A stretch of DNA of 64,000 nt from Chthoniobacterales bacterium (GTDB lineage Bacteria > Verrucomicrobiota > Verrucomicrobiia > Chthoniobacterales > JACTMZ01): positions 62,001-126,000 of the forward strand of contig VEQL01000002.1 in assembly GCA_018883245.1 (NCBI GenBank), written 5' to 3'. The notes beneath the pieces are model-generated. The model did not search any database. It was not told the origin of the DNA and saw nothing but the letters and a program-made list of their open reading frames with translations. Shown here in pieces: positions 1 to 64,000 of this stretch. The translations under genes and the position numbers were made by a program. Position 1 is the stretch's first letter. Every line of letters begins with the position of its first letter.

Positions 1-2
1 TG

Positions 3-3000
3 GTGGGGGTGAAATTTTCCCGCGTTTATGACGCAGGAGGTTGGCGGCAGGCGGGGCTGGATTTGCCGGGCACGGGATACGACCGCGAGACGCGGCGGCG
101 GTTGGCGCGGGTGATGGATGAGGCGAAAGTGCGCTACGGCGCGGGGAGCCTTGTGAGAGGGCACCAGTTGGAGGCGATGGATAGTGTCCAGTGTTCCGTT
201 TTCAGTGTTCAGAAAAAACCGTCCGCAGGACGCAACTATTGCGCTCACGCTCAAAATCAAGTTTCAGCCGTCTTGAATGCCAAAAGCTGTTTCAGCTTCA
301 TGGATTCGCTGCTGCGTCCGGAGGATATCGTGCGGATGGCGGTGGAGCGGGGGGCGAAGGCGGTGGCGATGACGGATCCGAATTTGCACGGGGCGGTCGA
401 GTTCTGCACCGCGGCGCAGGAAGCGGGGATCAAGCCCATCGTTGCCGCGGAGGTGAAAGTCCGGGGGATTCCGTATCTGGCGTATGTGGAAAATGCCGCG
501 GGCTACCGGAAGCTTTGCGGGTTGCTGAGCGGAACAAACAAAGACGTCTTGGACGGCTTGATCCTGCGTCCGGCGGCGGCGTTTCCGGAGGTCCGTTACG
601 CCTCGCCGCGCGATGTGAAATTTTACGAAGTGATGCAGAGCATCCGGACCTTGTCGCTGGCGGGACAGCCGCATCCGGACAAACGCCGCGGGGATTTTTC
701 GTGGTCGCGGCAGATCGGCGTGTCGCCGGGGATGCTCCGCGATACGGAAGAAATCGCGGAGAAGTGCGGCTTTGTTCTGCCCGTCGGCGGACTGAAGTTT
801 CCCCGTTTCACTCCACCGGACGGCTCATTATCACGGGATTTTCTGGCGCGTTTGGCCCGCGAGGGAATGCGCAAACGCTATGGCGCGATACCGTCCGGCG
901 GCGTGCGGCGTCAGGTGGACGAGGAACTGCGCATCATCGGCGAGGTAGGCTACGAGGAGTATTTCCTTGTGGTCTGGGAATTGCTTCAGCGTTGCCGGGA
1001 ACGCGGGATCGATTGGATCACGCGGGGCAGCGCAGCCGATTCGCTGGTGTGCTATTGCCTGGGGATCAGCTCGGTCTGTCCGGTGCGCTTCGAATTGTAT
1101 TTCCGCCGCTTCCTCAACCCCGAACGGATGAAGCTGCAAAAATTGCCGGATATCGACATCGATTTCCCGCACGACCGGCGCGACGAGGTGGTCGATTTGA
1201 TTTTCGAGCGTTACGGACCGCACCATGCCGCGGTGGTGGGAGGGTTCGGCACCTACCAAGGCCGTTCGGCCTTCGCCGACATCGCCAAGGCGCTGGGCGT
1301 ATCCGAATTCCAGATCCGGCGCATGACGGAAAAATTGCCGCAGACTTCGGCGCGCGATGTGGCCGCGGCAGCGCACGACAGCGTGGAAACACGCGGGCTG
1401 ACATGGGAAGAGAATCCGTATCAGGCGGCGCTCAGGTTGGCCGCACGATTGGACGGGTTTCCGCGCCACGCCAAGATGCATCCGTGCGGCGTGGTTGTTT
1501 CGCGGGATCCCGTGGGCGACCTGACACCGCTTTTCATCAGCGCAAGCGGGCGTCCGACCACGCAGTTCGACATGGAAGCGGTCGAGGCGATGGGTTTGGT
1601 GAAATTGGATATCCTCGCACAGGGCGGGCTTTCCGTGCTGCGTGACACGCGGGAGGCGCTGCGGGTGCGGGGCATCGAGCCGCCCGACCCGGGCACGTGG
1701 GACGATCCGCATGTGTGGCAAATGATCGCCGAAGGCGAAGCACGAGGGGCGCACCATATCGAGAGTCCGGCCATGACTTCGCTGGCGCGGATGTCCGGTG
1801 TGCGGGCCATCGACCAATTGATCGCCATCGTGTCGGTGATCCGTCCGGGCGCGGCCAACAGCCTGCGCAAGGAACAGTTCGCACGGCGTGCGCGCGGGAT
1901 CGAGCCCGTGCGCTATGCGCATCCGAGTCTGGAGCCGGTCTTGCGCTCGACCTGCGGCGTGGTGGCCTACGAGGAGCATGTGTTGCAGATCTGCGAGGTG
2001 TTCGCCGGATGGGATGCGGGACGCGCGGACATTTTGCGCCGGATGCTGGTGAAAAACCGCATGGCCAACGTGGATGCGTGGCGTGCGGAATTCGCCGCGG
2101 CGGCGCGGACCAAAGGTCGGACCGACGGCGAGATCGCGGCGGTGTGGGATTTGCTGATGCAGTTTCGCGGTTACGCGTTTTGCCGCGCGCATTCCACGGC
2201 CTACGGTTTGGAAGCCTACGAGGCGGCACAGTTGAAACGGTATTGGCCGGCTGAGTTCTTGGCGTCCGTGCTCACGCACGGGAAAGGGTTCTATTCGCGC
2301 TTGTTCTACACGATCGAGGCGCGGCGGTTGGGGATTTCGTTTTCGGGGCCGGACATCAACGGGGAGGTCAGGCGATTTTCGGCGGCGAGTGCGGCAATCG
2401 CAGTGCCTCTGTGCATGATCAAAGGATTGTCGGAGGAATTGCTAACCCGGATCGAAAACGCCCGACCTTTCGCTTCGTTGGCGGATTTCCAGCGGCGGTG
2501 TGCGCCGCATGCGGACGAGGCCATGGCGCTGCTGAGGGCGGGGGCGTTCGACATGCTCGGCGCCTCGCGCACCGGGCAGTTCTGGGAGCTTCGAGCGCTT
2601 GTCCCGTGGAACGCGGGGCAGGGCTTGCTGCTTGAGTCCAAGCGACCGGCGCTTCCCGTTTCACGCACGGAACCCGACCGCCTGCAAAAATTGCGCGATG
2701 AGATGGAATTGCTCGGGTTTACGGTCTCCGGACATCCGGTGGAACTTTTTCCGGATATTGCCTGGGACACGTATTGTCCGGTCCGCGACGTGCGGAAGTT
2801 CGACGGAAGGTTCGTGACGACATGCGGTTTGGTCGTGGCGCAGCGGTTGCATCGCCAGTCCGACGGACGCGCGATGAAATTCATCAGCATCTGCGACCGC
2901 GGCGATATTCTCGAATGCGAGTTGTTCGCCGGCGCTTACCGCAGGAGCGGCGGGGCCGTTGCGGCGCATCCGGTGGTGGAAGTCGCCGGAGTCGTGCAGC

Positions 3001-3101
3001 GTTTGGGCAACGGCACGGCATGCCTTTTGCGCGTGGAGCGGGTGTGCCGTCCGCGCAGTCTGAAACCGGAGGTTCATGCACGGACGGAAAATCACCCGTG
3101 A
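3..3101 (+). CDS. dnaE2: Error-prone DNA polymerase III alpha subunit (DnaE2/ImuC type), 5'-partial, fused in frame to a Y-family polymerase tail
   Basis: C-family polymerase of the damage-tolerance type. Numbering from the GTG at base 3, the palm motif PDIDIDF lies at 382-388 (catalytic Asp383 and Asp385), the third acidic residue is Asp536 in VKLDILA, and an OB-fold region occupies about 930-1015. The PHP region (about 92-220) is short and degenerate: NAK stands where the HxH metal site should be. Residues 1-58 instead resemble the C-terminal end of a Y-family polymerase (MDEAKVRYGAGSLVRG, like the closing helix of DinB/ImuB). The frame stays open to the window's left edge with no stop before the DnaE part. 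If the two proteins are separate, the DnaE start would be the ATG at 177 or later. Polymerase identity is sure; the fusion is inferred. Confidence 0.85.
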   Translation: MGVKFSRVYDAGGWRQAGLDLPGTGYDRETRRRLARVMDEAKVRYGAGSLVRGHQLEAMDSVQCSVFSVQKKPSAGRNYCAHAQNQVSAVLNAKSCFSFMDSLLRPEDIVRMAVERGAKAVAMTDPNLHGAVEFCTAAQEAGIKPIVAAEVKVRGIPYLAYVENAAGYRKLCGLLSGTNKDVLDGLILRPAAAFPEVRYASPRDVKFYEVMQSIRTLSLAGQPHPDKRRGDFSWSRQIGVSPGMLRDTEEIAEKCGFVLPVGGLKFPRFTPPDGSLSRDFLARLAREGMRKRYGAIPSGGVRRQVDEELRIIGEVGYEEYFLVVWELLQRCRERGIDWITRGSAADSLVCYCLGISSVCPVRFELYFRRFLNPERMKLQKLPDIDIDFPHDRRDEVVDLIFERYGPHHAAVVGGFGTYQGRSAFADIAKALGVSEFQIRRMTEKLPQTSARDVAAAAHDSVETRGLTWEENPYQAALRLAARLDGFPRHAKMHPCGVVVSRDPVGDLTPLFISASGRPTTQFDMEAVEAMGLVKLDILAQGGLSVLRDTREALRVRGIEPPDPGTWDDPHVWQMIAEGEARGAHHIESPAMTSLARMSGVRAIDQLIAIVSVIRPGAANSLRKEQFARRARGIEPVRYAHPSLEPVLRSTCGVVAYEEHVLQICEVFAGWDAGRADILRRMLVKNRMANVDAWRAEFAAAARTKGRTDGEIAAVWDLLMQFRGYAFCRAHSTAYGLEAYEAAQLKRYWPAEFLASVLTHGKGFYSRLFYTIEARRLGISFSGPDINGEVRRFSAASAAIAVPLCMIKGLSEELLTRIENARPFASLADFQRRCAPHADEAMALLRAGAFDMLGASRTGQFWELRALVPWNAGQGLLLESKRPALPVSRTEPDRLQKLRDEMELLGFTVSGHPVELFPDIAWDTYCPVRDVRKFDGRFVTTCGLVVAQRLHRQSDGRAMKFISICDRGDILECELFAGAYRRSGGAVAAHPVVEVAGVVQRLGNGTACLLRVERVCRPRSLKPEVHARTENHP
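183..212. repeat. Short direct repeat of an AGTGTTC-like unit at the polymerase junction
   Basis: The stretch carries AGTGTCC, AGTGTTCC and AGTGTTC in close succession. It sits exactly where the Y-polymerase-like tail ends and the DnaE homology begins, and is translated as a Ser/Val/Phe/Gln-rich linker. Its composition differs from the GC-rich coding sequence on both sides. It looks like intergenic low-complexity DNA that has been read through. Confidence 0.5.
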
Positions 3102-3155
3102 CGATTGTCTTCGCTGGCCAATTCCCGCGCCGATGGGTTAAGGACATCGGAATCT

Positions 3156-4982
3156 ATGCGTGAACCAGCGCAAGATTTCCCCCAAAAACCGCACCGGGAG
3201 CCGACCGAGGTCGCGCGCTTCCGGGACCGGATCGGCGACTGGTGGCGCGAAGCGACGGGCCAAACACCCGCTTTGGGCGGGGAGGGGTCGACCTTCCAAG
3301 TCATTTGGCGGCGTATCAAGCTGTGGTTTCCCGTGATTGTTGTGCTGGGTTTGGCCGCCGCCGGCGCGGGCTTTTATGCTTTTACCGGATGGCGGGCGCA
3401 CGACTTGGCGCGGAAAGCGCGGGCGAATGTGAAGGCGGGCGAGTTGCGCTATGCGCTGATCCAGGCGGAGTCCGCCCGCAGCCTGCGGGGCAAAGACCCT
3501 GAAGTTCTGCGTGCCTACGCGATCGTGCTGGCGGCGAACGGCAGCGCGAAGGCGCTCGAGGTCTGGGACCAAGTCCGCGCCATCGACGAGTTGACCGACG
3601 AGGATCGCTCGGAGGAAGCGTCGGCGGCGGTGCGTCTCGGCGATGATGCGCGCTTCGAGAGGGGTGTCGCCGCGCTCGAAGCGGCGGGAAAACCCGCGGA
3701 GGCGAAGGCTTGGCGCTCCCGCCGCGCGTTGCAGAACAAAGATTTTTCCGAGGCAGAGAGGCTCATGAGACTGGCGGCACAGGAAGAGCCGACGATGGCA
3801 TTCCGGCTCGAGTTGGCCCGGCTTCTTGCCACCATCAACACGCCCGATTCCCTGGCCGAGGCTGTTCAGATCGTGGACGCGATGGCGGTGGAGCCTGACG
3901 GTGACAAGGCCTTGGCGTTCGGTCTCACGACGATTCCCGCCGGGCCGGCGACGAGGCTTTCGTGGGCGAACAGGGCCTTCTCCGATCTCCAGCCCGACAA
4001 CGAGGCGTTGCTACCTGCGGCGAGTGTGATGATCGGCGACCGGCACAGGACTTTGGACAGTATCCTGCGGCAGTTGCAACCGGTCTTCACCGGGGCGAAA
4101 CCCGAGGAGCGCGGCTCCTATGCACGCTGGTTGCTCGATCAGAAGCGCCCGGACGATGCGCTCGTTTTCGCGCGCTCCGCCGAGGCGCGCACATCGCGCG
4201 GCACGTTTCTGGTCCGAGCCGAGGCGCTGAGCGCGAAGGAGGATTGGGAGGCTCTGCTCAAGCTGGTGGATGCGGGTTCTCCGGTGAATGAAACGGTGAC
4301 GCTTCTGCTACGGGCGCGGGCGGAGCGCGGGCTGGGACGCGAGGCGGCAGCGGACGGCGCTCTGCGCAAGGCAATCAAGGCTTCCGCAGGGAGAGGGATT
4401 CTTCCCGAATTGCTGGCTCAAGTGGACGAACTGGGTAAAACCGAACTGGCCAGCCAGACCCTGCTGCAACTCTGCAGCGACCGCACCACCTCCGAGTATG
4501 CGCTTCGCGTGGCACGCTGGCGATTTTCCCAGCGCGGCGAGCCGCGACTCCGCGAGGAAGCGCTGCGGCGCGCTTTGGACGCTTCGCCGAGCGCCGCAAC
4601 CGTCAGGGACTTGGAACGCATGAGGCGCCTGATGAATCGCGAGCCCGTGGACATTGCCGAAACCCAGGCGGCCTTGGATGCCGAGCCGGGAAATATCGAC
4701 TTCCGCCTCACCCACGCGCTCGCGCTGCTCCAGTCCGGTCGCGCGGCGGAGGCGCGCAGATTGCTCGAACCTTGCGAGGCGATAAAGCACCAGCTTTTGC
4801 CGGGGCAAAAAGCGGTGGTTGTCGCCGTCCTTGCGGCAACCGGTTCGCGCAACGAGGGGATCGCGTTGGCGCGCACGATGAAGTCATCGCAGCTCACCGA
4901 TGCCGAATACCGGCTCGTTTACCAGTTCACCGTGGCCGGAGGCGGCGCTCTGGACGAGAAGTCGGGCGAAAGCCAGCCTTAG
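3156..4982 (+). CDS. Membrane-anchored tetratricopeptide-repeat protein
   Basis: A 608-residue protein of unknown function. One hydrophobic segment at about residues 56-76 follows a charged, Pro-rich cytoplasmic N terminus. The rest is Ala/Leu/Arg-rich helical repeat (TPR-like helix pairs such as AEARRLLEPCE) and would lie outside the cytoplasm. I chose the ATG at 3156; an upstream in-frame TTG at 3105 would add 17 residues that look like intergenic sequence. The gene starts 54 bases after the polymerase stop. Its 3' end overlaps the convergent aminotransferase gene by 4 bases. A scaffold for protein assembly is possible but is not shown by the sequence. Confidence 0.75.
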   Translation: MREPAQDFPQKPHREPTEVARFRDRIGDWWREATGQTPALGGEGSTFQVIWRRIKLWFPVIVVLGLAAAGAGFYAFTGWRAHDLARKARANVKAGELRYALIQAESARSLRGKDPEVLRAYAIVLAANGSAKALEVWDQVRAIDELTDEDRSEEASAAVRLGDDARFERGVAALEAAGKPAEAKAWRSRRALQNKDFSEAERLMRLAAQEEPTMAFRLELARLLATINTPDSLAEAVQIVDAMAVEPDGDKALAFGLTTIPAGPATRLSWANRAFSDLQPDNEALLPAASVMIGDRHRTLDSILRQLQPVFTGAKPEERGSYARWLLDQKRPDDALVFARSAEARTSRGTFLVRAEALSAKEDWEALLKLVDAGSPVNETVTLLLRARAERGLGREAAADGALRKAIKASAGRGILPELLAQVDELGKTELASQTLLQLCSDRTTSEYALRVARWRFSQRGEPRLREEALRRALDASPSAATVRDLERMRRLMNREPVDIAETQAALDAEPGNIDFRLTHALALLQSGRAAEARRLLEPCEAIKHQLLPGQKAVVVAVLAATGSRNEGIALARTMKSSQLTDAEYRLVYQFTVAGGGALDEKSGESQP

Positions 4983-6079
4983 GCCGGCAGGCACCCGGTC
5001 ATCCAGCCGAGGAGTTCGGCGATCGTCGCCTCGCTCTCGTCGCCCATGTTGGAAACGCGGAATGTGGTGCCCTTGATTTTTCCGTAGCCGCCGTTGATCG
5101 CGACCTTGTGCTTTTTCTTGAGGGCCGAGCAAAACGCGGCGACGTCGATGTTGCGGTTGTTTTTCACGCAAACCAGCGACTTCGAGCGGTAGCCATCGCG
5201 GGCGAAATGTTCGAATCCGTTGGCGTCCACCCAGTCGGAAATCATCTTGTTGAGTTTCGCGTGACGGGCGTAGCGGTTGTCCAAACCTTCGGTGAAGATG
5301 TCGTCCAACTTGGACTGCAGGGCGTAGATGTGACCGGTGGTCGGCGTGCTGGGCGTCATGAACTTTTCCCAGTTCTTGTGGAACTCGATAATGTCGAAGT
5401 AATAGCCGCGGTCGGATACCTCGGCCGCGCGGGCACGGGCGCGTTCGCTCGCGCTGAAAAGGGCGAGGCCCGGAGGCATCGCGAGCGCTTTCTGGCTGCC
5501 GGTGAGAAGGATGTCGATGCCCAGGTCGTCCATGGGAATCGGCACCGTGGAAAACGAAGAAACGCTGTCCACGATGAACATGACTTCGGGGTATTTGCGG
5601 ACGACGGCTGCGATGTCGGCGAGAGGGCTCAAAACGCCGGTCGATGTTTCGTTGTGGATGAGGGTCACGGCGTCGAAGCCGCCTTGGGACAACTTTTCCT
5701 CGACCAGCTCGGGGAGGATCGGCTCGCCCCATTCGACTTGGAGCGCCTCGGCCTGCTTTCCGCAGCGCTTGCTCACGTCGAACCATTTGTCGGAAAACGC
5801 GCCGCACATGCAGTTCAGGACTTTTTTGCGGACGAGGTTGCGGAGTGCCCCCTCCATCACGCCCCATGCCGAAGATGTGGAAAGGTAAACCGGCCCCTGC
5901 GTGCCGAACATCGTCTGGAGACGCGGATGGATGGATTCGTAGAGGGAGGAGAATTCGCTGCCGCGGTGCCCGATTTGCGGATGGCAAAACGCGCGGAAGG
6001 TTTTTTCCGAGACCTCGACGGGTCCGGGGATGAAGAGTTTGACGTGGCCGTCGGCTGTGGCGTTGGTGGTGTTGAGCAT
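4979..6079 (-). CDS. Class V PLP-dependent aminotransferase (alanine-glyoxylate / serine-pyruvate family)
   Basis: A 366-residue fold-type I aminotransferase. The PLP-binding lysine is Lys197 in TGSQKALAMPPG. HNETSTG (142-148) and the cofactor aspartate Asp171 in VDSVSS are in place, and the N-terminal IPGPVEV matches the substrate-loop signature of this family. Relatives interconvert alanine or serine with glyoxylate or pyruvate; some serve as alternative phosphoserine aminotransferases, so the substrate cannot be fixed from sequence. It is the third gene of a uvrA-TPR-aminotransferase run, with only 3 bases separating it from the TPR gene. Its stop overlaps the convergent TPR gene. Confidence 0.85.
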   Translation of the reverse strand: MLNTTNATADGHVKLFIPGPVEVSEKTFRAFCHPQIGHRGSEFSSLYESIHPRLQTMFGTQGPVYLSTSSAWGVMEGALRNLVRKKVLNCMCGAFSDKWFDVSKRCGKQAEALQVEWGEPILPELVEEKLSQGGFDAVTLIHNETSTGVLSPLADIAAVVRKYPEVMFIVDSVSSFSTVPIPMDDLGIDILLTGSQKALAMPPGLALFSASERARARAAEVSDRGYYFDIIEFHKNWEKFMTPSTPTTGHIYALQSKLDDIFTEGLDNRYARHAKLNKMISDWVDANGFEHFARDGYRSKSLVCVKNNRNIDVAAFCSALKKKHKVAINGGYGKIKGTTFRVSNMGDESEATIAELLGWMTGCLPA

Positions 6080-6082
6080 GGT

Positions 6083-8494
6083 TCAGTTTTCCCAGATGAA
6101 GTGTTCAAGCCGCAGGCGCCGCGCGCGCTGGGCGAGTTCCTCGCGCTGCGGGCCTTTGACGGCCGCGAGTTGATCATAAACAGCGATCGCCGCGGGCCAA
6201 TCTTTCTGTTCTTCGAGCAGTCGGGCGGCTTCCAGCCCCGCCTTGTAAAACCAAAACAGGTCGGCGCTCTGCTGCGGCGGCTTGGAGAGCACGTCGTGGT
6301 AAGCGGCCAAGGCCTCGGTGGCGCGGCCGGCCCGGGCGAGGACGGCGGCGCGTTTGCATGCAGCCTGATCGCGCCAATCCGGCGGCGCGGAAAGATCCGC
6401 GCTCACTTTGGCATAAACTTCCGCCGCCTCGGAAAGCTTGGCAGGATCCTGCGCGGCCAAGGCAAAGAGCGTGTCGCCTTTTTCCATCAGTGCGGCCTGG
6501 CGGACTTCCGGCGGCGGATCCGACGCAAGCAGCCGATCATAGAGCTTCTGTGCGTCGGTGAATTGCTGGTCGCGCAGCAGCAGAGAGGCCTGTTCGAAGC
6601 GCGCGCGGTAGCGCAGGGGAGAAGAAGACTGCGCGAGTTCGTCATACCACGCAAGGGCACGGCCCGCCCCTTCGGCGCTCATGCTCCGGGAAGCGGCCTG
6701 CGCGGCGAGGAACTTGGCCAGGGCTGCCGTCTCGGCGTCCGGTTGCGAACGCGCGATCCCCGAGAGAATCGACTCTGCAGCCGCGTGGTCGCCCGCGCGC
6801 GAGTGAAGCTCGGCAAGTTTGAAGCGGATATCGAGGGCCTCGGGACTGCTCCCGTGTTCGGTCAAAAAAGCCTCGCATGCTTTGACCAGTTCTTCTCGGG
6901 GTTTCGAGCCCGCGCTGTCGGCGGCAAAAATTTCGGCTGCGGCGAGTGCGCTGGCGCGATCTGGGACATCCGCCTCTTGCCGGGCCGTGCCCAGAATCCG
7001 CTCTGCGGCGGCGGGTTCTCCGCGTGCCAACCTCCACTCCGCCAAGGCGAGCTTGGCTTGGAACGCATATTCCGCCGCCGCCGAGCGTCCGGCAAGCGCG
7101 GCAAGGCTGTCGATGTTGCCCTCACGCGCCTCGGCGGTGGCGAGCAGGAAAGACCAGCGCAAGAGGGACGGATCCGCGGGGGCCGTCTTGCGCAGGACTT
7201 CGTAGGACGCGCGGGCGAGCGCGGTGTCGTTTGATGCCAGCGCGGCGAGCATGGCGTTGGCTGCCGCTGCGGATGTCTCCTCGGGGGTGCGCGCCCTCTT
7301 GAGCGCTTCTTGGAAGGATTCGTAGGCTTTTCGATGATCCCCGGTTGCCGCGAAGGCACGGCCTCGCAGGTCGGCGACCGAAAAATCCGAACCGGCAGCC
7401 GATGCGTCCAGATCGTCCAGGATCGCACGGGCCTCGCCCGTCTGGCCTGTGGCAATTTGCGCCTCGGCGAGAAGAAGTTTGGATCGGAGCGAATCCTCCG
7501 CGGAAATTTCCTCACCGGTCTTCACTTGGCCGAGCAACGCAATCGCGCTTTCCGCGCGCTTGGCATCGATTTCCGACCGCGCCAACTGAAGGCGGGCCTC
7601 CGTGGTGCGCCGGCTGTCTTTTTGTGCTGCCCACTCCCGCAGATTGGCCGATGGATCCTCGCCGGCTTTCCTGCTCAGGGTGATCCATCGCTCCATGCTT
7701 TCGCGCATCGTGGGCGTGTCCGGATTCGACGTGATTGTCTCCCGCAAGACATCCCGTGCCCGGTTGTCCACTCCCAGAGCCGTCAAAGAACGGGCGAGTC
7801 CGAGGCGTGCGTTGTCTCGGACAGGCCCAGGCAAGTCGCCGGATTCAAGCACGGCGCGGAAAAGCTCCGACGCCCCCGACGGCTGATCCTGCGCGAGGAG
7901 AACCCGGCCGGCGGCAACGTCCAGTTCCGCGGCCGGCAGCAGCGAGTCGGCTTTGGCCAGGTCAATGAGGCTTTGCGCGTCGCCCCAATTCCCGAGCTGA
8001 AGTTGCAAGTCGATGAGCAGACGGAGCGCGTCAGGCTCGGACGGCGGCGTTTCGTTCTCGCCCGGAAGTGCGGCGCTCGCGGCAACTCTGTCGCCCTGCT
8101 GAAGCCGGATGCGCGCGAGCAGTAATTTGGCGTCAGCGGAGGCGGGTGCAAGAGGAGAGACGAGCTTCGCGGCTGCTTCCAACTTTCCTTGGGCAGCCAG
8201 GGCCGCCGCGCGCAACACGGCAGCCTGCGAGGAGTCTTTGTCGCAGTATTCGTCAAGGGTGCGCAATGCCTCTCCGGGAAGCCCTGCATCCAATTGAGCA
8301 CGCGCGAGGAGCAGGCCCAGCGAGTTCCTTTCCCCTGCAGGCGACTTGCGGATGGCTTCCTCGAGCGGTGCGATCGCGGCCTTGGGCAGGCCGTCGCGGA
8401 GTGCGTTCTGCGCCTTCTCGACGGCAGGGTTCGCGGCTCGGCCCGTGGCCGACAGCGCGATGATCGCAGCCCAGATGATCGGCAGGGTTCTCAT
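6083..8494 (-). CDS. Secreted TPR-repeat protein, translationally coupled to uvrA
   Basis: An 803-residue protein starting [20 protein letters not shown], a cleavable signal peptide ending near residue 20. Nearly the whole mature part is TPR-like helical hairpins (for example AAAERILGTARQEAD and AQKLYDRLLASDPPPEV), with no catalytic domain visible. Start choice: the ATG at 8494 overlaps the uvrA stop as ATGA and is followed by the signal sequence; a longer frame would place 16 unrelated residues in front. The layout (N-terminal export signal, repeated helix pairs with tetrapeptide-like spacing) suggests an extracytoplasmic scaffold or lipoprotein-assembly factor. No homologue of known function is recognised. 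Confidence 0.8.
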   Translation of the reverse strand: MRTLPIIWAAIIALSATGRAANPAVEKAQNALRDGLPKAAIAPLEEAIRKSPAGERNSLGLLLARAQLDAGLPGEALRTLDEYCDKDSSQAAVLRAAALAAQGKLEAAAKLVSPLAPASADAKLLLARIRLQQGDRVAASAALPGENETPPSEPDALRLLIDLQLQLGNWGDAQSLIDLAKADSLLPAAELDVAAGRVLLAQDQPSGASELFRAVLESGDLPGPVRDNARLGLARSLTALGVDNRARDVLRETITSNPDTPTMRESMERWITLSRKAGEDPSANLREWAAQKDSRRTTEARLQLARSEIDAKRAESAIALLGQVKTGEEISAEDSLRSKLLLAEAQIATGQTGEARAILDDLDASAAGSDFSVADLRGRAFAATGDHRKAYESFQEALKRARTPEETSAAAANAMLAALASNDTALARASYEVLRKTAPADPSLLRWSFLLATAEAREGNIDSLAALAGRSAAAEYAFQAKLALAEWRLARGEPAAAERILGTARQEADVPDRASALAAAEIFAADSAGSKPREELVKACEAFLTEHGSSPEALDIRFKLAELHSRAGDHAAAESILSGIARSQPDAETAALAKFLAAQAASRSMSAEGAGRALAWYDELAQSSSPLRYRARFEQASLLLRDQQFTDAQKLYDRLLASDPPPEVRQAALMEKGDTLFALAAQDPAKLSEAAEVYAKVSADLSAPPDWRDQAACKRAAVLARAGRATEALAAYHDVLSKPPQQSADLFWFYKAGLEAARLLEEQKDWPAAIAVYDQLAAVKGPQREELAQRARRLRLEHFIWEN

Positions 8495-11391
8495 TCGCCA
8501 AGGATTTTGCGGAGGTAGTGCCCGGTATGACTGGCGTCGCACTTGGCAATCGTTTCAGGCGGACCCTCCGCCACGATGCGTCCGCCTCCGTCACCGCCCT
8601 CCGGGCCGAGGTCGAGGATCCAGTCCGCGCATTTGATCACATCCATGTTGTGCTCGATGACCACCAGTGTATTGCCTGCGTTGCGCAATTTGACGAGAAC
8701 TTGCAGCAGGGTGTCCACATCGGAAACGTGGAGACCCGTGGTCGGCTCATCGAGCAAGTAGAGCGTTTTTGATCCCGCGCGCTTGCAAAGCTCGGTGGAC
8801 AACTTGATCCGCTGGGCTTCGCCGCCGGACAACGTGCTGGCCGACTGTCCGAGGGTCAGGTAGCCGAGGCCGACCTCCTGCATGGTGGCAAGTTTGTCCG
8901 CGACAGCCGGAACAGCCCGGAAAAATGAGAGCGCCTCGTCCACGGTCATGGCAAGCACGTCGGCGATATTCCTGCCCTTGTAGGTGATTTCGAGGGTTTC
9001 CCTGTTGTAGCGGCGCCCGTTGCACACGTCGCAGGTGACAAACACATCGGCCAGAAAATGCATTTCGACCTTGAGCGATCCGTCGCCTTGGCAGTGCTCG
9101 CAGCGTCCGCCTTTGGTGTTAAAGCTGAAACGTCCCGCACTGTAGCCCCGCACGCGGGCCGCCGGCACTTGGGAAAACAGTTCGCGGATCGGTCCGAAGG
9201 CCCCGGTGTAAGTGGCCGGGTTCGACCGAGGTGTGCGGCCGATCGGCGATTGGTCCACGACAACGAGACGGTGGATTTGCCCGGCGCCGAGGATGGCGTC
9301 GTGGGCTCCCGGAGTTTCCTTGGCGCGGTAGAGGTCCCGGGCAAGGGCTGACCGCAGAATGTCGTTGACCAGAGTTGATTTTCCGCTGCCCGAGACGCCT
9401 GTCACCGCGACAAAGCAGCCAAGGGGAATGTGCGCGTCGATGCATTTCAGATTGTTTTCCCTCGCGCCTTTCACGCCGAGCCAGCCGTCGGTCGGGCCCG
9501 AGACGAAAGCGCGGGGCGTGAGCGGTTGTTGGCGTTTGGCCGGAATCCGGATGCCCAGTTGCCCGCCCAAGTAGCGCCCGGTGAGCGACTGCGGCGCGGA
9601 GGCGACCTCCTCAAGCGTGCCCTGCGCGACGATGTTGCCGCCGAGCGGCCCCGCACCGGGGCCGATGTCGATGATGTGGTCGGCGGCGAGAATGGTTTCG
9701 TGGTCATGCTCGACCACGAGGACGGAATTTCCGAGATCGCGCAGGCGACGCAGAGTGGCGATGAGGCGTTCGTTGTCGCGCTGGTGCAAGCCGATGCTCG
9801 GCTCGTCGAGCACGTAAAGCACGCCGGCGAGACCGGCTCCGATCTGGGTGGCGAGGCGGATGCGCTGCGCCTCGCCACCCGACAACGTTCCGCTCTCGCG
9901 ATTGAGCGTGAGATACCCGAGGCCGACCTCGGAAAGGAAATCCAGACGCCGCGAAATTTCCGAGACGACTTCCGCGGCGATGGCCTCTTCCTGTCCGTTT
10001 AATTCGAGACGGCCGAAAACGCCGGCTGCTTCGGCGATCGTGAGGTTGCAAAGTTCGTGGATGTTCAGCCCGTTTCCCGCGGCGGGGGGCAAGGTGACCG
10101 CAAGAATTTCGGGCCGCAGACGCGCGCCGCGGCAGCGCGCGCAGGGGCGGCGGTTTTGCAGTGCTTTGAGGCGTTGTCGCAGGGATTCTCCCTTGGCGCG
10201 GGCCAGCAGATGTTCGAGTTGGGCCAGCAGGCCTTCGAAGGGTCTCTTTGCCTGTTGCTTCGCCGCGCTGCCTCCGTAGGAGATGTCGATCGCGCGGTCG
10301 CCGGACCCGTGAAGGATCAGATCGCGAAACGCCTCGGGAAGCTTGCCCAGGGGAACATCGGTTCGGACTCCCGCATCACGGGCCAGGGCGGACGTCAGGG
10401 CCGCATAGTAGGCCTGCATCTTCGGTGTGCCCTTGCGCCAAGCGACGATCGCGCCGTCATCGAGAGATTTGTCCGGATCAAGGACAAGCTCGGGGTCGAA
10501 ATACGGTTCGGTTCCCAGTCCGTGGCAGGCGGGGCACGCACCGAAGTGGCTGTTGAAAGAAAAATGCTGCGGAGTCAAACGCGGCAGCGTGAAGCCGGTT
10601 TTAGGGTTGGCGAAGGCCGTTGAAAACGGGTGGTCGGCGAAAGAATTCCCGCCCGGTTCCTGCACGGACGCAATAATCGCGCCTTCACCCCAACGCAGAG
10701 CGGTTTCCACGGAATCGGCAAGTCGTTGCCGGATTCCGGCCTTGAGGACAAGACGATCCACCACCGCCTCGATGTGATGACGGCGATTCTTGTCCAGGCG
10801 AATGCGCGTCTCTGTTCCGAGGTCGGTGATTTTTCCGTCAATGCGCGCGCGGACAAAGCCCTCGCGGCGCATTTTTTCGATGATGTCCCGGAACTCGCCG
10901 GCTTCGCCGCGCACCAGCGGCGCCAGCAAAACCAGCCGGCTGTCCTGCGGGAAGGCAAGTATGGCGTCGGTGATTTCCTGCGGTGTCTGGCGCCGGACAA
11001 CTTCGCCGGTTTCCGGATCGTGCGGCACGCCGATGGCCGAGTAGAGGATGCGCAGGTAGTCGTAGATCTCCGTGGTCGTGGCGATGGTCGAGCGCGGGCC
11101 CGCTGCCGACGTGCGCTGCTCGATGGCGATGGCGGGCGAGAGGCCCTCGACAAAATCCACGTCCGGCCGCTGCAAACGGTCGAGAAATTGCCGCGCGTAG
11201 GCCGAGAGGCTTTCGACGTATTTGCGTTGCCCTTCGGCGTAAAGCGTGTCGAAGGCCAGCGACGATTTGCCCGAACCGCTCGGCCCGGTCAGCACGACAA
11301 GGCGGTTCCTCGGGATCACCACGTCGATGTTTTTGAGGTTGTGCTGGCGCGCGCCTTTGACGCGTATGCTGGAGGGCTCGGAAGAAGGCAT
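8491..11391 (-). CDS. uvrA: Excinuclease ABC subunit A
   Basis: Damage-recognition ATPase of nucleotide excision repair, 966 residues, the usual length. Walker A 1 is GPSGSGKS at 36-43. The first zinc module has CPACHG and later CARCRG. The signature [14 protein letters not shown] lies near 500, Walker A 2 (GVSGSGKST) near 670, the second zinc module has CEHCQGDG and CDVCNG, and a second [11 protein letters not shown] lies near 850. The open frame runs 240 codons further upstream, but those residues are Arg/Pro/Ala-rich with no UvrA homology. [19 protein letters not shown] is the natural start. The gene is divergent from the transglutaminase-like gene across 98 bases and is followed by a TPR gene through an ATGA overlap. 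Confidence 0.97.
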
Positions 11392-11489
11392 ATCGGCGAA
11401 CCGGAAAGAATACGGTCGGGGCGGGGCTGTCCGGAAGGCGAATCCGCCGCCGCCCTTGGCAAGAGCGCGCTTCCGCGTAGGGTTGCGGG

Positions 11490-13400
11490 ATGCGCAGTTC
11501 AGGAGCGGCTTTTTTAGTTTCGGCCGGTTTGGTCGTATCTGCTGCCGGCGCGATGTTCGACATGCAGCGTCTGCCGGGACCGGCCGATGTTGCAAAAGTG
11601 CGGGAGATGGGTTGGAAGCCCGCAGCCGATGCAATCGAGGATCAGCTTGTGCAGTCGTGGAAACCGGCGAATTTCGCGCAGGCGGGCAGTTGCGGCATGC
11701 CGGTTTTTCGCCAATGGCAACTGCTCGGGCAGTGGTGCCGGCTGCTTGGCACGCCCGAACCCGATGCGGTGCGCGCTTACTTGGGCAGGCGCGTTTTGGA
11801 AAATCCGGAGCAAACAAACTCGTTGATCGTCGTCCCGCCGGGCATGGCGTTGCCCGAGGACCGCGCCGGCCGCCCGCTGGCCACGGCGCACCGCGCCCTT
11901 GAGAATGCGCGTGTTCCGCCGGAGATTCTGCAGGGTCTTCTCCCCGACGATTACACGATCCAGGAAGGACCGGTGGCGGGTCGCGCGCGTGAAGACTTTC
12001 TCGTCCAGATGGCAGGAGACCAGAATTTTCTCCGGGACTTTTTCCGCATGCTGGCCCCGGATGATTTTCCTCCTGTCGCGATTTCGCGGCTGGACAGGAT
12101 GCACTCCGCATGGGGCGCCAAATGGGCGGACTATCGCAATCTGGCCGTTGCTTTCGCTCTGGTCTACGACCAGCGCGAGCCGTCGTTCTGGCCGCACCGG
12201 CAGGTGCAGCCTTCCGCTGTTCCGCGCATGGACGAGGACGTCACCCAACGCTTCGGCTATTACGTTCAGGCCAATGACGCGGGACGGCTCGACACCGACC
12301 TTCGCCGGGCGACGCCCGAGCAATTGAAATTTGTGGTCGATGCGCCCATCGAACGCGCCGAGTTGCAATGGGCGACAAAGCATGTGAAAGCGCCACGCGA
12401 CCACTTCGAGCGCGCGTTCGATCAGGTCAACTATGATCACCGTCGCGTAGAGAAGGGCGCGTTCATGTGGTCGAACGGCAGCTACCGTCTCGGCAACATC
12501 GAGCTTTGGGGAGGCATCTGCACGGACCAGGCTTATTTCGCGAGCATGGCCGGCAAGGCGAGGGGTATTCCGACGATCTATTTCGCCGGTCAGGGAACCG
12601 ACGGCGGTCACGCGTGGTTCGGATTCCTCAAGCGTAACGGATCGTGGAATCTCGATGCCGGGCGCTACGAAAACCAGAATTTCACGGTCGGCCAGGCGCT
12701 TGATCCGCAGACGTGGCTGCCGATCACCGACCACGAGCTGGCGTATCTGTCCGGGAAAACCGCGCGCGCACCCGGGCAGGAAGCGGCGCAGGGCGATCTG
12801 GCCATGGCCGAATTGTTCTCACGGCGCGGCGACAGCGCGCAGGCGCTGGCTGCGGCGGAGAGTGCGCTGCACGCGGCGCCCGGACTGGTCGCAGCGTGGG
12901 AGGCGAAGGAGGAAATACTCGAAACCCGAGGCGACAGCGCGGGTTTGCGCGAACTCTACACACGCGCCCTCGAGCAGTTCCGCCGGCACGAGGATCTGCG
13001 CGTCCGATACCAGACGCGCTTGGCCGCCGCGGAGCGCGAGGGCGGAAACTCCGCTGCAGCGAGCAATATCGAGAGCCGCATGGTGCGCGAGAACCGCAGG
13101 CAGCGGGCCGATCTCAGTGCCGGCGTCGCGTCGGACACGCTTTCGCGGTTGCTTGAATCAGGCGACTACGACCGCGCCGGGCACGAATACCGGGCGTTGC
13201 TCCTCAAGCTCGGGAGGACGGGCGGGGGAAACCTTTTTTACGGCGTCGTCCGTCCTTACGTGGAGACCCTGCGCGCTGACGGCAAGACGGCCGAGGCGCA
13301 GCGCGCGCTGCGTCAGGCGCGGCAGGCCATGCCGGTCGAACCCGGCAGCATCCTCGACCGTGATTTCAAGGAGCTTGAATCCGCGGTGTCGCGTCAGTAG
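11490..13400 (+). CDS. Secreted transglutaminase-like protein with C-terminal TPR region
   Basis: A 636-residue protein with an N-terminal signal peptide ([21 protein letters not shown]). A transglutaminase-like papain-fold core is visible: Cys344 in GGICTDQA, His374 in GGHAWFGF and Asp389 in NLDAGRY, with the order and spacing of the Cys-His-Asp triad. The aromatic residue after His (HAWF) is also typical. Residues from about 425 on are TPR-like helices. In other bacteria such enzymes act as peptidases or crosslinkers in the envelope; the substrate here is unknown. The first 300 residues match nothing I recognise. The stop overlaps the convergent deaminase gene by 7 bases. Confidence 0.75.
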
Positions 13401-13891
13401 CGGATCTTGTCCGCCTTGGCCTCGTAGCGCCGCCAGACGTGGAGCATCTCCTCGTGCAGGCACATCGTGGCGGGGATGGATCTTTCGTTGACCGGCTTGG
13501 ACAACTCCCCGTAGATCGCATGGTCATCGAAACCGCCGAAGCGCATCGCGTCCGCGATGGTGGAAGCATAGACGATCCGCTCGATGCGCGCCCAGAAGAT
13601 CGCCGCGGCGCACATGGGGCATGGCTCCCCGGTGGTGTAGAGCGTGCAACCGGCGAGATGGAACGTGCCGAGATTTTTAGCAGCGGTCCGTATCGCGGCC
13701 ATCTCGCCGTGCCACGTGGGGTCATTTTCAGCTACCACGCGGTTTGTGCCTTCGCCGACAACGGCGCCGTCCTTCACGACAACGCAGCCGAACGGACCGC
13801 CGGAACTGTCGATCAATGCAGCCTTTTCGCCGAGGGCAATGGCCCTCCGCATGAACTTTTCGTCTTCGGCGCGGAGGGAGGGTGCGGTCAT
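13394..13891 (-). CDS. Cytidine/deoxycytidylate deaminase-family enzyme, guanine deaminase-like
   Basis: A 165-residue zinc deaminase. His61-x-Glu63 (HGE) and Cys91-x-x-Cys94 in TTGEPCPMC are the metal ligands and proton shuttle. GPFGCVVVKDG and the C-terminal extension ending PVNERSIP...KADKIRY follow the Bacillus GuaD pattern more than tRNA adenosine deaminase TadA, so guanine to xanthine is the likely reaction. The start is MTAPSLRAEDE; the in-frame upstream extension would lie within the neighbouring coiled-coil gene. That upstream gene ends 7 bases before this start, suggesting co-transcription. The exact substrate is inferred from overall resemblance. Confidence 0.8.
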   Translation of the reverse strand: MTAPSLRAEDEKFMRRAIALGEKAALIDSSGGPFGCVVVKDGAVVGEGTNRVVAENDPTWHGEMAAIRTAAKNLGTFHLAGCTLYTTGEPCPMCAAAIFWARIERIVYASTIADAMRFGGFDDHAIYGELSKPVNERSIPATMCLHEEMLHVWRRYEAKADKIRY

Positions 13892-13898
13892 GCCGGCG

Positions 13899-14168
13899 TT
13901 ATCCCTCGCTCCGGACCCGCTGCTTCTCGTTGTCGCGCTTTTCCTCGAACCGGCGGATTTCATCGGCAAGCTGACGCCGGATCTGTGCGATATCCTCCGG
14001 CGAGGACGCCTTGGCAATCTCCCCTTGGAGCAGCAATTCTTTGGCGGCGATGTCGGCCTTGCACTTGGCCTCGATTTCCGCGATGCGCTCTTTTTGCTGT
14101 TCGCTGAGCACCACCGTGGGTGCGGCTGACTCGAGGCGGCTCATGGCGATCTCGTAGGCGGATTTCAT
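13899..14168 (-). CDS. Small charged coiled-coil protein
   Basis: An 89-residue protein starting MKSAYEIAMSRLE. Almost the whole length is predicted helix with alternating Glu/Lys/Arg/Gln (ERIAEIEAKCKADIAAKELLLQGEIAKA), typical of a soluble coiled coil. No signal peptide, zinc site or enzyme motif is visible. It lies 7 bases upstream of the deaminase gene on the same strand. I do not recognise the family. The ATG at 14168 is preferred over a 43-residue upstream extension that lacks helical character. Confidence 0.65.
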   Translation of the reverse strand: MKSAYEIAMSRLESAAPTVVLSEQQKERIAEIEAKCKADIAAKELLLQGEIAKASSPEDIAQIRRQLADEIRRFEEKRDNEKQRVRSEG

Positions 14169-14246
14169 GTCCACAATCTTAGGAAATGGCGCCACGCCGT
14201 GCAACTGCTCTGGCGACTCGGATCGGACGGCGCTAAGTTGGAGGTG

Positions 14247-15017
14247 ATGCCCATCCGATTGCTCAGCACCGACTTCGACGGGACCCTCATCGGGCATGAA
14301 CCCGATGCGCGCACAGCCGAATCACTCTCGGAAGCGCTGTCTGCCATGAGGCGACAAGGCGTCTTCTGGGCTGTCAACACGGGCCGGCAACTTTGGTTTG
14401 CTCTCGAAGGCCTGGAGCATGCGCGTCTCCCGCACGATCCGGATTTTGTCCTCACTAGCGAGAAGGACATTTTCCGGCGCGTGGAAGAGGGGGACTGGGA
14501 GGCGTTCGGGGATTGGAACGCGCGCGCGGAGCGAAGAACAGTCGAGTTGTTTGAAAAAGCGTCGCGTGTTTTCGCGGAAATCCGGGGCATGGCGGAGAAG
14601 GAAGGTATCGAATTGCTCTATGAAAACAACCGCCTCGCCGGGCTCATGACCGTCGATGCCGCCGCCATGGACCGCGTCGCCGAAACCGTGCGGAGGGTCG
14701 CGTCCGATGTCCCGGATTTTTCCTTCAACCGCAACGACGTGTGGATGCGTTTTTCACACCGCGAAATTCACAAGGGGTCATCGCTCGGCGAGTTGATGAG
14801 GCTCTTGGGCATCGCGCGGGAAGAAACACTCGCCATCGGGGACCACCACAACGACATCCCCATGCTCGACGGTTCCTCTGCCGGGCTTGTGGCGTGCCCC
14901 GCCAACGCCGTCGCCGAGGTCAAGGACGTGGTGCGCGCCGCCGGAGGTTACATTTCGCCCTTCCTTTGGGGCGAGGGCGTCGCGGATGCGATCAGCCACT
15001 TCTCGCGGTTCAGTTGA
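14247..15017 (+). CDS. HAD-superfamily phosphatase, Cof-like (type IIB cap)
   Basis: A 256-residue haloacid-dehalogenase-fold hydrolase. Motif I is DFDGTL with nucleophile Asp9 and general acid Asp11, motif II is NTGR, motif III is Lys176 and motif IV is GDHHND (Asp199, Asp203). The cap lies between motifs II and III, which defines the Cof/IIB subgroup that hydrolyses sugar phosphates and related metabolites; the physiological substrate is unknown. The start MPIRLLSTDFDGT at 14247 puts motif I at the expected distance from the N terminus. It diverges from the coiled-coil/deaminase pair and overlaps the convergent lepB stop by 8 bases. Confidence 0.85.
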   Translation: MPIRLLSTDFDGTLIGHEPDARTAESLSEALSAMRRQGVFWAVNTGRQLWFALEGLEHARLPHDPDFVLTSEKDIFRRVEEGDWEAFGDWNARAERRTVELFEKASRVFAEIRGMAEKEGIELLYENNRLAGLMTVDAAAMDRVAETVRRVASDVPDFSFNRNDVWMRFSHREIHKGSSLGELMRLLGIAREETLAIGDHHNDIPMLDGSSAGLVACPANAVAEVKDVVRAAGGYISPFLWGEGVADAISHFSRFS

Positions 15018-16131
15018 TGAGCCCCCAGCGGCCGACGAACGGCCAATACACAACCAGGCCCCGGCCCACGACATTCGCCTCCGGCACGGGTCCGAAGAAC
15101 CGGCTGTCGCTGCTGTTGTAGCTGTTGTCGCCGAGCGCGAAATACGAGGCGCGCGGCACGGCGTAATCCGCCGCGGGCGATCCGAGGAGGGGAAAGGCGC
15201 CGCCGCCTGCGCTCGTGTTCGAATACCCCGCGTAGCCATTTTCGCAAGACATCACCCGTCGGAAGACCGACAACTGCGGGACCTTCCCGTCGATGTAGAG
15301 ATCGGGTGGCACGATGCGCAGTGTTTGTCCGGCAAGGCCAGCAAGGCGCTTGATGTAATACTGCGATCCCATGCCCGGGGCGATCGTTGCCTCGATGCGT
15401 CGTATGCCCGTGGTGCGGAAAACGAAAACGTCGCCTGCTGCAGGGCGGATGAAATTGTAGGTCACCTTGTCCACGAAGAGTTGGTCGCCGGAATCGGCAT
15501 GGCCGCGAACGAGGGGTTGCCCGGCCCGGACCGGCCGCCCGGGATAAATCTTGAAGTCGCGCCGCACCACATCCGCCGGTGCGGGAACGCTGTAGCTCCG
15601 GCTGCGGGTGATGATCTCGGTCGAAGTGAAAAAATGCAGGCGGGTGACCTCCCTCAATCCGATCACGGTATCATCCTCTTTCGCGGTCACGTCGATGTAG
15701 GTGCGGCCTTTGAGGACGAACTCCGCTGCACGGACGGGCCATGATGGAGGCGGATCGACAGTCGGTGTTCCGGTCACGCCGTAGAGTGTCGGTTGCATCG
15801 AGCCTGTGGGAATTTTGAATGGCTGGAGAAAATACGCTCGAACGCCGAGCGCGACCACAAGGGCGACAAGTATCACCTCGGTGTTCTCCCTCAGTCCGGC
15901 AAGCGGCAACGGCGGCGCGGCTTGGTTGAAAAGCTCGTGTAATTTTGCCGTGGAATTCTGGATGTCTTCGCGCGAACGCTTGCGCATCGCCACCTCGAGC
16001 CGGGTTATTCCCTCGCGCAGGCCGATGATTTGCTGCTGCGGAAGGATGTCGCGGCGGTAGCGCAGAAGCTTGCGTGCGGCTCGCAGCATGAATTTCGCTT
16101 CCTTGCGGTAGCGTGGCGTGAAGAAGAACAT
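15010..16131 (-). CDS. lepB: Signal peptidase I
   Basis: Membrane serine protease that removes signal peptides after Sec/Tat export. The catalytic dyad is Ser111 in PTGSMQPTL and Lys222 in DQLFVDKVTYNF; box E, GDNSYNSSDSRFFG, sits near the C terminus. One transmembrane helix lies at about 84-102. It is preceded by an 80-residue basic, probably cytoplasmic domain that is longer than in most homologues (373 residues overall). An insertion of about 80 residues separates the Ser and Lys boxes. The start MFFFTPRYRKEAKF was chosen because upstream residues in the open frame lie within the pseudouridine synthase gene, 47 bases away. Confidence 0.92.
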   Translation of the reverse strand: MFFFTPRYRKEAKFMLRAARKLLRYRRDILPQQQIIGLREGITRLEVAMRKRSREDIQNSTAKLHELFNQAAPPLPLAGLRENTEVILVALVVALGVRAYFLQPFKIPTGSMQPTLYGVTGTPTVDPPPSWPVRAAEFVLKGRTYIDVTAKEDDTVIGLREVTRLHFFTSTEIITRSRSYSVPAPADVVRRDFKIYPGRPVRAGQPLVRGHADSGDQLFVDKVTYNFIRPAAGDVFVFRTTGIRRIEATIAPGMGSQYYIKRLAGLAGQTLRIVPPDLYIDGKVPQLSVFRRVMSCENGYAGYSNTSAGGGAFPLLGSPAADYAVPRASYFALGDNSYNSSDSRFFGPVPEANVVGRGLVVYWPFVGRWGLIN

Positions 16132-16178
16132 GCGGGCATCATCCTCCGTGCTGGAGGTGGAAAAGGCAACGTCGCCGC

Positions 16179-17078
16179 TCAGTCCGCGGGCCGCAGCGGG
16201 AAATCCGGCGGGACCGGTGCGAGGAAAGTCATGTCTTTGCCTGTGACGGGATGGTGGATTTCCAGCTTCCACGCGTGCAATAGCTGCCGCGGGAAATCCG
16301 CGCCGCCGCCATAGAGCCTGTCGCCGGCGATCGGGTGCCCGAGATGCTTGAGATGAACGCGGATCTGGTGGGTGCGGCCGGTCTTCGGCCGGCATTCGAG
16401 CAGTGAAAGCCGTCCGTCCGATGCCAGCAGGCGCCAAGCGGTCTCCGCCTCACGTGCTCCGGGCCGGCTGCTGACGGCCATTTGCTTGCGCCTTGCGGGG
16501 TGGCGCGCGATGGCGCCTTTGATCACGCCTTGCGCGGCCCTGGGTTTGCCGCGGACCACGGCGAGGTAGGTCTTGCGGGCGGTGCGTTCGGCGAATTGCC
16601 GCGCGAGTCCCGCGTGTGCCCTCTCGGTCTTGGCGACCAAAATGCAACCACTGGTGTCCTTGTCCAGCCGGTGAACGATGCCCGGACGAAGGGGATCGGC
16701 TCCGGGTGAAATCGCGGCGCAACGGTGCAGCACGGCGTTCACCAGCGTGCCCTGCCAGTTGCCTGCCGCGGGGTGGACCACGAGGCCGGGCGGCTTGTTC
16801 AGGCAAAGCAGGTGGTCGTCCTCGTATATGACATCGAGGGGAATCTCTTCGGCGACGGCGCGTGCGGGTGCGGTCTCGGGCGGCGGTATCGTCGCCTCGA
16901 TCCGGTCTCCGGCACGCAATGCGCAAGACGCGCGCGCGGGCGCGTCGTTCACTTTGACCAAGCCCGCGGCGATGGCGCGTTGCCAGCGTGCGCGGCTCAC
17001 ATCCGGATGATGGTCCGCCAACCAGCGGTCAAGGCGTGGCGCGTTTTCAGCGGCGACGAGGCGGAGAGGCTCATCCAT
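16179..17078 (-). CDS. RluA/RluD-family ribosomal pseudouridine synthase
   Basis: A 299-residue RNA-modifying enzyme. An S4 RNA-binding domain covers about 1-65 (LDRWLADHHP...RARWQRAIAAGLVKVND). The catalytic domain contains HRLDKDTSG at 136-144 with the nucleophile Asp139, and the later motif RPKTGRTHQIRVH. It converts uridine to pseudouridine, most likely in 23S rRNA; the S4 domain and length fit RluD best, but the target positions cannot be read from sequence. It lies just upstream of lepB on the same strand and is divergent from the kinase gene across 76 bases. Confidence 0.9.
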   Translation of the reverse strand: MDEPLRLVAAENAPRLDRWLADHHPDVSRARWQRAIAAGLVKVNDAPARASCALRAGDRIEATIPPPETAPARAVAEEIPLDVIYEDDHLLCLNKPPGLVVHPAAGNWQGTLVNAVLHRCAAISPGADPLRPGIVHRLDKDTSGCILVAKTERAHAGLARQFAERTARKTYLAVVRGKPRAAQGVIKGAIARHPARRKQMAVSSRPGAREAETAWRLLASDGRLSLLECRPKTGRTHQIRVHLKHLGHPIAGDRLYGGGADFPRQLLHAWKLEIHHPVTGKDMTFLAPVPPDFPLRPAD

Positions 17079-17154
17079 AGTCGCACCACGCTGGCTTGTG
17101 GCGCGCGGCTCCGCAAGGTTTGCCGCCGCGGCCTGTCGTGACTAATGTGGGTGT

Positions 17155-18783
17155 GTGGACGACGCCAGCCCCGCCCAGGCCATCGACACGTGCTCCGCCT
17201 GCGGAGGAGCGATCGACGTGACCGACGAACTTCCGTTCGCGCAGATTTATTGCCCGCATTGCGGCGAGGGGCTGCGGGCGCGCCGGTTTTTCAACAATTT
17301 CGAGCTGGTCGCTCTCATCGGCCAAGGGGGTATGGGTTCGGTTTACAAAGCCTACGACCACACGCTCGGGCGGATGGTGGCGCTCAAAGTCCTGCGCCGC
17401 GAAATGAGTGCCACGGACGAGGAGCGGGCCAAGCTGGAGCAGGAGGCGCGCATCACCGCGTCGGTGAACCATCCGCACGTCGTGCGGGTGTATTCGTTCG
17501 GCGAGGCCCACGGGCAATTCTACCTCGCCATGGAATTGGTGGAAAAGGGTTCGCTTGATGATCTGATGGGGATCCAGAGCCATGTCCCCGAGGCGCAGGT
17601 GCTCGAGATCGGTGTGCAGATCGCGGAGGGTTTGGAGGCTGCCGCGGAGCAGGGATTGATCCACCGCGACGTCAAGCCGGGCAATATTCTTTTTTCCGAT
17701 GCGCACACCGCGAAAATTGTCGATTTCGGATTGGCCCGCGTCCTCGAGGAAGAAGCGGAAGCGCGCGGGGAGATTTGGGGCACTCCCTACTACATCGCGC
17801 CCGAACGCCTGAGTTGCGAGTCGGAGGACTTCCGCAGCGACATTTACAGTCTCGGCGGCACGCTTTTTCACGCGATCGCGGGACGCCCCCCCTTCGAAGC
17901 CGAGAGCGCGAGCCTCGTTGCTTTGAAACAAATCAAGAGCCAGCCGGTGAGTCTCGAGGCTTTTGCTCCCGACGTCGCCGCGGAAACCGCCTACGTGATC
18001 AATCGCATGCTCGAAAAGAACCCGGAGGACCGATACCCGGCCTATTCCGAGTTGATCGAACATCTGGAATATGCGCGCTCCAAAGTGCTCGAACGCGCCG
18101 GGAGACCCGCGGCCAAGCGCGAAGTTGTGCAGATCGAGACCAGCCGCACCAAGCTTTACGTGGCGTTGATCTCGGCCGGCGTCGCGGTCCTCCTTCTGGG
18201 ATCTTTCGCATGGTTGTTCATGTTCAGCGAGCGCGAGGAGATCAAGGCGGTGCGCGAGTTGGTATTTTCGGGCGGCGCCGGAAAAGCCCCCGACAGCCTG
18301 GACGACGGCATGGCGGCCATTGCGGCCGGTCGCTACGGCGATGCGGCCAAGACTCTTGGCGAGGGTGTGCTCGGAGCCGATCCGGCGACGGAACGGGGCA
18401 AATGGATTCAGCTTAATCTCGCTCTATCACTCATGCTCGACGGGCAGAAACAAGCAGCGAAAGATCAGTGGCAACTTCTCGCGCGCGGTGGTCTTTTTAG
18501 CGACCAAAGAGAACAGCTTGAACTGGCCAACATGTTTCTCGATGCCGCGGAGTTCGGTCAGCGCAAAAGCCCCGTTTCACGTGGGGATTTATCCGGTTAT
18601 CCGAAGGAAGGGCTGGCGGCCTTGGTGAGGTTTTTTGCGGGAGTGAACAACTGGTCGCTCGGTGCGCGTGAAGAAGCGTGCGGGTGCCTTGAGGAATTTC
18701 TCAAGTCGCCCGGGGATCAAAGGGTGGCTTGGTGGAATATTTACCGCGGCGTAGCTACCCGTCTGCTCGCGGAGCAGAGTTGA
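17155..18783 (+). CDS. Membrane Ser/Thr protein kinase with N-terminal zinc ribbon
   Basis: A 542-residue Hanks-type kinase. An N-terminal zinc ribbon has Cys13/Cys16 and Cys33/Cys36. The kinase domain contains GQGGMGSV (56-63), the ATP lysine Lys78 in VALKVL, HRDVKPGN with catalytic Asp172, and DFG at 190-192, followed by PYYIAPE. All catalytic residues are present, so it should be active. One transmembrane helix lies at about 334-357, with an extracytoplasmic helical-repeat domain of about 180 residues that may sense a signal. The start is GTG; the only nearby ATG (17145) is out of frame. The next gene encodes a membrane protein with a degenerate cyclase domain. Confidence 0.9.
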   Translation: MDDASPAQAIDTCSACGGAIDVTDELPFAQIYCPHCGEGLRARRFFNNFELVALIGQGGMGSVYKAYDHTLGRMVALKVLRREMSATDEERAKLEQEARITASVNHPHVVRVYSFGEAHGQFYLAMELVEKGSLDDLMGIQSHVPEAQVLEIGVQIAEGLEAAAEQGLIHRDVKPGNILFSDAHTAKIVDFGLARVLEEEAEARGEIWGTPYYIAPERLSCESEDFRSDIYSLGGTLFHAIAGRPPFEAESASLVALKQIKSQPVSLEAFAPDVAAETAYVINRMLEKNPEDRYPAYSELIEHLEYARSKVLERAGRPAAKREVVQIETSRTKLYVALISAGVAVLLLGSFAWLFMFSEREEIKAVRELVFSGGAGKAPDSLDDGMAAIAAGRYGDAAKTLGEGVLGADPATERGKWIQLNLALSLMLDGQKQAAKDQWQLLARGGLFSDQREQLELANMFLDAAEFGQRKSPVSRGDLSGYPKEGLAALVRFFAGVNNWSLGAREEACGCLEEFLKSPGDQRVAWWNIYRGVATRLLAEQS

Positions 18784-18983
18784 CCGCCGGGCGATGTTTG
18801 CGCCGGCTGATCGGCCGGATAGATTGAAGCTATGGGCCGACCCGCTTTCCCCGTCGCCGGAGACGGTGCGGCGCGTGCCGCGAGCATTGTTGCAACCCAT
18901 GTTCCCGTGACCGGCGGTTGCGGTTGCCCCGGACAAGTTCTTGAGCCAACTCATCGTGAGGGCCTATCTTGGCACGTCTCCCG

Positions 18984-20123
18984 ATGACAAAGCCTCTCGC
19001 ACTCCATCTCAAGGCCGCATTGGTCTGCGGACTGATCGGCGTGGTGCTCGCTCTCCCGCTGCTCTGGGTTCCCTTGCTTCCGGCATGGCAAGGATGGAAG
19101 CCGCCGCTGGTGAGTCCTCGTGCCGAGGCGATGCTGGCTTTTGTCATGGCTCTCTGGGTCGCTTGGTGCGTGGTGGATATCCCGCGTCGCGGACTCAAGA
19201 TACTGGTCTGGTTCGCCACGGTTTGGCTTCTCGGAAGCGGAATTTGGCTCTCCGGCCTTTACGGATTCGACGCCAGTTCTCTCGTTCCTGTCACTGCGGC
19301 AGGTATCGCGGGTGCGGCGGCGCTGGCATTTTCATCTTCAGCGGCGGGCTCACGCCGCGCGCGCTGGGAGAAATTGGTCGGTCCGCGCGTGACCCGTGAT
19401 GTGCTCCGCAGCCGCATTGAGGAAAGCAACTTGGACGAGAAGCCTCGTTCGGCTGTTCTGGCAGTTCTCGAGGTGCTTTGGCCGGGTGCGGCTTCGGACG
19501 AACACAACGCATGGACCGGCTTTTCGATGTGCTCCTTCCGTGCGGGCGAGCACTTCGGACGCGCGGGTGCTTATCTCGAACGTTGCGATGCCGAGGGTGC
19601 GCGCTTCGTCCTCGGGCTCTGGGGACGGGACGCGCGGCCAACTGATGTCGTTTCCGCCGCGTGGGAATGGGTCCGCAAGGCTGGGGGATGCGTGGCGATT
19701 GTGCGCGGGGAATGCATTGCCGGCGTCGGCAATCTCCCGACGGGACCGCGTTGGACCCTGAGTGGCGCACCGCTGAGAAAAGCTGCCCGCATGGCGGCGG
19801 CAGCGCGTGGTTATGCGGCGGGGGTGATGGTCGATGATTCGCTCGCGGGCGAGCTGGGCGAAGATTGGTGCACGCGGCCAATCGCGTGGTGGGACTTCGA
19901 GGGCGACAGGCTGCTGCTGCGCGAAGTGCGCGGCCCCAAGGAAGGCGATGATGCCGCCTCCACCGAGGATCTGCGTCGATGGGAGCACGCATGGGATGCG
20001 TTTTGGAGTGGCGACTGGGCCGCGGCCGAAAACGGCTTCGCCGCTCTGGCTCGCGAGCGTGAGGACGCAGCCGCGCGCATCTTCGCCATGCGCAGCGAAG
20101 CGGCCCGGCGCAGCGAGTCGTGA
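18984..20123 (+). CDS. Membrane protein with degenerate class III nucleotide cyclase-like domain
   Basis: A 379-residue protein. Three to four hydrophobic helices occupy roughly 11-32, 48-66, 73-92 and 100-118. The soluble half (about 150-320) follows the order of a class III adenylate cyclase: GECIAGVGN (243-250) where cyclases have TGEVVAGNIG, then RWTLSGAPLRKAARM (256-270) in place of YTVIGDAVNLAARL, and DDSLAGEL for the SEALAEEL helix. The closing helix (AFWSGDWAAAENGFAALA) also matches the tail found after such domains. The catalytic Asn/Arg and metal aspartates are not recognisable, so it is probably a sensor or binding domain. An in-frame TTG lies 15 bases upstream. recR follows with a GTGA overlap. 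Confidence 0.6.
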   Translation: MTKPLALHLKAALVCGLIGVVLALPLLWVPLLPAWQGWKPPLVSPRAEAMLAFVMALWVAWCVVDIPRRGLKILVWFATVWLLGSGIWLSGLYGFDASSLVPVTAAGIAGAAALAFSSSAAGSRRARWEKLVGPRVTRDVLRSRIEESNLDEKPRSAVLAVLEVLWPGAASDEHNAWTGFSMCSFRAGEHFGRAGAYLERCDAEGARFVLGLWGRDARPTDVVSAAWEWVRKAGGCVAIVRGECIAGVGNLPTGPRWTLSGAPLRKAARMAAAARGYAAGVMVDDSLAGELGEDWCTRPIAWWDFEGDRLLLREVRGPKEGDDAASTEDLRRWEHAWDAFWSGDWAAAENGFAALAREREDAAARIFAMRSEAARRSES

Positions 20124-20725
20124 AAGCTGCGGATTATCCGGAGCCATTTCGGGCGCTTGTCCGTGAACTGCGGCGCCTTCCCGGTGTCGGACCCCGCAGT
20201 GCGGAACGAATGGCGCTTTGGTTGCTGGAAGAGCCGGGGCGGCCGTCGGCATTGTCGTCCGCGCTCGTGCTTGCCCGCGACGACTTGAGGCACTGCGCCG
20301 ACTGCGGATTTTTCAGCTTGGCTGAAACGTGCGAGTTGTGCGCCGACGAATCCCGCGAGCATGTCCTCTGCATTGTCGAACGGGCAACCGATATCCTGCC
20401 GATCGAGCGGTCTGGTGCGTTCCGCGGACGCTACCACGCGTTGGGAGGGCGACTTTCGCCGCTTGAACATGTGGGGCCCGAGGACTTGAGATTGTCCGAG
20501 CTGGCAAGGCGCTTGGATCTCGGTAATTTCGAAGAGGTCATCCTGGCCATGAGCACGGATGTCGAGGGGGAAGCCACGGCAAATTATCTGGCGGAAATCC
20601 TGGCGCCTCGCGGTGTCCGGCTGACCCGTCTCGCCCAAGGCATGCCCGCTGGCGGCGGCTTGGAGAATGCCGACGAACTCACGCTCGCCCGCGCTTTGAT
20701 CGGCAGACGATCCGCGGGACATTGA
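20120..20725 (+). CDS. recR: Recombination mediator protein RecR
   Basis: A 201-residue partner of RecF/RecO in loading RecA on gapped DNA. The helix-hairpin-helix LRRLPGVGPRSAERMA is at 17-32, the zinc finger is Cys59/Cys62/Cys71/Cys74 (CADCGFFSLAETCELC), and the TOPRIM domain follows with CIVE, ALGGRLSPLEHVGP and MSTDVEGEATA. Length and domain order are standard. The GTG start overlaps the preceding stop as GTGA, and the following gene starts on its stop (TGATG), so three genes are likely co-translated. Confidence 0.96.
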   Translation: MKAADYPEPFRALVRELRRLPGVGPRSAERMALWLLEEPGRPSALSSALVLARDDLRHCADCGFFSLAETCELCADESREHVLCIVERATDILPIERSGAFRGRYHALGGRLSPLEHVGPEDLRLSELARRLDLGNFEEVILAMSTDVEGEATANYLAEILAPRGVRLTRLAQGMPAGGGLENADELTLARALIGRRSAGH

Positions 20726-21714
20726 TGAAGAATGTTGCCTTTCTCTTTCTCCTGGTCGCCGGGCGTATCGCGGTGGCCGCGCCGGAAGCCGGTTCCGGCC
20801 TTGCCCTCGCCGCGGATTATTCGCTCGGCTGCGGCGAAACGTCTCTGCTCGTGTGGAAGGATGGTCGCACTGTTTACGAGCGCCGCGCCCCGGGTGCATC
20901 GCCTGCGCCTCGTGTCTTCAGCATAACAAAAAGCCTGGTTTCCATCGGCGTGTTCCGTGACGCGATGACCGGCGGGCTTTCTCTCGGCGACACAGCCATT
21001 TTTGGCGCTGCCCGCGGCATTCCGTTGGCCGACCTCCTCAACCAGACGTCCGGCCTTTCACCTGCGCAGCGGGAATTTTATACGCAGGGACTCAAGGACA
21101 AGGAACCGGTCCTGCGCAACCTGAGCAGGAGGGGTGGCAACGGCTTCGTTTACGGCCCGTCGCACTGGGAGGTTCTTGCGGAGGAAATCCGTCTGCGCCG
21201 CGGCAGCGGATTGGAAAAATGGCTGCGCAAGTTTGTGCCGGGCGCCGACTCCAATGCCGTCGCACGATGGACGCACGACGATCATGGCCGTTTGTTTTTT
21301 TCCACCGGTGCGCGGATGGATGCACGGGATCTTTTGCCGGCAGGGCGGGAGACGCTGCGCGGGTTGCGGGGTCGCCGGTGGCCGCAAGAGGTGCGAGCGC
21401 TGCTTGCGGACGGCACGGCATCCAACCGCATGTATGCGCTGGGGTTCTGGCTCAACCGTGGCGCCGGCAACGCGGATGCGAAAGAGGTCGAGGTCGAGAC
21501 GGCGTTGGGACAGCCCCGCGATCCGTCATTCTGGCGCGACGGATGCCTGAGCCGCTCGGCGCCCGCCGATCTTGTGGCCATGGTCGGCACACGGGGACAG
21601 CGTGTCTATGTTGTTCCCTCGCGCAATATGGTGATTGTCCGGCTTGGCGAGGGGCGTGGTTTTTCCGATGCCGAATTTCTGCGGCGTTTTTTCGCGGGTG
21701 GTCAGCGTGCCTGA
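20725..21714 (+). CDS. Secreted serine hydrolase of the beta-lactamase/transpeptidase fold
   Basis: A 329-residue protein with a signal peptide (MKNVAFLFLLVAGRIAVAA). The active-site tetrad is Ser66-Ile-Thr-Lys69 in VFSITKSLV, and a second motif around Tyr143 (FVYGPSHWEVLAEEI) occupies the YxN position of class C enzymes. A clear KTG box is not obvious; GTRGQRVYVVPSRNMVIV near the C terminus is the probable equivalent. Homologues include esterases, D-aminopeptidases and penicillin-binding proteins, and resistance should not be inferred. The ATG at 20725 overlaps the recR stop by one base; the TTG at 20722 is less likely. The 3' end overlaps the convergent gene by 13 bases. Confidence 0.75.
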   Translation: MKNVAFLFLLVAGRIAVAAPEAGSGLALAADYSLGCGETSLLVWKDGRTVYERRAPGASPAPRVFSITKSLVSIGVFRDAMTGGLSLGDTAIFGAARGIPLADLLNQTSGLSPAQREFYTQGLKDKEPVLRNLSRRGGNGFVYGPSHWEVLAEEIRLRRGSGLEKWLRKFVPGADSNAVARWTHDDHGRLFFSTGARMDARDLLPAGRETLRGLRGRRWPQEVRALLADGTASNRMYALGFWLNRGAGNADAKEVEVETALGQPRDPSFWRDGCLSRSAPADLVAMVGTRGQRVYVVPSRNMVIVRLGEGRGFSDAEFLRRFFAGGQRA

Positions 21715-22817
21715 CCGGCCGGGATTGCGCGCGGAGCCTCGCCGGGAGGAAGAGCGAGCAACAGTGTCGATTCCCCGCGTTGCCAGCGGTAGCCGAAGCC
21801 GAAAGGCAGGGAAAATCCGCCGCCATCCCCGAGTCCCGCGCGAAGTGCCGGTTGGTCGTATTTGGCGAATATGTCCAAAGGCTTCGTGTAATTGCCGAAA
21901 TAAATCAGCTGCCAGCCGCGCTCACGGAAAACCGAAACGGGAATTCCCGAGTCGTCCTGCAGGATGGCTCGGCAGTTTTCCAAGAGAAAGTCCCGCACCC
22001 GTGAAAAGCTTCCTTCATGGGGCAGATACGAAGCGGCCTTCAGATACCCGGTGGAAGGTCCGCGCGCTCGCAGCCACTCGAGGACTCCGGGCTGCGCACC
22101 GAGTGCGTCGTTCGCCAGGTTGGACTGAAAATAATACACTTCCGACGGGGAGGACGCCGGTGTCGCGCGGAAAACGATCCTCAGGGCGGCCTGCCCGTCA
22201 CCGGATTCGCCCGGCGTCAGGGTGCCGTCGCGGTGCAGCGTGATCCGCTCCGCCGCGTCGATTCGCGCATCGGCAAAGGACAGGAAGGCGAGCATGATCG
22301 GGAACACGCCCTGGAAATGCGACGAAGCGAGGTCCGTTTTCATGTCTTTGGTGATAAAATGACTGAAGTTCATGATCACCTCGGTGGATTTGCGCAATGT
22401 CGCCAAGCTCGCGTGGAGTTGTTCCGGGGGCAGGGTGAGCGGGTTGGTCAAGCGGCCGACCGGCTCGAGCCCGCCCATGGCGTAAAGGTGTGCGCCCGGA
22501 AAAAGCGCCATCGCGCTGATCAAGTCGGGACCGCCGAAAAGATAGGTCACTTGCGACACGGATCCGATGCGCGGCGAGAGTTCCGTCGCGGACCAAGTGC
22601 GCATGGGATCGAAGTAAAGCTCCTTGTAGCGGAACCACTGGGCCGCGTATTGGCGCGCATGCTCGCGGTATTCCCGCGAATCCTGCAGCGGTGCGAGCGG
22701 ACTTTCCGGTGGCAGGGTTCGACCGGCGAGAAAGGCTCCCAGTTCCGTGGGTGAGATCGCCGACGCGTGGACTGCAGTGCAGACGACCGCTGCCGATACG
22801 GCGAGAAAGCGCATCAT
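21702..22817 (-). CDS. Secreted protein of unknown function
   Basis: A 371-residue protein with an N-terminal signal peptide (MMRFLAVSAAVVCTAVHASA). Visible conserved-looking stretches are YLFGGPDLISAMALFPGAHLYAMGGLEPVG (spanning about 91-121) and PASYLPHEGSFSRVRDFLL-like text further on. There is no metal or nucleophile signature I recognise. The motif order (a 'gap' of a photogenic GGPD loop and a late WQLIYFGNY strand pair) suggests a globular beta-rich periplasmic domain. The ATG overlaps the stop of the upstream permease (ATGA), so both are probably made from one message. Function unknown. Confidence 0.65.
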   Translation of the reverse strand: MMRFLAVSAAVVCTAVHASAISPTELGAFLAGRTLPPESPLAPLQDSREYREHARQYAAQWFRYKELYFDPMRTWSATELSPRIGSVSQVTYLFGGPDLISAMALFPGAHLYAMGGLEPVGRLTNPLTLPPEQLHASLATLRKSTEVIMNFSHFITKDMKTDLASSHFQGVFPIMLAFLSFADARIDAAERITLHRDGTLTPGESGDGQAALRIVFRATPASSPSEVYYFQSNLANDALGAQPGVLEWLRARGPSTGYLKAASYLPHEGSFSRVRDFLLENCRAILQDDSGIPVSVFRERGWQLIYFGNYTKPLDIFAKYDQPALRAGLGDGGGFSLPFGFGYRWQRGESTLLLALPPGEAPRAIPAGQAR

Positions 22818-24115
22818 ATTTGCCGGTTATTTTCGCGCTTTCGGGCCACTGCGTAAACAAGCAATCCCGCGGCCAACGTGAGCAGGCCGAAGACAGTCTC
22901 CTGCGGCCGTCCGGCCGCGGTGTAGGCCATGGCGAACCCGCTGATGCCGAGGAACAAAAGTGGTGTGAATGGGTAGAGCGGAACGCGGAACGGCCGTTCG
23001 AGCCCCGGCTGTTTGCGCCGGAGAACAATGACGCCGAGCACCGCGAGAAAACTGCAAGCGAGAAGGGCGAACTGCGCGTAAACCAGAACATTCTCGAAAG
23101 TGGATGTGAGCAGCAGAATCACCGTGAGCGCACTTTGTGTCAGCACGGCGGCGACAGGGATGCCCGCCGCACTGCGCGATTTGAGCCAGCCGAACACCGA
23201 AGGATAATCCTCGCCCATGACCATCGCGACGCGCGGTCCTGCCCAGATCATCGCGCTGATGGCCGAGATCAGGCCCAGCGAAATGACTGCGGCGACAGCT
23301 TTGCCTCCGTGCGGACCGAAGACAAATGCGGCGGCGACTTGGGCCACGTTGATCTGTCCGGACATCGCCGCCATCGGTGCGGCATGGAGGAAAGCCGCGT
23401 TGAGCACGAGGTAAAGGAGCGTCACGAGCAGAGTCCCGGCCACCAGGGCGCGTGGAATGACCCGGCCCGGCGCATTGACCTCACCCAAAACGTAGCTCGC
23501 CGCGTTCCACCCGGAATACGCGTAGAGGGTGTAAACGAGCGAAATCGCGAAGGGCGCGGTGAGCACGTAGGAACTCCATGGCGGCGTCGCGGATGGCGCT
23601 GCCGCCGGTGCGCCGAACAACGCGATGGCAAGAAAGACAACGAGCCCGACCTTCAGCGCGGTGAAAAAAATCTGGAACACACTGCTCGCCCGCAAATCGC
23701 GGAGATGCACGAGCGTGACCAATCCGACCACGGCGACCGATGCAGCGCGGGGAGTGAGCGCCGGGAACACGCCCTGCAGGTAAGAGCCGAAAGCCATCGC
23801 TGCCAGCGCGACGGGCGCGGCGAATCCCGCAACGAGCGAGACAAGCCCCGCCATGAGGCCGACGGCCGGGTGGTAAATCGTGCCTAGAAAGTGGTATTCG
23901 CCGCCGGAGCGCGGCAATGCGGCTGACAGTTCCGCGTAGCAGAGTGCTCCGCACAGCGCCAGCACGCCGCCCGTGGCCCAGAGGAGCAGGATGGCGGGGC
24001 GCGAAGGAATTTCCGCCAGTTGGAAACCCAGGCTGGTGAAAATTCCGGTGCCCACCATGTTGGCAACAACGAGCGCCGAGCACGTCACCCAGCCGATGGT
24101 GCGCTCCGTGCTCAC
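22814..24115 (-). CDS. APC-superfamily amino acid permease
   Basis: A 433-residue polytopic membrane protein with about 12 hydrophobic helices. The first helix carries the APC unwound-helix motif NMVGTGIFTSLG (residues 19-30), where substrate backbone atoms bind. CYAELSAALPRSGGEYHFL is the classic second signature (cytoplasmic side of helix 2 to 3). YSGWNAASYVLGEV matches the helix 6 region. It likely imports or exchanges an amino acid; the substrate cannot be deduced. It is divergent from the methyltransferase gene and coupled to the downstream secreted protein by ATGA. Confidence 0.88.
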   Translation of the reverse strand: MSTERTIGWVTCSALVVANMVGTGIFTSLGFQLAEIPSRPAILLLWATGGVLALCGALCYAELSAALPRSGGEYHFLGTIYHPAVGLMAGLVSLVAGFAAPVALAAMAFGSYLQGVFPALTPRAASVAVVGLVTLVHLRDLRASSVFQIFFTALKVGLVVFLAIALFGAPAAAPSATPPWSSYVLTAPFAISLVYTLYAYSGWNAASYVLGEVNAPGRVIPRALVAGTLLVTLLYLVLNAAFLHAAPMAAMSGQINVAQVAAAFVFGPHGGKAVAAVISLGLISAISAMIWAGPRVAMVMGEDYPSVFGWLKSRSAAGIPVAAVLTQSALTVILLLTSTFENVLVYAQFALLACSFLAVLGVIVLRRKQPGLERPFRVPLYPFTPLLFLGISGFAMAYTAAGRPQETVFGLLTLAAGLLVYAVARKRENNRQI

Positions 24116-24166
24116 GGCCGCGGCTTTCCAGCTTGGGCTTGCCTATGCATCGTCCGCACTCCTAGC

Positions 24167-24799
24167 ATGTCCCAAGGCATGAGCGCCATTCTCTTCCGAC
24201 GTTTTCTAGCAGACCCGCTCAAGATCGCCTACGTGGTGCCGAGTTCGCGCAAGCTCGTGGGTCGAGTCCTGCGGGACATGGATTTCACCAAGGCGAAAAC
24301 CTTCGTCGAGTTCGGCGGAGGCGAGGGGTGCTACACGCGCGAGGTCGCCAAAAGACTCGGCCCCGACGCCCGCTTGCTTGTTTTCGAGCTGGATCCGCAT
24401 CTTGCCGAGCACCTGCGCAACCAGTTCCGCGATGACGAGCGCGTGATCATCTGCCAATCAGACGCTGCGGGATTCCGCGATGAACTCGCCAAACTGGGCC
24501 TCCGGCATGCCGACTATGTCATTTCAGGCATCCCGTTCAGCTACATCCCCCCTCGCAAGAAAAAGGAAATATTGCATGCCGTCCACGACGGACTTTCTCC
24601 CGACGGGATGTTCGTCGTTTATCAAGTCACGATGGAACTGAAGGGGCACGGACGGATGTTTGCCGCCTGCGAAGTCGAATACTTCCTGGCCAACATCCCG
24701 CCGATGTTCGTCCTCGCTTTCCACAAATCGGAGTTGACCCTGCGCAAACCGCAGAAGCGCAAAAAGCGGCGCGAGCAACGGCAAAAAGCCGCGGCGTGA
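24167..24799 (+). CDS. SAM-dependent methyltransferase, PmtA / rRNA adenine dimethylase-like
   Basis: A 210-residue class I methyltransferase. The SAM motif I is VEFGGGEGCYTREVA (47-61), followed by the acidic strand VFELDPHLAEHL. VVPSSRKLVGRVLRDMDF before motif I and SGIPFSYIPPRKKKEIL (motif IV region, with IPF where dimethylases have NLPY) are typical of bacterial phospholipid N-methyltransferases of the PmtA type. That would make phosphatidylethanolamine its substrate, at the inner membrane; an RNA target remains possible. The C terminus is strongly basic. The start MSQGMSAILF is at 24167, with an alternative ATG 12 bases later. It converges with mdh, leaving 4 bases between them. Confidence 0.7.
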   Translation: MSQGMSAILFRRFLADPLKIAYVVPSSRKLVGRVLRDMDFTKAKTFVEFGGGEGCYTREVAKRLGPDARLLVFELDPHLAEHLRNQFRDDERVIICQSDAAGFRDELAKLGLRHADYVISGIPFSYIPPRKKKEILHAVHDGLSPDGMFVVYQVTMELKGHGRMFAACEVEYFLANIPPMFVLAFHKSELTLRKPQKRKKRREQRQKAAA

Positions 24800-24803
24800 C
24801 CGG

Positions 24804-25790
24804 TTACTTCGGAAGAAGTTCGGACACCATCGAACGTTCCTCCATCAACTCGTTGACTGTCTTGTCGATCCGCTGACGTGCGAAATCGTTGATGGGGACA
24901 CCTTGGACGATGACCGCTTTGCCGTCTTTGGTCGCGACCGGGAACCCGCAGATCAGTCCCTTTTCGATGCCGTAGGAGCCGTCCGCGCACAGTGCCACGC
25001 TGTGCCAATCGCCGGGGGCGGTTTCGTTGCGCAGGCTCTGCACGGTCTCGATCGCGGCATGGGCTGCGGAGAAGGCGGAGGAAAGTCCGCGCGCTTTGAT
25101 GATCGCGGCGCCGCGCTCTTGAACGGTCTTGATGAATTCACCTTCGAGCCAGGCGCTGTCTTTGATGATCTCGGGTGCGAGCCTTCCAGCGATGCGCGCA
25201 TTGAAGAAGTCGGGGAACTGGGTGTTCGAGTGGTTGCCCCATATGGCCATGTTGGTGACTTGGCGCCACGGAACGCCGGCTTTGAGCGCGAGCTGCGCTT
25301 TGGCGCGGTTCTCGTCGAGCCGCATCATGGCAAACCAGCGGTCGGAGGGGATCGCGCGCGCATTGTTCATCGCGATAAGGCAATTGGTGTTGCAGGGGTT
25401 GCCGACCACAAGGATGCGGACGTCCGATGCGGCGTTCTTTTCGATGGCTTTGCCCTGGCCGACGAAAATCTTGCCGTTGATGCCGAGCAGGTCCTTGCGC
25501 TCCATGCCTGCCTTGCGGGGAACGCTGCCGATGAGCAGTGCCCAGTTCACGCCGCTGAATCCGCGGTCGAGATCGCTGGTGGTCTCGATGCCCTCCAAAA
25601 GGGGAAAGGCGCCGTCCTGCAGTTCCATCGCCACGCCTTGCAGTGCGGCCATGCCGGGTTCGATCTCGATCAATTGCAAAATGACCGGCTGGTCCGTGCC
25701 GAAAACTTGCCCGCTGGCGATGCGCGGAAGGATGGAATAACCGATCTGACCGGCGGCGCCGGTGACTGCCACACGAATTGCTTTTTTCAT
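24804..25790 (-). CDS. mdh: Malate dehydrogenase (NAD-dependent, ~330-residue type)
   Basis: A 328-residue cytosolic enzyme interconverting malate and oxaloacetate. The Rossmann motif is [11 protein letters not shown] (9-19), the mobile-loop arginines are in [12 protein letters not shown] (Arg92, Arg98), the NAD contact is VGNPCNTN, and the catalytic pair is Asp159 (MRLDENR) with His187 ([11 protein letters not shown]). This is the group found in many bacteria and plant cytosol, distinct from the 310-residue LDH-like type. The start is the ATG at 25790, as the in-frame TTG nine bases upstream adds only three residues. It is divergent from the carbonic anhydrase gene. Confidence 0.96.
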
Positions 25791-25930
25791 CGAGGGCAAT
25801 CATGCCCCAAGGCCCGGCGTCTCTCGAACAAAAAGTGAGCATCCGCGGTTTTGCGATAGGTTCTGGCGTTCGTGCGCACGCCGCTGGTTTTGGGTTTGAC
25901 ACCACGGGCGCCGGGGCGCCGGATAACCGC

Positions 25931-26509
25931 ATGAGCAGCCAGCATTTCGGATCGATGGAGAAATTCGCCGCAACGATCGCACGGACCATCCGCACCGCGC
26001 CCCGCATTGCGGACGACGCATACATCGCATCCGACGCCACGGTCGTGGCCGACGTGCAGATCGGCGCGGAGTCGAGCGTCTGGCATCAAGCCGTCATGCG
26101 CGGGGATGTCGCGCCGATTGTCCTCGGGGCGCAGTCGAATGTTCAGGACGGCGCCGTTGTCCACGTCGCGGATGATCTTCCTGCGGTCATCGGATGTCGC
26201 GTGACGATCGGCCACAAAGCGATTGTCCATGCGTGCGAAGTTGCCGATGAGGTTCTGGTCGGGATGGGGGCGATCATTCTGGATGGCGCGCGCGTCGGAA
26301 CCCGGTCGATCATCGGGGCGAACGCCACCGTCAAGCAGGGGATGATCATCCCGCCCGGATCCCTCGTTCTCGGGACCCCGGCGAAAGTCGTGCGCACTCT
26401 GTCCGAGGAGGAGCAGGCGGAAATCAAAGTGTGGGCTTTGCGCTACGTGAGACTGTCCCGCGAATATCTCGCTGTGCGCGCGGAGCGGGTTTCCGGTGCT
26501 TCGGGATAG
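25931..26509 (+). CDS. Gamma-class carbonic anhydrase family protein (left-handed beta-helix)
   Basis: A 192-residue hexapeptide-repeat protein. The three zinc histidines are His78 (GAVVHVADD), His95 and His100 (IGHKAIVH), and Arg57/Asp59 (MRGD) and Asp73 (QDG) are the conserved subunit-interface residues. Repeats such as IASDATVVADVQIGAES define the beta-helix, followed by a C-terminal helix. Such proteins hydrate CO2 as trimers, although many bacterial relatives of the YrdA/PaaY type have weak activity. An open-frame extension upstream of 25931 is not homologous. It lies between divergent mdh and a convergent CDF transporter gene. Confidence 0.85.
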   Translation: MSSQHFGSMEKFAATIARTIRTAPRIADDAYIASDATVVADVQIGAESSVWHQAVMRGDVAPIVLGAQSNVQDGAVVHVADDLPAVIGCRVTIGHKAIVHACEVADEVLVGMGAIILDGARVGTRSIIGANATVKQGMIIPPGSLVLGTPAKVVRTLSEEEQAEIKVWALRYVRLSREYLAVRAERVSGASG

Positions 26510-26512
26510 GTT

Positions 26513-27427
26513 CTAGAGAAAAGAATCGACGCCGTGGTCACCCTCGCATTCGAGGTGCGTTATCACTTGGGCTGCGGGCCGGATATTTTTTTCCAAAGCA
26601 TCCTCGATCTCGGTGGCCACGCGATGGGCGTCGCGCAGCAGCACGTTGTCGGGGAAGGTCAGGTGCAGTTCCACGAGATGCGCATCGCCGATGTTGCGAT
26701 GGCGGAGATTGTGATGGCTTATGCCGTGTTTTTCCGTCTCGGCGTTCACGAGCTTTTCGATTTCCCGGTTCACGTCGGGGTCGGTGGCGTCCATGAGCCC
26801 GCTGACGCTCCGTCGCACGAGTCGCAGCCCGGCGATCAGGATGTTCAGGGCCGCGAGCGAAGCGAAGATCGGGTCCCAGTAAGTCCAACCGGTGGCCATC
26901 ACCAACCCGAGCGCCACCAGCACCCCGAGACTCGTCCAGCAGTCGGTGAGCACATGGTGTCCGTTGGCCTCGAGAATGATGGAGCCGCGTTTTTTGCCGG
27001 TGCGCACAAGGTGCCAGCCGAGCGCGCCGTTCACGACGACGCCGGTGACTGTCAGGGCTATTCCCACCGGAATATTCTGCAGTTCCGGACCCCGCAGCGC
27101 GGCGGCGATGGCCTCGTAGAGAATGTAAAGGGCCGCAACGATGATCATCGCCCCCTCGAAACCGGCGGAGAAAAACCCGATCTTCGCGTGGCCGTAAAGG
27201 TGGTTGGAGTCGGCGGGGCGGAGGGCCAGCCACAGACTGTAGGCGGCGAAGCACACGGCCGCGATGTGCACCGTGCTTTCGCCGAGGTCGCTGAGAATGG
27301 CCGTCGATCCGGTCCACACCCACGCCGCCGCTTTGAGGCAAAGAAGCAAGATGCCGACCGCGACGGAAAGTGCCATGGCGGATTTTTTTTCAGCTGCGTT
27401 GCCCGGCGCGGGCAGATGCTCACCCAT
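26513..27427 (-). CDS. Cation diffusion facilitator (CDF) metal/proton antiporter
   Basis: A 304-residue transporter with about six transmembrane helices followed by a cytoplasmic ferredoxin-like domain (about 210-300). The transport site is visible as Asp47/Glu50 in ILSDLGES (helix 2) and His158-x-x-x-Asp162 in HHVLTD (helix 5). HxxxD points to zinc, iron or similar divalent ions; specificity is not certain. NHLYGHAKIGFFSAGFEG is the conserved loop after helix 2. The longer open frame (190 residues upstream) lies in the next gene and lacks homology, so MGEHLPAPGN is the start. Confidence 0.87.
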   Translation of the reverse strand: MGEHLPAPGNAAEKKSAMALSVAVGILLLCLKAAAWVWTGSTAILSDLGESTVHIAAVCFAAYSLWLALRPADSNHLYGHAKIGFFSAGFEGAMIIVAALYILYEAIAAALRGPELQNIPVGIALTVTGVVVNGALGWHLVRTGKKRGSIILEANGHHVLTDCWTSLGVLVALGLVMATGWTYWDPIFASLAALNILIAGLRLVRRSVSGLMDATDPDVNREIEKLVNAETEKHGISHHNLRHRNIGDAHLVELHLTFPDNVLLRDAHRVATEIEDALEKNIRPAAQVITHLECEGDHGVDSFL

Positions 27428-27532
27428 GCTGCATGTGTGCCTACGCGCCTTCCTGCAAGCAAGCGCAATGTCCGGCGGGTGATCCTTGCCCCCTGCGGTT
27501 TGTGGCATTAGAACTGCTGCAGTTGTCCGCGG

Positions 27533-30500
27533 ATGGAAACCAAGGAACTCGAAAAGAAGATCGGCGCGCTGCGTGGAGCGCCCGGAGGCGGCGAGGACGC
27601 TTACGCGGTCCGCAGGCGCCTTTACTACATCAACCTGAAGCTGCGCGATCTCGGCTGTCCGACGTTCCCGCTGCAGCTCGACCCCGAATTCGCCGATCTC
27701 GTCGGCGGCCTCATGGCGCTCAACCGCGAAAAGGACCGCCTGCTTGCCAAACATCTCTGCCCTGCAGATCACCGGATCCAGAATTTTCTCTACGATTACC
27801 TGCAGGATGCCGTCCAAGTTCCGCGTCTTCCGACCCAGACTTTCGTGCTCGACCGCCACGGGTTGGCGCGTCTGCTTTCGTTGCCACCGGACCGCGACGA
27901 ATTCTCGTCGGATATCCTCAGCTCTTACCGTGTGAGGCAGGGGGTTTTGCACAACCCCAAGAGCGACCGGCGGACCACCGAGGGAATTTTTCACGTGACC
28001 GAGGGAGGGTTGCCGATCCCCGACGACAAAAAAGCGGTGCCGAAGGCGGTTTTCGGCCGCCTGCTGGCCGCGGCGCTGGAACCGCCGCGCGAGTTGATGC
28101 GCTTGCCTTACACCGCGTCGCAGCCGGAGCAGGCCGAATGCTTCGTTTCACTGCTTCTTCGTCCGGCTGTGAGTCCGGAAATCCCGGGGGTTGTCCCCGA
28201 GAAAAGCATGGAAGTGCGCTTTTTTGCCCCCGGTGGCCTCGTTTGCAATCTCGACTTTGTCGAAAGCATTTTCGGAAACGCCGGTGATCCGAACCTTCCC
28301 GAAAACGATGCCGGTTTGGATGCCGCGCATTGGACCGGCCATACCGGATGCGTCATTCTTGCGCCGCATCTCGGCAAGCTGACCAAGGCCGGCCTCGGGC
28401 TTCCCGAATGGGGCAAGGCCACCGACCGCCAGCGCCGTGACGGGATGTGCTGGAAGAGCGCCGACGAACTCTACAATGACGGCGTTCCTTTCAAGATCAC
28501 CGCGCGCGACGAACAGGGTGTGGTCGTGACGATCATCGCCGACAACTACTTCGGGTATTGCAAGAAAGAGGTCAAAACGCAGATCGGCATGGCGGCCAAC
28601 CTGTTCGGCAACGCCGAGGAAGAGCATGCCGGCGGGGCCTTGATTTTTCCGAGCTACGATCTGGCCGAGCAAATCGCGGCGACCGACCTGCCGCTCGAGA
28701 TGCCGCGGGATTTCGACGCGGCGATGCAGTTGCTCGGCGATGACGTGGAGAAACACCCCGAGGGATACGCCGTCGATCGCAACTATCCGGATATCTGCTA
28801 CGTGCCCGGCGACGCGCGCTTTCATCTCATCGCGCAAAAGGTTTGCTGGGAGAAGGACGGCGCCGAGCACTCGTTGCCCCTGCGTCTCGAACATCGCTAC
28901 GTGTTGCCCTGCGGATACAAAATCCACATGGAGAAGCCGGTCACCGGCCGCTCCTGGCGGCTGCTCGGGACCAACGCGGAGGGGACCTTTTGCCACAAAC
29001 CCTGCACGGTTTCGGGCGGGGGAAAATCGGAAATTTCCAAGCCGATCGCCGATGCCATCCTGCAGGGCCCGATTTTCGTCGCTGATTTCCAGCGGGATTT
29101 CGACCTCGTTGATGAGTTGCTTCGGCACGACTACTCGAATCGCTATGCCGAGCCCTCGCGCAATGGCAAAGACGACCGTCTTGTCCTGAGTCCGCGGCGC
29201 TCGCTTGGTTCGGTCATCAAGCTCCTCACGCCTTCGCCGTCGTTCAACGCGGATTACAACGCATGGCTGGATACCATCCCGCAGCACATCAAGGAATTGG
29301 TCTTCGTTCTCAAGCGCTTCTACCGTCCGGAATGGGGTGAACATTGGCGGGAGAACTTCAGCGTGGACACGGTCAACGGCATGCCGGCCAATGAACTGCG
29401 CTTCCACACGCGAAAGCTGGTGTCGAATTACCTCCGCGTCGGTTTCGACTCGAGGGATTCGTGGCGGACATTCGGGCTGCGCAAGGATTTCCATCCTGCC
29501 GTGAAGATCCAGATGGAGGACGACATCACGGTCTCCACCGTCGCGCCGCGCGCCCCCTTGGCGCCGCTCCTCGATGCGCAAACATCGCGGTTGCCGGGCG
29601 TCAAGTTTGCGCACAATTGCGAATACCGGCTTTTCCAGCGACCGGATGACGCCGTGCACCGTGGCTACGACAAGCAGACCGAGTTCGACTTTGCGCACGG
29701 GGGAAATTTCTTCTCCAACTACCAGCCGCTCACGGTGGACGATGCGCGGTCCATCCTGGAGGACGCCATCGGCTATTATGAATACACGCGGCCGATGCAG
29801 AAACTCATCGCCAGCTTCGTCGAGGCAGCACATCCGGCTTTCTTTGTTTCAAATGCCAATCCCCGGTTGGTGGACGGACGCCCGACGAAAAATCCGCGCT
29901 ATCTCCAGACGCGGCTCGATTTGCTCGATCCCCGCGGCAGGTATCTGGCAGAGACCGGCATCCGGTTGGCTCGGGGATTGCGGCGCGACCAACCCGTTCT
30001 TACGCCGGTCAACGCTGTGCTTGCCGGACGGCGCAACAATCCGCCCGAGCGCGCCGGCGGCATCCGGTCGCTGGCGGTCTACAATCCGATCCACCACATG
30101 GAGCTGCCCGAGCTTTTCATGGAGTTCATCTGCAGCATGACGGGCAAATCGCCTTCCACGACGGGCGCCGGTTCGGAGGGTGCGCTGACCAAGGGGCCTT
30201 TCAATGCTCTGCCGCCCATTTACGACCTGAATTCCGCTTTCGTGTCTTATGCGGTCAGCGGCTACGACGGCTTTGTCACCGCGGCCGGATATGTCGGTCC
30301 GCGTGCGAGGGTCGATCATGACATCAGCCTGCTTGTTCCCGAGGTCTGGTGCCGGATGTCGGTGGAAGAAAGGTCGCCGCGCCACCTGCTCGAAGGCGGA
30401 TACCTCGAGCCGGTGAAGGATATTGTTCACGAAGGCCGCACCATCCCGGCGAGCCGCCTTGGCAGCCGCATCACGAAAAAGTTCGTCAACACTTTCTTCG

Positions 30501-31027
30501 GCCGGGTTTTCAACCACCCGCACGTTGTGTTGACCGACGAAATGCTTTGCCCGGAATTGCAGGGTATCGAGGCTTTCGTCGAGGGCATGGACAACATTTT
30601 GGCCACCCAAAAGCGGGTGGCCTCCCACTATTTCGCCGATGGAAGCATCGAGTGGGCGTGCCCCCCGCTTAAGGTGCTCCTGCACATCATGCGCGACGGT
30701 CATTGGGAAGGCAAAGGTCTCTCCGATCCCGGAGTCCGGGATCTGTTCACCCGGGAAAGCGTGCTCCAGAGCGATTGGTATCGCGAGCGTCTCGAGGCCA
30801 AGCGCGGAGTCGATGAGCGCCTCTGGCGGCGCCATGTGTCCTACCTCGAGAAATTCCTGCGGAACCCGAACTACGCCACCGAGGCGCAGCGTCTCAAGAT
30901 TAACGGGAGACTGGAAGATGCGCGCGAGCATCTGGCGCGCGTGCTTGATCCGGAGTATACCGAAACCCTCAGCGGAATGACGGGGGCAGAACCGTCCATT
31001 CCGGCGCCGGCAATTCCCGCGGCCTGA
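27533..31027 (+). CDS. Probable PPi-type phosphoenolpyruvate carboxykinase
   Basis: A very large soluble protein: 1164 residues, about 130 kDa by residue count, no signal peptide or membrane segment. A P-loop-like VSGGGKSEISKPI stands at 493-505, and highly conserved-looking blocks follow: a charged stretch with RPDDAVHRGYDKQTE near 702, then TGKSPSTTGAGSEGALTKGP and FNALPPIYDLNSAF. Size and layout match the PPi-dependent PEPCK known from Entamoeba and Propionibacterium, which interconverts PEP, CO2 and phosphate with oxaloacetate and pyrophosphate. I recognise this by overall character, not by alignment. malate dehydrogenase and gamma carbonic anhydrase genes lie within 3 kb, which supports a PEP-oxaloacetate role. 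Confidence 0.6.
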   Translation: METKELEKKIGALRGAPGGGEDAYAVRRRLYYINLKLRDLGCPTFPLQLDPEFADLVGGLMALNREKDRLLAKHLCPADHRIQNFLYDYLQDAVQVPRLPTQTFVLDRHGLARLLSLPPDRDEFSSDILSSYRVRQGVLHNPKSDRRTTEGIFHVTEGGLPIPDDKKAVPKAVFGRLLAAALEPPRELMRLPYTASQPEQAECFVSLLLRPAVSPEIPGVVPEKSMEVRFFAPGGLVCNLDFVESIFGNAGDPNLPENDAGLDAAHWTGHTGCVILAPHLGKLTKAGLGLPEWGKATDRQRRDGMCWKSADELYNDGVPFKITARDEQGVVVTIIADNYFGYCKKEVKTQIGMAANLFGNAEEEHAGGALIFPSYDLAEQIAATDLPLEMPRDFDAAMQLLGDDVEKHPEGYAVDRNYPDICYVPGDARFHLIAQKVCWEKDGAEHSLPLRLEHRYVLPCGYKIHMEKPVTGRSWRLLGTNAEGTFCHKPCTVSGGGKSEISKPIADAILQGPIFVADFQRDFDLVDELLRHDYSNRYAEPSRNGKDDRLVLSPRRSLGSVIKLLTPSPSFNADYNAWLDTIPQHIKELVFVLKRFYRPEWGEHWRENFSVDTVNGMPANELRFHTRKLVSNYLRVGFDSRDSWRTFGLRKDFHPAVKIQMEDDITVSTVAPRAPLAPLLDAQTSRLPGVKFAHNCEYRLFQRPDDAVHRGYDKQTEFDFAHGGNFFSNYQPLTVDDARSILEDAIGYYEYTRPMQKLIASFVEAAHPAFFVSNANPRLVDGRPTKNPRYLQTRLDLLDPRGRYLAETGIRLARGLRRDQPVLTPVNAVLAGRRNNPPERAGGIRSLAVYNPIHHMELPELFMEFICSMTGKSPSTTGAGSEGALTKGPFNALPPIYDLNSAFVSYAVSGYDGFVTAAGYVGPRARVDHDISLLVPEVWCRMSVEERSPRHLLEGGYLEPVKDIVHEGRTIPASRLGSRITKKFVNTFFGRVFNHPHVVLTDEMLCPELQGIEAFVEGMDNILATQKRVASHYFADGSIEWACPPLKVLLHIMRDGHWEGKGLSDPGVRDLFTRESVLQSDWYRERLEAKRGVDERLWRRHVSYLEKFLRNPNYATEAQRLKINGRLEDAREHLARVLDPEYTETLSGMTGAEPSIPAPAIPAA

Positions 31028-31037
31028 GTCGCCGCCG

Positions 31038-31457
31038 TCAACTGAACGTCAAGTTTTTGACGCCCGCGGCAGCGGCGGAATTGAGCACGTCGATGATGCG
31101 TTCCTGCTTGGCGTTGTCGTTGGGACGGATGATCACCGGATCCTTGTCCCCGAATCGCTGGATGTTGTCTTTCAGCCGCGCCCGCAACTCCGGCATTTCC
31201 TTGCTCGCAGGGGTGTCGAAGATTTTGTTGTTCATCGAAACAACGCCGTCGGCGCTGATGTCGATGATCACCGGAGTGGGCGGGGGACCGGATGCCGCGC
31301 CGCCGCGCCCGCTGGGCAGGCTGATGTTGAGTTCTTTCTCGATGACGTTCGAGCCGGCCGAGGCCATGAAGAAAATGAGCAGCACAAATACGACGTCGAC
31401 CATCGGCGCAATCTGGAAGCCGACATCTCCATCTTCTGAACCTACGGAACCTGCCAT
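31038..31457 (-). CDS. exbD: ExbD/TolR-family biopolymer transport protein (second copy)
   Basis: A 139-residue inner-membrane protein with one N-terminal helix (IAPMVDVVFVLLIFFMASAG, residues about 16-35) carrying the proton-path aspartate in MVDVVF, and a periplasmic domain. It belongs to ExbD/TolR, which works with ExbB/TolQ to turn proton flow into motion of a periplasmic partner. The periplasmic part contains GGAASGPPPTP, a flexible linker. It is the last gene of the minus-strand run starting at the TPR/Sm-like gene, 49 bases after the first exbD. It converges with the PEPCK gene with 10 bases between. Confidence 0.88.
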   Translation of the reverse strand: MAGSVGSEDGDVGFQIAPMVDVVFVLLIFFMASAGSNVIEKELNISLPSGRGGAASGPPPTPVIIDISADGVVSMNNKIFDTPASKEMPELRARLKDNIQRFGDKDPVIIRPNDNAKQERIIDVLNSAAAAGVKNLTFS

Positions 31458-31506
31458 GGCGGAATAGTTGCAGTGCTGCCGCGCGCGCGCAAGAGCTTCG
31501 GGAGGA

Positions 31507-31989
31507 TCAGGAGGAGGTTGGCGGCGCCTCTTTGTCCACGACGGAGAACGTGACGTTGGCCACGCCGGCTTTGCCCACCGCCTCGAGCACGCTCCTCATC
31601 ACGCTGTAGCGCACTTCCTTGTCGGCCCTAACAAGGACGCGCACCATGGGGTTGGCGCGGATGTTCTCCTGCAGGATGGGAACGAGGTCGAGCGGCGACC
31701 CGTAATCGCGTTCCTTCACGGTGATCGACACGGCGTTGTTGATCGGATTGTAAGCGACGTTGACGATGACTTGGCCCGGGTTCTCCTTCGCTTCCTTGGC
31801 GTCCTTGGCGACGGGCAGGCGGATGTCGCGGTTGGTCTGCAGCACCTGGGTTGTGCTGATCGACATGAAGAAGACCAGCAGCACCAGGAGAATGTCGATC
31901 ATCGGGGCGATCTGGAACTCCGGATCAGCATCGGGCTCCGGTGCACGACGCTTCATCTTGCCCCGCCGATGACTGCGTTCCTCGGACAT
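31507..31989 (-). CDS. exbD: ExbD/TolR-family biopolymer transport protein (first copy)
   Basis: A 160-residue ExbD/TolR protein. A basic cytoplasmic N terminus (RRGKMKRRAPE) precedes the membrane helix FQIAPMIDILLVLLVFFMSIS with the conserved Asp in MIDILL. The periplasmic domain ends in DKEVRYSVMRSVLEAVGKAGVANVTFSV, the typical ExbD C-terminal helix and strand. An in-frame ATG twelve codons in is possible, but the longer form keeps the normal basic tail. It lies 12 bases downstream of exbB. Two unequal exbD genes after one exbB suggest a heteromeric ExbD dimer. Confidence 0.9.
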   Translation of the reverse strand: MSEERSHRRGKMKRRAPEPDADPEFQIAPMIDILLVLLVFFMSISTTQVLQTNRDIRLPVAKDAKEAKENPGQVIVNVAYNPINNAVSITVKERDYGSPLDLVPILQENIRANPMVRVLVRADKEVRYSVMRSVLEAVGKAGVANVTFSVVDKEAPPTSS

Positions 31990-32001
31990 CGCGTCAGGCG
32001 G

Positions 32002-32919
32002 TTACTGCTGCCAGTCGAGCGTGGCGCCGCAGCTCGGGCAAGGATTCTGGCCGGCAACGATCGGCGACTGGCACACCGGGCAGTTGGTGGTGAGCTGCAT
32101 GGAAACTTTGTGGGATGTCTTGGCTTCGGCGCCCGCGCTCGCATGCAGTCCGTCACCCGCATCGAAATTCTCGCCGATGCGCAACCCCTGCACCTCGTCG
32201 AACGGAATATCCTCGACGAGCATATTGAGTTCACTGTCGGCATACACGATCGCGTCGCTGATGCGGTTGCGAAAGAAGTAATAGAAAATGAATGCCGGGA
32301 TGGCGATGAAGAGACCGCTCGCCGTGGCCAGGAGCACTTCACCGATTCGCAAGGCGAGCGCGCCCATGTCGTTGACGCCCCCTTGGCCGAGGACCGAGAA
32401 GGCGCCCATCATTCCGATGACGGTTCCGAGCAGACCGATCATCGGTGAAATGACGCCGATGACCGACAAGTAGCTGTTGCGTGTTTTGAACTTCTGGCCT
32501 TCACGCACGCCGAAATCGATGAGGGCTGCTTCGGTGGCTTCCTTGCCGCGGCCGAGGCGCTCGAGAGCTCCGCCGAGGACACCTGCAATATAGACCTTGG
32601 GGTTGGCTTTGCAGGTTTCCCATGCCTCCTGGAAATTTCCGGCGCTGAGCGAGGTCTGCAGCGCGCTGACCAGTTCCTTTGGCGCGAGGCTCTGCTGCCG
32701 CACGGTGATGAAGAGCTGGATGATGAAGGTCACCATGACCACGGAGGTTGTGACGATACAGATCCAGATGAAAACGATGAGCGGGCCGCCATGCAGGATG
32801 GTCTCGATGATGGACATGTTCTGCGGGTTGACGCCTTCCTCTGCGGCAAAGGCTGGTGAGGCGGCAAGCAGGAGGAGCGGAAGGATCCCAAGGGCGGGTG
32901 TGATGGTGCGTATGCGCAT
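32002..32919 (-). CDS. exbB: ExbB/TolQ/MotA proton channel protein with C-terminal zinc ribbon
   Basis: A 305-residue protein: signal-like first helix (MRIRTITPALGILPLLLLAASPAFA), then three membrane helices of the MotA/TolQ/ExbB family, with the motif SPMIGLLGTVIGMMGAF and LLATASGLFIAIPAFI in the pore region. The unusual part is the C-terminal tail, with Cys280-x-x-Cys283 and Cys294-x-x-Cys297 (CPVC...CPSC), a zinc ribbon not present in E. coli ExbB. The start is MRIRTITPALG; a TTG eleven codons upstream is unlikely. It is 35 bases downstream of the TPR/Sm-like gene and followed by two exbD genes. Confidence 0.9.
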   Translation of the reverse strand: MRIRTITPALGILPLLLLAASPAFAAEEGVNPQNMSIIETILHGGPLIVFIWICIVTTSVVMVTFIIQLFITVRQQSLAPKELVSALQTSLSAGNFQEAWETCKANPKVYIAGVLGGALERLGRGKEATEAALIDFGVREGQKFKTRNSYLSVIGVISPMIGLLGTVIGMMGAFSVLGQGGVNDMGALALRIGEVLLATASGLFIAIPAFIFYYFFRNRISDAIVYADSELNMLVEDIPFDEVQGLRIGENFDAGDGLHASAGAEAKTSHKVSMQLTTNCPVCQSPIVAGQNPCPSCGATLDWQQ

Positions 32920-32954
32920 TGGCGTTTTTTTCGGGTTGGTGGGTCTGTTCAAAT

Positions 32955-33707
32955 TCAGGGCGCAATGAGCCCGGCATGCTCTGCGCGGAGGGTGTCGGCG
33001 CGTTTCTGCGCGTCGGACGCCGCATTACGGTCGTAGGGGAAGACGGCGGACGCTTTGAGATATTGTTCCAAGGCCGCTTGATGTTCGCCGGCGGCTTCGC
33101 TGATCCGGCCCGCGAGGTAGTGGGCTTGTCCGAGAGCCATGCCTTTGACTGGCCCCGGGAAAGAGCTTTTTGCCGATTCTGCCAGCACCGGATCCAGCAG
33201 CTTCTTGGCCTCGTCATATTTTCCCTCGTCCACGGCGAGGCGCGCCATACCCAGGTTGGCGAGGGTCGTGGATTTCGGGTAAGTTTTGATGAAATTCTCG
33301 TAAGCGGCTTTCGCTCCCGCTTTGTCACCGACTGCGAGTTTGGCGTCGGCCAGCATCACCGCCGACCTCTCAGCCCATGGAGCGGGCAGCCCGGCAAAGG
33401 CGTCATTGATCTTTTGCAGCGCGGCCAAAGCCCCCTTGGCATCGCCCGAGGCAAGCTGCGCCGAGGCGGTTTCAAAGTCTGACGGCGCGACCATGCGGAT
33501 TTCCTTCACCTCGGTGAGGGGAATTCCCGTCGCGGCGCCTCCGGAGATCTGCACTCGCACGTTGCCGCCGCTCACCCCGGTGATCTTGCCCTCGCGCACT
33601 TGCCCGTTGTTCAGCGTCACGGCGTCCTGCGCCGATCCCGGCGGGCAGAGAGCAAGCCAAGCCGCGAACATTAGCGCGCTGCGCAGGGGGTGGGGGCTTG
33701 CTTTCAT
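32955..33707 (-). CDS. Secreted protein with Sm-like N-terminal domain and TPR region
   Basis: A 250-residue exported protein. The signal peptide ends near residue 27 (LALCPPGSAQ). It is followed by a short beta-barrel-like segment, VTLNNGQVREGKITGVSGGNVRVQ, which resembles an Sm/LSm-like strand pattern. From about 80 on there are TPR hairpins (GDKAGAKAAYENFIKTYPKS and EGKYDEAKKLLDPVLAES). TolQR/ExbBD systems elsewhere are paired with a periplasmic TPR protein (YbgF/CpoB-like), and this one heads the operon with exbB-exbD-exbD. The role as a periplasmic partner is inferred. An upstream GTG at 33728 would add seven residues. Confidence 0.7.
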   Translation of the reverse strand: MKASPHPLRSALMFAAWLALCPPGSAQDAVTLNNGQVREGKITGVSGGNVRVQISGGAATGIPLTEVKEIRMVAPSDFETASAQLASGDAKGALAALQKINDAFAGLPAPWAERSAVMLADAKLAVGDKAGAKAAYENFIKTYPKSTTLANLGMARLAVDEGKYDEAKKLLDPVLAESAKSSFPGPVKGMALGQAHYLAGRISEAAGEHQAALEQYLKASAVFPYDRNAASDAQKRADTLRAEHAGLIAP

Positions 33708-33757
33708 CAGGTCGATCAAATAATCCACGGTTCCGCGTTTTTCAACACAATCGTCTT

Positions 33758-35272
33758 ATGTTTACCACTCTCCGAAAACACCAGCGATGGCTGATGTTGC
33801 TCATCGCCGCCCTGACCATCATCGCCTTCGCCTTTCTCTACAACACGACCGAGATGGACCGGGTAGGCAGCAACATGGTGGCCCGCATCTATGGCCGCAA
33901 TGTCATGCAGGTGGACGTCGAGCGTGCCGTGCGCAATTACCAGTTGGCTCTGGCGCTGGGCCAATTCGAGCTGGTCCGGGATCTTTCCGGCCAAGCCCAG
34001 AGCGAGGACGAGGCGGCCGACAATTTCATCTGGAACCTTATGGTCTTGCAGCACGAGTCGGCCGCGCTCGGCGTGGAACCCGGGGACAAAGCGGTCGTCG
34101 ATGCCGTCAAAGCGCTGCGAGTCTTCCAGAAAGACGGACAGTTCGATCCGGTCAAATACGGTTCATTCCTGCAGGAACAGCTCGCGCCGCGCGGATTCAC
34201 CGAGCGCCAACTCGAGTCGGTGATCAAAGACAGCCTCCGCTTGAAGGCGGTGAAAGGCTTGGTCGAGACACCTGCTTTCGTCACGCACGAGGACATCGCG
34301 CCTGCTCTGGAACGTGTGGCTCCGGCCGACCTCAAGATTTTGCGTTTCGATGCGGCGGCAATCGGCAAGGACATCCAAGTCACGGACGAAGAATTGACCA
34401 AAGCTTTCGAGGAGCGCAAAAGCTCGCTCAATGCGCCCGAAAAGCGCTCTGTTCGCTACGTCGCCTTCGTTTTGTCCGCAAAAGACGCCGAGGCCGGGGA
34501 CAAGGAGCGCGTCGAGGCGTTGCAGAAAATCGCCACCGCAACCGGTGATCTGGCACAGGCTCTCGGTGAGCCGGGGCAGAATCTCCAGAACGTTGCCTCG
34601 TCCAAAGGGCTCGAGGTCAAGACGACGCCGTTTTTCGCGCCTGATGGTGCGGCGGGCGAAAAGCTGGCCGATGCCGAGGCCGACGTCGTGAAGGCTGCCG
34701 CCTCCGTGGCTTTCCGTTTGCCGCCGTCGCCGGGCAATTTCGAAATCGTCCAGCTCGCCGAAAATGGCTACGCCGTCATCGAGATCGCCGAGCTGCAGGC
34801 CGCGCGCCCGCTCAGCTTCGAGGAGGCACGGGCCGACATCCGTGCCGATCTCATCGCCCGCAAGCGCGAGACGGCCGTCCGCGAAGCCGTGGGCAAGGCC
34901 CTGCCCGTCATTCGGGAAAATCTCGCGGGCGGCAAGACGATCGACGAGGCAGCGAAGGCTGCCGGTGTAAAAACCGAGGAGATCAAAGGGCTCACCGTGT
35001 TGTCGCAAGATCTTGAAGCGGCCCAGCGCCAGATCGCAGCCGCCATCATGGATGTGCCGACCGGATCGCTCGGGGAATTCGTCCCGTCGCCCGATGGAGG
35101 TTTCGTGCCTTTTGTTGTCTCACGTGCGAATGCCGACGATGCGAAGGTCGCCGAAAGAAAACCGGTGATCGAGCAGGGGTTGTTGCAGGGGAAAAAAATG
35201 CTCTGTTTCGCCCAATGGCTGGCCACGGCCCGCGGAAAAGCCGATCTGCAAACGCTGCGGTCGGCGATGTGA
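33758..35272 (+). CDS. Membrane-anchored PpiD/SurA-like chaperone
   Basis: A 504-residue protein. A basic N terminus and one membrane helix (WLMLLIAALTIIAFAFLY, about 11-28) are followed by the SurA-type N-terminal chaperone domain (GRNVMQVDVERAVRNYQ, then RQLESVIKDSLRLKAVKGL). PpiD folds newly exported proteins at the periplasmic face of the inner membrane. I cannot find an obvious parvulin catalytic signature in the middle, so it may be a chaperone without isomerase activity. The start is the ATG at 33758. metG follows 60 bases downstream. Confidence 0.75.
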   Translation: MFTTLRKHQRWLMLLIAALTIIAFAFLYNTTEMDRVGSNMVARIYGRNVMQVDVERAVRNYQLALALGQFELVRDLSGQAQSEDEAADNFIWNLMVLQHESAALGVEPGDKAVVDAVKALRVFQKDGQFDPVKYGSFLQEQLAPRGFTERQLESVIKDSLRLKAVKGLVETPAFVTHEDIAPALERVAPADLKILRFDAAAIGKDIQVTDEELTKAFEERKSSLNAPEKRSVRYVAFVLSAKDAEAGDKERVEALQKIATATGDLAQALGEPGQNLQNVASSKGLEVKTTPFFAPDGAAGEKLADAEADVVKAAASVAFRLPPSPGNFEIVQLAENGYAVIEIAELQAARPLSFEEARADIRADLIARKRETAVREAVGKALPVIRENLAGGKTIDEAAKAAGVKTEEIKGLTVLSQDLEAAQRQIAAAIMDVPTGSLGEFVPSPDGGFVPFVVSRANADDAKVAERKPVIEQGLLQGKKMLCFAQWLATARGKADLQTLRSAM

Positions 35273-35332
35273 TCCGGCGCGCGGCCGCATTTTGGCGTTG
35301 GGTCGCGACTGTGCCGCCGCTTTCATAGTTTT

Positions 35333-36886
35333 ATGTCCGCAAAGACGTTTTTCATAACCACCGCGATCGATTACACGAACGCTCCGCCCCATATCGGTCA
35401 TGCCTACGAAAAGGTGCTGGCCGATGTCGTTGCCCGCTGGCATCGCGAGCGCGGGCGTCCCGTGTTTTTTCTCACCGGTGTCGACCAGCACGGGCAGAAA
35501 GTGCAGCAGTCTGCGGAAAAGGCGGGTGTGTCGCCGGCGGAATTCGCGCGCTCGGTCACGGAAAAGTTCAAAAGCCTCTGGGCCAAGCTTGGCATTTCTT
35601 ACGACGGATGGGCCGAGACAACCGATCCGCGCCATGTCGCCGCCGTGCAGGCGGTGTTGCAGCAACTGCACGATCAAGGCGACCTCTACAAGGCGCGCCA
35701 CAGCGGGCACTACAGCGTGAGGCAGGAGCAATTCCTCACCGACAAGGAGCGCAACGAGAAGGGCGAGTTCGGTCCGGAGTGGGGAGAGGTTGTTTTTATC
35801 GAGGAGGAGAACTGGTATTTCCGTCTGTCGAAATACCGGCCCTGGCTGGCGGAGCACATCGCCGCGCATCCCGACTTTGTTTTTCCCGGGTTCCGCTGCA
35901 CGGAATTGGCCAACGCGGTTGCCAAGGAGGCCGGCGACCTGTGTATCTCGCGCCCGAAGTCGCGGCTGGCCTGGGGTATCGAGCTGCCTTTCGACCGCGA
36001 TTACGTGACCTACGTCTGGTTTGACGCGTTGATGAACTACGTCACTTTCGCCGGTTACCGCGCGGCAACAGGTGCGGGTCTTCCCGACTTCGAAAAGCTC
36101 TGGCCCTGCGACGCTCATGTCATAGGCAAAGACATTCTCGTTCCGGCTCATGGCATCTACTGGCCCGTCATGCTCAAAGCCGCGGGAGTTGCCACCATGC
36201 CCAAGCTGCTCGTGCATGGATGGTGGAATCTCGGCGGGGCAAAGGTCAGCAAGAGCGCGGGCAATGTTATTGATCCCGACGCTTTGGCGGACAAATACGG
36301 CGTGGATGCCCTGCGCTATTACCTCATGCGGGACATTGCGACGGGACAGGATGCCGACTTCAACGAGGAGCGTCTGCGCGCTCGGTATCAAGCGGATCTC
36401 GCCAACGATCTCGGCAATTTGGTCAATCGCACCGTGAGCATGACCAAGCGTTACCGGGGTGGCGTATTGCGGGTCGTGCCGGCCGACCCGTCGGGCGATG
36501 CCGTCGCGCTCAACGCGCTGGGATCGGAAGTCGCAAAGCGCTTCGACCTGACCATGGAAAGCTATCAAGTGCATTCCGCGCTGGAAGCCGTCTGGGAATT
36601 GATCGCCGCGGCCAACGCCTTCGTCGAAAGCTCCGCGCCCTGGAAGCTGGCAAAAGACGAGGCGCAGGCCGCACGGCTCGATGAGGTTCTCACGACGTTG
36701 GTCGAGGCCGCGCGCTTGGCAGCGGCATTGGCTCACCCCGTGATTCCCGTCGCGAGCGACCGGTTGCTCGGGCAACTCGGTTTCGCCGGGGATTTTTCTT
36801 CCGCATGGGGCGCGGTCCGCGATGGACATACGGTTGGCGATCCGGTCCCGGTGTTTCCCCGCTTGGAGACGCCCGCGGCGGCGTGA
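35333..36886 (+). CDS. metG: Methionyl-tRNA synthetase
   Basis: A 517-residue class I aminoacyl-tRNA synthetase that charges tRNA(Met). The HIGH motif is residues 20-23 and the KMSKS-like loop is KVSKS at 304-308. TGVDQHGQKV, YVWFDALMNY and IGKDILVPAHGIYWP are typical MetG core motifs. The zinc-knuckle Cys pairs of E. coli MetG and the C-terminal tRNA-binding (EMAP-like) domain are absent. This is the shorter MetG form of the Thermus-related group. It lies between the PpiD-like gene and the acyltransferase gene, with 7 bases before the latter. Confidence 0.97.
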   Translation: MSAKTFFITTAIDYTNAPPHIGHAYEKVLADVVARWHRERGRPVFFLTGVDQHGQKVQQSAEKAGVSPAEFARSVTEKFKSLWAKLGISYDGWAETTDPRHVAAVQAVLQQLHDQGDLYKARHSGHYSVRQEQFLTDKERNEKGEFGPEWGEVVFIEEENWYFRLSKYRPWLAEHIAAHPDFVFPGFRCTELANAVAKEAGDLCISRPKSRLAWGIELPFDRDYVTYVWFDALMNYVTFAGYRAATGAGLPDFEKLWPCDAHVIGKDILVPAHGIYWPVMLKAAGVATMPKLLVHGWWNLGGAKVSKSAGNVIDPDALADKYGVDALRYYLMRDIATGQDADFNEERLRARYQADLANDLGNLVNRTVSMTKRYRGGVLRVVPADPSGDAVALNALGSEVAKRFDLTMESYQVHSALEAVWELIAAANAFVESSAPWKLAKDEAQAARLDEVLTTLVEAARLAAALAHPVIPVASDRLLGQLGFAGDFSSAWGAVRDGHTVGDPVPVFPRLETPAAA

Positions 36887-36893
36887 TTCGGTT

Positions 36894-37922
36894 GTGAGCA
36901 AAAAATTTCCCAAATGGGAAGAAGTCCGCGGCTGGCGACGTGTCCGTTGCCGCATCGAGCAGGCCGGACTCTGGCTGGCTTCTCGTCTGGTTCCTTTGTT
37001 CCCTTGGCCCTTGCTGCGCGGTATCGCCTGGTTCATCGGCGGCTTGGTGTTCCATCTCGACAAACGCGGACGCGCCTACGCGCTGGCCAACCTGACGATG
37101 GTGTTCGGCAGGGAAAAGTCGCCGCAGGAAATCCGTCGCGTCGCGAAGGATTCTTACCGCCAATTTGCGCGCACGATGCTCGAGTTGTTCTGGGTTCCGA
37201 ACCTGCGGAAAGAAAACTACCGCCGGCGTGTGGAGGTCGAAGGATACGAAAAGGCGCGCGATGCTTGCCGCGGCGGAAAGGGCGCGATCGGTATCTGTCT
37301 GCACTACGGCAACTTCGAGTGGCTCAGCCTCGCGTCGGGTTTCGAGGTCACTCAAGGAGTCATCGTCACGCAACAATTCCGCAACCCGTTGCTCGGTGTC
37401 TTCTTCGACCGGTTGCGCGCGGCCAGCGGGCACCGCATAATCCAGCAGGAGCGTTCCCTTCTCTCGACCCTCAAACATCTCAAAAGCGGCGGCAGTGTCG
37501 GCATTCTCACCGACCTTCAACTCGACCCGCGTCATCCCACAGTTCCGGTCAAATCGTTCGGCCGCTGGTGTCCGATGACAAAAATGCATGCCGTCCTGCA
37601 CCAGCATACCGGCTTGCCGATTCTTCCCATGGAATGCATTCCGCTGCCCGACGGACGCTACCGGCTTGTGGTGCACGATCCTTTGCAGTTTCCCGCGGAT
37701 GCCACCGAGCGCGAAATTGCGCAGAAGTGCTGGGACGTGCTCGAGCCGCAGGTGCGACGACACCCCGAGAGCTGGCTCTGGGCCTACAAGCATTGGAGAT
37801 ATATTCCGCCGGGCGCCGATGCCGCGGACTATCCTTATTACGCATCGCGCAATCCGGCGTTCGATGAATTGATGAAGACGGAGTTGGCGACTGAGACCAC
37901 CTCAAGCGATACTAAACCATGA
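36894..37922 (+). CDS. LpxL/HtrB-family lysophospholipid or lipid A acyltransferase
   Basis: A 342-residue enzyme of the lipid A late-acyltransferase family. The catalytic HX4E is His137-Glu142 in CLHYGNFEWLSL, and TDLQLDPRHPTVPVKSFGR is the conserved substrate stretch. A hydrophobic N-terminal helix near 23-54 would anchor it to the inner membrane. It would transfer an acyl chain from acyl-ACP to a lipid A precursor or a related lipid; specificity is unknown. The GTG start (36894) is preferred because the open frame upstream lies within metG. The downstream lipoprotein gene overlaps its stop as ATGA. Confidence 0.85.
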   Translation: MSKKFPKWEEVRGWRRVRCRIEQAGLWLASRLVPLFPWPLLRGIAWFIGGLVFHLDKRGRAYALANLTMVFGREKSPQEIRRVAKDSYRQFARTMLELFWVPNLRKENYRRRVEVEGYEKARDACRGGKGAIGICLHYGNFEWLSLASGFEVTQGVIVTQQFRNPLLGVFFDRLRAASGHRIIQQERSLLSTLKHLKSGGSVGILTDLQLDPRHPTVPVKSFGRWCPMTKMHAVLHQHTGLPILPMECIPLPDGRYRLVVHDPLQFPADATEREIAQKCWDVLEPQVRRHPESWLWAYKHWRYIPPGADAADYPYYASRNPAFDELMKTELATETTSSDTKP

Positions 37923-38476
37923 AAAAGTGTTTCCTCTGCGTGCTGCTTCTGACCGGTTGCGCATCCGGCCCGACCGATTTTTGCACCGAATATCGCGAGG
38001 CCTTGGCTGGGCGTCAGGGTGTTGTCATCGCGGGACGCGCCGACGGGGAGCGCCTGACTGCAGGCTTCGCCGCACTTTACGGAGATCTTTCCCCGGACAA
38101 CGTGGAGTCGCGCGTTCGCGAGGTGTATGCTCCCGAAGCGTGGTTCAACGATACGCTCGCGACGGAATCGGGCATTGAAGCCATCGAGAAATATCTGCTC
38201 AAAACGGCGCAGGGTGCGCAGCTTGTCCGCGCAAAAATCAACGATGTGGCTGTGTCCGGCAACGATTGCTATGTGCGCTGGACAATGGAGGTGCGGACAA
38301 AAAATCTGGCCGGTGGCCGGCCGGTCATAACCGAAGGCATGTCGCAGTTGCGCTTCGACGATGAAGGTCGCATCGTTTTTCACCAAGATTTCTGGAATCC
38401 GTCCAACGGCATCTACCAACACCTGCCGCTGCTCGGTCCGGCAATCCGCTTCGTGAACGGCCTGATTGCTAAATAG
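37919..38476 (+). CDS. Lipoprotein with NTF2-like domain
   Basis: A 185-residue protein with a type II signal peptide: MKKCFLCVLLLTGCASG, with the lipobox LTGC and lipidation at Cys14. The mature part looks like a cone-shaped NTF2/SnoaL-like fold: VREVYAPEAWFNDT, then EAIEKYLLKTAQGAQ, alternating strands (YVRWTMEVRTKN), and FHQDFWNPSNGIYQHLP at the C terminus. Members of this fold bind small ligands or act as isomerases; the ligand is unknown. It is coupled to the acyltransferase gene by ATGA, which suggests a shared envelope-lipid role. Confidence 0.7.
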   Translation: MKKCFLCVLLLTGCASGPTDFCTEYREALAGRQGVVIAGRADGERLTAGFAALYGDLSPDNVESRVREVYAPEAWFNDTLATESGIEAIEKYLLKTAQGAQLVRAKINDVAVSGNDCYVRWTMEVRTKNLAGGRPVITEGMSQLRFDDEGRIVFHQDFWNPSNGIYQHLPLLGPAIRFVNGLIAK

Positions 38477-38494
38477 CTGCTCCTGCGGGCCGGA

Positions 38495-40852
38495 TCACGT
38501 TGTCCACAGAATGCCTGAGGAACGGACCTCGAGGGTCGAGGGCAATATTTTCAGGCGCAAAATTTCCGGAACGGCGGCCGTCGCGGTGCGCTGAGGCATA
38601 GCGGCTATCTGGCTCTCGAGTTCGGCTTCCAAGTCCGCGACATTCGCCTCGGCCTCGGCCAGCTTTTCCTCTGCCGTGCCGACATCGGCGCTTTGCTTCA
38701 TGGCGCGGGTTCCGGCGCGAGCGGCCGTTCCTGCGCGCGAGATGTGGCCGATACTCGAAGCTTTTTTTCCCAGCAGGGCACCCAGCAGCGACGTGCCCAC
38801 GCTGATTGCGGTCTGCATCTGCGCGGCCCGGGCTTCGGATTTTTCACGCGTCACCCGGTCGCGGGCTTGGGCCACTTTCTGCGCCGCCGAGTTCATCCGT
38901 GCCGAAAATTTCTCCCGGAGCCTGCGGACGGCTTCGTCGCGTTCCTCGCGTGCTGCTTGATCGAGACGAAGGCGGAAGTCGCCTTCCTTCTCGAATGGGA
39001 TCCCGGTGACTGTTCCCGATCGCAAAACCGTGACCTCAAGCGCCTCGCCGAGTTTCGTCCGTGCCTCGGCAAGCCACGGTTGCTGGCTCGCGGCGTGCAA
39101 TGCGGCAGGAACGACGCTTGCGAAGAGTTGTCCGGCGTGGGCACGCGGCGGCTGGAACGCTTCGGCGGGACCGGCCACGCGGGCATGCGCCCAAGACGGT
39201 TGTCCTTTGGTGTCGAGCGGCACGGACACGACGACTTCGGCAGACGCCTCGGCGACGGGGCGTTTCGATGCGAATGCCGCCCGGATGATCAGTCCCACTG
39301 AGGGCAAAAGCGTTGAATTTCCTGCGGCATCGGCGGCGACAAGTTGCCATACGCCGGGCTCTGCAGCGGGCGGTTCGGGCGAACCCGCAGACGCTGCAGG
39401 CGCCGGAGAGGTTGGCGCGGGTGGTGCTGCGGCGGGAGCCGGTTTCGCGCCGGCCATGAGCTGCCGGATCTGCTCGCGGGTGAGGGGACCACGCAGATAG
39501 CTCATCGTCCAACGTGTGCTGAACATGACGGGTGCCGGCAAATGCACGCTGTTGAGCAGGAACACGCGCTTGCCGAGTTTGTTGAGCATCTCATGCAACC
39601 CCGCGCGGTCGGCCCCGCGTCCGGCGCTTGCACTCTCCAGTCCTTCAAGAACGCGTTGCTTGTCGCGGTCCGTTTGCAGGCGTCCAATGAACCAAGTCCC
39701 GCAGTTCGCCAAAGCCTTGTAGTCCAAGTCGGCCGGATTCTGCGTGGCGAGCAGCAGGCCGAGACCGAAAGCACGTGCCTGCTTGAGCAAAAGGAGCAGG
39801 GGACCTTTCGATGGCGGGTTCGCCACGGGCGGCAGGTAGCCGAAGATTTCGTCGAGATAAAGCAAGGCGCGCAGCGATGGTGTGCCAGGCTGTCGCCTCA
39901 TCCACGCGATCACCTCGTCGAGCAAGGTTGTGACGAAAAACATCCGCTCTGCGTCAGACAGGTGCGCGATGCTGAGCACCGCGAGGCGGGGTTTGCCTTC
40001 CGGGGTGTGCAGCAGGCGCGCAATGTCCAGCGGCTCGCCCTCCCGCCACGTGGCGAACCCGGGCGAGGCCAGCAGATTGTTCAGGGCCATCACCAGATCC
40101 ATGCGCTGCTTCGATGGGAAAAAGTCATCCAGCGGCAGCACGCCGATTTTATCGAAGGGCGGGTTTTGCACCGCGGCGATCAGCCCGGGCAGATCAGGCG
40201 ATTCGCCGCGCACCCACGCGTTCTGCAGGATGGCCGATAGCAGGCTGAACTCGCGGCTGCGCAGCGGATCGGCATCGATTTTTAGTAGTCCAAGCAATCC
40301 CGCCGTCGTGCTTTGCACGCGTTCGGCAAGAAGTTCCGCGTCTTCCGCCACGGAATGGTCCGGCGCGGCGAACGAGCGCAAAATCGAGAGGGGAATGCCG
40401 GCATTGCTTCCCGGTGTGTAAATGGCGATGTCTGCTTTCTCCCGCAAAGCCGCGACACGCTCCGGCGTCTGGCCCCATTCAGCCAGACCCGCCTTCCACT
40501 TCTCTGCCTCGGCCGCCGCGAAATCCTCCGCATCCACACCCGCCTTGCGCGCATCCTCCACGTTGACCCACGGAGCAAAGTCTTCACCGGACATCTTTGG
40601 AAAAGTGAGGAGCAGATTCCCGAGGTCGCCTTTGGGATCGATCATCAGCGCGGGGATCCCGTCCATCGCCGCCTCCTCGAGCAGCGCGATGCAAAGGCCC
40701 GTCTTGCCGCTGCCGGTCATGCCGATGCAGACGCCGTGGGTCGTCAGATTCGATGAATCGTAGAGCAAGGGTTCGCCGGTCGGCTTGCCGTTGGCATCCA
40801 CTTCGCGTCCGAGATAAAAAAGGCCGAGCTTCTCGTAGATATCGGGGTTCAT
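38495..40852 (-). CDS. HerA/VirB4-like ATPase with C-terminal coiled-coil domain
   Basis: A 785-residue P-loop ATPase. Walker A is GMTGSGKTG (44-52), followed by IDPKGDLGNLL, and Walker B is ALLYLDEIFGYLPP near 330-343. LLLATQNPADLDYKAL and the arginine-finger-like GLESASAGRG match the HerA/FtsK fold of hexameric DNA or protein translocases. After a Pro/Ala linker (about 475-510) comes a domain of unknown fold and a charged coiled coil with a Gly/Ser-rich stretch (LLGALLGKKASSIGHISRAG). The start MNPDIYEKLGLF has an AGG core five bases upstream; the upstream ATG (40888) adds 12 residues with no homology. Confidence 0.8.
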   Translation of the reverse strand: MNPDIYEKLGLFYLGREVDANGKPTGEPLLYDSSNLTTHGVCIGMTGSGKTGLCIALLEEAAMDGIPALMIDPKGDLGNLLLTFPKMSGEDFAPWVNVEDARKAGVDAEDFAAAEAEKWKAGLAEWGQTPERVAALREKADIAIYTPGSNAGIPLSILRSFAAPDHSVAEDAELLAERVQSTTAGLLGLLKIDADPLRSREFSLLSAILQNAWVRGESPDLPGLIAAVQNPPFDKIGVLPLDDFFPSKQRMDLVMALNNLLASPGFATWREGEPLDIARLLHTPEGKPRLAVLSIAHLSDAERMFFVTTLLDEVIAWMRRQPGTPSLRALLYLDEIFGYLPPVANPPSKGPLLLLLKQARAFGLGLLLATQNPADLDYKALANCGTWFIGRLQTDRDKQRVLEGLESASAGRGADRAGLHEMLNKLGKRVFLLNSVHLPAPVMFSTRWTMSYLRGPLTREQIRQLMAGAKPAPAAAPPAPTSPAPAASAGSPEPPAAEPGVWQLVAADAAGNSTLLPSVGLIIRAAFASKRPVAEASAEVVVSVPLDTKGQPSWAHARVAGPAEAFQPPRAHAGQLFASVVPAALHAASQQPWLAEARTKLGEALEVTVLRSGTVTGIPFEKEGDFRLRLDQAAREERDEAVRRLREKFSARMNSAAQKVAQARDRVTREKSEARAAQMQTAISVGTSLLGALLGKKASSIGHISRAGTAARAGTRAMKQSADVGTAEEKLAEAEANVADLEAELESQIAAMPQRTATAAVPEILRLKILPSTLEVRSSGILWTT

Positions 40853-40962
40853 GGTCACCTGCAAAGAAACGCGGAATCCCCTTTGCATGAAAGCGGAAAT
40901 GAGGCACTTTTTCGTCAGTCCGTCACCTTCCTCCCCTTTCCAACCAAATTATTCGAAACCCA

Positions 40963-41451
40963 ATGAATAGTTCCGTTCCCAACCGCCGCGTTTCCTGCGG
41001 TGCCTTCACCCTCATCGAACTGATGGTAGTTGTCGCGATCATCGCCATCCTTGCAGGCCTTACGCTCAGCACGATGGGCTACATGAACCGCAAGGCGGCG
41101 CGGTCCAGGGCCGAAGCTGAAGTCGCAGCTCTTGCCGCCGCCATCGAGAGCTACAAATTGGACAACGGTCTTTATCCGCAGATGGACAATCCAAGTTCCA
41201 CGTCCATGGCTAATGTGACGACCACAAACCTCTATGCGGCATTGTGCCCTACCGGCGCAGGCAAAGTTTATTTGGAGCCTAGACCGTCGATGCTGAATAC
41301 GAATAGCACCAGATATTCGTTCATCGATCCCTGGGGAAACGCGTATAACTACCGCACAAATACAAACGGAAACATACTCGTAAACAGCAATTTTTTCGAC
41401 GTATGGAGCACTGCGGGCAGCACAAACACGGACGATTACATCAGGAACTGA
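40963..41451 (+). CDS. GspG/PulG-like pseudopilin
   Basis: A 162-residue type II secretion/type IV pilus-like major pseudopilin. The prepilin leader ends GA|FTLIELMVVVAIIAIL: Glu5 of the mature form is present and the residue before the cleavage site is Ala rather than Gly. The N-terminal helix leads into an AAIESYKLDNGLYP segment and SFIDPWGNAYNYR, the GspG fold with its calcium-loop-like end. The C terminus is Asn/Thr-rich. It starts 110 bases from the divergent HerA-like ATPase gene and precedes the Verru_Chthon cassette by 13 bases. Confidence 0.88.
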   Translation: MNSSVPNRRVSCGAFTLIELMVVVAIIAILAGLTLSTMGYMNRKAARSRAEAEVAALAAAIESYKLDNGLYPQMDNPSSTSMANVTTTNLYAALCPTGAGKVYLEPRPSMLNTNSTRYSFIDPWGNAYNYRTNTNGNILVNSNFFDVWSTAGSTNTDDYIRN

Positions 41452-41464
41452 CCTGATGTGAGTC

Positions 41465-42058
41465 ATGAAGCGAAAAGCTTCATCTTCGGGCGGCGAGGGA
41501 TTCACGCTCGTCGAACTGCTGATCGCTGTTGCGCTCGTTGCAATTCTGTCCTCTTTGCTGACCCCCGCCATTATGGGACTGCTCGGTGTCGGCGGTCCGC
41601 GCGGTGGTGTCAGCGCTCTGGCTGCTGCGCTGGAGCAGGCGCGGTTTGCCGCCATGCAAAGCGGCGTCAGCGCTTACGTCGGCTTTCCGTTTTCGGATCC
41701 CGCCATCGCCGCTGACGCAAGGTATTCTTCCTTCATCGTGTTCCGGGATCCGCGTGAAGATGAGGTAACTGTTGTTCCAATCTCCCGCTGGCTGAGGATG
41801 CCGCGCGGGGTTTACATCGCGCCGGGCACAAATTTTCCGTCAACGATAAAGACGGTCGCTAATATGCCGAAGCTAGCCATGCGGTCGCCATCCGCGCTCT
41901 CGGTGGTGCAGTTCGACCGCTTTGGCAGGCTCAAACCCTCCACGGGTGATGTTGTCCTGGTGGTCGGGCAAAAAGCGCAGCCGGAGGGCGATTTTGTCGC
42001 TGGGAAAAGCACAGTCATCATCCAGCCTCTGACCGGGCGCGTGGTGGTGACGGAATAA
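41465..42058 (+). CDS. Verru_Chthon cassette protein D (pseudopilin-like)
   Basis: A 197-residue prepilin with leader KRKASSSGGEG|FTLVELLIAVALVAIL, a standard Gly at -1 and Glu5. The region AAALEQARFAAMQSGVSAYVGF is the family's characteristic second helix, and the C-terminal part is a beta-rich domain. It is the first gene of the four-gene D-B-C-A set in this window. The function of the cassette is unknown; it resembles the minor pseudopilins of type II secretion. The next gene starts 5 bases after its stop. Confidence 0.8.
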   Translation: MKRKASSSGGEGFTLVELLIAVALVAILSSLLTPAIMGLLGVGGPRGGVSALAAALEQARFAAMQSGVSAYVGFPFSDPAIAADARYSSFIVFRDPREDEVTVVPISRWLRMPRGVYIAPGTNFPSTIKTVANMPKLAMRSPSALSVVQFDRFGRLKPSTGDVVLVVGQKAQPEGDFVAGKSTVIIQPLTGRVVVTE

Positions 42059-42063
42059 GCGTG

Positions 42064-42636
42064 ATGCGAGCGGTGCGAAAAATCGGTAAGACCACTGCCG
42101 GTCTCGCATCTCCGCAGGGGTTCTCGCTGGTCGAGGTGACGATAGCGATCGGCCTTTTCGCATTTGTTGTGGTTGCGATTGTCGGCATGTTTCCCGCAAC
42201 AATGAAAATGAGGTCGGAGTCCGCGCTTGAAACACGGGCGGCAATGATCGCAGAGGAGTTATTTGCCGCGGTTCGCAAGGCGCCAGCCATGACGAATGTT
42301 CTTCTCCGGGCCGGCCCGGATCTTTTCGACGCGAACAACTTGCAGGCCGTGGACTTAAAGGCGGAGCCTGTGGTTGTTGGCTATCCGGCCCAGACGAGCG
42401 TTCCATTTTTTATGTGGTGCAAGGGGCGGGGTGCCGGGGATCCCGCCGCGGCATGGGACAGCGGTCAGATGCCGGCCGGCGCCACGGCTAACGAAATACT
42501 GTTCCTCGCGAGACTTTCTGCCACGAATGTGAACAACGACCTATACCGGGTGGACGTTCAAGTTCGTGCGCCCGCCGCCGTGCCCAGGGCCAGATCCACA
42601 GTGGTGGGTTTTTCGACACTCCAATACAAGCCGTGA
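42064..42636 (+). CDS. Verru_Chthon cassette protein B (pseudopilin-like)
   Basis: A 190-residue prepilin with leader ending SPQG|FSLVEVTIAIGLFAF (Gly at -1, Glu5 present) and a conserved segment VAIVGMFPATMKMRSESALETRAAMIAEELF. The soluble domain includes VQVRAPAAVPRARSTVVGFSTLQYKP. The ATG at 42064 is chosen; the GTG three bases earlier is also possible. It lies between proteins D and C in the cassette order. Like its neighbours it would be processed by a prepilin peptidase that is not encoded in this window. Confidence 0.8.
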   Translation: MRAVRKIGKTTAGLASPQGFSLVEVTIAIGLFAFVVVAIVGMFPATMKMRSESALETRAAMIAEELFAAVRKAPAMTNVLLRAGPDLFDANNLQAVDLKAEPVVVGYPAQTSVPFFMWCKGRGAGDPAAAWDSGQMPAGATANEILFLARLSATNVNNDLYRVDVQVRAPAAVPRARSTVVGFSTLQYKP

Positions 42637-43403
42637 CGAAATTTCAGAGATCCGGACGTTGCGATGGCAGGCGTCCGCATGATGCAAGCAGCGAGGCCTT
42701 TTCGCTGGTTGAGGTTCTGGTTGCCTCAGCTGTTATGGGCATCCTTATGATGATTCTGCTCGGGACCATGGGCGCAACCCTTTCCCTGTGGCGGACGGGC
42801 GAACGCAAAATCAGCGCTGATCGCGAAGGTCGCGCCCTTCAGTTGATGTTGATGCAGGATTTGCGCAATGTCGTGATGCCCCGCTCTCCGGCGCTCTGGC
42901 CCCGCGTGGTGAGCAATGGCGCTAATATTCATCTTCAGTTCTTGGCGTTGCTGCCCACGGATTACCAGACAAACCCCTCGGATGCAGGGGACATCTGTTT
43001 TATCGATTACGCGTTGGTTCCCGGGGAGCGCCGGTTAATGCGCTCTTTCAAAGGCAGTGCAGAAACATTGGCAGTTCTCCAAGCGGGCTCTTTTCCCGCG
43101 CCTTCGACAAACAGTGCCCAACTCGTTGCAAGTGCATTGCTGCCTGAAAATCGTCAGGCCGTGCGCCGGATGGCGCTGGGCCAATACGTCACAAACAGCA
43201 ATTTCGTGATTCTGGATACAAACCTGCATCCCATTTCCTGCGCCTATAGCGCGGGGAACTGTCCGGCGATGATCGAGTTCAACTTCGCCGCGGTGGATTC
43301 TCAGACCGCGACCAATGCTGCTTTGTTGGAAAACACGAACGCGCTCCTGCCTGGTGCAGCACTGTTTTCCTTCCGCGTTGACCTCCCGGATCCACAGCCA
43401 TGA
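42633..43403 (+). CDS. Verru_Chthon cassette protein C (pseudopilin-like)
   Basis: A 256-residue prepilin. The leader ends SEA|FSLVEVLVASAVMGIL (Ala at -1, Glu5 present), followed by SLWRTGERKISADREGRALQLMLMQDLRNVV, a long amphipathic helix. The C-terminal domain is beta-rich with many Asn/Thr residues. The GTG start overlaps the protein B stop (GTGA) and its stop overlaps the protein A start (ATGA), so B, C and A are translationally coupled. Function unknown. Confidence 0.8.
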   Translation: MTKFQRSGRCDGRRPHDASSEAFSLVEVLVASAVMGILMMILLGTMGATLSLWRTGERKISADREGRALQLMLMQDLRNVVMPRSPALWPRVVSNGANIHLQFLALLPTDYQTNPSDAGDICFIDYALVPGERRLMRSFKGSAETLAVLQAGSFPAPSTNSAQLVASALLPENRQAVRRMALGQYVTNSNFVILDTNLHPISCAYSAGNCPAMIEFNFAAVDSQTATNAALLENTNALLPGAALFSFRVDLPDPQP

Positions 43404-46400
43404 AAGATGGCGAGGCAGCAGACCAAAAGCGCGGCGCCGCGCTCGTCACCACGGTGATCGTCATTGCCGTTTTGGCGGTGGTCATGGTGGCTTTCAGCCA
43501 GACGGCAACAACCGAGCGTTTTACCACGCGGATTGTGTCCGACTATTTGCAGGCGCAACTTGCCGCTGAGGCAGGGGCTGAGTCCGCATTGGCAAGCTTG
43601 TGGCAAACCACGCTTGACGGACCTTATGCCACTATCTACGCCCGCAACCCCGCGTCGACCGTTCCCTCTCCATACCTCTTCTTTGCGAAGAGACAGCTGA
43701 ACGAAGGAATTGTTGCCACGCGAAGATATCCTTTGTTCAGTTCCGCTTTCACGACCGAATCGTATTTCGATTCCGCCAACGCTTCGCTCATCGACACGAA
43801 CGCGCGCACGCTGAACGATGAGATTCAAGGAGAGTCGGTCTCGCGGAACATCACCGACCCCACCGACCTGGCGGTTGATATCAATCGCGTTTGGCAGGTG
43901 ATGACAAACGGGCTTGTCGGACTCACAACCAACGGCACGCGCTTGGCCATTCCCGTCAACTGGATCTACCTGAGCAACAATGCAGGAAAGATCGTAGGCC
44001 GTTTTGCGTATTGGACCGACGACGAGTGCAGCAAGCTCGATGTCGGAATTGCGGGCAACAACACCAACGGACCGTGGAACAGCGCGCTTCCTCGGAGTTA
44101 CGGAACGAACTTGGGGGAGGTCAGCCTGTCCTTTTTAACCAATAGCTCGCCGGGCGGTGTCGGTGTCTCCGGTGGATTATTGAGCAAGAGCCAAGTGGAT
44201 AACCTTCTTGCCTTCAAGCGGACCGCCTCAACTCTTGGGGACAAAAGCCTGCTTCGCTTTCCGCTGGTTGAAGGTGCAGCCCCCATCAATGACAGCGATG
44301 TTTGGAATAGGCTCCGGCCATATATCACCACAGCGGCATATCACGACCGCCGCGCTCCCGACGGGAAGCTGAAGTTGAATCTGAATACGGTTATAGCGGC
44401 TGCTCCAACCGACGCGGCACGTATCCAGCAGGAGATGGATTCAATCACGGAAGCCATCACTAATAATCTTCCGGAATTTGGTGCACGCTCGGCTTCCGAT
44501 GCCACGGGGGATGACAGGGAGTTTTATGTCCGCAAAATTGCCGCAAATATCCGGGATTTTGTTGATGCGGACAATGCCGCGACCGTTGTCACGGCGTTTG
44601 GCGCGACTTCGGTGGCCACGAATGTGTTGAGCGTGCGAAGTTTGATGCCATTCGGAAATAGTCTGACACTTCACGATATACCAGCGGTGGGTAAGGATGG
44701 TGCACCTGTTCTTTCGGAGTATCTCTGCGTTATAACAGCCCAAAATCCTGCTGCTGGAGCAGGTGGAACTGTGTCGCTAAACGCGAAATTCGCCCACTAT
44801 GTCGAGCTTCACAATCCTACTGGTCGCACAGTTCGGTATAGCGACCTTAACGATCCTTATATCCTTTTGACCCAGCGCGAGCGCTGGACCGAGCGAAAGC
44901 CCAGTGCAGGCGGCTGGATGGACATCCCGCTTCGTCCTCCCGACTTGGTTATGCGTTTGCCATCAAGTTTTGAAATTCCTCCCAATGGCTACGCGGTTGT
45001 GACAACTGACAGCACGCCCATTGCCATCGCTGCAGGAACTGTTTACGGGCTGACGCGGGGCACCGGTCCCGGCACTTGGGATACTTTCGATCCCGGTGGT
45101 GCGTCTATACCCATGGCTGGCGTCGATGAAGTCTATCAGTTGACGACACAGGAGATAACCGTGTCCGGTAATCCCAGATACAATGTTTTCACCAGCAAGA
45201 GCTCGGCTATGCCTTACGCGGACGCGGAAGAGCGCTTGGTGTTTGCTTCCAGTGCGGGGGTCTACGATATCGCGCCGAAGATTTATACGGCTGACCGTTT
45301 ATTCATAGGAAGGGGTGCTGACAACCCCGTCTACAATTGGACTTTCCCTGCAGATCCTGTGACTTTCTCAAGGAACACTTCAGGCGACGCCGATACGGAG
45401 GCGCGATTCAGTCGCGGCGACCTTCTTGCGAACATGGAGATTTCATCTCTAGCGAACAACACCGGGGGCACCTGGCGAACAACTGCGGCGGGAGGAGCGG
45501 TTTATCAGAGCAAATTCAACGCAAACTCAAACAGTCTGACCTTGGGTTCTCTCAACTTTAATTATAGCGACCGGGGATTTGCCACTGGCGTCTCCAGATG
45601 GCGCCGCGGTTGGAAGGAATACACCTCCGACCCCGCCGGCAATCATTTTGTCGCCAACCGCCCGCTCTTCTCAGTCGGCGAGCTGGGCTTCGTTTATGAC
45701 CCGTCGCGGCACTCGCTTGCCGGATATCGTTCGCACGGCGCGACCCTCCGCTTGGGCCAGTCCGACGCAGGAACCAACAATCGTGCGGGCAACGGAACCG
45801 GCGAATATGCCAATTGGCTCGGTGGGCGCGGCTCCGATTTCGTCACAAATACAAACTACCTGCGAAACGCTTTCCTTCTTGCGGATATTTTTACCACGAG
45901 CACGAACGACCGTGGGCGCGTGAACCCGAACTCCCTTGTGAGGGATGGCGGGTTTGTTTTCAGAGCCCTGACTGAGGGCTTTGTTTTCGAGACCAATCCC
46001 GCCAGTGGAGCGTCTGCAGCGCTGGGCGGAAAAACGATCAACAGCAATGCTTTGCTTCCGAATCTCCTCGCGACAGCGACCAATGCTGCCGGCCTGGTTT
46101 CTTTGGGTGACGTTTCCCTGGCGTCAGCCTTCCATGCGGGAACCAATTTGGTGGCGGGAGTGGATATGACGAACACCACCACGCCGGTATCAGATGCCGG
46201 CAAGGAGGAGTTCTTTCGCCGCAGTGCGAACCTTCTCACGACCCAAAGCCTGGGTTTTACCGTCTTTTCGATCGGCCAATCAGGTCGATTCGTCGGTGAC
46301 AGGTTCCAAGTTTCCTCGACCGCAGTCAAAGAATTGCTGGTTCATCTCGCGCCGACATACCCCGAGGCAACCAGCGATTTCGAGCGTGTCGCGCCGCAGC

Positions 46401-46438
46401 GTTGGAATTTCGTCAAGCTGCGTGAGATGAATTACTGA
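43400..46438 (+). CDS. Verru_Chthon cassette protein A (large, GspK-like)
   Basis: A 1012-residue protein, the largest of the cassette. A pseudopilin-like N terminus (KRG|AALVTTVIVIAVLAVVMVAF) has Gly at -1 but no Glu at position 5, as in the tip pseudopilin GspK of type II secretion. The long C-terminal part is mostly beta-strand with Asn/Ser/Thr/Gly-rich loops, including VQVRS-free stretches such as GRTVRYSDLNDPYILL and PPNGYAVVTTD. It would sit at the tip of a pseudopilus or be exposed at the cell surface. Codon and base composition are slightly more AT-rich than in the rest of the window. Confidence 0.8.
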   Translation: MKDGEAADQKRGAALVTTVIVIAVLAVVMVAFSQTATTERFTTRIVSDYLQAQLAAEAGAESALASLWQTTLDGPYATIYARNPASTVPSPYLFFAKRQLNEGIVATRRYPLFSSAFTTESYFDSANASLIDTNARTLNDEIQGESVSRNITDPTDLAVDINRVWQVMTNGLVGLTTNGTRLAIPVNWIYLSNNAGKIVGRFAYWTDDECSKLDVGIAGNNTNGPWNSALPRSYGTNLGEVSLSFLTNSSPGGVGVSGGLLSKSQVDNLLAFKRTASTLGDKSLLRFPLVEGAAPINDSDVWNRLRPYITTAAYHDRRAPDGKLKLNLNTVIAAAPTDAARIQQEMDSITEAITNNLPEFGARSASDATGDDREFYVRKIAANIRDFVDADNAATVVTAFGATSVATNVLSVRSLMPFGNSLTLHDIPAVGKDGAPVLSEYLCVITAQNPAAGAGGTVSLNAKFAHYVELHNPTGRTVRYSDLNDPYILLTQRERWTERKPSAGGWMDIPLRPPDLVMRLPSSFEIPPNGYAVVTTDSTPIAIAAGTVYGLTRGTGPGTWDTFDPGGASIPMAGVDEVYQLTTQEITVSGNPRYNVFTSKSSAMPYADAEERLVFASSAGVYDIAPKIYTADRLFIGRGADNPVYNWTFPADPVTFSRNTSGDADTEARFSRGDLLANMEISSLANNTGGTWRTTAAGGAVYQSKFNANSNSLTLGSLNFNYSDRGFATGVSRWRRGWKEYTSDPAGNHFVANRPLFSVGELGFVYDPSRHSLAGYRSHGATLRLGQSDAGTNNRAGNGTGEYANWLGGRGSDFVTNTNYLRNAFLLADIFTTSTNDRGRVNPNSLVRDGGFVFRALTEGFVFETNPASGASAALGGKTINSNALLPNLLATATNAAGLVSLGDVSLASAFHAGTNLVAGVDMTNTTTPVSDAGKEEFFRRSANLLTTQSLGFTVFSIGQSGRFVGDRFQVSSTAVKELLVHLAPTYPEATSDFERVAPQRWNFVKLREMNY

Positions 46439-47244
46439 TGAAAAACGCCTCTTTCCCGCGCGTGCTGACTTTTTCCATATGGTTTGCCATGGCGTTTGCG
46501 TGCCCGGGCCTGTCCGAAGCGCGGGAGGAGGCACGGCCGGAGTATGGGAGCCAGCTTGATCCGCGGAAAACGGCCTACGCCTCTTTCGTGAACGTCTGCG
46601 GCACGGATTTGCAGGATCGTTGGCGTGCCTCGCTGGATGTCACTTTCAAGAGCGCGACCTTGGTAACGGACCTGCGTGTCGGTGAAAGCTCCCTCATGCA
46701 GCCGGTCGAAGCAGAGGGGCAAGGAACACTCGAAGTCCGGAGGCGCGGAAGTCCGGAGGTGTTGGAACGAATTCCGGCCAACTTGCCGCCGGGAACTTTC
46801 TGCACAGTGGTGATCTCCGGCATGATCGGCCACAAGTCGGATGTCCGGGCTCTTGTGCTGCGCGACTACCCGTTGTTGGAAAACCAAAAAAGGCGTGGCA
46901 TGGCCAGGCTTCTACTGGTTTCAACGATCGGCGGCTACCAAACAAAAGTGACTATCGGCGGGGAAAGTATTGGGAATTTGCAACCCGGCCTGCCTAGAGA
47001 GCTTTTCATCACTCCGGGAGAGAAAGAGATTAAAATGTTCTTTCAGGACAAAAAATTCGGGGACCGCGATCTGCATACGCTTTCCGGCCTTGCGGCCAAG
47101 CCGGGCGAAAACTGCAATGTGATATTTTTCGACTCTCCGCAAACGCCGGGGCGACCGAATGTCTTGGCGATAAACGCCGACCAGCAACGGAACGAGTTGC
47201 TCGAAAGCTTAAAACCGGAAACGCAATCGTTGCCAAAGAAATAA
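46438..47244 (+). CDS. Secreted protein of unknown function following the Verru_Chthon cassette
   Basis: A 268-residue exported protein with a signal peptide (SIWFAMAFACPGLSEA). It appears to contain two beta-rich, carbohydrate-binding-like repeats: FVNVCGTDLQDRWRASLDVTF and a later STIGGYQTKVTIGGESIGNLQPGLPRELFI. The two halves each contain a strand pair ending in a Gly-rich turn. It starts on the last base of the cassette protein A stop (TGATG), so it is probably part of the same operon. The family is not one I can name. Confidence 0.65.
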   Translation: MKNASFPRVLTFSIWFAMAFACPGLSEAREEARPEYGSQLDPRKTAYASFVNVCGTDLQDRWRASLDVTFKSATLVTDLRVGESSLMQPVEAEGQGTLEVRRRGSPEVLERIPANLPPGTFCTVVISGMIGHKSDVRALVLRDYPLLENQKRRGMARLLLVSTIGGYQTKVTIGGESIGNLQPGLPRELFITPGEKEIKMFFQDKKFGDRDLHTLSGLAAKPGENCNVIFFDSPQTPGRPNVLAINADQQRNELLESLKPETQSLPKK

Positions 47245-47366
47245 GAGAAAGTCTTTTCCTTGAAGGGCGCGCAGGCGACGGGGATAAGCGGACGGACGCG
47301 TCGTCATGCTCCGCAATCTTCAGTGCGCTATCAGAGGGACATGGTGCGCCTGCGGTTCCGCGTCGC

Positions 47367-47963
47367 CTATTGCCAAGAAATGATGTCGTCCTTGGCGGTC
47401 CCTGAGTTTTTGTCACCTGATCCAAACGTTTTGTCTGGACCAGCTGAAGCTGCAATCACGGAATAGTTGAGGTTCGCAAAACCCGCATTTTGAGAGTAGA
47501 AATTGTTGATTGCGTTGTCGTAATTGTCATCGAGCCTGATCTTATAAGGTTGTCCCCAAGGGTCATAAAATACGCCATCCGGTCCGATTCCACCTTTTTT
47601 AGCGTTTGAAACTTTAGGCTCAAAAAAAGCGATCATTCTCGGATTGAATCTGATTTTGTCGTCACCCTCATTTGCGACACCGCGCAAAACAGTTACCAGC
47701 CTGTTATTATCCGATTCAAACTCCCCTTTGTCAGCGACAGTCGGCAGTTTGCCATACTCCAACTGATAAGCCTTGATGGCTGTGACCAATTGCTGAAGGT
47801 CATTGCGAGCTTGGGCCTTCCGGCCTTGCTCAAGCGCCCCTTGAACTGCCGGAAACGCCAAGCCGGCCAGAACAGCGATAATCGCGATGACGACGAGAAG
47901 TTCGATAAGGGTGAAGGCGTTGCGGCGGAGGGCGGGGCGGGGCAGGGATGATTTGAGGGTCAT
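47367..47963 (-). CDS. GspG-like pseudopilin (second copy)
   Basis: A 198-residue major-pseudopilin-type protein: leader RRNA|FTLIELLVVIAIIAVL (Ala at -1, Glu5 present), then EQGRKAQARNDLQQLVTAIKAYQLEYGKLP and the GspG signature GVFYDPWGQPYKIRLDDNYD. It is transcribed towards the cassette operon, with 122 bases between the two 3' ends. The start is MTLKSSLPRPALRR. The leader has several Arg residues before the cleavage site, as usual for substrates of prepilin peptidase. Confidence 0.88.
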   Translation of the reverse strand: MTLKSSLPRPALRRNAFTLIELLVVIAIIAVLAGLAFPAVQGALEQGRKAQARNDLQQLVTAIKAYQLEYGKLPTVADKGEFESDNNRLVTVLRGVANEGDDKIRFNPRMIAFFEPKVSNAKKGGIGPDGVFYDPWGQPYKIRLDDNYDNAINNFYSQNAGFANLNYSVIAASAGPDKTFGSGDKNSGTAKDDIISWQ

Positions 47964-48109
47964 GGTCGTGATGAACTGGGGACTATTTAGCCCGCGGCGG
48001 CCGCGCCCGCAAACTTTTGCTTCGGGCGACGATTGTGCGGGCAGTCTGAACACGGCTTGCGCCCGTTAAACAATCGTGTATCCAGTTGGTAAGTCACGTT
48101 TCCCCCCTT

Positions 48110-48550
48110 GTGAACACCGGCTCCAAATCGCCGCGCTACATCCAACGTCAGCACGAGCGTCGTTTTCTCTCGGCGATTGCGCCTTTGGTTTGGTTTGTGG
48201 GGCTGATTGGCATCGGCCTGCTGGCTACACTGTTCGTCCAATACGGTGTGCGCGGTGGCGTGCCCTCGTGGCTGTGGGTGGTTGCGGGTGTGTTGCTCGC
48301 TGTTCCGCTCGGCTTCTTCGCGTTCATGCTCTTCCGAGGCCATCTTCGCCGCGCGGTTAAATCCCGGCGTCCACATGCACCGCAGCAGATGCGCGCGGCC
48401 GGAGGATTTGTGCCGCCGCAACCCATTGCGCCCGTAAGCCTACGCAGCGCCGATGCCTTGAAAAGCAAATCGGAGGGATTGGGGCGCCCGGATTCGCATC
48501 GTCAATCCTTCGATAAAGGAACAAGCCGCGACAAATACCAGAGCCGTTGA
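48110..48550 (+). CDS. Small membrane protein of unknown function
   Basis: A 146-residue protein with two hydrophobic helices (about residues 22-46 and 53-77: FLSAIAPLVWFVGLIGIGLLATLF and WLWVVAGVLLAVPLGFFAFML) separated by a short Gly/Pro turn, then a basic, Ser/Pro-rich cytoplasmic tail. I prefer the GTG at 48110; a TTG at 48086 would add eight residues. It is divergent from the second GspG-like gene and 45 bases before the DUF1800 gene. No family is recognised. Confidence 0.5.
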   Translation: MNTGSKSPRYIQRQHERRFLSAIAPLVWFVGLIGIGLLATLFVQYGVRGGVPSWLWVVAGVLLAVPLGFFAFMLFRGHLRRAVKSRRPHAPQQMRAAGGFVPPQPIAPVSLRSADALKSKSEGLGRPDSHRQSFDKGTSRDKYQSR

Positions 48551-48595
48551 CTTTTTTCCGCATCGCACGCGCGGGTGCGGGGTTAAAGGACTCGT

Positions 48596-50005
48596 ATGGC
48601 TGTCGCAACTCAAGTGCAGTGGAACGCGCGGACAGCAGCACATTTGCTGCGGCGGGCTGGCTTCGGGGGAACTCCGGAGGAGGCGGCCAGACTCGAGGCC
48701 CTCGGGATGGAGGGGGCAGTGGACCATCTGCTCCAACCCAGCGAAGGCGGTCTTGATGCGCCGGCAACCGATCCGGCAGAGCGGGAGAAAGAAAGAAGAC
48801 TCCGGCAGGCGCGCAAAAACGGGAAAGACGAGGAGTTTCGACGTTTCAAACGCCAACAGATGGAAGCGTTCCGCGACATCCAATATTGGTGGTTGCGGCG
48901 CATGAGGGATCCGCGGCAAGCAGTGTCCGAGAAGCTGACACTTTTCTGGCACGGACATTTCGCGACGAGCCAGACCAAGGTGCGCTGCAATCATGCAATG
49001 CTGTTGCAAAATCAGACCTTGCGGCGACTCGGCAGCGGTCCTTTCCGGGATTTGTGCGAGGCCATGGTTTGCGACCCTGCAATGCTCGTGTGGCTCGACG
49101 GACGCCAGAACCAAGCGAAAGCACCGAACGAGAATTTCTCGCGCGAGGTGATGGAGCTTTTCACGCTCGGGGAAGGGAACTACACGGAGGATGATATTCG
49201 CGAGGCGGCCCGCGCTTTCACCGGTTGGGTGGTGCACCGCGACAATGGGCAGGCGGATTTCGTGCCGCGGCGATACGACAGCGGAGAGAAAGTTATTTTC
49301 GGAAAACGCGGACGATTCGATGCCGCTGGAACGATCGACCTGTTGTGCTCACTGCCGCGCTGCGCAGAATTTCTGGCGGGAAAACTTTGGGAGTTCTACG
49401 CGGGAAGGGCACCTTCGCCGGAGCTCGCCCCTGCTCTGGCATCCCGCTACGGGGAGGAGAAGCTGCACACGGGCAAGTTTCTGCGCTTTGCCTTCACGCA
49501 CCCGGAGTTCTACTCGGACCGAGTTCGCTCCTCGCAGGTGAAAAGTCCCGTGCAGTGGCTTGTGCAGGCCTCGTCCGAGCTGGGACGGCAACTGCTGCCG
49601 CCGGGAGTTGCTTTGCCTCTCGTCTCCGACCTCGGTCAGAGGCTCTTTCAACCTCCAAGCGTCAAAGGGTGGGATGGTGGAGCGGCGTGGATCAACAGTG
49701 CCACGCTGATACGCCGGAGCAACACCGCCCGCCTTTTCGTTTCGGTCGCACCTCCGCTGCCAGAGATCGGCGAAAGCTCTCTTGACGCACTGGCTTGGCG
49801 CAATGTCGCGCCGCCCGAAGCGCGCGTGTCCGCCGACGCGCTGCAAAAGCGGCTTGAGGCGGTGTTTCTCGCTGCTGCGCCGTCTACGACCACACGGCAT
49901 CACCTCGGCTCGGTGCTGGAGAAAAAGGCCTTCCCTTGCACGGATGAGACCGTGCGCGAGGCGTCGATGGTTTTGCTTGCCGCGCCGGAATACAACCTCT
50001 GCTGA
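48596..50005 (+). CDS. DUF1800 family protein
   Basis: A 469-residue member of the DUF1800 family, characterised by AAHLLRRAGFGGTPEEAARLEALG near the N terminus, LTLFWHGHFATSQTKVR (about 118-134), and NENFSREVMELFTLGEGNYTEDDIREAARAFTGW (about 178-211). These proteins are almost always encoded next to a DUF1501 gene, as here (6 bases apart), in Planctomycetes, Verrucomicrobia and Bacteroidetes; their function is not established. No classic Sec signal is seen. A Shine-Dalgarno AAAGGA lies five bases before the ATG. Confidence 0.9.
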   Translation: MAVATQVQWNARTAAHLLRRAGFGGTPEEAARLEALGMEGAVDHLLQPSEGGLDAPATDPAEREKERRLRQARKNGKDEEFRRFKRQQMEAFRDIQYWWLRRMRDPRQAVSEKLTLFWHGHFATSQTKVRCNHAMLLQNQTLRRLGSGPFRDLCEAMVCDPAMLVWLDGRQNQAKAPNENFSREVMELFTLGEGNYTEDDIREAARAFTGWVVHRDNGQADFVPRRYDSGEKVIFGKRGRFDAAGTIDLLCSLPRCAEFLAGKLWEFYAGRAPSPELAPALASRYGEEKLHTGKFLRFAFTHPEFYSDRVRSSQVKSPVQWLVQASSELGRQLLPPGVALPLVSDLGQRLFQPPSVKGWDGGAAWINSATLIRRSNTARLFVSVAPPLPEIGESSLDALAWRNVAPPEARVSADALQKRLEAVFLAAAPSTTTRHHLGSVLEKKAFPCTDETVREASMVLLAAPEYNLC

Positions 50006-50011
50006 AACGCC

Positions 50012-51295
50012 ATGAACGAACATCTTTTCACGCGCCGCCGCTTCCTGCGCACCACGTTGCTTGGGGGCGCAGTCGCCACGACGGTTCCATCTTTCATCGA
50101 CCGCACATTCGCCGCGCTGCTCGAGTCGGCGGAAACCGGTTTCTCCACGGCAACCGGCAAGGACAGCACGATCCTTGTCGTGATGCAGTTGGCAGGAGGC
50201 AACGACGGACTCAACACGGTCGTGCCCTTCGCGGACGACGCGTATTACAGCGCCCGCCCGGCACTGGCGATCCCGGCGGCTAAAGTGCTCCGCGTGAACG
50301 ACCATTGCGGACTTCACCCGTCCTTGACGAATCTCGCGTCGATGCTCGGCGAGGGCAGCGCTGCCATCGTCCAGGGTGTGGGCTATCCGAACCCGAACCG
50401 TTCTCATTTTCGCGCGACGGAGATCTGGCACACGGCGAGCGATTCCGACAAGATGGACACATACGGCTGGCTGGGCCGTTATTGCGATGCGGCCTGCAGT
50501 GGCGAAGATCCCGGGCAGGCCATCGCCACGGCGGACCAGTTGCCGCAGGCCTTGCGGTCCAAGTCGGGCAAGGCCATCGCCATCGGCTCGCCGCAGGACT
50601 ACCGGTTCCAGCAAGGCATGGATCCGGCGCCAGCCGAGCCTGACGATGACGAGGCAGCGCCGGACGGTGGCTCGATTGACATGCTTTTCGGATCGTCAGC
50701 GCCCGAGACCGGCCTTGCCGATTTTCTCCAGCGTGCCGCGCTGGACGCAGCGGCGTCTTCCGCGCAAGTGCAGGACATTCTGCGGAAAGCCCGCAGCAGC
50801 AAGGAATATCCCGCATCGGATCTCGGTCGTCGCCTGAAACTCGTGGCCCAGCTCATCGGTGGCGGCATGCCCGCGCGCGTTTACTATGTTTCCCTCGGAG
50901 GTTTCGACACGCACGCGAACCAGACCGGCGCCCACGACCGGCAGCTTCGCGTGTTCGACGAGGCGGTGGCCGCTTTTTGCCGCGACCTCAAAGATCAGGG
51001 GAATTTCGATCGCGTGACTTTGCTGACCTTCAGCGAGTTCGGTCGGCGCGTTGCGCAGAATGCGAGCAATGGCACCGACCACGGAGCGGCGGCGCCTCTG
51101 TTTCTTTTTGGCGGAGGCGTGAAAGCCGGAATCCATTGCGAGCATCCAAGTCTGACCAAGCTATACCGTGGCGATCTGGTGCATGGCACGGACTTCCGTC
51201 GAGTTTATGCCACCATTCTCGAGCGCTGGCTGGCTACACCTTCGAAGCCTGTGCTTGGACGCGACTTCGGGACACTTGATCTGTTCCGCGCATAG
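50012..51295 (+). CDS. DUF1501 family protein with Tat signal
   Basis: A 427-residue protein starting with a twin-arginine signal (TRRRFLRTTLLGGAVATTVP). The DUF1501 core shows VVMQLAGGNDGLNTVVPF, GYPNPNRSHFRATEIWH, SLGGFDTHANQTGAHD and TFSEFGRRVAQNAS...TDHGAAAPLFLFG, with conserved His/Asp residues reminiscent of the alkaline-phosphatase/sulfatase superfamily. It forms a pair with the upstream DUF1800 protein; the pair may act in the periplasm on polysaccharide or sulfated substrates, but this is not proven. Confidence 0.9.
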   Translation: MNEHLFTRRRFLRTTLLGGAVATTVPSFIDRTFAALLESAETGFSTATGKDSTILVVMQLAGGNDGLNTVVPFADDAYYSARPALAIPAAKVLRVNDHCGLHPSLTNLASMLGEGSAAIVQGVGYPNPNRSHFRATEIWHTASDSDKMDTYGWLGRYCDAACSGEDPGQAIATADQLPQALRSKSGKAIAIGSPQDYRFQQGMDPAPAEPDDDEAAPDGGSIDMLFGSSAPETGLADFLQRAALDAAASSAQVQDILRKARSSKEYPASDLGRRLKLVAQLIGGGMPARVYYVSLGGFDTHANQTGAHDRQLRVFDEAVAAFCRDLKDQGNFDRVTLLTFSEFGRRVAQNASNGTDHGAAAPLFLFGGGVKAGIHCEHPSLTKLYRGDLVHGTDFRRVYATILERWLATPSKPVLGRDFGTLDLFRA

Positions 51296-51427
51296 GGCAC
51301 TCGGGTAAAACTTGGCCTCGGGTTTTTGGCAGATCGCTTTTTACGAAGGCGCTGCGGTGCTGCATTTACGGGGTTGGGTGCTGCCTGCCGGCTCGACGTG
51401 CCGGCTTTCAGTTGGCAGAGTCCGGCC

Positions 51428-52090
51428 ATGACGACTCCGCTTTTTGATCCTGTGCTGGCCGAAAAAGTCTCGCAAGCCGGCGTCGTGGCGGTGCTGGTGG
51501 TCGATGATGTCGGCGATGCAGTCCCTTTGGCCCGGGCGCTGCTTGAAGGTGGCGTGAATGTCATGGAGCTGACCATGCGCACGCCGGCGGCTATCGAGGC
51601 GCTCGTGCAGATTCGTCGCGAGGCGCCGGAAATGACGGCCGGCATCGGCACCATCCTGACGGTAGAGCAGTTGCATGCCGCACGCAAAGCCGGAGCGGCG
51701 TTCGGGGTGTCGCCGGGTTGCAATCCGCGCCTACTTGCGGCCGCGCGGGAGGCTGAGTTTTCTTTCGGTCCCGGCGTGGCCACGCCGAGCGATATCGAGA
51801 CGGCGCTCGAATACGGTTGCCGCTTGCTGAAATTCTTTCCCGCCGAGCAACTCGGCGGATTGCCCTATCTTGCTGCCATGGCTGCGCCCTACGCGCACCT
51901 TGGGTTGCGCTACATACCGCTCGGGGGATTGACACCGAAAAATGCCGGCGCGTATCTCCGCGACAAAATCATAGCTGCCATCGGCGGGTCCTGGATCGCG
52001 CCGCGCGATGCTATCAAAGCCAAAGATTGGGCGACGATCGCTTCCAACGCCCGTGCCGCCCGGCAGTTGGTGGAGCAACGCCAAGCATGA
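51428..52090 (+). CDS. KDPG/KHG aldolase family protein (Entner-Doudoroff-type)
   Basis: A 220-residue class I aldolase. Glu47 and Arg51 in MELTMRTP, Thr75 in GTILT, SPGCNP at 95-100 and the Schiff-base Lys135 in LLKFFPAEQLGG match the E. coli KDPG aldolase pattern, so it should cleave 2-keto-3-deoxy-6-phosphogluconate or a similar keto-acid to pyruvate. The start MTTPLFDP is preferred to a 34-residue upstream extension. The genes that follow (ThuA, sugar isomerase, dehydrogenase) suggest use in sugar-acid breakdown. Confidence 0.9.
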   Translation: MTTPLFDPVLAEKVSQAGVVAVLVVDDVGDAVPLARALLEGGVNVMELTMRTPAAIEALVQIRREAPEMTAGIGTILTVEQLHAARKAGAAFGVSPGCNPRLLAAAREAEFSFGPGVATPSDIETALEYGCRLLKFFPAEQLGGLPYLAAMAAPYAHLGLRYIPLGGLTPKNAGAYLRDKIIAAIGGSWIAPRDAIKAKDWATIASNARAARQLVEQRQA

Positions 52091-52200
52091 AGTCCGGCTT
52101 TCAGGCGCACCGCTCTGTCTACGGTGGACCTCTGCAGGTTTCACGCGAATAGGCAGTTGCGATTGCAAAATCCGCCAGTTGCATTGATTTTTGCCGATCC

Positions 52201-52965
52201 ATGAGCATCCGCGTCACCGTTTGGGGCGAATTCCGCCACGAGAAGAAAAACCCCGCAGTCGCGGCGATTTATCCCGACGGCATGCACGAGACGATTGCAG
52301 CGTTTTTGCGCAAAGATCCGGAACTCGAGGTATGCACGGCCTGGCTGGACCAACCGGAACACGGCCTTTGCGTGGACCGGTTGGAAAAAACCGATGTTCT
52401 CGTCTGGTGGGGGCACATGGCGCACGGGGATGTCGCTGATGCGGTGGTCGAGTGCGTCCACCGCCGCGTGCTCGAAGGCATGGGACTTGTCGCTTTGCAC
52501 TCGGGCCATTACTCGAAAATTTTCAAACGCCTCATGGGCACGACATGTTCGCTCAAATGGCGGGAAGCGACCGACAAAGAGCGCGTGTGGAATGTTGCGC
52601 CGCACCATCCGATCACCTCCGGGCTTGGCGAATTTTTCGAGATTCCCGCCGAGGAAATGTATGGCGAGCCGTTCGGTATCCCCGCGCCGGACGAGCTGAT
52701 CTTCATTTCGTGGTTCACCGGCGGCGAAGTATTCCGCAGTGGAGCGACGTGGCAACGCGGAAACGGCCGGGTGTTTTATTTCCGTCCAGGACACGAGACT
52801 TATCCGACTTATCACGACGCGAATGTGCAGCGCGTCATCACCAATGGCGTCAAATGGGCGCGCTCGACGGTCCGTATCCCCGACGTCTGCGCGAATTCGC
52901 CTCCGCTTGAGCCTTTGCCGGAGGACTCTGCGGCCGCGGAACGTTCCGCCGTGGGTTTCCGCTGA
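52201..52965 (+). CDS. ThuA-domain protein
   Basis: A 254-residue protein of the ThuA (trehalose utilization) family, which has a class I glutamine amidotransferase-like fold. [30 protein letters not shown] and [35 protein letters not shown] are the typical blocks. The catalytic Cys of true amidotransferases is replaced by HSGH-like residues, as in the rest of the family. ThuA proteins occur next to Gfo/Idh/MocA dehydrogenases and sugar isomerases, as here, and are linked to disaccharide or sugar oxidation pathways. Confidence 0.88.
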
Positions 52966-53168
52966 CTTTAGGTTGCCGCAAAAGCAGCCGGCTTGCTGCA
53001 GACCAAGTGCGGGTGCTACTACGCCAACATTGTCGCGCGGCAGACGGACGGAGCAGTGCCGGCCGCCGCAATCGTGTGAACAAGGCGACCGCTTCTCGTT
53101 CTCGACTTGGCGGCGAAAAGTGAGAAAGTCGTGTGTTCCATTCCCGCCAAATTCCACTGAATTCTCCC

Positions 53169-54212
53169 ATGAAAAGACCTGTCACTCTCTTCACTGGCCA
53201 ATGGGCTGATCTGCCGCTTGCCGAACTCGCTCCTTTGGCCAAACGCATGGGCTACGACGGCCTCGAACTTGCCTGCTGGGGAGACCATTTCGAGGTTGAC
53301 CGCGCCCTGTCTTCAAAATCCTACGTCCGCGAAAAATGGGAATTGCTCTCGGACCATGGGCTGACCTGCTTTGCCATCTCGAACCATCTCGTCGGCCAGG
53401 CGGTATGCGATCTTATCGATGAGCGGCACAAAGCCATATTACCGCCGGAAGTCTGGGGCAACGGCGATCCTGAGAGTGTTCGCCGGCGCGCGGCGAAGCA
53501 AATGATCGCCGCAGGCAGGGCAGCGCGCGCTTTTTTCGACACGAAGCCCGGTTATGCGAAGAGCCGACACCCGGTCACGGTCAATGGATTCACCGGCTCA
53601 TCCATTTGGCATTCGATCTACTCATTCCCTCCGACCTCGCAGGAATACTGGGACAGAGGCTTCGCCGATTTCGGGAAACGCTGGCGTCCGATCCTCGACT
53701 CTTTCGAAAAAGTCGATGTCAATTTCGGCCTCGAGGTCCATCCGACCGAAATCGCCTTCGATATCGCCTCGGCCGGGCGTGCGCTGGCCGCGGTCGGAAA
53801 CCATCCGCGCTTCGGATTCAACTACGACCCGTCGCATCTCGGCTATCAAGGCGTGGATTACGTGCAATTCATCCGCTGTTTCGGCCCGCGGATTTTCCAC
53901 GCGCACATCAAAGACGTATGGTGGGGCAAGGGGACGGGCGATAGCGGGGTGTTCGGCGGCCATTTGTCCTTCGGCGATCCGCGTCGCTATTGGGATTTTC
54001 GTTCGCCGGGCCGCGGGGACATCGATTTCGAGGCGGTGATCGTCGCTCTCAACGACGCCGGCTATCACGGTCCGCTTTCGGTCGAATGGGAAGATATCCG
54101 GATGGACCGCATCCATGGGGCGACTGAAGCGGCGGATTTCACGCGCAAACTCGATTTTCCGACGAGCGCCGTGGCTTTCGATGCGGCGTTTGCCAAAAAG
54201 AAGAAGTCATGA
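53169..54212 (+). CDS. Sugar phosphate isomerase/epimerase (xylose isomerase-like TIM barrel)
   Basis: A 347-residue protein of the AP endonuclease 2/xylose-isomerase-like fold. [32 protein letters not shown] (metal Glu), [21 protein letters not shown] (Asp/His), [11 protein letters not shown] (His) and [14 protein letters not shown] (Glu) give the divalent-metal site typical for 2-keto-myo-inositol dehydratase (IolE)-like and related enzymes. The ATG at 53169 is preferred to a GTG twelve codons upstream. The next gene, a dehydrogenase, overlaps its stop as ATGA. Confidence 0.87.
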
Positions 54213-55375
54213 GCGCCGCGACCCGCAAAATCCGCATGGGCATGGTCGGAGGCGGCCGCGGTGCATTCATCGGCGCTGTCCACCGTGCGGCAGCGGCACT
54301 TGATGGACAGATCGCACTGGTTTGCGGTGCGTTCAGCAGCGACCCGCAGCGCTCGAAAGATTCGGGTGCCGATTTGTTCCTGCCGCCGGAGCGCTGTTAC
54401 GGAACATTCGAAGAAATGATGGCCAACGAGGCTGCGTTGCCGCGGGACTTGCGCATGGACTTCGTATCCATCGTCACCCCGAATCATTTGCATTTTGCGC
54501 CGGCCAAGGCGGCGCTGGAACACGGATTCCATGTCGTCTCCGACAAACCTGCGACTTTCAATCTCGCGGAAGCCAGGGCACTCGGCGACTTGCTTGATCG
54601 CACCGGGTTGCTCTACGCGCTCACGCACAACTACACGGGATATCCTCTGGTCAAGGAGGCGCGCGAGATCATCCGCTCTGGGCGTCTCGGCAAGATCCGC
54701 AAAGTTGTCGTCGAATACCCTCAGGGCTGGCTGGCCACCCGCTTGGAAGAAACGGGACAGAAGCAAGCCTCGTGGCGGACGGATCCCGCGCGCTCCGGTG
54801 CGGCCGGATGTCTCGGCGACATCGGGACGCACGCCGAGAACCTTGCTGAATACATCACAAGTCTGCGGATCAAAGAACTGGCCGCGGACTTGACGGCTTT
54901 CGTCCCGGGGCGCCGGCTCGATGACGACGCCAATATTTTGCTGCGCTTCGAGGGCGGCGCCAAGGGTGTGCTGCACGCTTCGCAGATCTCGGTCGGCGAG
55001 GAGAACAATCTGAACATTCGCGTTTATGGCGAACTCGGCGGGCTCGAATGGCACCAGCAGGAGCCGAATACGCTTCTGCTCAAGTGGCCGGATCGTCCGA
55101 CCGAAATCCTGCGCGCAGGCATGGGTTACCTCGGCAAGTCCGCGGCAGAAAACACGCGTGTTCCTCCCGGACATCCGGAGGGTTACCTCGAGGCGTTTGC
55201 GAACATTTATCGCAACTTTGCCAGCCACCTCCGTGCGGTGATGGAAAAACGCGAACCGGATCCATCCGCGCTCGACTATCCGAAAATCGCCGACGGCATC
55301 CGCGGCATGGCGTTTATCGAAGCCGCGGTGGAAAGCTCGAAAAACAACGCGCGCTGGACCTTCTTGCCCGGGTAA
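54209..55375 (+). CDS. Gfo/Idh/MocA family NAD(P)-dependent oxidoreductase
   Basis: A 388-residue dehydrogenase. The Rossmann motif [17 protein letters not shown] is at 10-26, the EKP-like motif is SDKPATFN, and [17 protein letters not shown] holds the catalytic GxxxDxGxHxxD-type site. [29 protein letters not shown] matches the C-terminal sheet. Such enzymes oxidise or epimerise sugars, inositols and their derivatives. It is the last gene of a four-gene sugar cluster, coupled to the isomerase gene. Confidence 0.9.
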
Positions 55376-55481
55376 AAAATCTTTCCGGGAAACTCGCGGG
55401 GCTTCTCGCCCTGGGGTTGCTGTCGAAGGTCCGCTGAATCCTCGAGCACGCTGCGCCACCCCGCGGGGGTCGGGACAGGTT

Positions 55482-55985
55482 CTACTGCAGGGCGGCTAGG
55501 ACGGCTTCGGCGGTTTGCCGGTGGCTCAGTTTTCCGGAGTCGATGCGGACAGTGGCGGCTTCGCGGTAGAGAGGTTCGCGGGCGCGGTAAAGTTCCTCCA
55601 GCGTGCGGCGCGGATCGGCTGTGCGCAGGAGAGGGCGTTTGCTGTGTTTGACGCGCTGGTGCAGTTGCTCCGGCGTGGCGTCGAGCCAGACAACCGGACC
55701 GATCTGCGGAAGGATTGCGCGGTTGTCGGCGGAGATAATGACGCCGCCGCCGGTGGCAACGATGAGTCCGAGGCGTCCGACAAGGCTTCGGAGGACGCGC
55801 GTTTCAATCTCGCGGAAGTGCGCCTCGCCGTGCTGTTTGAAAATCGCCGGGATCGACATGCCGGCCTCCAGGGTGACGAGCGTGTCGGTATCCACCAGGG
55901 CGTAGCCGGTGAGCGACGCGAGGATCCGGCCGACGCTGGATTTGCCGGATCCCATGAATCCGACGAGGACCAGATTGCGAAACAC
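55482..55985 (-). CDS. aroK: Shikimate kinase
   Basis: A 167-residue enzyme of the aromatic amino acid pathway that phosphorylates shikimate. Walker A is GFMGSGKSS (9-17), the shikimate-binding Asp34 is in VDTDTLV, Arg58 is in HFREIE, and the GGG loop is 79-81 (ATGGG). The lid contains RPLLRTADP. It starts only 2 bases after the cold-shock protein stop, an unusual arrangement. Confidence 0.95.
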   Translation of the reverse strand: MFRNLVLVGFMGSGKSSVGRILASLTGYALVDTDTLVTLEAGMSIPAIFKQHGEAHFREIETRVLRSLVGRLGLIVATGGGVIISADNRAILPQIGPVVWLDATPEQLHQRVKHSKRPLLRTADPRRTLEELYRAREPLYREAATVRIDSGKLSHRQTAEAVLAALQ

Positions 55986-55987
55986 TT

Positions 55988-56194
55988 TCAGACTTTCACG
56001 ACGTTCAGGGCTTTGGGTCCGCGCTCGCTGGGCGAGAGTTCGAACTCGACCGCGTCGCCCTCCTCCAGCGTTTTGTAGCCATCGCCGCGAATCTCCGAAT
56101 AATGCACGAAGATGTCGGCGCTGGCGCCGCTGGGGTCGGTGATAAAGCCGAAGCCCTTTTTGTTGTTAAACCATTTTACAATTCCTCGGGACAT
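55988..56194 (-). CDS. Cold-shock domain protein (CspA-like)
   Basis: A 68-residue single-stranded nucleic-acid-binding protein. RNP1 is KGFGFI (13-18) and RNP2 is DIFVHYS (27-33), within [18 protein letters not shown]. The cold-shock beta-barrel is complete. The start is [10 protein letters not shown]; the open frame continues 83 codons upstream through sequence without homology. Transcription likely starts at the predicted promoter with a 5' leader of about 40 bases. aroK follows 2 bases after the stop. Confidence 0.93.
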
Positions 56195-56239
56195 ACATCT
56201 GGGGTGGTTTCTTGACGCGATTCTCCGCGTCTGCTGCGT

Positions 56240-56268
56240 ATATGAGTGTGCGCCGGAGGGGTCGTCAA
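56240..56268 (-). promoter_or_regulatory. Candidate sigma70-type promoter for csp-aroK
   Basis: On the minus strand TTGACG (56268-56263) is followed after 17 bases by TCATAT (56245-56240). The -35 box is near-consensus; the -10 is weak. It would place the transcript start about 40 bases before the csp ATG. On the plus strand another TTGACG (56212-56217) faces the same AT-rich centre (GTATATGA), so a divergent promoter for the Sua5-type gene may overlap. Confidence 0.35.
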
Positions 56269-56426
56269 TTGCATATTGGAAAAGGTAATCAACCCGGTCA
56301 TGATTCGCGGGCTGCGATGTCTGCGCAAAAACACCTCGCCGGCGCTTGCCATCAGTCGTCGAACGGAGGCCGCAAGAAACTTCGGGCGAGCAGACGGCGA
56401 TCCGGCAGCGTATCGCATCGGACACC

Positions 56427-57404
56427 ATGAAAACCGAGGTCATCTCCGCTTTGGGCGATGTGCAAATTGGCGCTGCGGCCTTGCACGCGGCGGAATTTTT
56501 GCGTCGAGGCGACGTGGTGGCGGTGCCGACCGAAACAGTTTACGGCTTGGCGTGCGATGCAATGGATGCGTCCGCTGCCACGAAGGTGTTCGCCGCGAAA
56601 GAGCGTCCGGCATTCGATCCGCTCATCGTGCATGTGGCCGGCGAGGAATGGATCGAAAAACTGTCATGCGCAGACGGCGATGTGCTCGAGGCCGCGCGAA
56701 AACTCGCGGCGGCTTTTTGGCCGGGACCCTTGACCATGGTGCTTCCGTCCAACGATACGGTTCCGGACATTGTGCGCTCGGGGCTGCCGACCGTCGCATT
56801 GCGTTGCAGTGCGCATCCGGTGATGGCGGCGGTGGTGGCAGCGCTTGGGCATCCCGTGGCCGCGCCCAGCGCCAACCGTTTCGGGAGAATCAGTCCGGTG
56901 ACGGCGCAGGACGTGGTCGAGGAGTTGGGCGGACGCATTCCGTTGGTGGTCGACGGGGGGGCGTGCCGGCACGGACTGGAATCGACGATCGTGGCCGTGG
57001 AAGCCGGGCGCCTGGTTCTTCTTCGCCCCGGGCCGGTGACTCGCGAGCAGTTGGAAAAGTTTGCCCGCGTCGAGCATGCGGAACGCGCCGTTGCGATCGC
57101 TGCCCCGGGCATGCTCGAGAGCCATTATGCGCCGCGAACCCCGCTGACGATCCTCTCGCCGGGCGCGACATTGCCTGCTGATGCGGCGGAAAGCGGGCTA
57201 CTTGCCTTCGGCGGGGGGACGGCAGGATTTGCCGCACTGGAAAATCTGCCGGCCGACCCCGCGGAGGCGGCGCCGGTGTTCTTCTCGGCCCTTCGTCGGC
57301 TCGACTCATCGGGCGTGAAACGCATTTATGCCCGCACGGTTGCGGAATCCGGGCTGGGCATGGCCATCATGGATCGGCTACGCAGGGCGGCATCGCATGA
57401 GTAA
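56427..57404 (+). CDS. L-threonylcarbamoyladenylate synthase (Sua5/YrdC/YwlC family)
   Basis: A 325-residue enzyme making threonylcarbamoyl-AMP for the t6A modification of tRNA position 37. The YrdC domain (about 1-195) holds PTETVYGLA (34-42), KERPAFDPL (58-66) and [11 protein letters not shown]. The extra C-terminal Sua5 domain (from about 205) carries [14 protein letters not shown], so this is the longer Sua5 form and not the single-domain TsaC. The start is [11 protein letters not shown]. The murJ start lies 8 bases inside its 3' end, which suggests coupled translation. Confidence 0.92.
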
Positions 57405-59004
57405 GGAAAAGCTCAACACGCGCGCCGCCGGCATCGTGGCCTTGGCTGTGATGCTGAGTCGCGTGCTCGGACTGGCGCGCGAGTTGATCCTGGCTGCGCT
57501 TTTCGGTGCAGGGCGGGGGATGGACGCCTATATCACGGCCTTCCGTGCCCCGAACCTCTTGCGGGATCTTTTTGCCGAGGGCGCGTTGTCGGTGGCATTT
57601 GTGACGGTCTTTTCCAAAATCGGGGTGGAGAGGGGCGTGGACGCGGCGTGGGTGCTTGCGCGCAAGATGGCCACCCTCACGCTCGTGTTCATGAGCATCG
57701 TCACGCTGCTTGGAATTATTTTTGCAGGCCCGCTTATGGACTTGCTGGCGCCTGGTTTTGATCCCGCGAAGTCTGCGTTTGCCATTGAACTCACGCGCAT
57801 CATGTTCCCGTTTATTTTGCTCGTCTCTCTCGCGGCGCTGGTGATGGGGATGCTCAATTCGCGCAACGTTTTCGGCATGCCTGCGATGGCATCGAGCTTT
57901 TTCAACATCGGTTCCATTGTCGGTGGTGTGGCCATCGCATGGCTGATTGACCCGTGTTTCGGACCTCGCGCCTTGGTTGGAATCGCCATAGGCACGCTTG
58001 TCGGCGGGTTTCTGCAGCTGGCCGTTCAGTTGCCGAGCCTGCGCAAGGTCGGGTTTTCCTTCGCCTTCGACTTCCATTGGAACGATCCGGATGTGAAGCG
58101 GGTGCTTGTCCTCATGTTGCCGGCGGTTATTGCCGCAAGTGCCGTGCAGGTGAATGTGATGGTGAACAGCGTGTTTGCCTCCTATCTCGGCGATGGCGCC
58201 GTGAGTTGGCTGTCCTACGCGTTCCGTTTGATGCAGCTGCCTCTCGGGATATTCGGTGTGGCCATCGCCACGGTCACGCTGCCCGCAGTTTCCAAAATCG
58301 CGGCTGGCGGCGACATGGCGCACTTCCGCGCAACATTGTCCAAGGCGCTGCGGCTGGCCCTTTTTCTCACCTTGCCGGCCACTGTAGGGCTTGTCCTCAT
58401 GAGCGACGAAATCATCGGCCTCATTTATCAGCGCGGGAAATTTTCTCCCGCCGACACGCTCCAGACCGGTGCTGCGCTGAAGTTTTACGCGGTGGGCCTC
58501 ATGGCCTACGCATGCATCAAGGTTCTGTCGCCGGCATTTTACGCTCTCGACCGCAAATGGACGCCGATGATGGTGAGCTTCGTGGCCATCGCGCTCAACG
58601 TGCTCTTGAACTGGCAGCTCACATTCCGCATGGGAATGGGGCACCGCGGACTCGCTTTGTCCACCGGACTTTCCGCCGTGGCGAATTTTCTGATGCTCTA
58701 CTTGCTCATGCGCCGCGCTGCCGCAGGAATGAACACCGCGTCGTTGATCGGTCCGTTCGCGAAGATGATTGTTGCCGCGGGTGCGTTGGCCGCGGTCTGC
58801 CATGCAGGGCGCTTGAGGCTTGAGCCGTGGCTGGCTGCGGTGTCACTGACGGACCGCACGTGGTCGCTTCTCACGGTGATCGCGGCCGGTGCTGCCGCCT
58901 ACTTCGGTGTCTGTGCCTTGCTCCACGTCGGAGAAGCGCGCGAGGCGTTGATGCTGATCCGCCGCAAAATCTCGCGGCGCGCCATGTCGCCGCCCGGCGC
59001 CTAG
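57397..59004 (+). CDS. murJ: Lipid II flippase MurJ (MviN)
   Basis: A 535-residue polytopic membrane protein of the MOP superfamily, which flips lipid II across the inner membrane for peptidoglycan synthesis. About 13-14 hydrophobic helices are visible. SRVLGLARELILAALFGAG, FRAPNLLRDLFAEGALSVAFVTVFS and RLMQLPLGIFGVAIATVTLP are signature MurJ blocks, with the functional arginines in RVLGLARE and RAPNLLRD. The start [12 protein letters not shown] overlaps the Sua5 gene. The stop shares a CTAG with the convergent glycosyltransferase gene. Confidence 0.95.
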   Translation: MSKEKLNTRAAGIVALAVMLSRVLGLARELILAALFGAGRGMDAYITAFRAPNLLRDLFAEGALSVAFVTVFSKIGVERGVDAAWVLARKMATLTLVFMSIVTLLGIIFAGPLMDLLAPGFDPAKSAFAIELTRIMFPFILLVSLAALVMGMLNSRNVFGMPAMASSFFNIGSIVGGVAIAWLIDPCFGPRALVGIAIGTLVGGFLQLAVQLPSLRKVGFSFAFDFHWNDPDVKRVLVLMLPAVIAASAVQVNVMVNSVFASYLGDGAVSWLSYAFRLMQLPLGIFGVAIATVTLPAVSKIAAGGDMAHFRATLSKALRLALFLTLPATVGLVLMSDEIIGLIYQRGKFSPADTLQTGAALKFYAVGLMAYACIKVLSPAFYALDRKWTPMMVSFVAIALNVLLNWQLTFRMGMGHRGLALSTGLSAVANFLMLYLLMRRAAAGMNTASLIGPFAKMIVAAGALAAVCHAGRLRLEPWLAAVSLTDRTWSLLTVIAAGAAAYFGVCALLHVGEAREALMLIRRKISRRAMSPPGA

Positions 59005-59969
59005 CTGAATTGCCGGGCTGTCCACCGGGCGATTGTCTCCGCATCATGAATGTCCGGGACAGCCGATTTCGCCCGGGATGACGCGGGATCGAGCGCGGGA
59101 AAAAACTCGCCGCCTTTCCATACATGCGCTCCCGGACGATAGGGTCCGACTTTGCACGGGTCGCTCCATGTGTGAATGCCGATGAGTTTGTCCGTGACCG
59201 CGGCGGCCAGATGCATCGGTCCGCTGTCCACGCTGACGACGAAGGCCGCGCTGCGTAGCAGCCAGATCAACTCGGCAAGATTGGTTTTGTTCGATAAATT
59301 CACGGCATTTTCCGGCAGACCCGGCAGGGAAGCCTCGTTGCGTCCGGCAATGACGACAGGATGGGCCGCCTTGCGGCAGAAAGCGCGGATACTTTCCGTC
59401 GTGAGTGATTTCCCGTGTCCTCGGGAGAAGGGGTGTAAAAGGATCCACGGTGCGGGTGGCAAGGCGGCGGAGGGCTGTCTGCCGGCTGGGAGGCTGAAAA
59501 CCGGCGACCCTTCCATCGTAGCTCCGACCGCTGCGGCAAGCCCAAGGTAGCGCTCGACGGCGTGCGCATCGGCGTCAATGCGCACCGTTTTCGAGTGGAA
59601 AAGGCGGGCGCCCTCGCGTGCATCTGACATTCCGTAAACAGGGGTTCCGCGGAACGCCTGCGCCGTCAACGCCGTGCGCAGCAGTCCCTGAAAGTCGAGG
59701 ATGAGGTCGGGTTGGAGTTTTGTCGGAAGGTCCGCCCGCCATCGCCGGAAACGCAGCCATCCGGCTGGTCCCCGGAATTCCGCGCGCGGGAAAACAAGCG
59801 TGCTATCGACGTGGGGGTTCCCTATGAGCAGCGGTTCCCATTCGGGGTTCACCATCCAAGTGATGTGCGCCTTTGCGAAGCGCGCGCGCAGGGCGGCTAC
59901 CGCTGGAAGAGTGTGGACGATATCGCCCAGGGAGCTGGGCTTGAGCACCAGCAGGCGGGAAGGGTTCAT
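59001..59969 (-). CDS. Glycosyltransferase family 9 (heptosyltransferase-like)
   Basis: A 322-residue GT-B enzyme related to ADP-heptose:LPS heptosyltransferases. Motif LVLKPSSLGDIVHTLPAV (7-24) contains the catalytic aspartate, LHPFSRGHGKSL is the nucleotide-binding side, and SVDSGPMHLAAAVTDKLIGI is the C-terminal GT9 signature. It would build the inner core of lipopolysaccharide; the sugar is not determined. The start MNPSRLLVLK overlaps the phosphoesterase stop (ATGA). Confidence 0.88.
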   Translation of the reverse strand: MNPSRLLVLKPSSLGDIVHTLPAVAALRARFAKAHITWMVNPEWEPLLIGNPHVDSTLVFPRAEFRGPAGWLRFRRWRADLPTKLQPDLILDFQGLLRTALTAQAFRGTPVYGMSDAREGARLFHSKTVRIDADAHAVERYLGLAAAVGATMEGSPVFSLPAGRQPSAALPPAPWILLHPFSRGHGKSLTTESIRAFCRKAAHPVVIAGRNEASLPGLPENAVNLSNKTNLAELIWLLRSAAFVVSVDSGPMHLAAAVTDKLIGIHTWSDPCKVGPYRPGAHVWKGGEFFPALDPASSRAKSAVPDIHDAETIARWTARQFS

Positions 59970-60688
59970 TTGCCGACGGCAAGCCGGTGGGCGAGTTCCT
60001 CCGGCAGCCCGGCATCGATGATTTTGCGCTGCGCCGTTTCGATGTCGTAAGGGACACGCCGCAGTTCGATGTCCATCGTCTCCGGTTGATAAATCACGTA
60101 GGCGGCACGCCAATCGCCGTCGCGCGGCTGTCCGACACTGCCGACGTTGATCATGTATTGCGTTCCCGGGTGCAGGCGCACGGTGTCATAGAGCTGTTTT
60201 TTCACCACGATGCCCGTGCGGTAAAGGAAGGGCTCGTGGGTATGGCCGAAGAAGCACACCGGCGTGTGTTGGTAGGTGAAACTTGCAGCCGCATCACCGG
60301 GGGTGACAATGTAGCCCCACTTGTGCGGCGTATCGAGGGTGGCGTGCACGACGGTGAAGTCGCGGATCACACGCTGGAGTCGCAGCGACCGCAGCCACTC
60401 TTTGTCCTCATCCCCGAGTTGCTGGCGCGTCCAGCGGATGGCGACGTCGGCAAGGTCGGTGAAGCCTGTAACGGCGCCGGACATCGCCGCCTGCTCGTCG
60501 TGGTTTCCCTTGATGACCGGGCAATCCAGAGCCCGCACGGTTTCGATGCAGGCCGCCGGGTCGGCACTGTAGCCCACCAAGTCACCCAGGCAGATGTAGT
60601 GCGTGCAGTCTTGGATTTGCGCGTCGGCCAAGACGGACTGCAAAGCCTCGAGGTTGCTGTGGATGTCACCGAAAAGGGCGATGCGCAT
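59966..60688 (-). CDS. Calcineurin-like metallophosphoesterase (YfcE/MJ0936-like)
   Basis: A 240-residue protein of the MPE superfamily. FGDIHSNLEAL (Asp8, His10), CLGDLVGYSADP, KGNHDEQA, VVHATLDTP and FGHTHEPF give the complete two-metal site. The size is that of bacterial YfcE-like phosphodiesterases; the natural substrate is unknown. The start MRIALFGDIHSN is 37 residues into the open frame. It leads the glycosyltransferase gene by an ATGA overlap. Confidence 0.9.
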   Translation of the reverse strand: MRIALFGDIHSNLEALQSVLADAQIQDCTHYICLGDLVGYSADPAACIETVRALDCPVIKGNHDEQAAMSGAVTGFTDLADVAIRWTRQQLGDEDKEWLRSLRLQRVIRDFTVVHATLDTPHKWGYIVTPGDAAASFTYQHTPVCFFGHTHEPFLYRTGIVVKKQLYDTVRLHPGTQYMINVGSVGQPRDGDWRAAYVIYQPETMDIELRRVPYDIETAQRKIIDAGLPEELAHRLAVGK

Positions 60689-60752
60689 GGAAAGGGCGTG
60701 TCTTGAGATTCCGCCGGATACCGTGCCTTGGCAATGCTGATTGCTGCCGCGA

Positions 60753-61526
60753 TCAATCCGCCGGAGCGGGATCCTGGATCCGCTGGTGTTGCGGAACACC
60801 GAGCTTTGTCTCGAGTTCCCCGAGCAGGGTGATTACTCGGGGCAGACGCTCGCTCTCTCCCAGATCATAGATGGCGCGGAGGCGGTCGTAAGCTTCCTTC
60901 TCGCGGCCCGGCACCTGGGCCAGCTCGTAAGCAGCCATGCGTTTCACATAAGCGGGCGCGCCGTCCATTTGCGCTGCGCGATCGAACGCTGCCGCTGCGC
61001 CGGCATGATCGGAGAACTTGTCCCGCAGCATAACACCGAGGCGTTCGTGGAGCAGATAGCTGTCCGGGTTGTTGGCGATGCCGCGCTCCAGGAAGTCGCG
61101 GCCGAGGCGCTTGTATTCGCGCTCGGCCCGGATGCGGAGCAACTCGCTCGGTTCACGCGGATTCTCCCGCGCGGCGATGGCTGCATTCCATGCCATGTGC
61201 CATGAGGACAGATCCCAATACACGAGCGAGCGCGGTTGCAGCGCCGTGACGCTCTGGAAGATGCCCGCCATGCGCCCCCACGCGGTCTGTTCCCACGCGG
61301 TGTGCGCATCGATCCACAGGAAAGCGGCGACAAGGGAGCGGAATCCCCCGAGGGCCGCGGCGTAAGAAAGCTGCCCGATCTGCTCGCGCAGGCTGATTTC
61401 GGGAATGCCGGAACGCAGGCCCGACATTCTTTGCAGTCGGTCGAGCGACCGCTCAAACGGCAACCGGGCAAGCCCGAAAAGAACGATGGCCGCCGCGACG
61501 AGGATCCATTTTCCCGCCGGGCGCAT
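60753..61526 (-). CDS. Membrane-anchored TPR-like protein
   Basis: A 257-residue protein with one N-terminal membrane helix (KWILVAAAIVLFGLARL, about 5-21) followed by helical hairpins: AAALGGFRSLVAAFLWIDAHTAWEQTAWGRM, ALQPRSLVYWDLSSWHMAWNAA and FLERGIANNPDSYLLHERLGVML, the last clearly TPR-like. It starts 2 bases after the ABC permease stop, so it is probably in the holB-proB-permease run. It may be a partner of that permease; function unknown. Confidence 0.7.
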   Translation of the reverse strand: MRPAGKWILVAAAIVLFGLARLPFERSLDRLQRMSGLRSGIPEISLREQIGQLSYAAALGGFRSLVAAFLWIDAHTAWEQTAWGRMAGIFQSVTALQPRSLVYWDLSSWHMAWNAAIAARENPREPSELLRIRAEREYKRLGRDFLERGIANNPDSYLLHERLGVMLRDKFSDHAGAAAAFDRAAQMDGAPAYVKRMAAYELAQVPGREKEAYDRLRAIYDLGESERLPRVITLLGELETKLGVPQHQRIQDPAPAD

Positions 61527-61528
61527 GG

Positions 61529-62389
61529 TCAGAGTTCGCGGTTGTGGAAAACGGCGGCGGCCAATGCTGTGTAGACGGCAATATAAGCCGCGCCTAGGGC
61601 GAGTGTTTTCATCAGCAAGCCCGCTGGGATGTCCACGCCTGTCACGATGCTGTCGGTGAGGTTGAAAGCCTGCAGATCCGGGAAGACGAGCGAGATGCCG
61701 GCCATGAGGACTTTGGTGCCGAATCCGCCTTCTCCGGCCGCGAGCCAGTATTCCCGCGCCGTGGCTTGCAGGTGCCCGATAAAATAGGCGGCGAAGGCCG
61801 TGATCGTGGTGAAAATCGTCGAACTGGCGAACGTGGATATGAAAAGCGTGAGGGCCGCGAGCAGCCACGCCTTGACGAGTATCACGATTCCCGCGGCGAA
61901 CAGGTCCGGGTCGTGGCCGGCCGAGCGGATTTTGTCCAAAGCGTTTTGCAACTCGGCGGCCGGCAGCGAAGCCATCTCGATTTGCGCGGCATGAAGCAGG
62001 GTCTGCGTGCGAAGGACGAGCACCACGGCGAAAACCGCCCCCATGAGCAGGACCGCGAGCGTGAGGAGAAGCAGGACGCCACCCAGCTTGCCGAGGATGT
62101 ATTCAGTCCGGGACACCGGCTTGGCGAGGATCGTGTAGATGGTGCGATCCTCGATGTCCTTGGGTAGCAGCGTGGCGGCGGCGAGAATGGCGAGAAGCGA
62201 ACTGAAGATGCCCATCGCACCGAGTGCGATATCCTTAAGCATCTGGAACTCCTCCTCGAAGCTGAAACGTGCGAGAAAGAACGAATTGCCGATTACGAGC
62301 AGGGCGAAAATGACCAGAAAGTAAAAGACCTTGAGCCTGACCAGCTCGGTCCACGTCGTGGCGGCGATCGCGGCGATGCGTCGTGTCAT
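61529..62389 (-). CDS. ABC-2 type transport system permease
   Basis: A 286-residue membrane protein with about six helices: IAATTWTELVRLKVFYFLVIFALLVI at the N terminus, then DIALGAMGIFSSLLAILAAATLLPKDIEDRTIYTILAKPVSRTEYILGKLGG, which is the typical ABC-2 permease loop between helices 2 and 3 (E-x-x-x-Thr-I-Y-Pro region). No ATP-binding subunit gene lies next to it in this window. The substrate is unknown. It starts by an ATGA overlap on the proB stop. Confidence 0.83.
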   Translation of the reverse strand: MTRRIAAIAATTWTELVRLKVFYFLVIFALLVIGNSFFLARFSFEEEFQMLKDIALGAMGIFSSLLAILAAATLLPKDIEDRTIYTILAKPVSRTEYILGKLGGVLLLLTLAVLLMGAVFAVVLVLRTQTLLHAAQIEMASLPAAELQNALDKIRSAGHDPDLFAAGIVILVKAWLLAALTLFISTFASSTIFTTITAFAAYFIGHLQATAREYWLAAGEGGFGTKVLMAGISLVFPDLQAFNLTDSIVTGVDIPAGLLMKTLALGAAYIAVYTALAAAVFHNREL

Positions 62390-63144
62390 TTCGAAGCAGG
62401 GAATTTTGTTCCCGCGTCGCGGTCGCCGACCGCGGCGTCCATTTGCCCGGCTTGCCTGCCGTCGAGGATCCATGTCTCGATGCCCGTGGAAGTGGCGAAA
62501 TCGACCGCGTCCAGCTTGCTCGCCATGCCGCCGGTGCTGTGCTCTCCCTTCTCCCCCGTGACATGGGAACGCGCCCGGCCAAGATCCGTCACCGTCGGGA
62601 GGCGGCGCCCGTCGGCCTGCAGCCCGTCGCTGCGCGTGAGGATGAGGTAGAGGTCCGCGCGGCAAAGCCCGGCAACCTCGGCCCCGAGTCGGTCGTTGTC
62701 ACCGAGGCCGAGTTCCTCGACCGCCACGGAATCGTTTTCGTTGATCACGGGTATAACGTTCCTGTGCTTCAGAAGTTCGCGAAGCGTATTCTCTGCATTG
62801 CGTCGCCGCTGGCGGCTGTCGATGTCGCCGTGGGTGAGCAGAAGCTGCGCCACGATGAGCCGGTGGGCGGTCAGCGCTTCCTCCCACGCGCGCATGAGTT
62901 GGGATTGTCCGACTGCGGCGCACGCCTGCTTGGCCGTGAGCGACGACGGGCGTGTTCCTAGGCCGAGCGCCGCGACGCCGGCGGCGACCGCTGCGCTGGA
63001 AATGACGATAACTTCGTGCCCGGCGGACACGAGCCCGGCGATCTCGGACGCGAAGCGGGCGAACTGCGCACGGTCCAGCTGCAGGCCGCTGGCGTCGGTC
63101 GTGAGGACACCCGTTCCGAATTTTGCGACGATGCGTTTTTTCAT
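62386..63144 (-). CDS. proB: Glutamate 5-kinase without PUA domain
   Basis: A 252-residue amino acid kinase, first step of proline synthesis: glutamate to glutamyl-5-phosphate. VAKFGTGVLT (7-16), VISSAAVAAG, INENDSVAVEELGLGDNDRLGAEVA and TGGMASKLDAV are the ProB signatures. The usual C-terminal PUA domain (E. coli 367 residues) is missing, as in several bacterial groups. The ATG at 63144 overlaps the holB stop as ATGA; an ATG two codons upstream is possible. Confidence 0.9.
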   Translation of the reverse strand: MKKRIVAKFGTGVLTTDASGLQLDRAQFARFASEIAGLVSAGHEVIVISSAAVAAGVAALGLGTRPSSLTAKQACAAVGQSQLMRAWEEALTAHRLIVAQLLLTHGDIDSRQRRRNAENTLRELLKHRNVIPVINENDSVAVEELGLGDNDRLGAEVAGLCRADLYLILTRSDGLQADGRRLPTVTDLGRARSHVTGEKGEHSTGGMASKLDAVDFATSTGIETWILDGRQAGQMDAAVGDRDAGTKFPASK

Positions 63145-64000
63145 GGGCATGCGAGACCGAGACAACCGGCTTCCAAGGCGAAGTCCTCCTTCACGTTGCG
63201 GTCCAAAAGAAGCCGCAGGCGCGCCGCGCCGTCAAGAACGCGCAACAGCGCCGCATCGTCAAGCGTGGCGGCAAGTTGCCGCGATTCCTGCGCCAAAGCC
63301 GGAAAGCGCAGGTGTCCGACCCCGTGACGCGCGCGCAGCACGTCGGCTGTTCTCTCCGCCACCACGGCGACGAGGTGCTGGCGCACGGCGACCGCACGGG
63401 CTTCGACCAGCGCCTTGAGCCGGGCCTCCTCTTCTTTGATCCACTGCTCGTCGGCGGTGTCGCCGAGGCGCTTTTTCTCCTCTTTGAAGGCGGCGGATGT
63501 CTCGTCCGCGATGTTTTCCCGGGCCTCGCGCAAAAGTTTTTGCAGGTGTCGCGCGAGAAGCAGGGCGCGTCCTGTCCGCCCGAGGCCGGGCGAAGCAAGC
63601 AGACGTCCCGTCGCAGCCGCGATCTCGGCATCAGCTTCACCGAGCGACTTTTGTTGCGCCGTGCGCACCGGAAAGTGGGCGCAGCGCGAGACGATGGTCA
63701 CGGGAAGAAGTCCGGGGTTGGAAGTGACGAGCACGAACAGGCACCCGGGCGGGGGTTCTTCGAGTGTCTTGAGGAACGCGTTGGCGGCGGCGACGTGGAG
63801 GCGGTCGGCATCGAAAACCAAACCCGTCTTGACGGCGCCCGCACGGAAGCTCGTGGAGAAAAAGGGCCGGCAGAACTCGCGGAAGTCGTCGACGAGGATG
63901 CGGCGCGATTTGGACTCCGGTTCGAGAACATGGATGTCCGGATGGCCAGCGACTTTGTCAATTCCGATGGCGTTGACCATGGCTGCAATGTCCAGCGCGA
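63141..64000 (-). CDS. holB: DNA polymerase III delta' subunit, 5'-partial
   Basis: The C-terminal 286 or so residues of a clamp-loader subunit; the N terminus lies beyond the right edge. HPDIHVLEPESKSRRILVDDFREF matches the HolB/DnaX core, LKTLEEPPPGCLFVLVTSNPGLLPVTIVSRC is the sensor-1/SRC motif (Cys after SR), and a long charged helical C-terminal domain follows. The frame is open through base 64000 (…ALDIAA before the first Met). It heads the run holB-proB-ABC permease. Confidence 0.9.
   Translation of the reverse strand, partial: ALDIAAMVNAIGIDKVAGHPDIHVLEPESKSRRILVDDFREFCRPFFSTSFRAGAVKTGLVFDADRLHVAAANAFLKTLEEPPPGCLFVLVTSNPGLLPVTIVSRCAHFPVRTAQQKSLGEADAEIAAATGRLLASPGLGRTGRALLLARHLQKLLREARENIADETSAAFKEEKKRLGDTADEQWIKEEEARLKALVEARAVAVRQHLVAVVAERTADVLRARHGVGHLRFPALAQESRQLAATLDDAALLRVLDGAARLRLLLDRNVKEDFALEAGCLGLACP

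Follow-up and report, generated by a model that had tools for sequence, protein, structure and literature searches.

A DinB-like Y-family polymerase and a DnaE2-type polymerase share one open reading frame in Verrucomicrobiota

In a Chthoniobacterales bacterium we found a gene of 1367 codons that encodes two DNA polymerases in one frame. Codons 1–389 encode a complete DinB-like Y-family polymerase and the last ~940 a DnaE2-type C-family polymerase, with an unstructured linker of ~36 residues between them. We count 41 distinct genes with this fused frame, in about 39 genomes that span many families of Verrucomicrobiota, and the frame is real rather than the product of chance or error. The gene likely specifies a single-chain, probably SOS-induced translesion polymerase in which a DinB-like Y part, a RecA-binding motif and a flexible tether are joined to a DnaE2 part that lacks a working PHP proofreader; its activity, RecA binding and induction are inferred.

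It is unsettled how a Y-family protein and DnaE2 work together in error-prone repair. A natural fusion is evidence that the two act together and fixes their stoichiometry at 1:1. Encoding them as one protein would guarantee that both error-prone polymerases arrive jointly at damaged DNA, where other bacteria make separate partners, and with the fused gene biochemical and structural work could be done on one protein. A survey from 2026 that covered the polymerases of more than 3000 complete bacterial genomes distinguished 11 mutasome types. Its main text does not mention a fused PolY-DnaE2, and we found no such fusion in the open-licence literature that we searched.

Architecture and active sites of the fused gene

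The window, which is the whole stretch of 64,000 nucleotides that was analyzed (G000:C2:62001–126000), opens inside the gene. Window positions equal positions in L002, a stretch that includes the upstream DNA, minus 10000. Positions 3–3101 of the window form a single open frame, which covers only the 3' portion of the gene; the remainder was read from upstream DNA of the same contig. The full gene (G000:C2:60998–65101) begins with a GTG at L002:8998, has no internal stop and ends with a stop codon at L002:13101. Matches to IMS (PF00817, E 1.5e-40) and DNA_pol3_alpha (PF07733) lie in one stop-to-stop frame of 1370 codons. Along the protein, the Y-family body (residues 1–368) is followed by a RecA-NT-like motif (369–389), the linker (390–425) and the DnaE2-type polymerase (426–1367). 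The features are as follows, in window positions unless marked otherwise.

G000:C2:60998–62002, before the window: Y-family codons 1–335, from upstream sequence of the same contig
3–101, + strand: C-terminal part of the Y-family polymerase (little-finger region), codons 336–368; matched to Pol IV structures over residues 8–343
102–164, + strand: RecA-NT-like motif LARVMDEAKVRYGAGSLVRGH, residues 369–389; compared by eye with the family alignment and the organism's own RecA
165–272, + strand: linker, residues 390–425; from the family alignment and pLDDT
190–212, + strand: short repeat AGTGTTCCGTTTTCAGTGTTCAG in the linker (read as SVQCSVFSVQ); one further copy elsewhere in the genome
273–722, + strand: PHP domain of the DnaE2 part, reduced and with NxK in place of HxH; the end position is approximate
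723–3098, + strand: DnaE2-type polymerase core, fingers, HHH and OB regions; D718 and D720 at 1149–1157, D871 at 1608–1610
3099–3101, + strand: stop codon of the fused gene

The initial annotation had claimed one unbroken frame running from a Y-family polymerase into DnaE at the start of the window. This held, and the frame extends upstream. Its boundary near residue 92 was accurate, since the RecA-NT-like tail ends at window position 164 and PHP/DnaE homology starts from 273 (frame residue ~91). The further claim of a single polypeptide carrying both polymerases held at the level of sequence, that is, as one encoded frame.

Residues 8–343 of the Y part match Pol IV structures (E 4.6e-51 to 7yll), and D14, D107 and E108 align with the Pol IV catalytic acids. 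In the DnaE2 part, D718, D720 and D871 align with D401, D403 and D555 of Escherichia coli alpha, residues that have catalytic roles in that enzyme. All six acids are invariant wherever they are covered in our alignment of 42 rows. With its three catalytic acids conserved in this way, neither half looks dead, although this is inferred from sequence alone and we have no activity data. The PHP domain has lost HxH in most fused members and is about 85–95 residues shorter than in DnaE1 or standalone verrucomicrobial DnaE2. A shortened PHP domain without HxH is predicted to be inactive, as expected of DnaE2. Scores against the NCBIfam models were below cut-off for both DnaE2 (PRK05672, 476 bits against 939) and DnaE1 (PRK05673, 544 bits against 1002). 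AlphaFold2 and Foldseek gave the DnaE2 part a Pol III alpha-like fold with matches to Pol III alpha structures. The AlphaFold2 model of the Y part was of low confidence (pTM 0.35), and its best Foldseek matches were Y-family polymerases.

The genome contains one other C-family polymerase besides the fused gene, the DnaE2 part being second to the replicative DnaE. A search of the genome with PF00817 gave no second match, leaving the Y part of the fused gene as the only Y-family polymerase found. A candidate sliding-clamp motif in the Y part, QELDLF, was seen in L054; it is degenerate in the other members and was dropped as a shared feature.

Distribution and history in Verrucomicrobiota

Scans for the fusion covered Verrucomicrobiota together with one pattern-limited pass over GTDB r220 contigs. 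The initial annotation had proposed a search for the same fused frame in related genomes, and it was found there. Within the genus, six more genomes have it, in frames of 1346 to 1584 codons (one truncated at its 5' end by the end of the contig). The order-level sample added eight more genomes from two families, and the phylum- and class-level samples added many more families. In the class sample, a close DnaE2 relative was present in 44 of 384 genomes, mostly in frames of 1340 to 1590 codons. The GTDB r220 contigs yielded additional fused records, all of which belong to Verrucomicrobiota according to their titles or to their placement among verrucomicrobial records. Our alignment holds 42 fused rows; L229 and L077 are apparently one gene seen twice, and each of two genomes contributes two copies, which gives the 41 genes and about 39 genomes. 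Outside chromosomes, the plasmid matches that we fetched were separate genes only, no phage record covered 80% of the query, and viral contigs gave only a single weak DnaE match.

Several individual loci stood out. The two genomes with two fused paralogues are G123 (L049 and L050) and JAQGPJ, isolate RYN_636 (L074 and L080). The frame of 1584 codons (L019, genome G004) is about 190 codons above its genus. At L086 (JAJSLK010000028.1, 5985–7779), a Y-family polymerase turns into a histidine kinase and receiver; we did not count it as another Y-family fusion, the contig being probably chimeric with a switch that falls mid-domain.

The DnaE tree places the fused genes within one clade (SH-aLRT 100). 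Branching outside it are the standalone DnaE2 of G021 and G768, then that of G200, then L084, and then the pairs of Desulfosarcina and Bacteroidetes. In L084, polY ends in a stop that is followed by a repeat-rich spacer and the start of dnaE2 (itself incomplete). Family f109 (L210, L211 and L216) has polY and dnaE2 as separate genes about 500 bases apart, yet falls inside the fused clade. Relatives with a clear stop between the two genes would, according to the initial annotation, refute the fusion. Only the outgroups (L084 and the standalone DnaE2 genes) and f109 are of this kind, and f109, nested as it is, is best read as a later split. The simplest account that fits the trees is one fusion in a verrucomicrobial ancestor and the one later split in f109. 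The trees also fit descent of the fused gene from a pair, polY and dnaE2, that was related to the two-gene pair of Bacteroidetes. The deep branching order of the Y tree is unresolved. The f109 lineage does without a fused gene, so the fusion is not indispensable. Between polY and dnaE2 of f109 there is an opposite-strand frame that looks CrcB-like by eye, with no family search behind this label.

The linker is the variable part of the gene. Its length in relatives is roughly 30–105 residues and its sequences cannot be aligned between families, while the frame is unbroken in every fused gene. Within the genus, dN/dS was 0.08–0.14 for PolY, 0.11–0.18 for DnaE2 and 0.42–0.91 for the linker, where the values rest on only 21–40 codons. 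AlphaFold2 pLDDT was below 50 across most of the linker.

RecA-like motif, LexA-box-like palindromes and known mutasomes

Judged by eye, without a motif model, the motif at residues 369–389 is similar to the stretch with which the organism's own RecA begins, LALQQIAKDYGDGAIMRLGD. By-eye alignment shows a similar motif in relatives. Timinskas and Venclovas proposed that the RecA-NT motif binds RecA (PMC6511836). The source genome encodes both LexA and RecA. Six genus members were examined for LexA-box-like palindromes upstream of the fused gene: five carry CTGAACATTTGAACAG and the sixth a variant that differs by one base. Another such palindrome, TGTTCATTTGAACA, precedes the gene in six loci of family f7. 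A similar box adjoins the start of the organism's own lexA. Across the genome, CTGNACANNTGNNCAG matches at three sites, two of which are those of the fused gene and lexA. Neither LexA-box pattern was found upstream of 28 of the 39 genes examined. Control of the fused gene by LexA is a sequence-based inference, and there are no expression data.

The closest known system is the putative DnaE2B-PolY-RecA mutasome of Bacteroidetes (Cellulophaga algicola type; PMC6511836, PMC12926913). Both have a Y-family polymerase that carries the catalytic acids and a RecA-NT-like motif next to a DnaE2 whose active site looks intact. Searches of the source genome with the ImuA model and PF00817 gave no ImuA or ImuB, which the Bacteroidetes system also lacks, and in both polY comes first and dnaE second (as in plasmids of Chryseobacterium, Emticicia and Adhaeribacter). 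The Bacteroidetes pair is the nearest non-verrucomicrobial group in the DnaE tree, and an SH-aLRT of 99 supports the grouping of the DnaE2 part with polY-dnaE pairs of Bacteroidetes, in a tree without published labelled DnaE2B/X references. However, the pair consists of two separate genes, whereas the verrucomicrobial gene encodes one polypeptide; its PHP domain is reduced further than in Bacteroidetes DnaE2, and identity is only ~30%. In our view the fused gene encodes the putative PolY-DnaE2-RecA mutasome in single-chain form, with its function and the RecA complex being inferred.

Other systems are less alike. The ImuA-ImuB-DnaE2 mutasome of Mycobacterium tuberculosis and Pseudomonas also shows a damage-linked association of a Y-family protein with DnaE2, but it has three separate proteins including ImuA, and its ImuB is catalytically dead with an ImuB-C domain, whereas the fused gene keeps D14, D107 and E108. 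DNA polymerase IV (DinB) shares the catalytic D and DE; in the fused gene these are followed by the RecA-NT-like motif at the C-terminus of the Y part and then by an entire second polymerase. A plasmid operon of Desulfosarcina ovata, lexA-DUF72-(Y-family-like)-dnaE (L184), has the same gene order and a related DnaE2, but its genes are separate and its Y-family member is very divergent (long branch).

A DUF72 (YecE-like) gene is also found directly upstream of the fused gene (L002:8211–8951). Although DUF72 adjoins the Desulfosarcina pair, it lies beside no other fused gene that we fetched and was set aside as an operon partner.

Alternative explanations and a proposed mechanism

An artefact of assembly or sequencing, in which the stop between two normal genes was lost, is one alternative; a sequencing error that removes a stop had been named in the initial annotation as a possible refutation. 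The sources are mostly metagenome-assembled and the linker of the source genus holds a short repeat, both of which favor an artefact. Against this, the 41 genes from about 39 genomes have linkers that differ in sequence and length and are always in frame, and the copy in G683 sits in a contig of 4.7 Mb that is the entire assembly. Because the fused frame recurs in independent assemblies, an artefact can practically be ruled out. It is very improbable, too, that the gene is a true ImuB-ImuC (DnaE2A-type) fusion belonging to an ImuA-ImuB-DnaE2 mutasome. The same two protein superfamilies, the LexA-type boxes upstream and the inactive PHP domain speak for that idea. However, the Y part has all its catalytic acids, the variable linker (roughly 30–105 residues, no Pfam match) stands at the position of the ImuB-C domain, and the ImuA NCBIfam model found nothing over cut-off in the genome; one weaker match proved to be RecA when its sequence was read. 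Because of these three observations we do not regard the gene as an ImuB-ImuC fusion. In addition, the DnaE tree puts the DnaE2 part together with the pairs of Bacteroidetes and Desulfosarcina and separates it from the DnaE2 of Novosphingobium and Manganitrophus, which is linked to ImuB/ImuA. The DinB/ImuB-type label of the initial annotation held only in part, the Y part being DinB/Pol IV-like and not ImuB.

One frame might also give two products, if the DnaE2 half were made also or only from an internal start or if the chain were cut in the linker. For this are the in-frame TTG at window position 273 of the source genome, where DnaE homology begins, the variable and predicted unstructured linker, and the viability of the f109 lineage with separate genes. 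Against it, the linkers of several members (L048, L049 and L056) contain no ATG, GTG or TTG, which leaves these linkers without a usual codon for internal initiation. A useless fusion would be expected to gain stops or frameshifts in a linker with dN/dS of 0.4–0.9, but within the clade the continuous frame was lost only in the f109 lineage. We consider two products unlikely; with no protein or transcript data, proteolytic separation or internal initiation remains possible.

Under the preferred single-chain reading, LexA would repress the fused gene until damage occurs. After damage, the motif of the fused protein would bind the exposed end of the RecA filament, the Y part would insert opposite the lesion and the DnaE2 part would extend. 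Both polymerases would be delivered 1:1 because they are on one chain. Overall, the enzyme would work like the proposed Bacteroidetes PolY + DnaE2 + RecA mutasome with its polymerases fused. A bolder reading, which we can neither favor nor discount, is a RecA-bound two-polymerase enzyme in which the Y-family site inserts and the C-family site extends without a separate accessory subunit.

Standalone Y-family polymerases close to those of the fused genes were also seen. These four (L057, L058, L059 and L061), with no dnaE2 within the fetched stretch, carry a similar C-terminal motif.
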